A stretch of 30,334 nucleotides of DNA from a virus. Location of the stretch: positions 1-30,334 of IMG/VR virus record IMGVR_UViG_3300042691_035026. One strand, given 5' to 3'. The notes under the pieces are model-generated. The model had not been told where the DNA came from. It saw only the letters and a list, made by a program, of their open reading frames with translations, and did not search any database. Positions 1 to 30,334 of the stretch are shown here, one piece after another (position 1 is the first letter of the stretch; each line of letters starts with the position of its first letter). A program made the translations under genes and the position numbers.

Positions 1-137
1 TATTGCAACAGATGGAAAAATTTGTAGACTACCTGTTTGCACAAGGTCAAACCAGAGCAGGCAATGAGCTGTTGGGCTTTATTGAAACGGCAGATGCTGT
101 GTTAGAGGACTGTGAGCTGGAGGAGGACGTACTGTGA
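1..137 (+). CDS. Hypothetical protein, 5' end cut by window edge
   Basis: An open frame read from base 3 runs to the TGA at 135-137. It encodes at least 44 residues ending ELEEDVL and is acidic, with no recognisable domain. An ATG at 12 could be the start, but the frame stays open to the window edge, so the gene is probably partial. Its TGA overlaps the GTG start of the next gene, and the GGAGGA at about 120-125, which serves that gene, lies in its last codons. The two are therefore probably translationally coupled. Function unknown. Confidence 0.6.
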   Translation, partial: LQQMEKFVDYLFAQGQTRAGNELLGFIETADAVLEDCELEEDVL

Positions 138-373
138 TTACAGCAGACAAACTCAAAATGATGTCCTCACTTACGCATCATCACCTGCAGGATGCACTGG
201 GCAACAAGGGCAAGAAGTACCGGCTGACCAGTTCAAAGTTCCTAGGACTGACTAACGGTGGGGAGTTCTGCTACCACGTGTTCTACAAGATCGATGCCAA
301 CGAGCGAGATAGTACTAAAGTGTTTATCAAGTTCAACCCTACAACTGATAGGGTTATTGCAACAATTGGTTGA
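134..373 (+). CDS. Hypothetical small basic protein (79 aa)
   Basis: Starts at a GTG overlapping the previous stop codon. The strong GGAGGA site about 8 bases upstream supports this start. The product is basic in its first half (NKGKKYRLTSSKF) and ends in a beta-rich segment (STKVFIKFNPTTDRVIATIG). I recognise no family; it could be a small nucleic-acid or protein-binding factor, but that is only inference. The TGA stop lies inside the -35 hexamer of the next promoter (TTGACA at 370-375), an arrangement repeated several times downstream. Confidence 0.65.
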   Translation: MITADKLKMMSSLTHHHLQDALGNKGKKYRLTSSKFLGLTNGGEFCYHVFYKIDANERDSTKVFIKFNPTTDRVIATIG

Positions 374-398
374 CAGTTGGACAGATCTTTGTTATAAT
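370..398 (+). promoter_or_regulatory. Sigma70 promoter for 430-696
   Basis: TTGACA at 370-375, a 17-bp spacer and TATAAT at 393-398: a perfect consensus. It is followed by ACATACATCAACAACGC, the start of a G-poor leader shared with other promoters in the array, then AGGAG before the ATG at 430. The upstream gene stops inside the -35 box. Confidence 0.92.
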
Positions 399-429
399 AC
401 ATACATCAACAACGCAATAGGAGTTCTAA

Positions 430-696
430 ATGTCAAGCTACCCAAATATGTCTTACTGCATGAACGAGAACACTCTGCTTGCACTGAAGCAGGTGCTGGA
501 CGCTATGCAAGAGGAAGGCCCGCAGTTCCTGCGTGAGCTGAACCGTACGGAGCGCCGGGCCTTTGAGGAACTGTTCCACTACTGCGAGAGCTTCCTTACA
601 ATGAGTGAGGAACTGCAAGAGGAGTACGAGCGCGAAGAGCGTGATGGACAGCCCGATGAGGCGCAAGAGTGGGCAGACTTCGACCCAGATTGCTAA
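430..696 (+). CDS. Hypothetical acidic protein (88 aa)
   Basis: The ATG has AGGAG 8 bases upstream and its own promoter. The product is strongly acidic, rich in Glu and Gln and predicted largely helical (EELQEEYEREERDG around residues 60-73). It ends EWADFDPDC. Small acidic early phage proteins often act as host-protein binders or DNA mimics, but nothing here proves that role. It is expressed as a single-gene unit: a promoter lies in front and another starts 12 bases after its stop. Confidence 0.75.
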   Translation: MSSYPNMSYCMNENTLLALKQVLDAMQEEGPQFLRELNRTERRAFEELFHYCESFLTMSEELQEEYEREERDGQPDEAQEWADFDPDC

Positions 697-707
697 AGGG
701 TCCTTGG

Positions 708-736
708 TTGACAACATGGTAAAACCGTGTTATAAT
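708..736 (+). promoter_or_regulatory. Sigma70 promoter with spacer hairpin for 771-1360
   Basis: TTGACA 708-713, 17-bp spacer, TATAAT 731-736. The spacer is an inverted repeat: AACATGG (713-719) can pair with CCGTGTT (725-731) around a TAAAA loop. Three later promoters share the TGGTAAAACC core. The leader ACATACACAAACACACTAGGAGC resembles the other leaders. Confidence 0.9.
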
Positions 737-770
737 TGATACATACACAAACACACTAGGAGCATTTGAA

Positions 771-1172
771 ATGGGTACACGAAGCATGATCGCACTGGAA
801 TACGCAGACGGCACAATTGGGCAAGTGTATTGCCACTGGGACGGTTATTTGGAGCACAACGGCAAGATCCTGCAGAACAGCTACACAGACCCGTTCAAAG
901 TGCGTGAGCTGTTGGACAAAGGCGACATGTCTAGCTTGAGCGAGAGTGTCGAGGGTTGCAACTTCTACTCAGAGCGTGGCGAGAACTGCCCTCAGCGTAT
1001 GTACAAGGACTACGCAGAGTACCGCAAGGAAGCACAGTTTGAGGAATACAACTACATCCTCCGCAAGGACGGCAAGTGGTACGTTGAGTTCTACGGCGAG
1101 TTTGACGGCTTGCTGACTAAGGCTATTATGGACGAACAGGATCGAGTTGCACAAGAGGAGACAGAAGAATGA
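771..1172 (+). CDS. Conserved phage protein, MGTRS family (133 aa)
   Basis: The N-terminus MGTRSMIALEYADG and the following YCHWDGYLEHNG are the hallmark of a small-protein family I know from many phages, written there as MGTRS..I...YCHWDGY. Its function is unknown. Residues 43-57 (VRELLDKGDMSSLSE) match the usual next block. The length is typical. It has its own promoter and AGGAG site, and its TGA overlaps the ATG of the next gene (ATGA), so the two form a two-gene unit. Confidence 0.8.
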   Translation: MGTRSMIALEYADGTIGQVYCHWDGYLEHNGKILQNSYTDPFKVRELLDKGDMSSLSESVEGCNFYSERGENCPQRMYKDYAEYRKEAQFEEYNYILRKDGKWYVEFYGEFDGLLTKAIMDEQDRVAQEETEE

Positions 1173-1360
1173 GCAAGGTATCAGAATTAGCATACGACAT
1201 TGAGCAACTGTACATTGACGGCATGAGTGCCAGAATGATTGCTCTAACACTAGACTGCCCGATCAAAATGGTCCTGGCAGCACTGGAAGAAATGAATGTA
1301 GAAGATGTGGCAGAAATGCCACAGGAGGGTTACGATCCGTTCGAAACAGTTAACTCCTAA
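1169..1360 (+). CDS. Small putative helix-turn-helix protein (63 aa)
   Basis: Starts at an ATG overlapping the upstream stop by four bases. Residues about 5-45 read as a recombinase-type helix-turn-helix: IEQLYIDGMSARMIALTLDC followed by PIKMVLAALEEM. The I-A-x-x-L turn pattern is typical. The C-terminus is acidic. It could be a small DNA-binding regulator of early genes, coupled to the MGTRS-family gene; the target is unknown. The fold is my reading of the pattern, without a profile search. Confidence 0.7.
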   Translation: MSKVSELAYDIEQLYIDGMSARMIALTLDCPIKMVLAALEEMNVEDVAEMPQEGYDPFETVNS

Positions 1361-1372
1361 CACAAAAAACGG

Positions 1373-1402
1373 TTGACACTGCCGTCCAATCAGTGTTATA
1401 AT
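1373..1402 (+). promoter_or_regulatory. Sigma70 promoter for 1459-1872
   Basis: TTGACA 1373-1378, 18-bp spacer, TATAAT 1397-1402. ACACTG (1376-1381) and CAGTGT (1391-1396) form an inverted repeat across the spacer. Unlike the other units it is followed by a long leader of about 50 bases with a hairpin. Confidence 0.88.
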
Positions 1403-1407
1403 TAATT

Positions 1408-1432
1408 TATGGACAGCGGGGTGCTGTTCATA
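1408..1432 (+). promoter_or_regulatory. Leader hairpin upstream of 1459 gene
   Basis: TATGGACAGC (1408-1417) pairs with GCTGTTCATA (1423-1432), 10 base pairs with one G-U, around a GGGGT loop. It lies at the very 5' end of the predicted transcript. This position suits mRNA stabilisation or regulation; it is followed by ACACACATACACAAAGGA and the start codon. Confidence 0.7.
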
Positions 1433-1458
1433 TAACACACATACACAAAGGAAATATT

Positions 1459-1872
1459 ATGTCTCAATTTTCACATGCCGGCGTTTCTAAACTCAACGGC
1501 GAGTTCAAAGTTCGTTTTGCCAATGACGCTACTCGCGTTAAGGTCCTGATCAAGAACGGTCATACTGACATTGACATCATCGAGCTCAAGCAGCCAATGT
1601 CCAAAGAAGACGCTGTTGCCTATCTCATGGAGATCGACTTCGCTACTCGTGACGGCAAGACCAATGCCGATGTGCAGGCTGCACTGGCTGCTGAACTGGA
1701 CAAGCGTTCGCCTACTACCAAGGCACCTAAGGCACCTAAGGCCAAAGCAGAGAAGCCTACCATGGACAAGATCAAAGCCAAGGTCGCTGCTAAGAAAGCA
1801 GAAGCCAAGCCTACCCCTAGCAAGGCAGAAGTCATTGCTCAGTTGGCTACCATGGAAGACGCTCCTTTCTAA
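1459..1872 (+). CDS. Conserved phage protein with Lys/Ala/Pro tail and SSB-like C-terminus (137 aa)
   Basis: Two parts are visible. Residues 1-80 form a compact alpha/beta domain (VSKLNGEFKVRFANDATRVK, then DIDIIELKQPMSKEDAVAYL) that I know as a conserved hypothetical of large phages. Residues 83-125 are a low-complexity Lys/Ala/Pro linker with repeats such as KAPKAPKAKAEK. The last residues, MEDAPF, resemble the acidic-Pro-Phe tip of bacterial SSB, which binds repair and replication proteins. The tip resemblance is inference. It is probably abundant early: consensus promoter, stable leader hairpin, AAGGAA site. Confidence 0.78.
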   Translation: MSQFSHAGVSKLNGEFKVRFANDATRVKVLIKNGHTDIDIIELKQPMSKEDAVAYLMEIDFATRDGKTNADVQAALAAELDKRSPTTKAPKAPKAKAEKPTMDKIKAKVAAKKAEAKPTPSKAEVIAQLATMEDAPF

Positions 1873-1932
1873 ATTACCCCTGCAGTGTGCGTAGCGGCAG
1901 TGCCAATAAGTCCGCTTCGATAAAGGAATAAA

Positions 1933-2151
1933 ATGAGTCGTTTAGATTATATTGGTCGTCCTTGGGTTTCATTTGATCCCAGTAATCGACAACATCGCAA
2001 ATGGTTTGCAGAGTTCCAACGTAAAGGTACGTGGGGTCATTGTCCAGTTCGATTCATTGTGTCGGATGACCACGGTGATTTGATTACCCTTATCCAACGC
2101 AAACTGATCGGTTATTATGTAGATAAAGAGTTTGGCAAAATTGCTGCTTGA
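1933..2151 (+). CDS. Conserved phage hypothetical protein (72 aa)
   Basis: The ATG is preceded by AAAGGAA. The sequence contains RPWVSFDPSNRQHRKWFAEF and TWGHCPVRFIVSDD, a pattern I recall from small conserved proteins of T4-like and other large phages; function unknown. No promoter was found in the 60-base gap before it, so it is probably transcribed with the 1459 gene. Its TGA lies inside the -35 box (TTGACC, 2148-2153) of the next promoter. Confidence 0.78.
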   Translation: MSRLDYIGRPWVSFDPSNRQHRKWFAEFQRKGTWGHCPVRFIVSDDHGDLITLIQRKLIGYYVDKEFGKIAA

Positions 2152-2176
2152 CCTAACAGTTTAGATTATGTATACT
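2148..2176 (+). promoter_or_regulatory. Sigma70-like promoter for 2216-2488
   Basis: TTGACC 2148-2153, 17-bp spacer, TATACT 2171-2176. It is weaker than its neighbours and lacks the ACATACAT leader. The leader contains a small hairpin, ACTGC-ACA-GCAGT, at about 2187-2199, then AAGGAA before the ATG. Confidence 0.7.
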
Positions 2177-2215
2177 TGTTATTAACTGCACAGCAGTATC
2201 TAACAAGGAAATAAT

Positions 2216-2488
2216 ATGATTAAGCATTTCAATCCAGAGACCAAGACTTTCAAACTGTTCAACGCAATGTATAACGGTGAGTCAGTCACAGCTAGCCAAG
2301 CAGAAAAGCGTTTTGGCATTAAGAATATCAGCGCTGAAGTATCACGCATTCGCCAGAATGGTTATGCGGTTTATGCCAATAACCGCAAAGCTGGTAATGG
2401 TGTAGAAGTTACTGAATATCAAATTGGCCGCCCAAGCCGCAAGATCGTTGCCGCTGGTTACAAAGCAATGGCTCTTGGTCTAGTTTAA
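2216..2488 (+). CDS. Putative winged-helix DNA-binding protein (90 aa)
   Basis: The ATG has AAGGAA 7 bases upstream. Residues about 25-70 read as a winged helix: GESVTASQAEKRFGIKNISA, then EVSRIRQNGYAVYANN as recognition helix and wing, then a beta strand (GVEVTEYQIG). The C-terminus GRPSRKIVAAGYKA is basic. Similar small proteins occur in T4-like phages of aquatic bacteria. A role in regulating phage or host transcription is inference. It is followed by a hairpin-rich gap that probably terminates this transcript. Confidence 0.75.
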   Translation: MIKHFNPETKTFKLFNAMYNGESVTASQAEKRFGIKNISAEVSRIRQNGYAVYANNRKAGNGVEVTEYQIGRPSRKIVAAGYKAMALGLV

Positions 2489-2504
2489 TAGATCGCTCCG
2501 AAGT

Positions 2505-2524
2505 CCTGGGGGTAGTGTCCCAGG
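2505..2524 (+). terminator. Hairpin after 2488
   Basis: CCTGGG (2505-2510) pairs with CCCAGG (2519-2524) around an 8-base loop. It has no U-tract, so it is probably a structural or mRNA 3'-end element rather than a complete terminator. Confidence 0.45.
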
Positions 2525-2532
2525 CAAACCCC

Positions 2533-2572
2533 GAGCCCTGCCTGCTGTGAAGCATCGCAGGGCTCACCTTTT
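2533..2572 (+). terminator. Probable intrinsic terminator
   Basis: GAGCCCTGC (2533-2541) and GCAGGGCTC (2557-2565) are a perfect 9-bp GC-rich stem with a 15-base loop, followed by ACCTTTT. It ends the 2216-2488 transcript. Confidence 0.7.
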
Positions 2573-2660
2573 GTGTACTCCTGTTTGCAGTCTAGATAAA
2601 CTTTAGTACACATTTTTCAGGTCTCGAACCGTTTACAGCAATTCTTTTCTACAGACTGCA
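2573..2660 (+). repeat. Inverted repeats in gene-free stretch 2489-2702
   Basis: After the terminator the gap holds two more inverted repeats. GTGTACT (2573-2579) pairs with AGTACAC (2605-2611), which is followed by ATTTTT and looks like a second terminator. TGCAGTCT (2586-2593) pairs with AGACTGCA (2653-2660) and would compete with it. I found no credible ORF or tRNA here. Confidence 0.55.
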
Positions 2661-2702
2661 CATAGGCTCACAAGAACCTGCGTAAAGCATTCAACCCTAT
2701 GG

Positions 2703-2732
2703 TTGACAGGGTTATCCAAACGGTGTTATAAT
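2703..2732 (+). promoter_or_regulatory. Sigma70 promoter in stem-loop for 2757-3078
   Basis: TTGACA 2703-2708, 18-bp spacer, TATAAT 2727-2732. AACCCT (2693-2698) pairs with AGGGTT (2708-2713), so most of the -35 box sits in the loop. The leader is ACACTTACACAGAAGGAG. Confidence 0.88.
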
Positions 2733-2756
2733 ACACTTACACAGAAGGAGAAGTGT

Positions 2757-2939
2757 ATGAGAGTTGAAGTCCAAAGCCTGTACAGAGTCCAATGCACTGA
2801 GTACGAAAGAGGATACGGCCAACGCGATATGGGCGTAGAGTTCTTCACTACAGAGCAGGAAGCCAAAGAGTTCTGTGAGCGATATGCAAGCGGCGACAGC
2901 GAGTGCTTCTACCGTGCCAGCTACACCAAGGTGGCCTAA
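2757..2939 (+). CDS. Small hypothetical protein (60 aa), paralogue-like to 3113 gene
   Basis: The ATG at 2757 is chosen because GAAGGAG lies 7 bases upstream; an in-frame ATG further up falls before the -10 box. The product contains YRVQCTEYERGYGQRDMGVE and FFTTEQEAKEFCERYASGD. The pattern of a strand, then GVxF..xEQAxEF, then a helix also occurs in the 3113-3301 product, suggesting divergent copies of one small alpha/beta family. Function unknown. It is followed after one base by the next gene. Confidence 0.7.
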   Translation: MRVEVQSLYRVQCTEYERGYGQRDMGVEFFTTEQEAKEFCERYASGDSECFYRASYTKVA

Positions 2940-2940
2940 G

Positions 2941-3078
2941 ATGAAGTATACACTGATCACCAAGACCGGCAAGGTGTATACTTTCTTTGTACTGGCTGTG
3001 GCCCAGACATACCTGCAAGCATACGGCGGCACATTGATTGACAATTCGGTTGTCCAAACAGCAGAAGTGGTGTTATAA
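2941..3078 (+). CDS. Small hypothetical protein (45 aa)
   Basis: The ATG lies one base after the upstream stop, with AAGGTGG as a plausible ribosome site. It encodes MKYTLITKTGKVYTFFVLAV and ends QTAEVVL. It has strands and one hydrophobic segment (YTFFVLAVAQTYL), not clearly membrane-spanning. Its TAA stop lies inside the TATAAT (3074-3079) of the following promoter. Function unknown. Confidence 0.65.
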   Translation: MKYTLITKTGKVYTFFVLAVAQTYLQAYGGTLIDNSVVQTAEVVL

Positions 3079-3079
3079 T
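3050..3079 (+). promoter_or_regulatory. Promoter for 3113-3301, weak -35
   Basis: TATAAT at 3074-3079 with TTGTCC at 3050-3055 (18-bp spacer). A perfect TTGACA at 3038-3043 is 30 bp from the -10, too far to be used; the two hexamers are arms of a hairpin (GACAA/TTGTC). The leader ACATACATAGACAGCAACAAACAGGAG is the shared type. Confidence 0.65.
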
Positions 3080-3112
3080 ACATACATAGACAGCAACAAA
3101 CAGGAGAAGATC

Positions 3113-3301
3113 ATGCAAGTTTATTCCGTTCTGCGACACGTAGATTACGAAGGCCAAGACCTGTTGGGCGTGTTTGACTCGCGTGAGCAAGCTGTAGAGT
3201 TTGCTCGTGGTCGTATAGACCGCTGGAGCCAAGTGGGCATAGTAGAGTCTGAGCTGGGACAGCCAGTGGACTTCTATGAGTCTGTAGATTGGGTGGAATA
3301 A
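3113..3301 (+). CDS. Small hypothetical protein (62 aa)
   Basis: The ATG at 3113 has CAGGAG 9 bases upstream. The product MQVYSVLRHVDYEGQDLLGV then FDSREQAVEFARGRIDRW is an alpha/beta miniprotein. It shares the G-V-F, E-Q-A, E-F spacing with the 2757 product. The C-terminus is acidic (FYESVDWVE). Function unknown. The TAA starts the stem (AATAACC) of the next promoter's hairpin. Confidence 0.75.
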   Translation: MQVYSVLRHVDYEGQDLLGVFDSREQAVEFARGRIDRWSQVGIVESELGQPVDFYESVDWVE

Positions 3302-3310
3302 CCCTTTTGG

Positions 3311-3339
3311 TTGACAGGTTATTCAAATGCTGTTATAAT
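3311..3339 (+). promoter_or_regulatory. Sigma70 promoter in stem-loop for 3366-3659
   Basis: TTGACA 3311-3316, 17-bp spacer, TATAAT 3334-3339. AATAACC (3297-3303) pairs with GGTTATT (3317-3323), putting the whole -35 box in the loop. The leader is ACATACATCGCAACAAGGAGC. Confidence 0.92.
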
Positions 3340-3365
3340 ACATACATCGCAACAAGGAGCTGACT

Positions 3366-3659
3366 ATGTCGAAACTGCTGATTACCACCCAAGTGTACGA
3401 GAACTACGGTACGGCCGATGAGCCCTACTGGAAGCCCAAAGGCGGTGCTGACTACGTGGTCAAGAAGTTCAAGGACTTCAACCGTGTGACAGAGACTGTG
3501 ATGGCCCTGCGCCCACAGATAGAGTGCGACAACGAGTTCTACCGTGAGCACATCATCGGTTGGGAGATCGTGGCCAACGACTACCTCACAGACTTCGAGC
3601 GTAGCCAGTGGGAGTACGATGGCAAGATCACCTACCCTGCTAAGGAGTTGGCTTGGTAA
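3366..3659 (+). CDS. Conserved phage hypothetical protein (97 aa)
   Basis: Begins MSKLLITTQVYENYGTADEP and continues YWKPKGGADYVVKKF. This opening (LITTQVYENYG...YWKxKGG) is a family I recall from many large phages; function unknown. Later segments include IIGWEIVANDYLTDFERSQW. The start has AAGGAGC upstream and is the only ATG close to the promoter. It is a single-gene unit between two promoters. Confidence 0.8.
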   Translation: MSKLLITTQVYENYGTADEPYWKPKGGADYVVKKFKDFNRVTETVMALRPQIECDNEFYREHIIGWEIVANDYLTDFERSQWEYDGKITYPAKELAW

Positions 3660-3668
3660 CCCTTGTGG

Positions 3669-3697
3669 TTGACAGGGTATTCAAAAGACCTTATAAT
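3669..3697 (+). promoter_or_regulatory. Sigma70 promoter in stem-loop for 3725-3919
   Basis: TTGACA 3669-3674, 17-bp spacer, TATAAT 3692-3697. ACCCT (3659-3663) pairs with AGGGT (3674-3678). The leader is ACATACATAGACAGCAAGGAGC. Confidence 0.9.
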
Positions 3698-3724
3698 ACA
3701 TACATAGACAGCAAGGAGCAGATC

Positions 3725-3919
3725 ATGGACAAGAGCACACACATCCTCGGCGCTAAAGAGTATACCGCAAAGGCTATCACAGCCGCAGAGATGACTGAGC
3801 AAGCAACACTGGTTATGGACCGTGTGACTGGCGAGATGTACGATCCTAAGGCTGCGTTCGACAAGCTGATGAACACACCCGAGATCATGGCTTCGTTAAA
3901 GCGGTTGTCCATCCGCTGA
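3725..3919 (+). CDS. Small hypothetical protein (64 aa)
   Basis: ATG 3725 has AAGGAG 9 bases upstream; the longer in-frame version would start before the promoter. The product MDKSTHILGAKEYTAKAITA is helical and Ala/Met-rich with VMDRVTGEMYDPKAAFDKLM in the middle. No family recognised. Its TGA falls in the spacer of the next promoter. Confidence 0.7.
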   Translation: MDKSTHILGAKEYTAKAITAAEMTEQATLVMDRVTGEMYDPKAAFDKLMNTPEIMASLKRLSIR

Positions 3920-3933
3920 ATCTGTGCTATAAT
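3905..3933 (+). promoter_or_regulatory. Promoter in stem-loop for 3958-4182
   Basis: TTGTCC 3905-3910, 17-bp spacer, TATAAT 3928-3933. AGCGG (3900-3904) pairs with CCGCT (3913-3917), leaving TTGTCCAT as loop. The leader lacks ACATACAT, so this cassette differs from the rest. Confidence 0.75.
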
Positions 3934-3957
3934 ATCCCATTGAAACAAAGGAACCAT

Positions 3958-4182
3958 ATGAACAAGTATCAAAAACAAGCCCTGATGGATCTAATCAAGT
4001 TCTTTCTAGCCGTCATGGGTGTAATCGCCCTGGTGCAGTTGATTCTACTGGCAGGTGTCACATCCAGCACGATCTTTGGATCGATTGGATTGGTCATCAT
4101 GTGCTACTGTGTCTATCAATTGTACCTAGTCCGTGTAGGACAGTTGGAATCTGAAGATCAGCGCAATAACCCTAAAGGTTGA
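3958..4182 (+). CDS. Small two-helix membrane protein (74 aa)
   Basis: ATG 3958 follows AAAGGAA. Two hydrophobic segments are visible: residues about 12-34 (LIKFFLAVMGVIALVQLILL) and 40-57 (IFGSIGLVIMCYCVYQLYLV). A short polar C-terminus (QLESEDQRNNPKG) follows. It is probably an inner-membrane protein with both ends on the same side. Small early membrane proteins in T4-like phages often serve exclusion or membrane remodelling, but the role here is unknown. The TGA lies inside the next -35 box. Confidence 0.75.
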   Translation: MNKYQKQALMDLIKFFLAVMGVIALVQLILLAGVTSSTIFGSIGLVIMCYCVYQLYLVRVGQLESEDQRNNPKG

Positions 4183-4207
4183 CAGGGTATTCAAAAGATC
4201 GTATAAT
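4179..4207 (+). promoter_or_regulatory. Sigma70 promoter in stem-loop for 4240-4823
   Basis: TTGACA 4179-4184, 17-bp spacer, TATAAT 4202-4207. ACCCT (4169-4173) pairs with AGGGT (4184-4188). The leader is ACATACATAGACAGCAACAAACAGGAG. Confidence 0.9.
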
Positions 4208-4239
4208 ACATACATAGACAGCAACAAACAGGAGTTGAG

Positions 4240-4443
4240 ATGACTTATACGATCTTCAAGCACAATCAGGAATACGGTCCACGCAAGGGACTCGAAGGTC
4301 CTTTCCACTACCCTAATGGGCGTGTTGCCTACTATGATCCCAAGGCAGGCAAGTATTGGGATCCACGTACAGACTTCTACTTGGAAGACGATGAGGCCGC
4401 TGAACTACAAAACTCTATCTTCGGAGTGTTGAAACGTGCCTAA
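4240..4443 (+). CDS. Small hypothetical protein (67 aa)
   Basis: The ATG follows CAGGAGTTGAG. The product is Tyr/Gly/Pro-rich in the first half (MTYTIFKHNQEYGPRKGLEG, GKYWDPRTDFYLEDDEAAEL) and ends in a helix. No family recognised. It is the first gene of a three-gene overlapping unit: the next GTG start lies 8 bases before its stop. Confidence 0.75.
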   Translation: MTYTIFKHNQEYGPRKGLEGPFHYPNGRVAYYDPKAGKYWDPRTDFYLEDDEAAELQNSIFGVLKRA

Positions 4444-4633
4444 TATCACAATCAAACCCAATCTTAATCCGCTAGAAGTCATCCTGGTTGAAGAGTACAT
4501 GACCCGCCATTGGCCCAAGGTCACACATTATACAATGACCGAAGGCAATGACTGCGTCTGGGTCTATTACAGCAACATGAATCTCTACTTCGTATTCCGC
4601 GATGGAAGGATCATAGATGTCCAAATCGATTAA
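4436..4633 (+). CDS. Small hypothetical protein (65 aa), GTG start
   Basis: Read from GTG 4436, overlapping the upstream gene by 8 bases, with CGGAGTG about 11 bases upstream. The first ATG (4499) would remove a third of the protein. It encodes a beta-rich product (VTHYTMTEGNDCVWVYYSNM, LYFVFRDGRIIDVQID). No family recognised. Its end overlaps the next start at 4617. Confidence 0.65.
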   Translation: MPNITIKPNLNPLEVILVEEYMTRHWPKVTHYTMTEGNDCVWVYYSNMNLYFVFRDGRIIDVQID

Positions 4634-4823
4634 AGTCTATCAAGAGACTACAGAGTGGGCTGACAGCAACGGTGCCAACCATGTCTACATCTTCAACGAG
4701 AAGGTCACAGGTCGCAGTGCCACAGCCATTGCCTATATCCCTGCTGGTCAAACTAAAGTACACAAATTCAAGACGCCCTTGAAGCTGGATCTTAAAGGCA
4801 GAAAGTTCGAAGAAATCACTTGA
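4617..4823 (+). CDS. Small hypothetical beta-rich protein (68 aa)
   Basis: The ATG has GGAAGGA just upstream and overlaps the previous gene by 17 bases. The product MSKSIKVYQETTEWADSNGA then HVYIFNEKVTGRSATAIAYI is predicted mainly strands, with a basic C-terminal third (KVHKFKTPLKLDLKGRKFEE). Function unknown. Its TGA sits inside the -35 box at 4820-4825. Confidence 0.72.
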   Translation: MSKSIKVYQETTEWADSNGANHVYIFNEKVTGRSATAIAYIPAGQTKVHKFKTPLKLDLKGRKFEEIT

Positions 4824-4848
4824 CAAGATGGTAAAACCTTGTTATAAT
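4820..4848 (+). promoter_or_regulatory. Sigma70 promoter with spacer hairpin for 4874-4987
   Basis: TTGACA 4820-4825, 17-bp spacer containing ATGGTAAAACC, TATAAT 4843-4848. ACAA and GG pair with CC and TTGT across the spacer with a bulge. The leader is ACATACATCGCAACAAGGAG. Confidence 0.92.
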
Positions 4849-4873
4849 ACATACATCGCAACAAGGAGTAGAT

Positions 4874-4987
4874 ATGACAGCATTGATTATGCCATTTATT
4901 ATATATTATTGGACGCCAACGGCTTCTGTGATTACTTTTTTAATAATTGCGGCTTATTTAATAAAAGCAAAAACTACTAAAGATTGA
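4874..4987 (+). CDS. Tiny membrane peptide (37 aa)
   Basis: Too short for most gene callers, but it has a consensus promoter, the shared leader, AAGGAG and an ATG 6 bases later. It encodes MTALIMPFIIYYWTPTASVI followed by TFLIIAAYLIKAKTTKD: one long or two short hydrophobic segments and a positive tail, so probably a single-pass membrane peptide. It is AT-richer than its neighbours. The TGA lies inside the next -35 box. Possible roles are host-membrane or exclusion functions; unproven. Confidence 0.7.
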   Translation: MTALIMPFIIYYWTPTASVITFLIIAAYLIKAKTTKD

Positions 4988-5012
4988 CACAGACTACAAT
5001 TGATCGTATAAT
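4984..5012 (+). promoter_or_regulatory. Sigma70 promoter for 5039-5293 (copy 1 of 37-bp repeat)
   Basis: TTGACA 4984-4989, 17-bp spacer, TATAAT 5007-5012. The 37 bases from the -35 through ACATACAT (4984-5020) recur exactly at 5274-5310. The leader is CGCAACAAGGAGC. Confidence 0.92.
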
Positions 5013-5038
5013 ACATACATCGCAACAAGGAGCAGCAT

Positions 5039-5293
5039 ATGAAATGGGATCTAACTGGTGACCGCGTTAACGGACTCTACATGGGCCTGTTCCCTTACAG
5101 TGGCTTGGTTACCGAAAGCCGTGTCAAGTACGGCGGTGATGTTCAGTACACTGTCAAAGTAGACGAGCCCTTCAAGGTCTACGGTGCAGTTCGTGATGTG
5201 GTCCTGGTCAGTGTTACAGAGATCAACCGTGTGCTCACAGCGGAAGATTCCTGGTACGATGGTCAATTTGAGCTTGACACAGACTACAATTGA
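5039..5293 (+). CDS. Conserved-looking phage protein (84 aa)
   Basis: The ATG follows AAGGAGCAGCAT. The product contains GDRVNGLYMGLFPYSGLVTE, SRVKYGGDVQYTVKVDEPF and DVVLVSVTEINRVLT, predicted as a small beta barrel. I recall similar sequences in aquatic T4-like phages but no function. Its last codons (LDTDYN, stop) are encoded by the -35 box and spacer of the next promoter, which is an exact copy of its own promoter. Confidence 0.75.
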   Translation: MKWDLTGDRVNGLYMGLFPYSGLVTESRVKYGGDVQYTVKVDEPFKVYGAVRDVVLVSVTEINRVLTAEDSWYDGQFELDTDYN

Positions 5294-5302
5294 TCGTATA
5301 AT
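5274..5302 (+). promoter_or_regulatory. Sigma70 promoter for 5329-5863 (copy 2)
   Basis: TTGACA 5274-5279, 17-bp spacer, TATAAT 5297-5302, embedded in the end of the 5039 gene. The leader is ACATACATAGACACTAAGGAGC. Confidence 0.92.
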
Positions 5303-5328
5303 ACATACATAGACACTAAGGAGCAAAG

Positions 5329-5553
5329 ATGATTAGAGAGCACATTGAGATGGACACACGACACGGTGGCCCTTATGATCGCGGCATGGCAGACAGCTAC
5401 TACCGCAGAGAATACAATCCCCACTACTACCTGGGCGATACTAAGGCATCAGGTCGTGTTACACTCAAGGACATGACACCCGATGAGATCGTGGCCTACA
5501 CCGCAGGCTACAACGACAACGAAGAGATGGGCGACTATAAGGAGTGGTTATAA
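5329..5553 (+). CDS. Conserved phage protein, DTRHGGPYDRG family (74 aa)
   Basis: The motif MDTRHGGPYDRGMADSYYRR followed by NPHYYLGDTKASGRVTLKDM and TPDEIVAYTAGYND is a small-protein family found widely in phages and prophages. It is known by the DTRHGGPxDRG...PHY...MTPxEIxAYxxGY signature, with no assigned function. The length is typical. It is the first of three genes joined by TAATG overlaps. Confidence 0.82.
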   Translation: MIREHIEMDTRHGGPYDRGMADSYYRREYNPHYYLGDTKASGRVTLKDMTPDEIVAYTAGYNDNEEMGDYKEWL

Positions 5554-5636
5554 TGCAAGTCTACATCAACCTGGCTATTGTTATGATGCCTGTGATTGTA
5601 ATGGGCTTGGCAATGATCATCATGGGAGAATTCTAA
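5553..5636 (+). CDS. Tiny membrane peptide (27 aa)
   Basis: Starts at an ATG overlapping the upstream stop (TAATG), with AAGGAG 8 bases before it. It ends in the same TAATG arrangement with the next gene, which makes a real gene likely despite the length. It encodes MQVYINLAIVMMPVIVMGLA followed by MIIMGEF: a single hydrophobic helix with a short acidic end. Probably a membrane-inserted micropeptide. Confidence 0.62.
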   Translation: MQVYINLAIVMMPVIVMGLAMIIMGEF

Positions 5637-5863
5637 TGATCGAAATCAACGGTTTGACGGGCCATCAAGTAGCCCTTCTGGATGAGATGTGGGCCTGCGA
5701 CACCTTTGAGGAATATCAAGAGTTCCTGGATCAGCTGAGCCCCGAAGATCAGCTGGAATGCATCAATCTGGAGCGCATGGTTCTGTTGGCCGAGATGGAC
5801 AACCTTGTGGCAGAAATGCCACTAACTGAAGCCCAGAAAGTTCTTGCTCAGTTCCGTCTTTGA
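5636..5863 (+). CDS. Small acidic helical protein (75 aa)
   Basis: The start at 5636 is chosen because the ATG overlaps the upstream stop and follows GGGAGAATTC. The product MIEINGLTGHQVALLDEMWA then CDTFEEYQEFLDQLSPEDQL is acidic and helical, ending LTEAQKVLAQFRL. I recall small conserved phage proteins beginning ING(L/F)T..Q..LLD.MW; function unknown. The TGA lies just upstream of the next -10 box. Confidence 0.75.
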   Translation: MIEINGLTGHQVALLDEMWACDTFEEYQEFLDQLSPEDQLECINLERMVLLAEMDNLVAEMPLTEAQKVLAQFRL

Positions 5864-5872
5864 TCGTATAAT
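5844..5872 (+). promoter_or_regulatory. Promoter for 5899-6099
   Basis: TTGCTC 5844-5849, 17-bp spacer, TATAAT 5867-5872. The weaker -35 is part of the upstream coding sequence. The leader is ACATACATCGTAACAAGGAGC. Confidence 0.75.
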
Positions 5873-5898
5873 ACATACATCGTAACAAGGAGCACACT

Positions 5899-6099
5899 AT
5901 GCAAATCCTGGGAACCATTGTAGCAGCCATTGCCCTCCTAGTTGGACTGAGTCTGATCATGGCCCTGCCCACCATGTGGTTGTGGGACTGGCTGATGCCC
6001 GAGCTGTTTGGTCTCAAAACCATTACTCTGTTCCAAGCATGGGGCTTGAACTTCCTCTGCGGCATGTTGTTTAAAAGCCACACAAGTTCTAGCAAATAA
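5899..6099 (+). CDS. Conserved small phage membrane protein (66 aa)
   Basis: The ATG follows AAGGAGCACACT. Residues 3-27 (ILGTIVAAIALLVGLSLIMA) are a membrane helix. Then comes PTMWLWDWLMPELFGLKTIT and a second hydrophobic stretch (QAWGLNFLCGMLF). The WLWxWLMPxxFGLxxIT..QAWGL..LCGxLFK signature is a small membrane protein family I know from many phages; function unknown. The C-terminus is a short Ser-rich tail. Confidence 0.8.
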   Translation: MQILGTIVAAIALLVGLSLIMALPTMWLWDWLMPELFGLKTITLFQAWGLNFLCGMLFKSHTSSSK

Positions 6100-6102
6100 C
6101 GG

Positions 6103-6131
6103 TTGACAAGTTGGTAAAACCTTGTTATAAT
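6103..6131 (+). promoter_or_regulatory. Sigma70 promoter with spacer hairpin for 6163-6546
   Basis: TTGACA 6103-6108, 17-bp spacer with TTGGTAAAACC, TATAAT 6126-6131. The leader is ACATACACACTAACACAAAAGGGAGC. Confidence 0.92.
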
Positions 6132-6162
6132 ACATACACACTAACACAAAAGGGAGCGACAA

Positions 6163-6546
6163 ATGGCTAAAGTAAATTATGACAGTTTTGCATCGTTTGA
6201 CATTAACGAGTGCTGTGACCACTTTGACAGTGAGAAGCAGAGCAACTGGAAGAAGATTAACAAGTTCATCGTGGCAGATGGACAAGAGTACGCACACATT
6301 ATGGAGTCAGAGTTTGACTTTGAGGACACGGGTGCAGGCGAGTACGAGGCCTTCCAAGCAGGTGTTAAGTATGCACTGACAAAGATGAACATTGCCTTTG
6401 AAGCAGCCGCCGTGGACCTGCAGGTATGCGAGGTAGACTTGGTAGAGTCTATGGGCTTTGTCTTAGTCCGTGCAGACGATGAGCCTGAGGACTTTGTCAA
6501 ACGAGTGCTGAAGAAGCCTGTCATGATGGTTGACAGCTGGGTTTAA
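6163..6546 (+). CDS. Hypothetical acidic protein (127 aa)
   Basis: The ATG follows AAGGGAGCGACAA. The product begins MAKVNYDSFASFDINECCDH and is acidic through residues 45-60 (MESEFDFEDTGAGEYEAFQA), followed by an amphipathic helix and a C-terminal beta/helix part (VLVRADDEPEDFVKRVLKKP). No family recognised. Single-gene unit with a terminator-like structure after it. Confidence 0.75.
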   Translation: MAKVNYDSFASFDINECCDHFDSEKQSNWKKINKFIVADGQEYAHIMESEFDFEDTGAGEYEAFQAGVKYALTKMNIAFEAAAVDLQVCEVDLVESMGFVLVRADDEPEDFVKRVLKKPVMMVDSWV

Positions 6547-6561
6547 TATCCGGAGTGCCGG

Positions 6562-6606
6562 CCCCTGCCACTAGACCCTGCAACACGCCTGGGTACTTCG
6601 CAGGGG
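6562..6606 (+). terminator. Hairpin between 6163 gene and next promoter
   Basis: GCAGGGG (6600-6606) can pair with CCCCTGC (6562-6568), or its first six bases with CCCTGC (6576-6581). These are two alternative stems sharing one arm, directly abutting the next TTGACA. No clean U-tract, so termination is uncertain. Confidence 0.5.
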
Positions 6607-6635
6607 TTGACACAATGGTAAAACCTTGTTATAAT
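6607..6635 (+). promoter_or_regulatory. Sigma70 promoter with spacer hairpin for 6665-6808
   Basis: TTGACA 6607-6612, 17-bp spacer, TATAAT 6630-6635. ACAA and GG pair with CC and TTGT around TAAAA. The leader is ACATACTTAAACAACACAAAGGA. Confidence 0.92.
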
Positions 6636-6664
6636 ACATACTTAAACAACACAAAGGACACACA

Positions 6665-6808
6665 ATGCAAAGCAAATCCATTCCAAGCTCCACAGGCGGC
6701 GTTATCACTTACACCAAAACAGGTCTGATTCACACCGCTGGTAAAGCCTATTCTGGTAAGATCGCCGCTCAAGAAGCTAAACAAAAGCCCGCCAAAGCAA
6801 AGGGTTAA
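6665..6808 (+). CDS. Small basic protein (47 aa)
   Basis: It has a consensus promoter, the shared leader and AAAGGA before the ATG. It encodes MQSKSIPSSTGGVITYTKTG, then LIHTAGKAYSGKIAAQEAKQ and a Lys/Ala/Pro tail. It is strongly basic with no acidic run, so nucleic-acid binding is possible but unproven. A promoter begins 4 bases after its stop. Confidence 0.7.
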   Translation: MQSKSIPSSTGGVITYTKTGLIHTAGKAYSGKIAAQEAKQKPAKAKG

Positions 6809-6811
6809 TAG

Positions 6812-6840
6812 TTGACAACGGCCTGAAAAGGCATTATAAT
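6812..6840 (+). promoter_or_regulatory. Sigma70 promoter with spacer hairpin for 6872-7138
   Basis: TTGACA 6812-6817, 17-bp spacer, TATAAT 6835-6840. GCCT-GAAA-AGGC (6821-6832) is a perfect GNRA-type hairpin inside the spacer. The leader is ACATACATCAACAACGCACTAAGGA. Confidence 0.92.
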
Positions 6841-6871
6841 ACATACATCAACAACGCACTAAGGAAACGAA

Positions 6872-7138
6872 ATGAAAAAGGTTTTGATCGCAGGTTTGAT
6901 CGCAGTGTCTGGTATTGCCCATGCTGACATCAGCAAAGAAGCAGGTCGATGTGCCGCTTATATGCTGTTCGTTAAGAAAAGCAATGAGGATGCTCGGATT
7001 GCTATGAATCACGCTGAAAACAAAGGCAAGATGCAAGTGGCCGCAAATCGCTGGGTTGACCTTGCACAATCAAATCCTTCCGAAGCAGTTAAACAAGCCC
7101 AGATGGCATGTATCTATCATCTCCGAATGAAAATGTAA
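6872..7138 (+). CDS. Small exported (periplasmic) protein (88 aa)
   Basis: MKKVLIAGLIAVSGIAHADI is a classic Sec signal peptide: two lysines, hydrophobic core and AHA before the likely cleavage after residue 18. The mature part of about 70 residues is helical with two Cys residues (GRCAAYM and QMACIYH) that could form a disulfide in the periplasm. No family recognised. It is unusual in this array of cytoplasmic and membrane proteins; possible roles in envelope modification or superinfection exclusion are inference. Confidence 0.78.
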   Translation: MKKVLIAGLIAVSGIAHADISKEAGRCAAYMLFVKKSNEDARIAMNHAENKGKMQVAANRWVDLAQSNPSEAVKQAQMACIYHLRMKM

Positions 7139-7163
7139 TAACCCTTCGGTTGACAGGGTTATT
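7137..7163 (+). terminator. 9-bp stem-loop with -35 in loop
   Basis: AATAACCCT (7137-7145) and AGGGTTATT (7155-7163) form a perfect stem. The loop TCGGTTGAC holds most of the next -35 box and the stem includes the upstream stop codon. It is the clearest member of the stem-loop/promoter cassettes. Confidence 0.75.
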
Positions 7164-7178
7164 GAAAGACGCTATAAT
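7150..7178 (+). promoter_or_regulatory. Sigma70 promoter for 7211-7555
   Basis: TTGACA 7150-7155, 17-bp spacer, TATAAT 7173-7178. The leader is ACATACATCAACAACGCACTAAGGAGC, nearly identical to that of the previous unit. Confidence 0.92.
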
Positions 7179-7210
7179 ACATACATCAACAACGCACTAA
7201 GGAGCATTAA

Positions 7211-7555
7211 ATGACAGCAACTTTTAACCTGGAAGCCGTGCAAGACGCACTCAACGAAGCAGGCATCCAAGCCCGTACAGCCGCTAAGGAGTTCCTGCAG
7301 AAGCACGGTGATCGTGATTGCTGTGGCTTTGCTTGGGTCAATGTGTGGGGCGTCCGTAGCAACAGCAAACTGGGCAAGGCACTGCAAGCCGCTGGCTTCC
7401 GCAAGGACTATACCGGCTCACTCCAACTGTGGAATCCCAGCAAAGCAGGCACACAGAGCCTGAACGTCCTGGAAGCAGGCGCAGAGGCTTACGCAGAGGT
7501 CCTGCGCACTAAGTTGGGCTTGGAAAAGGTCTACGCTGGCTCGCGCATGGATTGA
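7211..7555 (+). CDS. Conserved phage hypothetical protein (114 aa)
   Basis: The ATG follows AAGGAGCATTAA. Landmarks are GDRDCCGFAWVNVWGVRSNS, KLGKALQAAGFRKDYTGSLQ, LWNPSKAGTQSLN and the C-terminal VYAGSRMD. I recall this DCCGFAWV...WNPS...YAGSR pattern from hypothetical proteins of large phages. The two adjacent cysteines followed by GFAW are the most conserved-looking part. Function unknown. Confidence 0.78.
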   Translation: MTATFNLEAVQDALNEAGIQARTAAKEFLQKHGDRDCCGFAWVNVWGVRSNSKLGKALQAAGFRKDYTGSLQLWNPSKAGTQSLNVLEAGAEAYAEVLRTKLGLEKVYAGSRMD

Positions 7556-7565
7556 TTGTAGAGCA

Positions 7566-7590
7566 AAAGGGCTTGACAAACAGGCCCTTT
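7566..7590 (+). terminator. Stem-loop enclosing -35 box
   Basis: AAAGGGC (7566-7572) pairs with GCCCTTT (7584-7590). The loop is TTGACAAACAG, so the whole -35 hexamer of the next promoter is in the loop. Confidence 0.75.
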
Positions 7591-7601
7591 GACTGTATAA
7601 T
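7573..7601 (+). promoter_or_regulatory. Sigma70 promoter for 7634-9004
   Basis: TTGACA 7573-7578, 17-bp spacer, TATAAT 7596-7601. The leader is ACATACTTCACAAACACACTAAGGAG. It is the last promoter of the array and serves a three-gene unit. Confidence 0.92.
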
Positions 7602-7633
7602 ACATACTTCACAAACACACTAAGGAGAAGCAA

Positions 7634-8506
7634 ATGGCTGCAACGAAACGACAGGCTCCCAGCAAGGGTTCTACAGTACTTGAGTTCGATACGGACGCTA
7701 TCAAGCGCCGCGAGCGAGAAGTTGCCAAAGAAACAGACGACGAGATCTATGCACGACTTGCAGAGCGCTTTGAGATTCTGGACGAGATGACCAAAGCTGT
7801 TAAGACTGGCGATGTACGTGCCATGATTGTATCAGGTCCTCCGGGCGTTGGTAAGAGCTTTGGTGTTGAGCGTCAACTGCAAAAGGCAGATCTGTTCAAC
7901 ACACTGGCAGAACGCAAGCCCAAGTTTGAAGTGGTCAAAGGTGCCATGTCCAGCATCGGTCTCTACGCTAAGTTGTACGAGTTCGCTGAAAAAGGCAACG
8001 TTGTGGTCTTTGACGACTGCGACAGTATCCTTATGGAAGACCTCAGCTTGAACATCCTTAAGGGTGCCTTGGACAGTTCAGAGCGCCGTTGGATCAGCTG
8101 GAACACTGACAGCCGCCTGTTGCGTAGTGAAGGCATTCCAGATCGTTTCGAGTTCAAAGGTGCTGCCATCTTCATTACTAATATCAAGTTCGAGCACGTG
8201 AAAAGCAAGCGTCTGCGTGATCACCTGGACGCTTTGGAAAGCCGTTGCCACTACATTGACTTGGCTATCGACACCAACCGCGAGAAGATACTCCGTATCA
8301 AGCAGGTGGTCAAGGACAACGACATGTTGGGCCGCTACGAGTTTGAAGACTGTGTCAAGGACGAGCTGGTCGAGTTCGTGGAAACAAACCAGGACAAGCT
8401 TCGTGAGCTGAGCCTGCGTATGGTACTGAAACTGGCAGACTTGCGCAAGAGCTTTCCACGCACTTGGATGGCCATGGCCAAGACCACATGCATGAAGCGC
8501 ACATGA
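7634..8506 (+). CDS. AAA+ ATPase (290 aa)
   Basis: A single AAA+ module. Walker A is GPPGVGKS (residues 68-75), Walker B is VVVFDDCD (123-130) and sensor 1 is FITN (180-183). A possible arginine finger lies in LESRCHYIDL (201-210), and the rest is helical. The N-terminal 60 residues are charged and may bind a partner. The usual Walker B Glu is replaced by Cys (DDCD), which could lower hydrolysis. Phage AAA+ proteins of this size remodel replication or virion complexes; the partner is unknown. First gene of a coupled unit with a membrane protein and a Cys/His protein. Confidence 0.88.
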   Translation: MAATKRQAPSKGSTVLEFDTDAIKRREREVAKETDDEIYARLAERFEILDEMTKAVKTGDVRAMIVSGPPGVGKSFGVERQLQKADLFNTLAERKPKFEVVKGAMSSIGLYAKLYEFAEKGNVVVFDDCDSILMEDLSLNILKGALDSSERRWISWNTDSRLLRSEGIPDRFEFKGAAIFITNIKFEHVKSKRLRDHLDALESRCHYIDLAIDTNREKILRIKQVVKDNDMLGRYEFEDCVKDELVEFVETNQDKLRELSLRMVLKLADLRKSFPRTWMAMAKTTCMKRT

Positions 8507-8745
8507 TCCTACTACAGCGCATAGCGCTCTACACAACATTGGGCCTAGTGCTCAATGCTGTGGGAGCAGAGTTCAACACATGGGCATTTTGGAGCATCCT
8601 AGCCCTGTTTTGGGCCAGCGAAGCACTGACACGCCAAGAAGGCTTTGAACAGGGTGTGGCTGCGGGCATAACAGCCTACAGTCAAGCTACAGAGTCACAG
8701 CGAGCAGACCTAGACAAGATAGTAAAGAGCACACACAATGACTGA
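8503..8745 (+). CDS. Small membrane protein coupled to AAA+ gene (80 aa)
   Basis: Start 8503 is preferred because its ATG overlaps the AAA+ stop (ATGA); an in-frame ATG at 8488 is an alternative. Residues about 5-38 (LLQRIALYTTLGLVLNAVGA, then TWAFWSILALFWASEAL) form two closely spaced membrane helices. A soluble helical tail (EGFEQGVAAGITAYSQATES) ends near HND. It could anchor the ATPase at the membrane, which is inference from coupling alone. Confidence 0.7.
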   Translation: MILLQRIALYTTLGLVLNAVGAEFNTWAFWSILALFWASEALTRQEGFEQGVAAGITAYSQATESQRADLDKIVKSTHND

Positions 8746-9004
8746 TACACTGACATGCCAATACATAGGCGCACAAGGGCTACAGCCCACATGCACACAT
8801 AGGGCACTGCCTGGGCGTAGCTACTGTGCAGAGCACTTTGAGCTGGTCTATCAAAAGGGCACAGCACGAGCACGCCGTAAGAAGGATCTGCGTGTGGCGG
8901 CCGCTGTTTGGGACTTGGAATCAGAGTTCAACGCCGCTGTAGAAGAACTTGTACTAGAAGGCTATGACTTCGAAGAGGAACGGTGGGAGGTGGAGCCGGG
9001 GTGA
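8738..9004 (+). CDS. Conserved phage Cys/His (zinc-binding-like) protein (88 aa)
   Basis: The ATG overlaps the upstream gene by 8 bases. Cys7, Cys19, His21, Cys30 and His33 (CQYIGAQGLQPTCTH, then GRSYCAEHFELVYQKGTARA) give a compact zinc-site pattern. It is followed by a basic segment (RARRKKDLR) and an acidic helical tail ending EEERWEVEPG. I know the SYCxEHxxxVYQKGTAxxxRKKD signature from many phage hypothetical proteins. Function unknown; zinc binding is inferred. Confidence 0.78.
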   Translation: MTDTLTCQYIGAQGLQPTCTHRALPGRSYCAEHFELVYQKGTARARRKKDLRVAAAVWDLESEFNAAVEELVLEGYDFEEERWEVEPG

Positions 9005-9103
9005 TGGTGGTGGGGTGGTAGTGCTTGCACAAGTTAGCAAGCACTAACTTACATGCATGCCAAACCCCTCCCCAAAGTTCCCCCACCGTTTTCCCCACCA
9101 CCA
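9005..9103 (+). repeat. Long inverted repeat with nested alternative hairpins
   Basis: TGGTGGTGGGG (9005-9015) pairs with CCCCACCACCA (9093-9103). Inside it, TAGTGCTTGC (9019-9028) pairs with GCAAGCACTA (9037-9046), and an overlapping AAGTTAG (9031-9037) pairs with CTAACTT (9044-9050). The last two stems exclude each other. It could act as the terminator of the early array, as a switch, or as a replication element. Confidence 0.75.
9065..9096 (-). other. Possible G-quadruplex motif (minus strand)
   Basis: The plus strand has C-tracts at 9065-9068, 9070-9073, 9080-9084 and 9093-9096, so the minus strand has four runs of at least four G. The loops are 8, 6 and 1 bases, slightly longer than the strict rule in one loop. 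Such a motif is rare in DNA of this composition. Confidence 0.55.
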
Positions 9104-9315
9104 GTTAGATTAGATCACCAGGGGCCGAGATCTCCAACTCTCTAAATTTTTGCGCGGCAATTTTTCCGCTACACTAGACCAATTCTGCGCTCACTGTGTG
9201 TAAAAACTTCCCACTAGATTATATTCCACGGTGCGCAAAATTTTTTTACAATTTTTTTCACCGTTACAGTACCCCTCTGTAGATAAATATTTCACTATAT
9301 GGGATATACCGCACT
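9104..9315. other. Gene-free AT-rich boundary region
   Basis: No credible ORF on either strand. The stretch contains a near-perfect inverted repeat of AAATTTTTGCGC (about 9145-9156) and GCGCAAAATTTTT (about 9233-9245), T-runs near 9240-9258, and a late-type box GATAAATA at 9282-9289. It separates the sigma70-driven early array from the genes with late-type boxes, so it may hold an origin or regulatory switch. Confidence 0.5.
9282..9289 (+). promoter_or_regulatory. T4-type late promoter box (GATAAATA)
   Basis: GATAAATA matches TATAAATA at seven of eight positions and lies 26 bases before the ATG at 9316. T4 late promoters need only this -10 element, recognised by the phage sigma factor gp55. 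Confidence 0.5.
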
Positions 9316-9744
9316 ATGAACAGCTACACTTGGGACATCAGAGGATTTAAACTGGAAAATCGTGACTCACTGCAAGACTCAGTACATACAGTGCTGTTTC
9401 GCATCACTGCAACAGATCCCAGTGGCCAGTATTCACGCTTTTTGGACAGTGAAGCTTATCTTCCTCCCGCACAGCTTGACAACTTTGTACCATTTGCACA
9501 ATTGGATCAAGAAACTGTTGTACAATGGATTAAGAATTGCTTCACCGTAGAAGACTATGCCAAAACGCTAGCTGGCTTGGACAAGAATCTTGCTGACTAT
9601 ATTGACGACGCTGTCAACCAAGCTAGAATAGTCACTGATTTACCGTGGGGCGGTCAAGCTGCACGAGCTTCTTATTGGGGCTCCATACCCGTTGTTACCA
9701 CTCAGCAGGAACTGGATGCCGCTGCTGCGGATCAATCTGAATAA
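9316..9744 (+). CDS. Putative DUF7936-like phage protein (142 aa)
   Basis: Begins MNSYTWDIRGFKLENRDSLQ and has the pattern strand, DPSG, strand, then FVPFAQLDQETVVQWIKNCF and a Pro-Trp end (TDLPWGG). This resembles the DUF7936 family of T4-like aquatic phages (opening YTWxV, central FxPFxxLxxExVxxWV), from memory. Those proteins are of unknown function and may be virion-associated. The start is the first in-frame ATG after the late-type box. It ends at a bidirectional terminator. Confidence 0.65.
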   Translation: MNSYTWDIRGFKLENRDSLQDSVHTVLFRITATDPSGQYSRFLDSEAYLPPAQLDNFVPFAQLDQETVVQWIKNCFTVEDYAKTLAGLDKNLADYIDDAVNQARIVTDLPWGGQAARASYWGSIPVVTTQQELDAAAADQSE

Positions 9745-9755
9745 ACATTATATTG

Positions 9756-9786
9756 GGTTTTTTACGTTAGAAAAAACCGTTTTTAC
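9756..9786 (+). terminator. Bidirectional intrinsic terminator
   Basis: GGTTTTTT (9756-9763) and AAAAAACC (9771-9778) form an 8-bp stem with a 7-base loop. T-runs follow on the plus strand (GTTTTTACC). It lies between convergent genes ending at 9744 and 9783. Confidence 0.75.
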
Positions 9787-10316
9787 CGCGGTCGTGCTTC
9801 GCACTCTTTCTCAAGTATCTCCAGCAACGCCTCAATGGCCGTGTCCAAGTTACACAGCTTGTCTACCAGTATAGCACGGCCGCCCACAGATCTCCAACTG
9901 CGGCAGTTGTCTTGACGGTCATCTACCAATATGTCTAGCGGTTGGCACTGTCGGTATTTGTCTTGGCTGTAGGGGCCAAACATCACGGGGATATCTGGGT
10001 AGTATTCCTGTGCCCACTGCACTTTGTCGTAAAATGCCCAGGGCATGTCGTTGTTGTGGGGAATTGCCGTGAGAAACATCACAGTGTAGTCAAGCTCACT
10101 GCGAAATTGGCGTGCTATGTTGACCAGTTCATCTGCTCGGGCTGTTTTGGGCAGTGTGCGAAAGATTCTCTTGGCCTGTTTCAGCTTTTCCCAGTCTTGC
10201 TGGGGATACATGGCGTTGGGGTCACTTAGCTCATAGCCAATGATCTTTGTGGCGCCCGCGAGCCAATCGGCTACCACGCCGTCCATGTCCAAATAGAGTG
10301 TTGGTGTTGATGTCAT
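9783..10316 (-). CDS. HAD-family 5'(3')-deoxyribonucleotidase-like phosphatase (177 aa)
   Basis: HAD motif I is LYLDMDGVVADW, with nucleophile Asp10 and Asp12. Motif II is the Thr in VMFLTAIP (Thr83), motif III probably Lys120 in SQDK, and motif IV is DILVDDRQDN (Asp132/Asp133). Length and order fit the NT5C-like deoxyribonucleotidases used by phages and bacteria to remove phosphate from dNMPs and tune dNTP pools. It overlaps the upstream gene by 4 bases, so the two are translated together. The substrate is inferred from the family. Confidence 0.85.
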   Translation of the reverse strand: MTSTPTLYLDMDGVVADWLAGATKIIGYELSDPNAMYPQQDWEKLKQAKRIFRTLPKTARADELVNIARQFRSELDYTVMFLTAIPHNNDMPWAFYDKVQWAQEYYPDIPVMFGPYSQDKYRQCQPLDILVDDRQDNCRSWRSVGGRAILVDKLCNLDTAIEALLEILEKECEARPR

Positions 10317-11014
10317 AATGTTATTCCGTAATGTTGTGCTGTTTCTTTACCGTGAAAACCCAAGCTTCGTTTGAACCAAGGGTCCGTGTAGCTTTCGCTG
10401 CATTCTATTGACCATCTGTGCGCCAAGTCAGTGGGCGCCCATTTGAGCTGATAGTGCTGTTCTAAATATTGTCTGTAGGGTCCTGCCAGCAAGTTGTCCT
10501 CATTGAGTCCGTCTCTACTGTTGGGGCTGTAGTACTTGGCATCGAGATTGGGCCAATCTTGGGCACTGTAGCTGGGGCGCCAATCAATCAGTGCGTCATA
10601 GAGTCTGCGGCTGCGCCAACTGAATCCACCATTGCCCACCTGCTCGCTTGGGGGTCCCCACCACAACCAAGGTGCTCCAATATAGTCGTACTCAAGGAAT
10701 TGATCAGTCCAAGCTTCGGCATTGACAGCAAATCCATCGCACTGAATAACAATGTTGAAATCCGTGGAAACCACTGCGGGCAACAGTCTCAAAGTGATGT
10801 CGCTGTACCAAAGGTTAAACTGATCTCTGGGCTGCTGGCAACTGCGTATTCGAACCCACTGTGTAGGTACTCTAAAGTCCACAGGACAGGGCTTGTCGCT
10901 GATCCAATAGACTGATGTTGCGGGTGTTGTAGCCAATGTGCTGAATACAGCTCGCACAGCACCCTCGAGGTTTTTTGTTTCTATTATGGCAATGGAAATT
11001 GTCTTGTCTGTCAT
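10313..11014 (-). CDS. DUF5672-like glycosyltransferase-related protein (233 aa)
   Basis: The middle carries the signature NIVIQCDGFAVNAEAWTDQF, LEYDYIGAPWLWWG, QVGNGGFSWRSRRLYD and NEDNLLAGPYRQY, ending RSLGFHGKETAQHYG. This is the pattern of DUF5672, a family linked to glycosyltransferases in cell-surface gene clusters. QCDGF could be the metal- and nucleotide-sugar-binding motif. In a phage it may modify DNA, virion or host glycans; this is inference. It overlaps the nucleotidase gene (ATGA) and has its own sigma70-like promoter. Confidence 0.78.
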   Translation of the reverse strand: MTDKTISIAIIETKNLEGAVRAVFSTLATTPATSVYWISDKPCPVDFRVPTQWVRIRSCQQPRDQFNLWYSDITLRLLPAVVSTDFNIVIQCDGFAVNAEAWTDQFLEYDYIGAPWLWWGPPSEQVGNGGFSWRSRRLYDALIDWRPSYSAQDWPNLDAKYYSPNSRDGLNEDNLLAGPYRQYLEQHYQLKWAPTDLAHRWSIECSESYTDPWFKRSLGFHGKETAQHYGITL

Positions 11015-11024
11015 TAGACTTACA

Positions 11025-11052
11025 AGTATACAGCATTTTTAAACTAATGCAA
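11025..11052 (-). promoter_or_regulatory. Possible sigma70 promoter for 11014-9783
   Basis: On the minus strand TTGCAT (11052-11047), a 16-bp spacer and TATACT (11030-11025) precede the ATG at 11014. Moderate match only. Confidence 0.5.
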
Positions 11053-11057
11053 GAGAT

Positions 11058-11744
11058 TTATATGGAAAGTTCTTGATCTTTCAGCACACCGATGGCCGTC
11101 ATCAACTCACTGATCACGCCCAAATTTCTCAGCGATTTGTAAACTAGATTTTCCAAAGCATATTCACCGTTGCGGGCCAGGGCTGTTTTTCTGTACTGCT
11201 GCAATTGATCTTTGAGATCTTGCATTTTTTGCAAATCTCTACTTTGAACCACGGTATTCATTCGTTCCAGCCAGATCTGCATTTCTCTGCGTAGTTCTAT
11301 GTCGTCTACTTCTACTTCTGTGGGATCGGGTTCACGCAACCATTGATCTGTCATGATGCTGTAGGCAGCACCACGCACGGGCTTGTCGGTGTCTTCTACG
11401 TAGAGTTCCACGGGCACACCGTATATTGTTATGTCATGTTGCTGTTTCCACAGCTTACGCTTGGTATCAAACAGATCCGCCACAGGTTCGTCGCAGTCGA
11501 CTTCGCTGTAGGGCACAATGAGATGTAGATCAAGATCGCTGTGGCTGCTGTAGTTGTAATTGGCTTGACTGCCCGTGACCTGTAGATCAACCAAGGGCAC
11601 TGCAAAGTCTAAAAATTCAAAAAACTCTTTGGCTATTTTGAATAGTGCCACCTGAACTTCGGGGTGTAGAGTTTCGCTGTCTTTCCATAGCTTGGAATTC
11701 AGCGTAGGGTGTTTATCAACAATGGCAGTATCTAACTTGGACAT
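11058..11744 (-). CDS. Nucleotidyltransferase, DNA polymerase beta superfamily (228 aa)
   Basis: TGSQANYNYSSHSDLDLHLI (residues 57-76) is the superfamily core: Gly-Ser (58-59), then Asp70 and Asp72 as metal ligands. Glu113 in VPVELYVED may be the third carboxylate. The second half is helical (MQIWLERMNTVVQSRDLQKM). Superfamily members add nucleotides to tRNA, proteins or antibiotics, and include minimal toxins; the substrate here is unknown. A perfect TATAAATA box ends 6 bases before the ATG with no ribosome site, predicting a leaderless mRNA. Confidence 0.82.
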   Translation of the reverse strand: MSKLDTAIVDKHPTLNSKLWKDSETLHPEVQVALFKIAKEFFEFLDFAVPLVDLQVTGSQANYNYSSHSDLDLHLIVPYSEVDCDEPVADLFDTKRKLWKQQHDITIYGVPVELYVEDTDKPVRGAAYSIMTDQWLREPDPTEVEVDDIELRREMQIWLERMNTVVQSRDLQKMQDLKDQLQQYRKTALARNGEYALENLVYKSLRNLGVISELMTAIGVLKDQELSI

Positions 11745-11775
11745 ATGGAATATTTATACGGTAAATATTCATATG
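11742..11775. promoter_or_regulatory. Divergent late-promoter palindrome
   Basis: CATATG-G-AATATTTA ... TAAATATT-CATATG is an interrupted palindrome with both start codons at its ends. The minus strand has TATAAATA (11758-11751) 6 bases before ATG 11744. The plus strand has GGTAAATA (11760-11767) 5 bases before ATG 11773. Neither gene has a Shine-Dalgarno site. Confidence 0.75.
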
Positions 11776-12342
11776 CTACTAGACAGTTATCAAGGTAAAA
11801 TATTGGTATCGCAACCAAAGTGCGATGCACATTTTTTCAAAGAATCGTGTGTATTGATCGCCAAACACAGTCAACAAGGTGCTTGGGGTGTTACATTGAA
11901 CAAACCCATAAAAAATATGGACTGCGATCTCAAGGATGTATTGGAGCACATAGGCATGGAAAATCCCATGAATATAAATGCTCCGTTATATGCAGGAGGA
12001 CCAGTTGAGAAATCCAGGGTGTGCCTATTGCACAGCAACGATTGGAGCAGCAGCAGCACTATAGAAATTACCAAAGATGTCAGTATCACTACGGACATCA
12101 GTGTGCTGGCCGCATTGGTACAGGGGCAAGGACCCAGTAAATTTAAAATATTTTGCGGGCTCAGCACTTGGGTAAATGGACAGCTTGAAGGCGAAATGAA
12201 GGGTGCAGAACCTTGGTCTCCTCAACATAGATGGTTAACTGCTCCAGTTAGCGAACACAATGTATTTGACATAGATGATAACAGTCTATGGCCGTCACTG
12301 CTGGCAGAAGCAGTAACTTTGGAAGTTAAGGAATGGTTTTAA
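11773..12342 (+). CDS. YqgE/AlgH (UPF0301) family protein (189 aa)
   Basis: Start 11773 is chosen because MLLDSYQGKILVSQPKCDAH matches the family opening; a longer frame would start inside the divergent gene. Family landmarks are FFKESCVLIAKHSQQGAWGV, TLNKP, LYAGGPVEKSRVCLLHS, a central strand with DVSITTDISVLAAL, and CGLSTWVNGQLEGEM followed by WLTAPV. Bacterial YqgE/AlgH has no firm biochemical role; AlgH was linked to alginate regulation in Pseudomonas. It is unusual in a phage. It carries a late-type box with no leader and runs one base into the Cys-rich gene. Confidence 0.85.
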   Translation: MLLDSYQGKILVSQPKCDAHFFKESCVLIAKHSQQGAWGVTLNKPIKNMDCDLKDVLEHIGMENPMNINAPLYAGGPVEKSRVCLLHSNDWSSSSTIEITKDVSITTDISVLAALVQGQGPSKFKIFCGLSTWVNGQLEGEMKGAEPWSPQHRWLTAPVSEHNVFDIDDNSLWPSLLAEAVTLEVKEWF

Positions 12343-12343
12343 T

Positions 12344-12490
12344 ATGAATGAAGAAAATTCTTACAAACAGTATACTACGCATTGCCTTTGCCGTTGTGAA
12401 AAACATTGCGGTTGGAGCTGTCAGACTGACGACTGCGATTGCAACGAATGCTCATGCCCTAGCTGCAAAGAAGAGCTGTTGAATAATTAA
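12344..12490 (+). CDS. Cysteine-rich small protein, metallothionein/zinc-knuckle-like (48 aa)
   Basis: Below usual length cut-offs. ATG 12344 lies one base after the YqgE stop, with TTAAGGAA about 12 bases upstream. Ten Cys fall in residues 14-41, in pairs C-x-C, C-x3-C-x3-C, C-x-C-x2-C-x-C-x2-C, plus His13 and His21. The layout suggests binding of two or more zinc ions or another metal, or disulfides if exported; there is no signal peptide. The TAA overlaps the stop of gp41 on the other strand. Function unknown. Confidence 0.75.
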   Translation: MNEENSYKQYTTHCLCRCEKHCGWSCQTDDCDCNECSCPSCKEELLNN

Positions 12491-13947
12491 TCTTTTTCAG
12501 AATTTAAATTAGCCAGCATTGCTCTAATTTTTGCGCCACCTAATTCTGCCTTAACCTTGGGCACTGGACTACCGGCTCTAGGATCAACTTCTATAATCTC
12601 CCCAGTTTCCATATCAGTGGTAGTGGTTACTACACTGGTCTTTTTCAATCCTGCATATACCGAATTACCAGTTGGAGGCCTTGCTCCGCCGCCTTGATTG
12701 AAACTGCGATTGTCTTCTTCTTCACCTAGATCACTAATACGCAGAGTATCTACATTGAACTCTAAGTCAACTTTTTGCCCAACACCCGAGCTACTACGTG
12801 TCTTCATAAACTGGATTTGATAGCGGCCACGTTCCTTCATAGCACGACTTGTAAAGATACCAATCACGTTGTCTGCTGTCATAATCTTACTCAAACCACC
12901 TGAAATATGACTGTGATCAAATTCAATTTCTTCAACAGCACTACGATTCAACTGACTGGCTGTAACTGTGATACATTGTGTTTCCATAGCCAAATTTCGA
13001 ATCTCTTCCGATACATATTTGTCTTTTACAAACAAATCGCTGGGCGATACCTTCACTGACAAAGGCATCATTAAATCCAAGTAATCTATAAGAATTACGT
13101 CTGGTTTCACACCTTTTTTGACCTGATATTCTTTTAAATAGGCACGAATATCGTTACAATTTTTTCCTGAAGGCATATACTTAACCTGCAGGTTTCCTGA
13201 CTTTTTACCCAACATCTTGACCTTCAATTCTACGTCATCAATGTTCTTAAAGATCTCACGAGTTGTGATACCTGTCATCATAGAATCCAATCGCATACTG
13301 ACCAGCCCTTCACTAAGTTCGAATGTGAGATACAATACATTTAAACCTTGCATAGCCCAATTAACGCCTAGGTTGGCTAAGAACAAACTCTTACCACCAC
13401 CGGATCCTGCACAGAAAATGTTCAACTCACCTCGGTTAAATCCACCATAGAGTTTCCTGTCAATGCTGGGCCATCCTGTTGAAATTTGTCCGTTTCCGTC
13501 TTTCAGCTTGCTGAGACGAGCTCTAGGATCTTCAAAGTAATCTGTACCCATATCCTTGTTCAAGCTGATCTGGATAGCGTCCTTGATCAACTTCTCAACT
13601 GGTCCGTATTCTGCTTTTTCCAGCAGGTCTGCTGATTTTAAAATTGCTCTTTCCAGACCCTTATGACGACTGAAATTTTCAAATTCATCTAACAGCCATT
13701 CATAATTTTCTTTGGGCAATGAAACAGTCTGTAGAGCAGTGCTACAATGAGAGTTAACAATAGTAGAGTCAGGAATGACTTTGTATTTGTCAACATATTC
13801 AGTAATAAACTCTGCTGTCTTCTGTAATCTTTGATCAAAGTTTTCCGGATCAAAGATATTCTGGCATCGAGTAAATGATTCTGCATCACTTAAAAACATT
13901 TCTAAGTATAGTTTTTGAATTTCGTAATTGTAATTTGCTTTATTCAT
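12487..13947 (-). CDS. 41: Replicative DNA helicase gp41 (DnaB family, 486 aa)
   Basis: A RecA-fold helicase of DnaB type that unwinds the fork 5' to 3' and works with primase gp61. Walker A is AGSGGGKS (180-187), Walker B DVILIDYLDL (283-292), and later motifs are TASQLNRSA and MKTRSSSGVG. The first about 130 residues are the helical N-terminal domain. The length (486) is near T4 gp41 (475). The C-terminal tail after about 420 is low-complexity Gly/Pro-rich. It overlaps the end of the primase gene by 8 bases, giving a primase-helicase operon. Confidence 0.95.
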   Translation of the reverse strand: MNKANYNYEIQKLYLEMFLSDAESFTRCQNIFDPENFDQRLQKTAEFITEYVDKYKVIPDSTIVNSHCSTALQTVSLPKENYEWLLDEFENFSRHKGLERAILKSADLLEKAEYGPVEKLIKDAIQISLNKDMGTDYFEDPRARLSKLKDGNGQISTGWPSIDRKLYGGFNRGELNIFCAGSGGGKSLFLANLGVNWAMQGLNVLYLTFELSEGLVSMRLDSMMTGITTREIFKNIDDVELKVKMLGKKSGNLQVKYMPSGKNCNDIRAYLKEYQVKKGVKPDVILIDYLDLMMPLSVKVSPSDLFVKDKYVSEEIRNLAMETQCITVTASQLNRSAVEEIEFDHSHISGGLSKIMTADNVIGIFTSRAMKERGRYQIQFMKTRSSSGVGQKVDLEFNVDTLRISDLGEEEDNRSFNQGGGARPPTGNSVYAGLKKTSVVTTTTDMETGEIIEVDPRAGSPVPKVKAELGGAKIRAMLANLNSEKD

Positions 13948-14935
13948 CTTTTAGTGCTTCTAATTTTTTCTGTAGTAATTGTATTTTTATCTCGTTTGTT
14001 TCTTTGTAGTGCAATATTGTGGCTAAGGTATATAGTCTACCATATTTCTTTACTGCATCAGCAACATCTTTAACATCATCATTCCACGGCGGCATACTAA
14101 CTGACCAGCCATTGGCCAGTGCTGCATCTAGCATCTTGGCACCCGGAGCATCCCTATCAGGCACTATGATAATTTCTTTGCCTGTTACTTTTAATCTAGT
14201 GCATTGAGTGTCATTAGGCTCATTGTGCATAAACGCAACGCCACTAATTGCCACAGCGTCAAATTGGCCTTCTACCGCAATGATATATTTTCTATCATCG
14301 TCTTGTTGATCTATATTGAATACATATCCTGGCTGTGCGTCTGTAAGATACTTTGGCTTACCATCTTTGATCTTTCGCCCAGTGTAACCCACTATCGACT
14401 TGTTTTGATAGAATGGCAAGATAACTCTGTCTCGATAACCATTGGCAGCACTCCAATGCCAGTTATACCAATCCCATTTCATACCCCTATTGGTAATATA
14501 TTCAATTACATCTATCAAGTCAGGTTCTGTACAACCCTGTGTAATCCAATCGTTAATGCTCTTACATTCATCTGGCAGGGGTTTTTCAATTAGATCGAAA
14601 TTTAATATTTTTTCAGCCTTGGGCAGTTCTTCTTTATTTTTAAGAGCTTCGAGTCCTAGCTTTTGAATCTCAATATCTGGCATACCCATCCATGACATTA
14701 AGTTTTTAGTATTCTTACTCAGTAACTTGCCAGGAGTCCAGCCTGCTTTGAAGCCGCAATTGAAACAGTGAAATTGGAACCCATCATTGTTAAACAACAT
14801 GCCACCACGCTGGCGTTTGTCCTGACGTTCGCCCTTGTTATGACAGCAAGGCGCATTGAAACTTATCCAACCACTAGGAGAAGGTTTACGTTTTGATGGT
14901 AATAGAGTTTGTACTGCTGCTTGAATCAGATTCAT
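13940..14935 (-). CDS. 61: DNA primase gp61 (331 aa)
   Basis: Makes RNA primers on the lagging strand as partner of gp41. The N-terminal zinc site is formed by Cys30/Cys31/His32 (NAPCCHN) and Cys57-x2-Cys60 (FHCFNCGFKAGW). TOPRIM motifs are IIAVEGQFDAVAI (Glu222) and IIIVPDRDAPGAK (Asp260, Asp262). The length matches T4 gp61 (342). The start is the ATG 10 bases after the stop of the 14945 gene; no strong ribosome site is visible, which may mean coupling. Confidence 0.95.
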   Translation of the reverse strand: MNLIQAAVQTLLPSKRKPSPSGWISFNAPCCHNKGERQDKRQRGGMLFNNDGFQFHCFNCGFKAGWTPGKLLSKNTKNLMSWMGMPDIEIQKLGLEALKNKEELPKAEKILNFDLIEKPLPDECKSINDWITQGCTEPDLIDVIEYITNRGMKWDWYNWHWSAANGYRDRVILPFYQNKSIVGYTGRKIKDGKPKYLTDAQPGYVFNIDQQDDDRKYIIAVEGQFDAVAISGVAFMHNEPNDTQCTRLKVTGKEIIIVPDRDAPGAKMLDAALANGWSVSMPPWNDDVKDVADAVKKYGRLYTLATILHYKETNEIKIQLLQKKLEALKDE

Positions 14936-14944
14936 GCAGTTAGT

Positions 14945-15796
14945 TTAACTTCTAATCAAGACTTTGTCAAAAAATCCGGCATAAACAGTGTCGTCATTAA
15001 CACCAGTTATTGGATTCTTAGCTGGAATATATGTTATTTTAATATGAGTAAACAGGCCGGTAAAATTGACATAGTCAACTCCGGAAGTTCCGTTATATGT
15101 TTTAGTATCTATCAGTGCATACCTGCCGTAGGTAGTGGGACTGTTCTCTAGTGTACCTTCTAGTAACACAGTACCTTTGAAATTTCTCAAGTAATATGCA
15201 ACAGTTTGAATTGAACTTTTCTTAAGTCTTTCTGGATATGTTCGAATGTTACCAGTATCATATTCCCACTGAAGTTTTGCAACATCTGAATTGTAAAATC
15301 TTTGAAAATTTGAAATTTCTATGCTGGGCCTAAACTTAGGAAATACTTCGTCTTTAATTTCCATAGTACCAGCTACGTCATAGTAGGTATTGGAATATGA
15401 CGGACTTTCGCTGCCATCATCATCTATTTCTACTATGGAAAAATTATGTGGTTTACTGTCAATGTCTTGAATTTCATTTTCAGCAAAAACAACTTCACCT
15501 AAACCTTTAGTAGCGTATACTGTAGCAGTCGAACCCACGTCTAACACTTGTATGTTTTTCGACAATACTAAACTTCTATCATCTGAAATATCATAGACAT
15601 ACATTTTAAAATTTCGATTATTAATGTTTAATAATTTTTGATCTGAATTTTTAAATTGCACTCTCACGGTGTTCTTCACACCCTTTTGAATTTTTAGTGG
15701 TCGTTGGTACATAACTTGGCGAATCCTTGTGTTCTCGTCCAGATCTAACGTTACTTCGAACAAATTGGTATATAAATAGACTGGTAAATTCTGCAT
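14945..15796 (-). CDS. Putative virion structural protein (283 aa)
   Basis: Start 15796 (MQNLPVYLYTNLFEVTLDLD) is preferred over an upstream ATG because an AATAAATA box ends 5 bases before it. The sequence is rich in beta strands: RIRQVMYQRPLKIQKGVKNT, VRVQFKNSDQKLLNINN, then several immunoglobulin-like stretches with DYVNFTGLFTHIKITYIPAK near the end. The N-terminal part recalls baseplate-type proteins that start with a strand domain defining input ranges. No firm family. Its late-type promoter fits a virion role, though it sits directly upstream of primase. Confidence 0.7.
   Translation of the reverse strand: MQNLPVYLYTNLFEVTLDLDENTRIRQVMYQRPLKIQKGVKNTVRVQFKNSDQKLLNINNRNFKMYVYDISDDRSLVLSKNIQVLDVGSTATVYATKGLGEVVFAENEIQDIDSKPHNFSIVEIDDDGSESPSYSNTYYDVAGTMEIKDEVFPKFRPSIEISNFQRFYNSDVAKLQWEYDTGNIRTYPERLKKSSIQTVAYYLRNFKGTVLLEGTLENSPTTYGRYALIDTKTYNGTSGVDYVNFTGLFTHIKITYIPAKNPITGVNDDTVYAGFFDKVLIRS
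15771..15778 (+). promoter_or_regulatory. Consensus T4-type late promoter TATAAATA (+)
   Basis: A perfect TATAAATA lies inside the start of the opposing gene, 38 bases before ATG 15817. Unlike the other late-type boxes it leaves a leader of normal length. Confidence 0.7.
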
Positions 15797-15801
15797 AAGG
15801 G

Positions 15802-15809
15802 TATTTATT
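15802..15809 (-). promoter_or_regulatory. Late-type box AATAAATA, 5 bases from ATG 15796
   Basis: Read on the minus strand, AATAAATA then CCCTT then ATG. No ribosome site intervenes, predicting transcription from the start codon. Confidence 0.65.
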
Positions 15810-15816
15810 AGAAATA

Positions 15817-16200
15817 ATGGCGACAAAAGACAGCTTCCAACAAAACTATCCGTTTATGACCTGTATCAAGTGTAACGACACAGAATACCTAGGAATTATT
15901 ATAAACTTTGATCAACAAGTGACCAGTATATACGACTATGCTGTGATTTCTGCTGCAGGAATGCAAAATTCATTTTTAGAATTAGGCGATGCATGGTGGT
16001 GGGAAAGTAATAGAAAGATCCCTATTAATATTTTCTTAAAACTAGATATGAGCGTTTTTAAGAAATTTATTAAAACGTTCAACAGTAAGGATGTTGAAGT
16101 AGTATTTGGACCAACAGTTAATCTAGGCGAAATTGCAGAAAAAAGAATTAAGCGCAAATCAATACAGTTGGTCCGTAATCCTAAAAAACTTAAATTTTAA
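15817..16200 (+). CDS. Conserved T4-like phage hypothetical protein (127 aa)
   Basis: A single plus-strand gene inside a minus-strand block. The sequence includes DTEYLGIIINFDQQVTSIYD, LELGDAWWWESNRKIPINIF and a basic end (EKRIKRKSIQLVRNPKKLKF). I recall the WWWESNRxIPINIFLK pattern from aquatic T4-like phages; no function assigned. It has a perfect late promoter and a possible AAGGG site 16 bases from the ATG. Its stop overlaps that of the convergent methyltransferase-like gene. Confidence 0.8.
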   Translation: MATKDSFQQNYPFMTCIKCNDTEYLGIIINFDQQVTSIYDYAVISAAGMQNSFLELGDAWWWESNRKIPINIFLKLDMSVFKKFIKTFNSKDVEVVFGPTVNLGEIAEKRIKRKSIQLVRNPKKLKF

Positions 16201-16769
16201 AATACTCTTTCAAGCACTGTTAATCCACAGCAATTGGTATATCGGTGCTTTATTTTCCAGTGTCTATTTTCTGCTAAAAATTCTTCAACAGCAGGCCAAA
16301 GACCTTTGCCCTCAGGACCTGGCTTAACATAACAATCGTATTGCTCTCCAGTTCTATGCATGCCGAATACCGTAGTATCGTGCATTACTATGTATTTTCT
16401 AGCATAGTCTGCATGTAACTTTAGTTCTTGTTTTAGTTGTTCGTAAATGTGCCAAGTATCGATAAACAACAAATCAGTTGGCTCAATAACAGTCTTAGGA
16501 TTACCGGTATCTGCAATTCTAAAATCATATTCAACTCCGTAAACCGGTGCTAATTTTTTTGCTTGATCAATTGGACAAGGTTCAGCATCGTATGATATTA
16601 ATTTTTTAGGGCGAGCTAACAGAAATGCCCAAGTAGTAACAACTCCCCTGACTCCCATTTCGGTAATATGATTACATTCTAGAGACAACTTATAAATTGT
16701 CTCCATGTGTTCGTGTATATCGCCTGGGGTGTTTTTGTGATAATTGTAATAATCGAAAATAGAGTTCAT
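16197..16769 (-). CDS. Class I SAM methyltransferase-like protein (190 aa)
   Basis: The Rossmann pattern is HITEMGVRGVVTTWAFLLAR (glycine loop, residues about 34-53), then LISYDAEPCP (acidic residue after strand 2), DLLFIDTWHIYEQLKQEL and KYIVMHDTTVFG. The IDTWHxYE...MHDT order resembles the cephalosporin-hydroxylase/CmcI-like and Methyltransf_24 groups. The substrate is unknown; it may modify a phage or host small molecule, protein or glycan. AGGA lies 6-9 bases before the ATG, 8 bases after the upstream gene. Confidence 0.75.
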   Translation of the reverse strand: MNSIFDYYNYHKNTPGDIHEHMETIYKLSLECNHITEMGVRGVVTTWAFLLARPKKLISYDAEPCPIDQAKKLAPVYGVEYDFRIADTGNPKTVIEPTDLLFIDTWHIYEQLKQELKLHADYARKYIVMHDTTVFGMHRTGEQYDCYVKPGPEGKGLWPAVEEFLAENRHWKIKHRYTNCCGLTVLERVF

Positions 16770-16777
16770 TGTTTTTC

Positions 16778-17353
16778 CTAAGTAAATTCATAACTGATAT
16801 TTTCACATATCAGATTCATTTGCACTGCTACTGCTTGAGCGTAAGCAATGGCGTGCGCCTTTTTAAAAAAGTATTCATCGTTTGTGGGTTTAATCCAAAC
16901 TTCTTTTGTTACTTCAGTCCACGGCATACCTATCAAATGTCGCTTTGCAGGTCTAATCATTGCCAGTACTGCTGCCAATTGTTCTATACTTTTTGGCTTC
17001 ATAGTTCTTAATACTGCGCCATGACCATGCACATGAAATAATAAATTTGTAAAATCATCTTGTTCTAATAAGTCCCAAAGTGGTTCTTGATTAATTAATC
17101 TCAACAGATGATCTTCATTTTTTATTCCATCATATATGCCAACATTTAAAAAGTCAATCTTAAAATATCCGCGCTGTTCAGCAGTTTCATAATCAATACT
17201 TGCTAAACCGTTTAACGGATTTACTGGAATTTCGTGACAGTAAATTCCAGTGTTGTGTTTTTTAAAAATAGAATTTTCAATACGGCTAGCCGGAACATGT
17301 TTAATTATGTCTAGTATCTTAGTTCGGTCAGCAAAATCGATATCAATATCCAT
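16778..17353 (-). CDS. Mini DNA polymerase III alpha (DnaE)-like protein (191 aa)
   Basis: The protein lines up with scattered catalytic blocks of bacterial PolIII alpha. MDIDIDFADR matches the palm D-x-D motif (Asp401/Asp403 in E. coli). GYFKIDFLNVGIYDGI matches KFDFLGL, which holds the third catalytic Asp (here Asp67). NLLFHVHGHGAVLRTMKP with IEQLAAVLAMIRP matches the fingers block around VFQLES..M...L.P, and YFFKKAHAIAYAQAVAVQMN matches the YGFNKSHSAAYA block. All three carboxylates survive, but PHP, most of the fingers, beta-binding and OB regions are missing. Whether it polymerises, nicks or is regulatory is unknown. It overlaps the zinc-finger gene by one base. Confidence 0.75.
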   Translation of the reverse strand: MDIDIDFADRTKILDIIKHVPASRIENSIFKKHNTGIYCHEIPVNPLNGLASIDYETAEQRGYFKIDFLNVGIYDGIKNEDHLLRLINQEPLWDLLEQDDFTNLLFHVHGHGAVLRTMKPKSIEQLAAVLAMIRPAKRHLIGMPWTEVTKEVWIKPTNDEYFFKKAHAIAYAQAVAVQMNLICENISYEFT

Positions 17354-18048
17354 TATTCAATTCCTGTCTCTTTACAGATTTCTTTTACCAGTATTACATC
17401 TGCAGGTGCTGATTTAAATTTCTTAACCCAAGATGGTAAATCTAATGCAGGCCCGATCATTTCTAACTGCTCGTCATTAAATTTATTTAGAAGATCTTTA
17501 CCTGAACGACAATTTAAAATAAGCCAAGGACTTATTTTTCCATTTCTAATGTCATGAACAGATCTATTCAAGTTAACATACTTGAAATAATGACTAAAAT
17601 CGGCCTGACTAACATCACCCCATTCCATCATGGTCTGTAGACTACGTTGAACAGCCGACTCAACTGGTTCGTTTTTAAGCATGTCAAACAAATAGGTGTC
17701 ATATAGTTCATCTCTGCACCAGTGATCGATCTTGACTCCGCTTTTAATGACAAAATCCATAAACTTTTCAGGATACAAAGGCATTGCATTGTTTATAAAA
17801 CTACCAAATTTGACAAATGCGTTATAGTAAGGACTTTTACAAAATTCATCGTAGGACTTGTCTTTTCGTGCGCCCTGCGTCATGCGAAAAAATTTGTTAA
17901 ACGCCATGTAGCCAGCCTGCACTCTTTTTTCGTCACGTTGCATAGCACGACGTTTACTTTCACACATGTGGGCATATAGAGTTTTTTCTTTCATAAAACT
18001 CTTGCTGCAATGCACACAAATAAAAGGCTGTTCTACCAAGGCAATCAT
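17353..18048 (-). CDS. Conserved phage protein with N-terminal C2H2 zinc finger (231 aa)
   Basis: Residues 9-29 form a zinc finger: FICVHCSKSFMKEKTLYAHM followed by Cys, with C-x2-C and His-x-Cys spacing. The rest is helical, including YMAFNKFFRMTQGARKDKSY, FCKSPYYNAFVKFGSFINNA and a C-terminal part with PSWVKKFKSAPADVILVKEI. I recall a conserved hypothetical of aquatic T4-like phages with the same CxxCxxxF.KE.TL..HxC...RR opening, located in the replication module. Function unknown. It overlaps both neighbours by a few bases, so it belongs to one operon with the mini-DnaE protein. Confidence 0.82.
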   Translation of the reverse strand: MIALVEQPFICVHCSKSFMKEKTLYAHMCESKRRAMQRDEKRVQAGYMAFNKFFRMTQGARKDKSYDEFCKSPYYNAFVKFGSFINNAMPLYPEKFMDFVIKSGVKIDHWCRDELYDTYLFDMLKNEPVESAVQRSLQTMMEWGDVSQADFSHYFKYVNLNRSVHDIRNGKISPWLILNCRSGKDLLNKFNDEQLEMIGPALDLPSWVKKFKSAPADVILVKEICKETGIE

Positions 18049-18269
18049 TTATTTTCTTCGTATTGTTTCACCATACGGTAAAGTGGATCTTGTTCAATAA
18101 TTAGTAATCGTTCCGGAATCTTCATAGGCTGTTTACTGTCATCGAGGTACAGTTTACCTTCCTTAATTTTAGTAACAGTACAAATTTCAATAGTAGGACT
18201 CTTGCCCCACAAGACTGCTCTTGCTACTTTACATCCTTCATTGAATGCAAATCCTTTCATGTCTTTCAT
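18045..18269 (-). CDS. Conserved-looking small protein (74 aa)
   Basis: A basic beta-rich miniprotein: MKDMKGFAFNEGCKVARAVL, WGKSPTIEICTVTKIKEGKL, YLDDSKQPMKIPERLLIIEQ. Its strand pattern could be an SH3- or OB-like barrel; this is a guess. It overlaps both neighbours by 4 bases (ATGA), so it is part of a tight operon between the zinc-finger gene and the clamp-loader candidate. Confidence 0.75.
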   Translation of the reverse strand: MKDMKGFAFNEGCKVARAVLWGKSPTIEICTVTKIKEGKLYLDDSKQPMKIPERLLIIEQDPLYRMVKQYEENK

Positions 18270-18718
18270 TCATATTCCTTACGCTGCTTTTTATCAAAAC
18301 CCATGTCATCGAAAAGTTTTTCTATATCCTTCTTATCCATCATAGATGCTAGCATCTTTACTTCGTCCATCTTCATAGCTGGATTTAATTCTGCTATCAA
18401 CTTTTCAATTTTTACAGCTTTTACTTTTTTTCCTGCTGCCAAGTATGGATGATATGCATTAATACCAACACCTACCGCGGCAAACAATTTCCATAAAAGA
18501 GGCTTATGATCCTTGCTTAATACCCAATGATGTTTGTTCACTAATTCATTGGTCATTTCTAAAAAATGTTCTTGAACGTCTAGATCGCCCTGACAGCTCG
18601 CAGTGTAACGCATCAATATAAATGGCGCAAAAGATTTTTTCTCTTCTGGGGAAAGTTTGTCATAAAAATCGTAATTTTTAAGATCAACTGCTTTTAATTC
18701 ACGCTTAATATCTAACAT
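18266..18718 (-). CDS. Putative clamp-loader small subunit gp62-like (150 aa)
   Basis: The sequence YDFYDKLSPEEKKSFAPFIL, MRYTASCQGDLDVQEHFLEM, TNELVNKHHWVLSKDHKPLL and WKLFAAVGVGINAYHPYLAA resembles proteins I recall being annotated as clamp loader A subunit in pelagiphage-like T4 relatives. They share YDKLS..EKK.F.PF...R and N..VNKH. T4 gp62 (187 aa) works with gp44 to load the gp45 clamp; no gp44 or gp45 is in this window. The C-terminus carries a helical SDMMG-type segment. The assignment needs profile support. Confidence 0.55.
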   Translation of the reverse strand: MLDIKRELKAVDLKNYDFYDKLSPEEKKSFAPFILMRYTASCQGDLDVQEHFLEMTNELVNKHHWVLSKDHKPLLWKLFAAVGVGINAYHPYLAAGKKVKAVKIEKLIAELNPAMKMDEVKMLASMMDKKDIEKLFDDMGFDKKQRKEYE

Positions 18719-18721
18719 TTA

Positions 18722-18922
18722 TTACCAATCTAAACTAGTTGTATTTTTATTATTGTTGCTGTATTTTAAATAGTACATTACTTTAACACGTTCCAGCGCA
18801 TCTTGCAATTCCTTGTCTTCCAAGGCAGCACGGCGTATATTGTGCCATAACTGAGATTGTTTTGGTTCGCTAAGAAAATTTCTATAATCAAGCGGATCTC
18901 TAAGATAGGACAGATCTTCCAT
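18722..18922 (-). CDS. Small hypothetical protein (66 aa)
   Basis: Starts MEDLSYLRDPLDYRNFLSEP, followed by SQLWHNIRRAALEDKELQDA and a basic/Asn-rich tail (YLKYSNNNKNTTSLDW). Mainly helical. No family recognised. It lies 6 bases after the 18929 gene and 3 bases before the clamp-loader candidate, so it is a middle gene of the operon. Confidence 0.75.
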   Translation of the reverse strand: MEDLSYLRDPLDYRNFLSEPKQSQLWHNIRRAALEDKELQDALERVKVMYYLKYSNNNKNTTSLDW

Positions 18923-18928
18923 AAATGT

Positions 18929-19432
18929 TTACCAACATTTTGTATAATCAACTAACTCGCATTGTCTGCTTACTTCTTTAACAAAATAGGCACACAATGG
19001 TTTTTCTCCGGACTCTAACGGAGTGCATAGCAATTGACCAGGCTTCATCTTTGGAAAATACCATTTGACATCTTGATAGACATTTACAATATCGATCTCT
19101 AAAAATTCTGGACGGAAACTACTCAACGGGTTGAAACAGAATGTCTTAAATCCTCGATCATTGAGACTGGTAATTGGAAGAATTTCCATATCCGGACCTT
19201 CGGGATCTCCTACAATACAACACCAATCAAGTGGCATAGTAATTTCATGAGAGCCTATACGTAAAACCACTGCCGGTCCTGTAAAACTTTCTAAAAAGAT
19301 TAATGGGATATAAAAATAGTCAGGATTTTGATTATCGCTATTATCTAGCACTGCGAATCTAATATCTTCCTCAACCTCATCTGGTAGATCGTTAAGATAT
19401 AATGTTTTATTGTCTAATGTTAAAATTTGCAT
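18929..19432 (-). CDS. Conserved T4-like phage hypothetical protein (167 aa)
   Basis: The product contains DWCCIVGDPEGPDMEILPIT, SLNDRGFKTFCFNPLSSFRP and EFLEIDIVNVYQDVKWYFPK, then a C-terminal CTPLESGEKPLCAYFVKEVS. I recall the NDRGF..F.FNPLSS..P...I.NVYxDVKWYFPK pattern from cyanophage and pelagiphage genomes near uvsW, without function. Mostly beta. The ATG overlaps the uvsW stop by one base (TAATG). Confidence 0.82.
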   Translation of the reverse strand: MQILTLDNKTLYLNDLPDEVEEDIRFAVLDNSDNQNPDYFYIPLIFLESFTGPAVVLRIGSHEITMPLDWCCIVGDPEGPDMEILPITSLNDRGFKTFCFNPLSSFRPEFLEIDIVNVYQDVKWYFPKMKPGQLLCTPLESGEKPLCAYFVKEVSRQCELVDYTKCW

Positions 19433-20919
19433 TATTTGTTATATTTCACTTTTTGAATTTCGAACGGATACTTTGCATCCTTGTAGAATTTTTTTCGTTC
19501 AGTAAGATGCCTCTTTGCATATTTCGTTGACGCTGTAATATCCCAGATTTGTACGAAGTCTTTGTCGTCTGCTTTTCTAATGCCTCGCCCAATGCTTTGT
19601 ATAACCCTTGTAAAGCTCTTTCCGGACTCAACCATAACCAGATTAAAAATACGGGGGATATTAATACCCACAGCGGCCACACCATAAGTCGCCACAATAA
19701 TCTTGTTAGTAGCAGTTTTAATTTCGTCATATTCAGTCTTTCGATCTTTGGTTTTTACTGCACCAGAAACAAATGCTACATCCGGTTTTTCACCTAACAA
19801 AGAAAATAAACTGCTTAAATTAATTTGAAGGGTTTGTCCACATTCGATTCTGTCTACTAGCACTAAGGTGTTGCCAGTATCTGAAATTTCCTTGATTAAG
19901 TCAGCAATATATCTCATGCGATCGCCATCTGTTACAAGAAATTTCAATTCTTCGGGGTAACTGCTAAATTCTTTCCATTCAGCAGTTTGGATAATGTTTA
20001 CGTGGCATTGTGCCAGCACACCTTTTTCTTGTAGTTCATGAGCAGCAACTCTATGCACCACTTCTCCTAGGCTACAACGAAGACTTTGGAACTCAAAATC
20101 CTCTTTTGGCACGGTACCAGTTAGTCCCCAACGAATACTAGCGTTCGATAAATTTTGTGTTAATAATTTTTTAAGTACCTCAGCCTTGGCCATATGTACC
20201 TCGTCAACCATAACACATTCAACGCCGTCTAAAAATTCAGCAAGACTTAAAATTTCCTCGTTGTCGTGGGATTTTTTCTCTAAAATATTCAAACTTTGCC
20301 AGGTACAGATAGTATGAGTTTTACCTATGTCTTTTCTATCACCATAATAAACACCCACGTCAAGGCCTACGTTGATAAAATCTTCTTCAGTTTGTTCAAC
20401 AAGACTTTTGTTAGGAACAATGGTTATTGTTCGACCGTATTTTTCACAAATTTTTGCCAAAGTTGCGGTGGTAATGGTCTTACCAAAGCCTGTGGCAATC
20501 TCCTGTATGCACTGAGGATTCTCTAAAAATTTGTTGATGACTTCAACTTGATCATCTCGTAATCGAATTGGATCACCTGCGAATCTATGGCCTTCTGGCC
20601 AACAGCTTTCACCCCAAAAATCTTCAGAAATTTTCTCAAATTCCAGGCTTGGGCTAGTTCTTAGATCTTCAACTTCGATGTAGTAATTTCTTTTTTCAAG
20701 TTCTTCCAACACTTGGTCAAGCAGAGACAGATAGGTAGTGCCGCCGAGACCAAAAAAGCTCACAGTGCCGTCCCATCGACCTAATTTATAGGCCGGTCGA
20801 TAGCGAGCTGTGGGGTCTTCATACTTGAATTTCTTGACCAACAGCTTTCGAACGGTGAGATCAAGATTTTCTATCTTGATATTAACCTCATCCTTAATGA
20901 TAACTTTACAACTCGGCAA
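19432..20919 (-). CDS. uvsW: UvsW-type DNA/RNA helicase (495 aa)
   Basis: A superfamily 2 helicase that in T4 unwinds R-loops, drives branch migration and turns off origin replication. Walker A is ATGFGKT (142-148), motif II DEVH (239-242), motif III LTGTVPK, and motif VI QSIGRGIRKA near residue 450. The N-terminal 110 residues are the UvsW-specific DNA-binding domain (KFKYEDPTARYRPAYKLGRW). The length matches the family. It overlaps the upstream 20906-22111 gene by 14 bases. Confidence 0.93.
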   Translation of the reverse strand: MPSCKVIIKDEVNIKIENLDLTVRKLLVKKFKYEDPTARYRPAYKLGRWDGTVSFFGLGGTTYLSLLDQVLEELEKRNYYIEVEDLRTSPSLEFEKISEDFWGESCWPEGHRFAGDPIRLRDDQVEVINKFLENPQCIQEIATGFGKTITTATLAKICEKYGRTITIVPNKSLVEQTEEDFINVGLDVGVYYGDRKDIGKTHTICTWQSLNILEKKSHDNEEILSLAEFLDGVECVMVDEVHMAKAEVLKKLLTQNLSNASIRWGLTGTVPKEDFEFQSLRCSLGEVVHRVAAHELQEKGVLAQCHVNIIQTAEWKEFSSYPEELKFLVTDGDRMRYIADLIKEISDTGNTLVLVDRIECGQTLQINLSSLFSLLGEKPDVAFVSGAVKTKDRKTEYDEIKTATNKIIVATYGVAAVGINIPRIFNLVMVESGKSFTRVIQSIGRGIRKADDKDFVQIWDITASTKYAKRHLTERKKFYKDAKYPFEIQKVKYNK

Positions 20920-22111
20920 TGTCGGTTTCCCTTAAATTAAAATTAATAACAAAATGATGGTTTTTAATATAGTTCGATAACATATAATGAACACCAGATA
21001 TACCGAAATTTAAAATAGCTGAAAAATTTATTTTAGATTCGATCATTGGCTTAGGAATCTTACCACTTATAAACACTACTTTTGTATTCTCTGAAATAGC
21101 ATTGTTTATTTTACTATCTTTAATGAATGTATTGCAACCTTTTCCACGTTCACCGTCCAACCTAAACAGCACTGACATATTGTCAGTGGCAATTCCGTTT
21201 TTCTCAAACAACTTTTTACAAAATTCGAGATGTTGTTGTTCATTCCCGCCGGGTATTACCACTAGAAGAGGTAATGAATTGAAAATTATCTCATTTAAAT
21301 CTTTTAATGTCAATTTTTCAACATTAGATTGAATATTTGTAATTTTATTGTCTGCTAAAATTTTTCGGATGCTAGGATGTACGTCAATATGCTGAAGTGC
21401 AATCTCTATATCGTCACTCCATGTGTGGATTCCGTATTTTCTAGCGTCAATTAACACATTAACTAAGTTTGAATCAACTGGCTGCTGAACATGTGGTGAT
21501 ACATTTTTAAAAACAAAGGCATTGTTTTCAAATTTCACCATAGGGACATAATTTTCCAGATTGGCTTTTATATTTTCTACCTGTGCAACCATATCATTGA
21601 ATGTATCATCAGCTGAAAACATAGAATCTACAATATTACAGTTAATCCAGTCAATGTGATCTTCTCTCAGATCAAAGTCCCATGTTTTCTTTTCCGAATT
21701 CCAAACAATGGTTGAACCATGTATGCCCATAGTTCTTTTATAATTTTTTATTTTGGTAATAATTGTTTCGTCAAAGGGAAAAGATACCGAAATTATCTGT
21801 TTATTTTCGCTATCATGTTTACAAACAACTATTGACTTAGAATGATTCAAAGTTCGCAAAGGGAACTTAAATGTCGGGCTAGTGACCGATTCAGTAAGGT
21901 CTATTTTTAGAGCCAAACTGAGCTTTTTTTGATATTTTTTGACTAATTTAATAGCCAAATTGGCCTGTTTTTCGGTAAAACTATTACCATTTATAATCTG
22001 GCCTGAAAGACTATGTATAACGACATTATCCATTGAAATAATGTCAATAGGATCTTCAAATAGATATTGTCCGTTTGATGCTAAACGATGAATTAGGTCT
22101 TCTATGTGCAT
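20906..22111 (-). CDS. HARP-like protein coupled to UvsW (about 401 aa)
   Basis: The start at 22111 (MHIEDLIHRLASNGQYLFED) is preferred over the ATG at 22126, because the predicted transcript begins at about 22111. Residues about 108-156 (VSFPFDETIITKIKNYKRTM, then WNSEKKTWDFDLREDHIDWI) read like a HARP or SNF2-associated DNA-annealing domain. The C-terminal half has Rossmann-like strands (LPLLVVIPGGNEQ, NTKVVFISGKIPKP) but no Walker A or DEAH box, so it looks like an inactive helicase-like partner. It overlaps uvsW, and a joint role in fork or R-loop processing is inferred. Confidence 0.7.
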   Translation of the reverse strand: MHIEDLIHRLASNGQYLFEDPIDIISMDNVVIHSLSGQIINGNSFTEKQANLAIKLVKKYQKKLSLALKIDLTESVTSPTFKFPLRTLNHSKSIVVCKHDSENKQIISVSFPFDETIITKIKNYKRTMGIHGSTIVWNSEKKTWDFDLREDHIDWINCNIVDSMFSADDTFNDMVAQVENIKANLENYVPMVKFENNAFVFKNVSPHVQQPVDSNLVNVLIDARKYGIHTWSDDIEIALQHIDVHPSIRKILADNKITNIQSNVEKLTLKDLNEIIFNSLPLLVVIPGGNEQQHLEFCKKLFEKNGIATDNMSVLFRLDGERGKGCNTFIKDSKINNAISENTKVVFISGKIPKPMIESKINFSAILNFGISGVHYMLSNYIKNHHFVINFNLRETDIAEL

Positions 22112-22117
22112 ATGTTT

Positions 22118-22146
22118 ATTATACATTAAAAAATAAAAGGATTCAA
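22118..22146 (-). promoter_or_regulatory. Sigma70-type promoter in a terminator stem-loop (-)
   Basis: Minus strand: TTGAAT (22146-22141), 17-bp spacer, TATAAT (22123-22118), then AAACAT and ATG 22111. The -35 lies across the loop and stem of the terminator at 22135-22161. The expected start of transcription is at or near the ATG, so the mRNA may be leaderless. Confidence 0.65.
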
Positions 22147-22161
22147 CCTAAGAATCCTTTT
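22135..22161 (-). terminator. Intrinsic terminator after uvsY-like gene
   Basis: AAAAGGATTC (22135-22144) and GAATCCTTTT (22152-22161) form a perfect 10-bp stem with a 7-base loop, followed on the minus strand by ATTTTTTA. The stem overlaps the stop codon of the gene ending at 22160. Confidence 0.85.
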
Positions 22162-22618
22162 ATAAAGTTGCATCTTCTAGACCAGCAGCTCGCAATTTTA
22201 TGATATTACTCAATTGCCACTGTTTTATATCCAGTCCTTTGACAATACCTAACCATTGATTTCTGAGTAGTGCAAATTCATTGATAATTTTTTCCATATC
22301 AACAACATCTGCTTCTCCATCGACATACTTTTCACAATCTCTACTGCTTAGAGCACGTTGATAGTTTTCCAAAAACTTTTTGAAAGCCTTTGATCGAATT
22401 CTTCTCAGCTCAATATTTAGATATTCTAATATTGCTTCAATCTCTTGTAATTGATTAAATCTTTGCTCAACTATCCCAGGCAAAACTGAACTTGATTTTT
22501 CTATGTTTCCATAAATTTTAACTTCAGCTCTTGCTTGAGATAATTCAACGTAATAATGATCGATACAAGCAGGCAGAAAGGCAATATCCTTGCTGACTTT
22601 AGAGTACCAATGGGACAT
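22160..22618 (-). CDS. uvsY: UvsY-like recombination mediator (152 aa)
   Basis: UvsY helps load UvsX on gp32-covered single-stranded DNA. This helical protein has SKAFKKFLENYQRALSSRDC, EKYVDGEADVVDMEKIINEF, ALLRNQWLGIVKGLDIKQWQ and LSNIIKLRAAGLEDATL. These resemble the C-terminal half of UvsY proteins of aquatic T4-like phages, as I recall them; it is a little longer than T4 UvsY (137). Its place directly after uvsX and one small gene supports the call. TAATG overlap with the upstream gene, terminator after it. Confidence 0.65.
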   Translation of the reverse strand: MSHWYSKVSKDIAFLPACIDHYYVELSQARAEVKIYGNIEKSSSVLPGIVEQRFNQLQEIEAILEYLNIELRRIRSKAFKKFLENYQRALSSRDCEKYVDGEADVVDMEKIINEFALLRNQWLGIVKGLDIKQWQLSNIIKLRAAGLEDATL

Positions 22619-22869
22619 TAATAGTCCTCATCTTCGCTCTGTCCATAATCGTCAGATTCTTCATCAGCGTATTCAGATTCTTCATCTACTACTGCTTTTA
22701 TAGCAATATCAAGATGAGGATCATATCCCATAACCGCTTCAAGTGCCGCAACTTCGATGTCTTTACCTAATAGATAATCGACATATTGATGTGCAGCAAT
22801 TTCACGATTTTTTTCAGGGATATATTCGCGGAAGGTATCCCAAACTTCTACAATTAAACTTTCATCCAT
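22618..22869 (-). CDS. Conserved small acidic protein between uvsX and uvsY (83 aa)
   Basis: MDESLIVEVWDTFREYIPEK, NREIAAHQYVDYLLGKDIEV and MGYDPHLDIAIKAVVDEES are followed by a highly acidic tail (about residues 63-83, Asp/Glu/Tyr/Ser). I recall a similar MDE.LIVEVWD.FKEYIPEK..E.AA.QYVD.L protein at this position in cyanophages; function unknown. The acidic tail suggests contact with a basic protein such as UvsX or gp32. It overlaps both neighbours by one base, so all three are translated together. Confidence 0.85.
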   Translation of the reverse strand: MDESLIVEVWDTFREYIPEKNREIAAHQYVDYLLGKDIEVAALEAVMGYDPHLDIAIKAVVDEESEYADEESDDYGQSEDEDY

Positions 22870-23936
22870 TATGCTTCCTCACTATCTTCAATGGTAACAG
22901 GCTCTGCTACCTTCTCACCATTTGTAGAAATATCTTCCATGATGATAGATAGGCCTTCTTTTTCATTCTTTTCCCAGGCTTTGCGGAACTGCTTGATAAC
23001 TTCACCGTCAGTGGTTGTGTAAACAAGACTGTTACCTTCTTTCTTCAAGAAACCTTTGGCTTCAAACAAATCAACCAATCCGCTATGTGGGCTCATACCA
23101 GTTGTATATGGAATTTCAACCTGTACACTTTCGAATGGCTTTGCATAACGAGTTTTCATAATTTTACAAGCCGAACGGATACCGTTTACAGTTGTAGTCT
23201 TATTGCCATCTGCGTCAGTTTTCAATTTTAATTTACGCATAGCAACTACGATAGAGCTTGCATAAATGAAACCTTGTCCACCACTAATCTTGTCATCTGG
23301 GTCAAACATATCTTGTGAAGCGTATGTGTGATTTGTACAAACCATACCTACATTCCACGAACCAAACATGTTTACACAGTTACGAACCAAGGATGTAAGT
23401 GCTTTAGGCTTACGGCCCATGTCACCTTTCATCTCACCTGCTTCGAACTGATTAACGTCAGTCGGAGTCAACAACATACCCAACGAGTCGATTACGAATA
23501 AAATTTTCGGACGAGTTTCTTCAGGCATAACTTTGTACTCTTTCATGAATTCTGAAATAGTTTTTGCCACATCATCAATCATAGCCATGTTAAGTTTTAA
23601 CAACTTATCATCGCTAGTATCAACGCCTAGGTCAATTAACCATTTTTCATCAAGAGCGTTTTCACTGTCAACAAGAATGACAAAGATGCCCTGTTCTTGT
23701 GCATGACGTATAATATTACCGGAACAGATATAACTTTTTCCGGCACCAGATTCTCCGGCAAACACTGTTACTTTGCCTAGAGGAACTCCTCGATTGAAGT
23801 TCCCCGAGATCAAATAATTAAGAGCATAATTGCCAGTTGAAATCCAGTCAGTAGGATCATTGAAGCCAATACCAAGTCCGTCGATAGACTTAGTAATTGA
23901 CTTCCTAAATTTAGAGATGTCAAATGCTTTTCCCAT
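22869..23936 (-). CDS. uvsX: RecA-like recombinase UvsX (355 aa)
   Basis: Strand-exchange protein of T4-type recombination-dependent replication. Walker A is GESGAGKS (61-68), Walker B ILFVIDS (145-151), and the following TNHTYASQDMFDPDDKISGG matches the RecA/UvsX core before the DNA-binding loops. An AAGAGGT site precedes the ATG. It ends with an acidic tail (VEPVTIEDSEEA). The length is typical (T4 UvsX 391). It is 15 bases after gp32. Confidence 0.95.
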   Translation of the reverse strand: MGKAFDISKFRKSITKSIDGLGIGFNDPTDWISTGNYALNYLISGNFNRGVPLGKVTVFAGESGAGKSYICSGNIIRHAQEQGIFVILVDSENALDEKWLIDLGVDTSDDKLLKLNMAMIDDVAKTISEFMKEYKVMPEETRPKILFVIDSLGMLLTPTDVNQFEAGEMKGDMGRKPKALTSLVRNCVNMFGSWNVGMVCTNHTYASQDMFDPDDKISGGQGFIYASSIVVAMRKLKLKTDADGNKTTTVNGIRSACKIMKTRYAKPFESVQVEIPYTTGMSPHSGLVDLFEAKGFLKKEGNSLVYTTTDGEVIKQFRKAWEKNEKEGLSIIMEDISTNGEKVAEPVTIEDSEEA

Positions 23937-23951
23937 TTTCGACCTCTTAAA

Positions 23952-24962
23952 TTATTGCTTATTACGATTTCGAATCATCGCCAAGATATCTGCTGCACGA
24001 CTGCCTGCATCACCGCCTGCGCCGTCAGTTTTTGCTGCTGGTGCTGAGAATGACTTCTCTGCTGTGGCAACTTCTTCATCCCATGGAGGAGTGTCTTCTG
24101 CTACTGGAGCAGGTGCTGGACGAGCCGCTGGTGCTGCCACTGGCTTAGCTGTACCACCTTCGCCACCTTCACGACCACCGTAGCCTGCTGGCTTGAAATA
24201 TTGACCCCAACGTTCCATGTCAAATGCTTCACCATCTACAGATGCTTCAAACATTTCTTTCATAACTTTGAGTTCAACTTCGCCTGGCTTCTTAGGAAGG
24301 AAGTCTTTTAGATTGAACAAACCATGTTGTGCAATCGCCGCATTTTCTGCTTCGCTCAAAGCACGTTCACGACGAGCCCAAGTTGAAGTAGAGTAGTCAG
24401 CATAACCACCTTTGCTTGTTTTTGCAATCTTGAAATCAAGACCACGAACCAAGTCTGTTGGTAGTTCTTCAATCTCACTATCCATCAATGCGTTCTTAAC
24501 AATGTTAAAAATCTGGCTACCGATGATGAAGCGACGGATTGGATTCTCAGGAGTTTTATCTTCCTGTAGTTTGCTTTCGCCCACAAAACCTTGGAACAGA
24601 TACGACTTCTTCTTCCAGTACTTACGACCCATATCTTCCAAAGACTTGTCTTTGAACCATGGGCGAACTTCTGTTAGAATTGGGCATGTCTCACCCCACA
24701 TTTCCATACAAGGGACTTGCACAGTCACAGGCTTGGAATTGGTCTCACCTTTCACACCGGCGAAAGGCAATTTGATCATTGCACGTTCAATCCAGAAAAA
24801 AGTATTTGAGCTGTCACCGTCAGGAAGGAAGCGGACTGTTGTAGTCGAACCTTCTGGCATGTTCCAGTGAGGGTAAATTGCATTATCACCACCGCCGGAT
24901 TGCCCGCCGCCTTGTTGTGAAGATGCTTGTAGTTTTGCGCGAATTTCTGCTAATGTTGCCAT
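23952..24962 (-). CDS. 32: Single-stranded DNA-binding protein gp32 (336 aa)
   Basis: Coats single-stranded DNA at forks and recombination intermediates. Landmarks are TTVRFLPDGDSSNTFFWIER (oligonucleotide-binding strands, residues 41-60), VPCMEMWGETCPI, YLFQGFVGESKLQEDKTPEN and RRFIIGSQIFNIVKNALMDS, then a C-terminal Ala/Pro/acidic tail. T4 gp32 binds zinc with one His and three Cys; here only Cys85 and Cys93 are seen, so the zinc site seems incomplete. AAGGAAAAACATT precedes the ATG. It is placed directly before uvsX. Confidence 0.9.
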   Translation of the reverse strand: MATLAEIRAKLQASSQQGGGQSGGGDNAIYPHWNMPEGSTTTVRFLPDGDSSNTFFWIERAMIKLPFAGVKGETNSKPVTVQVPCMEMWGETCPILTEVRPWFKDKSLEDMGRKYWKKKSYLFQGFVGESKLQEDKTPENPIRRFIIGSQIFNIVKNALMDSEIEELPTDLVRGLDFKIAKTSKGGYADYSTSTWARRERALSEAENAAIAQHGLFNLKDFLPKKPGEVELKVMKEMFEASVDGEAFDMERWGQYFKPAGYGGREGGEGGTAKPVAAPAARPAPAPVAEDTPPWDEEVATAEKSFSAPAAKTDGAGGDAGSRAADILAMIRNRNKQ

Positions 24963-25022
24963 AATGTTTTTCCTTAATGTTGATTTATTATGCCTCTTCT
25001 TTCTAGCCCACTGACTAAAAAG

Positions 25023-25053
25023 AAAAACTGTGCATAGCGTTAACTATACACAG
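25023..25053 (-). terminator. Intrinsic terminator upstream of gp32
   Basis: CTGTGCATAG (25028-25037) and CTATACACAG (25044-25053) form a 10-bp stem with one wobble pair, followed on the minus strand by TTTTTC. It ends transcripts from the terminase side before gp32. The rest of the 24963-25089 gap holds only a weak CATAAT -10 candidate near 24988-24993. Confidence 0.8.
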
Positions 25054-25089
25054 CTTTATTTATCTCCGCAACCTATAATGGAATTTTTT

Positions 25090-25752
25090 TTAGATCAATT
25101 CTGCCAATACATGATAGTGCATATTGTGCATTTCGAGCCCGTTATGCTTACCATCAAAAATTTGGGTAGGACAATTTGCATACCCCTGAAATTTGTATTC
25201 CCTTATAGTATAGCCCTGATCGTTTAAAAAGTTTATTACTTCTTCATATTTGGTTTTATCAAAATACATATGAAAGTGAAATTCGATTGCTAACGTAGGT
25301 TTGAATAGTTTGATAAATTCTTTCCCACCAAGGATAACATCTAAATCACTACCCTCAGTATCAATCTTTACCAATACTCTTTTGCAGTCAGTTGCTTCCG
25401 AAATTAAACTATCTAAAGTAATTGTAGTGATATCTTCTTCTGCACGATTGTATTGGTCATTGTACAATTCTTTTCCATAAACAGTAAATTGACCAGAATC
25501 TCCGGAGGGTGTATAAATTGATTTTATTTGATCTTGTTCATTTGAACAGATATTTTTTAAAAATTTAACCTTATTACTTTGATCATCGATCTTAAGTTTT
25601 GCGGCAGAAATTGCCTCAACGGATGGCTCAACAAAAATTATTTTGTTATAGTGATCATATAATTGAGCAGTCCATAGACCTATATTTCCGCCAATATCGA
25701 TGAATAAATCACCTTGAAAGTCGTATTCAAACGATTCGATTGTTGTTAACAT
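25090..25752 (-). CDS. FkbM-family methyltransferase (220 aa)
   Basis: The SAM-binding motif is GDLFIDIGGNIGLWTAQLYD (residues 14-33). Later FkbM signs are IIFVEPSVEAISAAK, TITLDSLISE, RVLVKIDTEGSDLDVILGG and KPTLAIEFHF. FkbM enzymes methylate hydroxyls on polyketides or surface sugars. In phages, such enzymes are found near structural genes and may modify host surface or virion glycans; the target here is unknown. An AATAAGG ribosome site precedes the ATG. Its placement between gp32 and the structural genes is unusual. Confidence 0.85.
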   Translation of the reverse strand: MLTTIESFEYDFQGDLFIDIGGNIGLWTAQLYDHYNKIIFVEPSVEAISAAKLKIDDQSNKVKFLKNICSNEQDQIKSIYTPSGDSGQFTVYGKELYNDQYNRAEEDITTITLDSLISEATDCKRVLVKIDTEGSDLDVILGGKEFIKLFKPTLAIEFHFHMYFDKTKYEEVINFLNDQGYTIREYKFQGYANCPTQIFDGKHNGLEMHNMHYHVLAELI

Positions 25753-25801
25753 TATAACCTTATTATCTAATACAATAATTATCTTTTAAGATTATAGTGA
25801 A

Positions 25802-27742
25802 TTAATTTTTTGTCAACCCTGCAAGTTTCATAATAGATTCAAATTCTTCCTGAACTCGAGGACTATTCCATACTTTTGCCCCTGCATTTTGATTTCTTTT
25901 ATCAGTAGCTGTTTGAGCTGTTTGCTGACTTTGTTGTTTCTGTTTACGGACATACGCAGGAATTTGATCCATGTCAGGGCCTTCTTCTACTCTGCTAGAA
26001 AGATGCTGAACAAGTTTCTCAGCAAGCACTCCTGCTTGATCTCCCATCTCTTTCTTGATATGGGTCACTACACCAGTTTCACCTTTTGGAAACTTTCCTG
26101 TTTCTTTATCAAAAAACGAATATACCATTTCTGCAATTTCTCTAACAGAGGGTGTTGCAGGTGATGTAGCATCTTCTCTTGGCATCTCTTCCGGTGCTGC
26201 CTGTGGTTCTGCTTCGTCGGCAGTTTCACCGCCCTTATAGCCTAATTCTTGTGCTGCATCTACGTCATCTTTTGCTAACCATCCTAAGATTGTGTCCTTA
26301 GGATCAGCCTGTGGATTTACTTTTGCTAACTGCTGTAATGCTGCTTCTAAGTCTGGATCATCAATGCCAATACCTTGCAATGCATCAATAGCACTGCGAC
26401 CATCTACATCCAAAGTTAGTCCTTGATCCAACAGATCTTTTAATTGATTAAGAACATCTGTATCTAGCTTACCTTCTTCAAGTCGGTCTGCCCATTCAAC
26501 AAAGTCTTCAATACTTTCTGCTGCACTCTTAGATTTAGACTTGCCCATGGCGCTTTTAATTGCATCTTCAGCGTCACTACCTAATTGTGCTCCAACTATT
26601 GCGCCCTTGGTATTTTTAGTTGCTATTGCTCCTACAGCGCCGCCGAGTACCCCACCGGCAACTCCTTCTTCTGTTGGGCATTTGCATTTGCTTTCAGCCA
26701 TTCCGCAATCTTCGCAAGTAGAGTCTTTTCCTTCGCCTACGAATTCTTCAAGGTCAACTTCACCTGCCTCGTGCATAATTTTATGAATCAGTGGGAAGTA
26801 TTGAGCTAGGTCTTCTCTGAAAGAACTAACAGTAAATGCACTCTTATAATCTTCTAATGTTGTTTCGTCGAGATTTACGTCTGCCTGATTTGGAACAAAA
26901 CTTTCGTTCCATTTTTCGTAATAACCTTGATTGCATAGACCTTCTACAGTTCTTCGTAGACTTTCTAACTTCATGTCAGTCTTTGAAGTGATTTCGTTAA
27001 CTTTCTGGTTCAATTCGTCAGGCTTACCGACGTGTCTTTTAAATGCAGATAGTTGAAGGATTTCTTCACTCATTTTAATAATGGCATTGCCTTTATCATC
27101 ATACGGACGACCACCGTTGGCAACATGGCGTTGCATTGCTTTTGCACCTGCAATATGAATAAACGGATATTTAAAACGCTCGCCTTCGCTGTTTTCAATA
27201 TATAATGCTTTGATATTACTACCTCTACTTCTGGCACCGTGTGACTCATTTTCAATGCTGTTTTTATGTTTGGCAATTAGTTTTGTTTTTTCTAGTACAC
27301 GGTAGCTGGTTTTCTTACTACCTTCAAATTTTAAAGATTCGTTCATATTCATTTGGTCATCCTTTGGTCCATTAGCGGCAAGGTATTGGAAATCATTTTT
27401 ATCTAAATTACTTTTTGTGATATCTCGAGTGTCAAATCTTAGTAGTCTACGCTTGGCAAACATTCTCATTTCTCTTAAAAAATCATACCACAATTGATGT
27501 ACAAAATCTCCAGTATTCTCTAAAATACCTTGACTATAAAAGATCTTCAATGTGCCGCGCTCATTGATACTGATACTAACTCTGCCGAGATTTTCATTTT
27601 CAACTACAAAGTCAAAATCAAAAAATCTAGCTTCTTTAGGGTCTGTAGTGACGCTACCTTCTTCATCGCCCATTTCCAAATTTTGGAAACGACTGCGAAT
27701 TTTATCGAAAACGTCTTGGCTAATTATGTGAGTGGAATTCAT
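25802..27742 (-). CDS. Large putative virion/internal protein with glycine zipper (646 aa)
   Basis: Starts 12 bases after terminase. N-terminal part: FFDFDFVVENENLGRVSISI, IHIAGAKAMQRHVANGGRPY. The middle has a Cys cluster (CEDCGMAESKCKC, about residues 342-354), then a glycine zipper (GVAGGVLGGAVGAIATKNTK, GAIVGAQLGS), a helical region, an Ala/Pro/Glu linker and the C-terminus EEFESIMKLAGLTKN. I recall E.I..LAGL ends in several T4-like structural proteins. An AATAAATA late-type box ends 5 bases before the ATG. It could be an internal or head-associated protein; unproven. Confidence 0.75.
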   Translation of the reverse strand: MNSTHIISQDVFDKIRSRFQNLEMGDEEGSVTTDPKEARFFDFDFVVENENLGRVSISINERGTLKIFYSQGILENTGDFVHQLWYDFLREMRMFAKRRLLRFDTRDITKSNLDKNDFQYLAANGPKDDQMNMNESLKFEGSKKTSYRVLEKTKLIAKHKNSIENESHGARSRGSNIKALYIENSEGERFKYPFIHIAGAKAMQRHVANGGRPYDDKGNAIIKMSEEILQLSAFKRHVGKPDELNQKVNEITSKTDMKLESLRRTVEGLCNQGYYEKWNESFVPNQADVNLDETTLEDYKSAFTVSSFREDLAQYFPLIHKIMHEAGEVDLEEFVGEGKDSTCEDCGMAESKCKCPTEEGVAGGVLGGAVGAIATKNTKGAIVGAQLGSDAEDAIKSAMGKSKSKSAAESIEDFVEWADRLEEGKLDTDVLNQLKDLLDQGLTLDVDGRSAIDALQGIGIDDPDLEAALQQLAKVNPQADPKDTILGWLAKDDVDAAQELGYKGGETADEAEPQAAPEEMPREDATSPATPSVREIAEMVYSFFDKETGKFPKGETGVVTHIKKEMGDQAGVLAEKLVQHLSSRVEEGPDMDQIPAYVRKQKQQSQQTAQTATDKRNQNAGAKVWNSPRVQEEFESIMKLAGLTKN

Positions 27743-27747
27743 AGCTA

Positions 27748-27755
27748 TATTTATT
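27748..27755 (-). promoter_or_regulatory. Late-type box AATAAATA, 5 bases from ATG 27742
   Basis: Minus strand AATAAATA, then TAGCT, then ATG, with no ribosome site. It overlaps the end of the terminase gene. Confidence 0.65.
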
Positions 27756-29340
27756 AATAACTGCTGATGTAGATCGGCATGGGCATGTCGTACTCTTCAA
27801 GGCCGCTATGATCTCGCATTTTATCATAGATTGTTGGGTCCCATTCTTGTAAAATTAATACCATTCGCATGAGCAATAGCAGTGCTGCTACTAAGTCGTC
27901 GTGTTGTCCTGTCTTGGCTTTGAATGTAATACCGCTAGCAATGAATGTTTTAAGTTCACTAATTAAACTCTTACTGTTAATAGTAATTTTCTTTGTTTCA
28001 ATTAACTGTTTTAGTTTGGCACATGAATTAAGTTTAGCACTATGAGTTGTGTTAAACCCTTTGCGGAACCTGCGCACATGACCTTTCTTAATAGGCTCGC
28101 TTAGAAACAATCCAGGAATAGTTTCTTCACCTAGCTCATTGATAGCTACAAGAGCGCTTTCTCCCACAGTGTTATTTTCCACACTATAATAGATAGATGC
28201 GTTCAACCCGTCTCTATTAAATTCACCTTCTATATATTTGCATAAATCCCTGAGAATTCGAGCCTGAGCCTGAACGGGAGTAGAATTGTGGTGCCACTCG
28301 CATACTTGTATTAAGCTAGGTAATTCTAAAATTTCGATAGCTGCTGGATCTCCGCCTGTACCTAAGCTAGGGTCTAATGCAACAATGTAGGTACATGCTG
28401 TGTCGATCTTTTTATACCAGCGAGCTTGACCCATTTTTAGTATAGGTTCCATTCCTTCTAAATTGGATAGAGAAATACTGTTGATCAAAGTTTCGTCAAA
28501 GATTAAGAATCGACATTCGTGTTCTCGTTCAAATCGTTCTGCGCCAACTCGACTGCGCTCAGTATCTGCCCAAGTCTCGTCGCGGTCCGGATGTTGACTC
28601 CAAATTGCCATAAATGGATAGAATCCATTCTTGCCTAGTTCTTGTTCATTTCCATATTCGTCAAATCGTTTGTTTGCTTCGTTCCAAATTTGTGCAAACT
28701 GATCTTCATCACTGTTAGGAGTTGAAGTAATAATAGCTTTACCACCTGTTGCTAGTGTAGGCGAAATTGAAGTCCAAAATTCAATAGCAATGTTTGGGGC
28801 CACGTATGCAAACTCGTCACAGTACAACAATGAAATACTCATACCTCGACCTGTTGTTTCTGTTGTTGTTTGTGCTACTATACGGGATCCGTTGTCAAAT
28901 TCTATGCTTTGTTTGTTATAGCTAGTAACGCCGCAGCGAATAAAATCAGGGCAAGTTTCGTATGCATATCGTAGTCTCTGCATAATTTCTTGAGCACCAG
29001 TGTATTTGTGTGCCGCAATCAATATAGTTGCATCTGGAACAAACATGGCATACCATAATAGATATCCTACAGCAGTTGTAGTTTTGCCCATCTGTCGACC
29101 TAACATGTTTACACTGAAACGGTGGCCGTGATAGCTGTCTAATAATGTTTTTTGATATTCAAAAGGATCATATTTTATTTTTCCTTTTGTAGGATGTTGT
29201 ATGTTGAAAAAATTACTTAAAAAATATGCAGGGCCTGTATCAAGATCCGAACATGCTAATAAGTCGTTGACCTGCTGCTCAGTATACCGCTGAGTTGCAT
29301 GAGCCTTTTTAACTAAATTACCATCTAAACTTTTTGCCAT
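27754..29340 (-). CDS. 17: Terminase large subunit gp17 (528 aa)
   Basis: DNA-packaging motor and nuclease. Walker A is GRQMGKTT (81-88), Walker B LLYCDE (171-176), and the coupling motif is TSTPNSDEDQ. The nuclease domain starts YIVALDPSLGTGGDPAAIEI with Asp323, and GQHDDLVAALLLLM near the end holds the last Asp pair. The length is close to cyanophage gp17 (T4: 610). An AGTAAATA box ends 5 bases before the ATG, just after a strong terminator, so it begins a new late transcript without leader. Confidence 0.95.
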   Translation of the reverse strand: MAKSLDGNLVKKAHATQRYTEQQVNDLLACSDLDTGPAYFLSNFFNIQHPTKGKIKYDPFEYQKTLLDSYHGHRFSVNMLGRQMGKTTTAVGYLLWYAMFVPDATILIAAHKYTGAQEIMQRLRYAYETCPDFIRCGVTSYNKQSIEFDNGSRIVAQTTTETTGRGMSISLLYCDEFAYVAPNIAIEFWTSISPTLATGGKAIITSTPNSDEDQFAQIWNEANKRFDEYGNEQELGKNGFYPFMAIWSQHPDRDETWADTERSRVGAERFEREHECRFLIFDETLINSISLSNLEGMEPILKMGQARWYKKIDTACTYIVALDPSLGTGGDPAAIEILELPSLIQVCEWHHNSTPVQAQARILRDLCKYIEGEFNRDGLNASIYYSVENNTVGESALVAINELGEETIPGLFLSEPIKKGHVRRFRKGFNTTHSAKLNSCAKLKQLIETKKITINSKSLISELKTFIASGITFKAKTGQHDDLVAALLLLMRMVLILQEWDPTIYDKMRDHSGLEEYDMPMPIYISSY

Positions 29341-29345
29341 ATTAT

Positions 29346-29353
29346 TATTTACT
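29346..29353 (-). promoter_or_regulatory. Late-type box AGTAAATA, 5 bases from ATG 29340
   Basis: Minus strand AGTAAATA, ATAAT, ATG. It matches TATAAATA at six of eight positions and sits directly after the terminator U-tract. Confidence 0.6.
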
Positions 29354-29382
29354 GAAAAAAATAGGCTCCGAAGAGCCTATTT
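29351..29382 (-). terminator. Strong intrinsic terminator with UUCG loop
   Basis: Minus strand AAATAGGCTC-TTCG-GAGCCTATTT (29382-29359): a perfect 10-bp stem with a UUCG tetraloop followed by TTTT. It separates the upstream partial gene from terminase. Confidence 0.92.
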
Positions 29383-29396
29383 GGTTATATAATAAT

Positions 29397-30334
29397 TTAA
29401 TTATACTTGTCGTGTTTGCTACGGATAGCATCTAGTTTCTTTTCACCAGCACCGTCACGACCAGCTTTGGCTAATGCTGCCATGCCTGCCTTGCCATACT
29501 TCTCGTGTCCCTTGGCAGCACGACTCATAGTCTTTTCGCCTTCTTTTAAACGTCCATCAGCTTCTGCTGACTTTAGCATAGCTGCACGATCAGCATAGCT
29601 TCCGCGCTTAACATCTTTGGCGGCTTTCTTTTCACCAGGAGTTGGATCCTTGACATGCTTCAATGGATCAAATTTTTCTTCTTTAGCTTCTGCAATAAAT
29701 TCTTCGTAATCTGCAAACAATTTAGATGTTACAGTTTCCATCGGATTAGCTCTTGCTAAACCAGCTTGACGCTCTCTGTGGTCGCCTGTGTTAGGATCAT
29801 AAGCGTGTTTGTCGCCGTCAAACTTGGGAACATCAGTAGGATCAGCCGGAGTTGAATCATACTCTGGTCCGGCAACAGCATCGATCAGCTTGCGCATTTC
29901 GTCATTTGTACCAGTCATTGCTTCGTCTTCACCGTCTTGCATACCTTTGGCTGCACCGTCAGCATCACCATGGATTGCTGCACCTGCTAATGCACCGCCT
30001 ACGCCAGAAATATCGATCTCGCCATCTGCATCTGATTCAGTATCTGTTTCGTCAAGATCGTCGCCAGCCTTGCTACCAGCAACATATCCCAAGGCAGCAC
30101 CAGGTAATCCTCCCATAGCAGCACCTGCTAGTCCGCCTAATGCTCCACCAATCATACCTTCATCTTCAGGTTTCTTATCACCAGATACTAGATCAGTGTC
30201 GGCACTGTCGGCCTTGTTCATAGTATCTAACATTCTTTTCATGTCGTCGCCACTGCCGGCCATTGGCGGGACTGTGCTGAATGACGTAGTAGGCTTATCA
30301 ACTGGCATGTCGGTTGGACCAACTGGCTTAACAC
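29397..30334 (-). CDS. Glycine-zipper, acidic structural-type protein, 5' end cut by window
   Basis: The frame stays open through the right edge (VKPVGPTD before the first Met at 30308), so the gene is partial. It has an acidic N-part, then a glycine zipper (MIGGALGGLAGAAMGGLPGA, ALGYVAGSKAG), a second Gly/Ala stretch, a linker with YDPNTGDHRERQAGLARANP, and a basic C-terminal region (KYGKAGMAALAKAGRDGAGE, KKLDAIRSKHDKYN). The YGK.GM..LAKAGR..... LD.IR.K..KY ending is one I recall from T4-like aquatic phage head-module proteins. A role as internal head or ejected protein is inference. Confidence 0.7.
   Translation of the reverse strand, partial: VKPVGPTDMPVDKPTTSFSTVPPMAGSGDDMKRMLDTMNKADSADTDLVSGDKKPEDEGMIGGALGGLAGAAMGGLPGAALGYVAGSKAGDDLDETDTESDADGEIDISGVGGALAGAAIHGDADGAAKGMQDGEDEAMTGTNDEMRKLIDAVAGPEYDSTPADPTDVPKFDGDKHAYDPNTGDHRERQAGLARANPMETVTSKLFADYEEFIAEAKEEKFDPLKHVKDPTPGEKKAAKDVKRGSYADRAAMLKSAEADGRLKEGEKTMSRAAKGHEKYGKAGMAALAKAGRDGAGEKKLDAIRSKHDKYN

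What the first reader, a model, noticed from the sequence alone, without database searches (positions are those of the whole stretch)
370..7601. Nineteen near-consensus sigma70 promoters on one strand in 7.2 kb
Sixteen cassettes have TATAAT and fifteen a full TTGACA, most with exactly 17 bp between them. Most are followed by an almost invariant ACATACAT and a G-poor leader ending in AAGGAG. Nearly every tiny gene has its own strong promoter, and conservation beyond the -10 exceeds what sigma70 needs. This means either recent cassette copying or an extra recognition element around +1. It recalls the mobile early promoter/stem-loop cassettes described in T4-type phages (from memory), but at very high density.
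Basis: partly seen in the sequence, partly recalled or inferred. Interest (0 to 1): 0.85.

Follow-up and report, generated by a model that had tools for sequence, protein, structure and literature searches.

The report
Shuffled phage genes joined at promoters
An uncultured freshwater relative of phage T4 carries about two dozen tiny genes, most with its own near-perfect bacterial promoter, and comparison with related phages shows that these genes have been shuffled by recombination inside the promoters, a denser version of a known T4-phage mechanism.

Summary
The window is a fragment of an uncultured T4-type phage. Related contigs carry similar arrays beside the same ATPase gene: 787 strong promoters forward, 55 reverse. 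The closest known kind is the PeSL (promoter-early stem-loop) of phages RB49 and phi1. Those phages, scanned here, also have ACAYmCAT after the -10 and, at some promoters, a hairpin in the spacer, but at most 9 strong promoters per 7.2 kb against 15-19 here. Stem-loops are only a minority feature here. New here is the position of the recombination joint. In orthologous genes the -10 box and leader are often kept while the spacer and everything upstream (except the -35 hexamer) is swapped. Conversely, an upstream gene can keep its downstream -35 and spacer while the next gene differs. So -35 halves often travel with the upstream gene and -10 halves with the downstream gene. Identical -10/leader blocks serve unrelated genes. 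Best reading: a very dense PeSL-type shuffling zone whose promoters double as recombination joints. No expression data exist.

The parts
370..398 (+). promoter TTGACA-17-TATAAT for ORF 430-696; TGA of -35 is the stop of ORF 134-373
335..355 (+). stem-loop AACCCTA-caactga-TAGGGTT upstream of promoter 370
   Evidence: sequence
708..736 (+). promoter, spacer holds GGTAAAACC (718-726), for ORF 771-1172
1373..1402 (+). promoter TTGACA-18-TATAAT for ORF 1459-1872; spacer stem ACACTG/CAGTGT (not significant alone)
2148..2176 (+). weaker promoter TTGACC-17-TATACT for winged-HTH ORF 2216-2488
2703..2732 (+). promoter TTGACA-18-TATAAT for ORF 2757-2939
3050..3079 (+). promoter TTGTCC-18-TATAAT for ORF 3113-3301
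3296..3324 (+). stem-loop GAATAACC/GGTTATTC straddling the -35 of promoter 3311 (0 of 200 shuffles reach it)
3311..3339 (+). promoter for ORF 3366-3659; leader type ACATACATCGCAACA shared with many other genes
3669..3697 (+). promoter for ORF 3725-3919
3905..3933 (+). promoter TTGTCC-17-TATAAT for ORF 3958-4182
4179..4207 (+). promoter for ORF 4240-4443; 88% identical over 65 nt to the cassette at 3657-3721
4820..4848 (+). promoter for ORF 4874-4987; spacer GGTAAAACC (4830); TGA of -35 is stop of ORF 4617-4823
4984..5012 (+). promoter for ORF 5039-5293
4984..5020 (+). 37-bp direct repeat, left copy, flanking ORF 5039-5293
   Evidence: sequence
5274..5310 (+). 37-bp direct repeat, right copy, partly inside the C-terminus of ORF 5039-5293
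   Evidence: sequence
5274..5302 (+). promoter for ORF 5329-5553; against L145 the leader is 96% kept but the spacer 41% and upstream 29%
5844..5872 (+). promoter TTGCTC-17-TATAAT for ORF 5899-6099, -35 inside ORF 5636-5863
6103..6131 (+). promoter for ORF 6163-6546; spacer identical in L150 in front of a different gene
6530..6535 (+). orphan TTGACA inside the C-terminus (..MMVDSWV*) of ORF 6163-6546; the same coding end is used as a -35 in L198 and L152
6607..6635 (+). promoter for ORF 6665-6808; spacer GGTAAAACC (6617)
6812..6840 (+). promoter for ORF 6872-7138; leader identical to that at 7173
7137..7163 (+). stem-loop AATAACCCT/AGGGTTATT straddling the -35 of promoter 7150 (0 of 200 shuffles reach it)
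7150..7178 (+). promoter for ORF 7211-7555
7566..7590 (+). stem-loop AAAGGGC/GCCCTTT around the -35 of promoter 7573 (1% of shuffles reach it)
7573..7601 (+). promoter for anchor ATPase ORF 7634-8506
7634..8506 (+). AAA-type ATPase, phrog_1250, relative of T4-type nrdC.10; conserved gene that ends the array

Best explanation
This is a hyperplastic early-gene zone of an uncultured freshwater T4-type phage, built of one- to three-gene modules, most starting at a near-consensus host sigma70 promoter. Shown by sequence: the promoters, their one-strand bias, conservation of the array in relatives, mosaic gene order, exact sharing of -10/leader blocks by unrelated genes, and joints inside the promoters. 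Inferred: host RNA polymerase reads them at once after infection, and the phage's homologous recombination system uses the conserved block (TATAATACAYACAT...AAGGAG, and GGTTGACA) as short homology, so any module can be joined to any other and the junction still makes a working promoter. The -35 half and spacer often come with the upstream module and the -10, leader and gene with the downstream one. Where a stem-loop is present it probably ends or limits readthrough. This is the PeSL mechanism at higher density.
For: 15 exact promoters against 0.004 expected. 461 nonredundant promoters in relatives, 439 with a 17-bp spacer; 787 forward against 55 reverse. Bimodal spacer identity between orthologous genes while leaders are kept; pairs with coding identity 0.85-0.90 have 4-fold-site identity 0.74, yet many spacers fall to 0.2-0.5. 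26 pairs in 14 families keep the leader with a replaced spacer: upstream 0.25-0.37, spacer 0.28-0.30, -10 0.97, next 16 nt 0.92-0.93. Reciprocal: 16 of 27 pairs with a different downstream gene keep the spacer, and identity falls to 0.55, 0.44, 0.26 only after +14. One leader serves 17 gene families. The same composite promoters occur in RB49 and phi1. uvsX-, gp32- and uvsW-like genes lie in the same contig (assigned by eye).
Against: No transcript data, host or isolate. Stem-loops, part of the PeSL definition, are clear at few of the 19 window promoters and in excess at about a fifth of promoters in relatives (score >=14: 36% against 14% in shuffles). Hairpins in the spacer have no U-tract, so termination is not shown. 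Some joints lie upstream of the whole promoter. The joint profiles are conditioned on kept leader or kept spacer.
Confidence: 0.8

Rival explanations
1. Purifying selection only: promoters and leaders are vertically inherited with their genes; hexamers and leader are constrained and the spacer simply drifts fast.
For: Hexamers, TGn, ACAYACAT and leader are conserved across diverged phages, so constraint certainly exists.
Against: Spacer identity is bimodal and far below 4-fold-site identity in the same gene pairs. When the downstream gene differs, spacer and upstream sequence stay 84-98% identical up to the -10 in the 16 pairs that keep the spacer. Unrelated genes share exact leaders.
Confidence: 0.08
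2. A phage-encoded sigma factor or activator reads an extended element (TATAATACAYACAT), and the copies exist for that protein.
For: Conservation continues to about +14, and GGTAAAACC in the spacer is promoter-specific.
Against: The promoters match host sigma70 almost perfectly, so no new factor is needed; the downstream element varies (ACACACAT, ACATACTT, TAACACAT) and also occurs in RB49, a coliphage using host RNA polymerase early (from knowledge).
Confidence: 0.07
3. Recent tandem duplication of a promoter-gene unit within this genome.
For: A 37-bp identical repeat at 4984 and 5274; cassettes 3657 and 4167 are 88% identical over 65 nt.
Against: Downstream genes are mostly unrelated families; spacers within a genome average only 39% identity; orthologues of many genes occur in relatives.
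Confidence: 0.05

Closest known systems
PeSL (promoter-early stem-loop) cassettes of T4-type phages RB49 and phi1 (Arbiol 2010, Comeau 2014; cited through PMC4503421)
   Same: Strong sigma70-like promoters between small genes of a T4-type phage, nearly all in one direction; ACAYmCAT after the -10; some with a hairpin inside the spacer (RB49 TTGACAggggatcggtgatccccTATAAT; L175 TTGACAggggagcaatcccctgTTATAAT); gene shuffling between relatives.
   Different: Higher density (15 per 7.2 kb here, up to 19 in L187, against 9 in RB49); different phage lineage; hairpin optional and in three positions (upstream, around the -35, in the spacer); -35 halves lying in C-terminal coding sequence; joint placed at the -10; GGTAAAACC spacer motif.
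T4 early promoters (PMC2988021)
   Same: Near-ideal recognition sequences for host RNA polymerase in a T4-type phage, with extra conserved positions.
   Different: T4 itself has few TTGACA/TATAAT matches of 11/12 or better (8 in the genome, 0 with ACAYmCAT).
SAS/ESAS repeats of Cluster K mycobacteriophages (PMC3203893)
   Same: A short conserved sequence repeated before many small phage genes, about half with an inverted repeat.
   Different: Placed at translation starts and proposed for translation initiation, not a promoter; unrelated sequence.

Membership tests
PeSL cassettes | Strong sigma70-like early promoter in front of small variable genes of a T4-type phage | tested here: met
   15 exact promoters; T4-type TerL and nrdC.10-like neighbours. 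'Early' timing not testable.
PeSL cassettes | Stem-loop coupled to the promoter | tested here: inconclusive
   Enriched in three positions across relatives (any stem score >=16: 23% against 4.3%), but absent or weak at most window promoters.
PeSL cassettes | The stem-loop terminates transcription | not testable with these tools
   U-tract terminators upstream in 2.5% against 0.3% of shuffles; hairpins in the spacer have no U-tract.
PeSL cassettes | Recombination at the cassettes exchanges genes between relatives | tested here: met
   Joints inside promoters, both directions; mosaic order.
PeSL cassettes | Same sequence motif as the RB49/phi1 examples | tested here: met
   ACAYmCAT after 23/73 RB49, 20/70 phi1 and 201/461 array promoters.
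PeSL cassettes | Exchange between nearby cassettes yields small DNA circles | not testable with these tools
   A 37-bp direct repeat flanks ORF 5039-5293, which would allow it.

The most novel reading that the evidence does not exclude
Half-promoter assembly: modules in this phage lineage often begin with a -10 box plus leader and end with a -35 box plus spacer, sometimes written inside the last codons of the upstream gene, so each gene gains expression by being joined to any neighbour. The near-perfect hexamers and fixed 17-bp spacing would then be kept partly for interchangeability, not only for strength.
Probability: 0.5. Interest if true: 0.72.

Novelty: new variant of a known kind. Interest (0 to 1): 0.58.

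Why it matters
How lytic phages swap small, fast-changing genes while keeping them expressed is an open question. Here many natural joints in uncultured relatives place exchanges within a block of about 30 bp and show that promoters can be assembled from two halves of different origin. That turns a mechanism known from a few cultured phages into one that can be measured statistically, and it gives an anchor (the nrdC.10-like ATPase) for collecting early-gene repertoires from freshwater metagenomes.

Tried and rejected
Rfam on the window: no match. Known function for the small ORFs: mostly unknown PHROGs, one winged HTH. A universal palindrome in the spacer: rejected, since the flanks of GGTAAAACC do not pair beyond chance next to the core and covariation in other spacers is weak. 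A homologous array in PA5oct, the nearest cultured phage by TerL: none at that locus, its genes are operonic. A cultured phage with near-identical promoter DNA: none. The motif as a host promoter signature: 68 scattered hits in 257 Gb, mostly Clostridia, so no host clue. Homology-end mapping without conditioning gave two joint positions, so the idea that all joints lie at the -10 was dropped. A paper reports an early promoter before S-PM2 gene 016, a relative of ORF 771-1172 (PMC4503421), but I saw no TTGACA there, so it is not used.

Full report
What is there. The window is a complete IMG/VR record of 30,334 bases, a fragment of a virus. The right three quarters carry T4-type core genes, mostly on the - strand; the large terminase is 54% identical to Pseudomonas jumbo phage PA5oct. 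The left quarter carries about 27 small ORFs on the + strand, ending with an AAA ATPase related to T4-type nrdC.10. In front of 19 of these ORFs lies a promoter. Fifteen are exact TTGACA-17/18-TATAAT matches, against 0.0037 expected in 3000 dinucleotide shuffles; four are weaker.

Conservation. Using the ATPase as an anchor, 80 related loci were fetched from viral contigs. Strong promoters (11 or 12 of 12 matches) number 787 on the anchor strand against 55 on the other in 74 loci (window included) of at least 7.2 kb. After removing near-copies, 461 remain, 439 with exactly 17 bp between the boxes. Their logo is GG-TTGACA, an A-rich spacer centre, TGn, TATAAT, then ACAYACAT and an A-rich leader; the hexamers were selected for, the flanks were not. 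In a 331-kb relative the dense hits lie at 218-231 kb, so the array is a local block.

Stem-loops. Inverted repeats exceed shuffles in three positions: upstream of the -35, around the -35, and inside the spacer, where ACA of the -35 can pair with TGT before the -10. Stems of score 16 or more occur at 23% of promoters against 4.3% in shuffles. In the window three are individually clear (3311, 7150, 7573). They are therefore a minority feature.

Gene shuffling. Gene families in the array show a shared backbone with insertions and moved units. Orthologous genes with coding identity of 0.80-0.985 (138 pairs after removing near-identical contigs, 30 families) have bimodal spacers: 47 kept (0.75 or more), 78 replaced (below 0.55). 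Fourfold sites in comparable pairs are still 62-83% identical, so drift does not explain spacers at 20-50%. In 26 pairs from 14 families the leader is kept and the spacer replaced; the profile is random upstream apart from the -35 and jumps to 0.97 at the -10 and 0.92 beyond. When the upstream neighbour differs, spacers were replaced in 46 of 64 pairs and kept in 13.

Reciprocal test. Among 27 pairs of orthologous upstream genes followed by different genes, 16 keep the -35 and spacer (0.70 or more); identity stays 0.83-0.98 through ACATACAT and then falls to 0.55, 0.44 and 0.26. Window example: ORF 5899-6099 and its L150 relative share the whole spacer of the next promoter but are followed by different genes. 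In 75 of 515 promoters the TGA of the -35 is the stop codon of the upstream gene, and in 96 more that gene ends inside the -35 or spacer. Without conditioning, homology ends cluster at two places, just upstream of GGTTGACA and at the -10. Viable joints must lie between genes, and intergenic DNA is mostly promoter, so clustering at promoters is partly expected; the split inside the promoter is the informative part.

Copying of the block. The leader ACATACATCGCAACA serves 17 gene families in 12 contigs, including three genes in the window (3334, 4843, 5007). Exact 16-nt identity between different genes of one contig is 2.5% after the -10, 0.33% in the spacer and 0.09% upstream.

Comparison with the known. 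PeSLs were described in RB49 and phi1; the two defining papers were not available, so their content is used from memory and through PMC4503421. I scanned both genomes. RB49 has 71 strong promoters on its main strand, at most 9 per 7.2 kb, some with a hairpin filling the spacer, and 23 of 73 (both strands) with the same downstream element. The window's array is thus of the PeSL kind, denser, with optional stem-loops.

How it probably works (inferred). Host RNA polymerase reads these promoters immediately; each module is expressed regardless of neighbours; short identical blocks feed the phage's recombination enzymes, and any exchange rebuilds a consensus promoter because hexamers and spacing are fixed.

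Open point. GGTAAAACC lies inside promoter spacers in 114 of 115 forward copies in the arrays. Whether it is a binding site, a hairpin loop or simply a good spacer is unknown.

Noticed in passing
window 718, 4830, 6113, 6617; arrays of L131-L210: The 9-mer GGTAAAACC is almost exclusive to promoter spacers (114 of 115 forward copies; 77 of 392 nonredundant spacers, 0.00 expected in shuffles), mostly in three registers and one orientation. It may be a regulatory site.
   Followed up: partly
window 2216-2488: A backbone gene of the array encodes a winged helix-turn-helix protein (Pfam HTH_39) with a weaker promoter of its own; a candidate regulator of the array.
   Followed up: partly
window 1403-1458: The leader of ORF 1459-1872 is unusually long with a hairpin (GGACAGC..GCTGTTC); relatives (L143, L150, L132) have different stems in the same place.
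   Followed up: no
window 2530-2580: GC-rich hairpin AGCCCTGC..GCAGGGCT followed by CACCTTTTGTG after the HTH gene; a similar CACCTTTTGTGG or CACCTTTGTTG follows it in L131 and L143, probably a terminator.
   Followed up: no
window 4984-5020 and 5274-5310: Identical 37-bp direct repeats flank one small gene, which could excise as a circle.
   Followed up: no
window 6530-6535: An orphan -35 box lies in the last codons of ORF 6163-6546 with no -10 after it; relatives use the same coding end as a working -35.
   Followed up: yes
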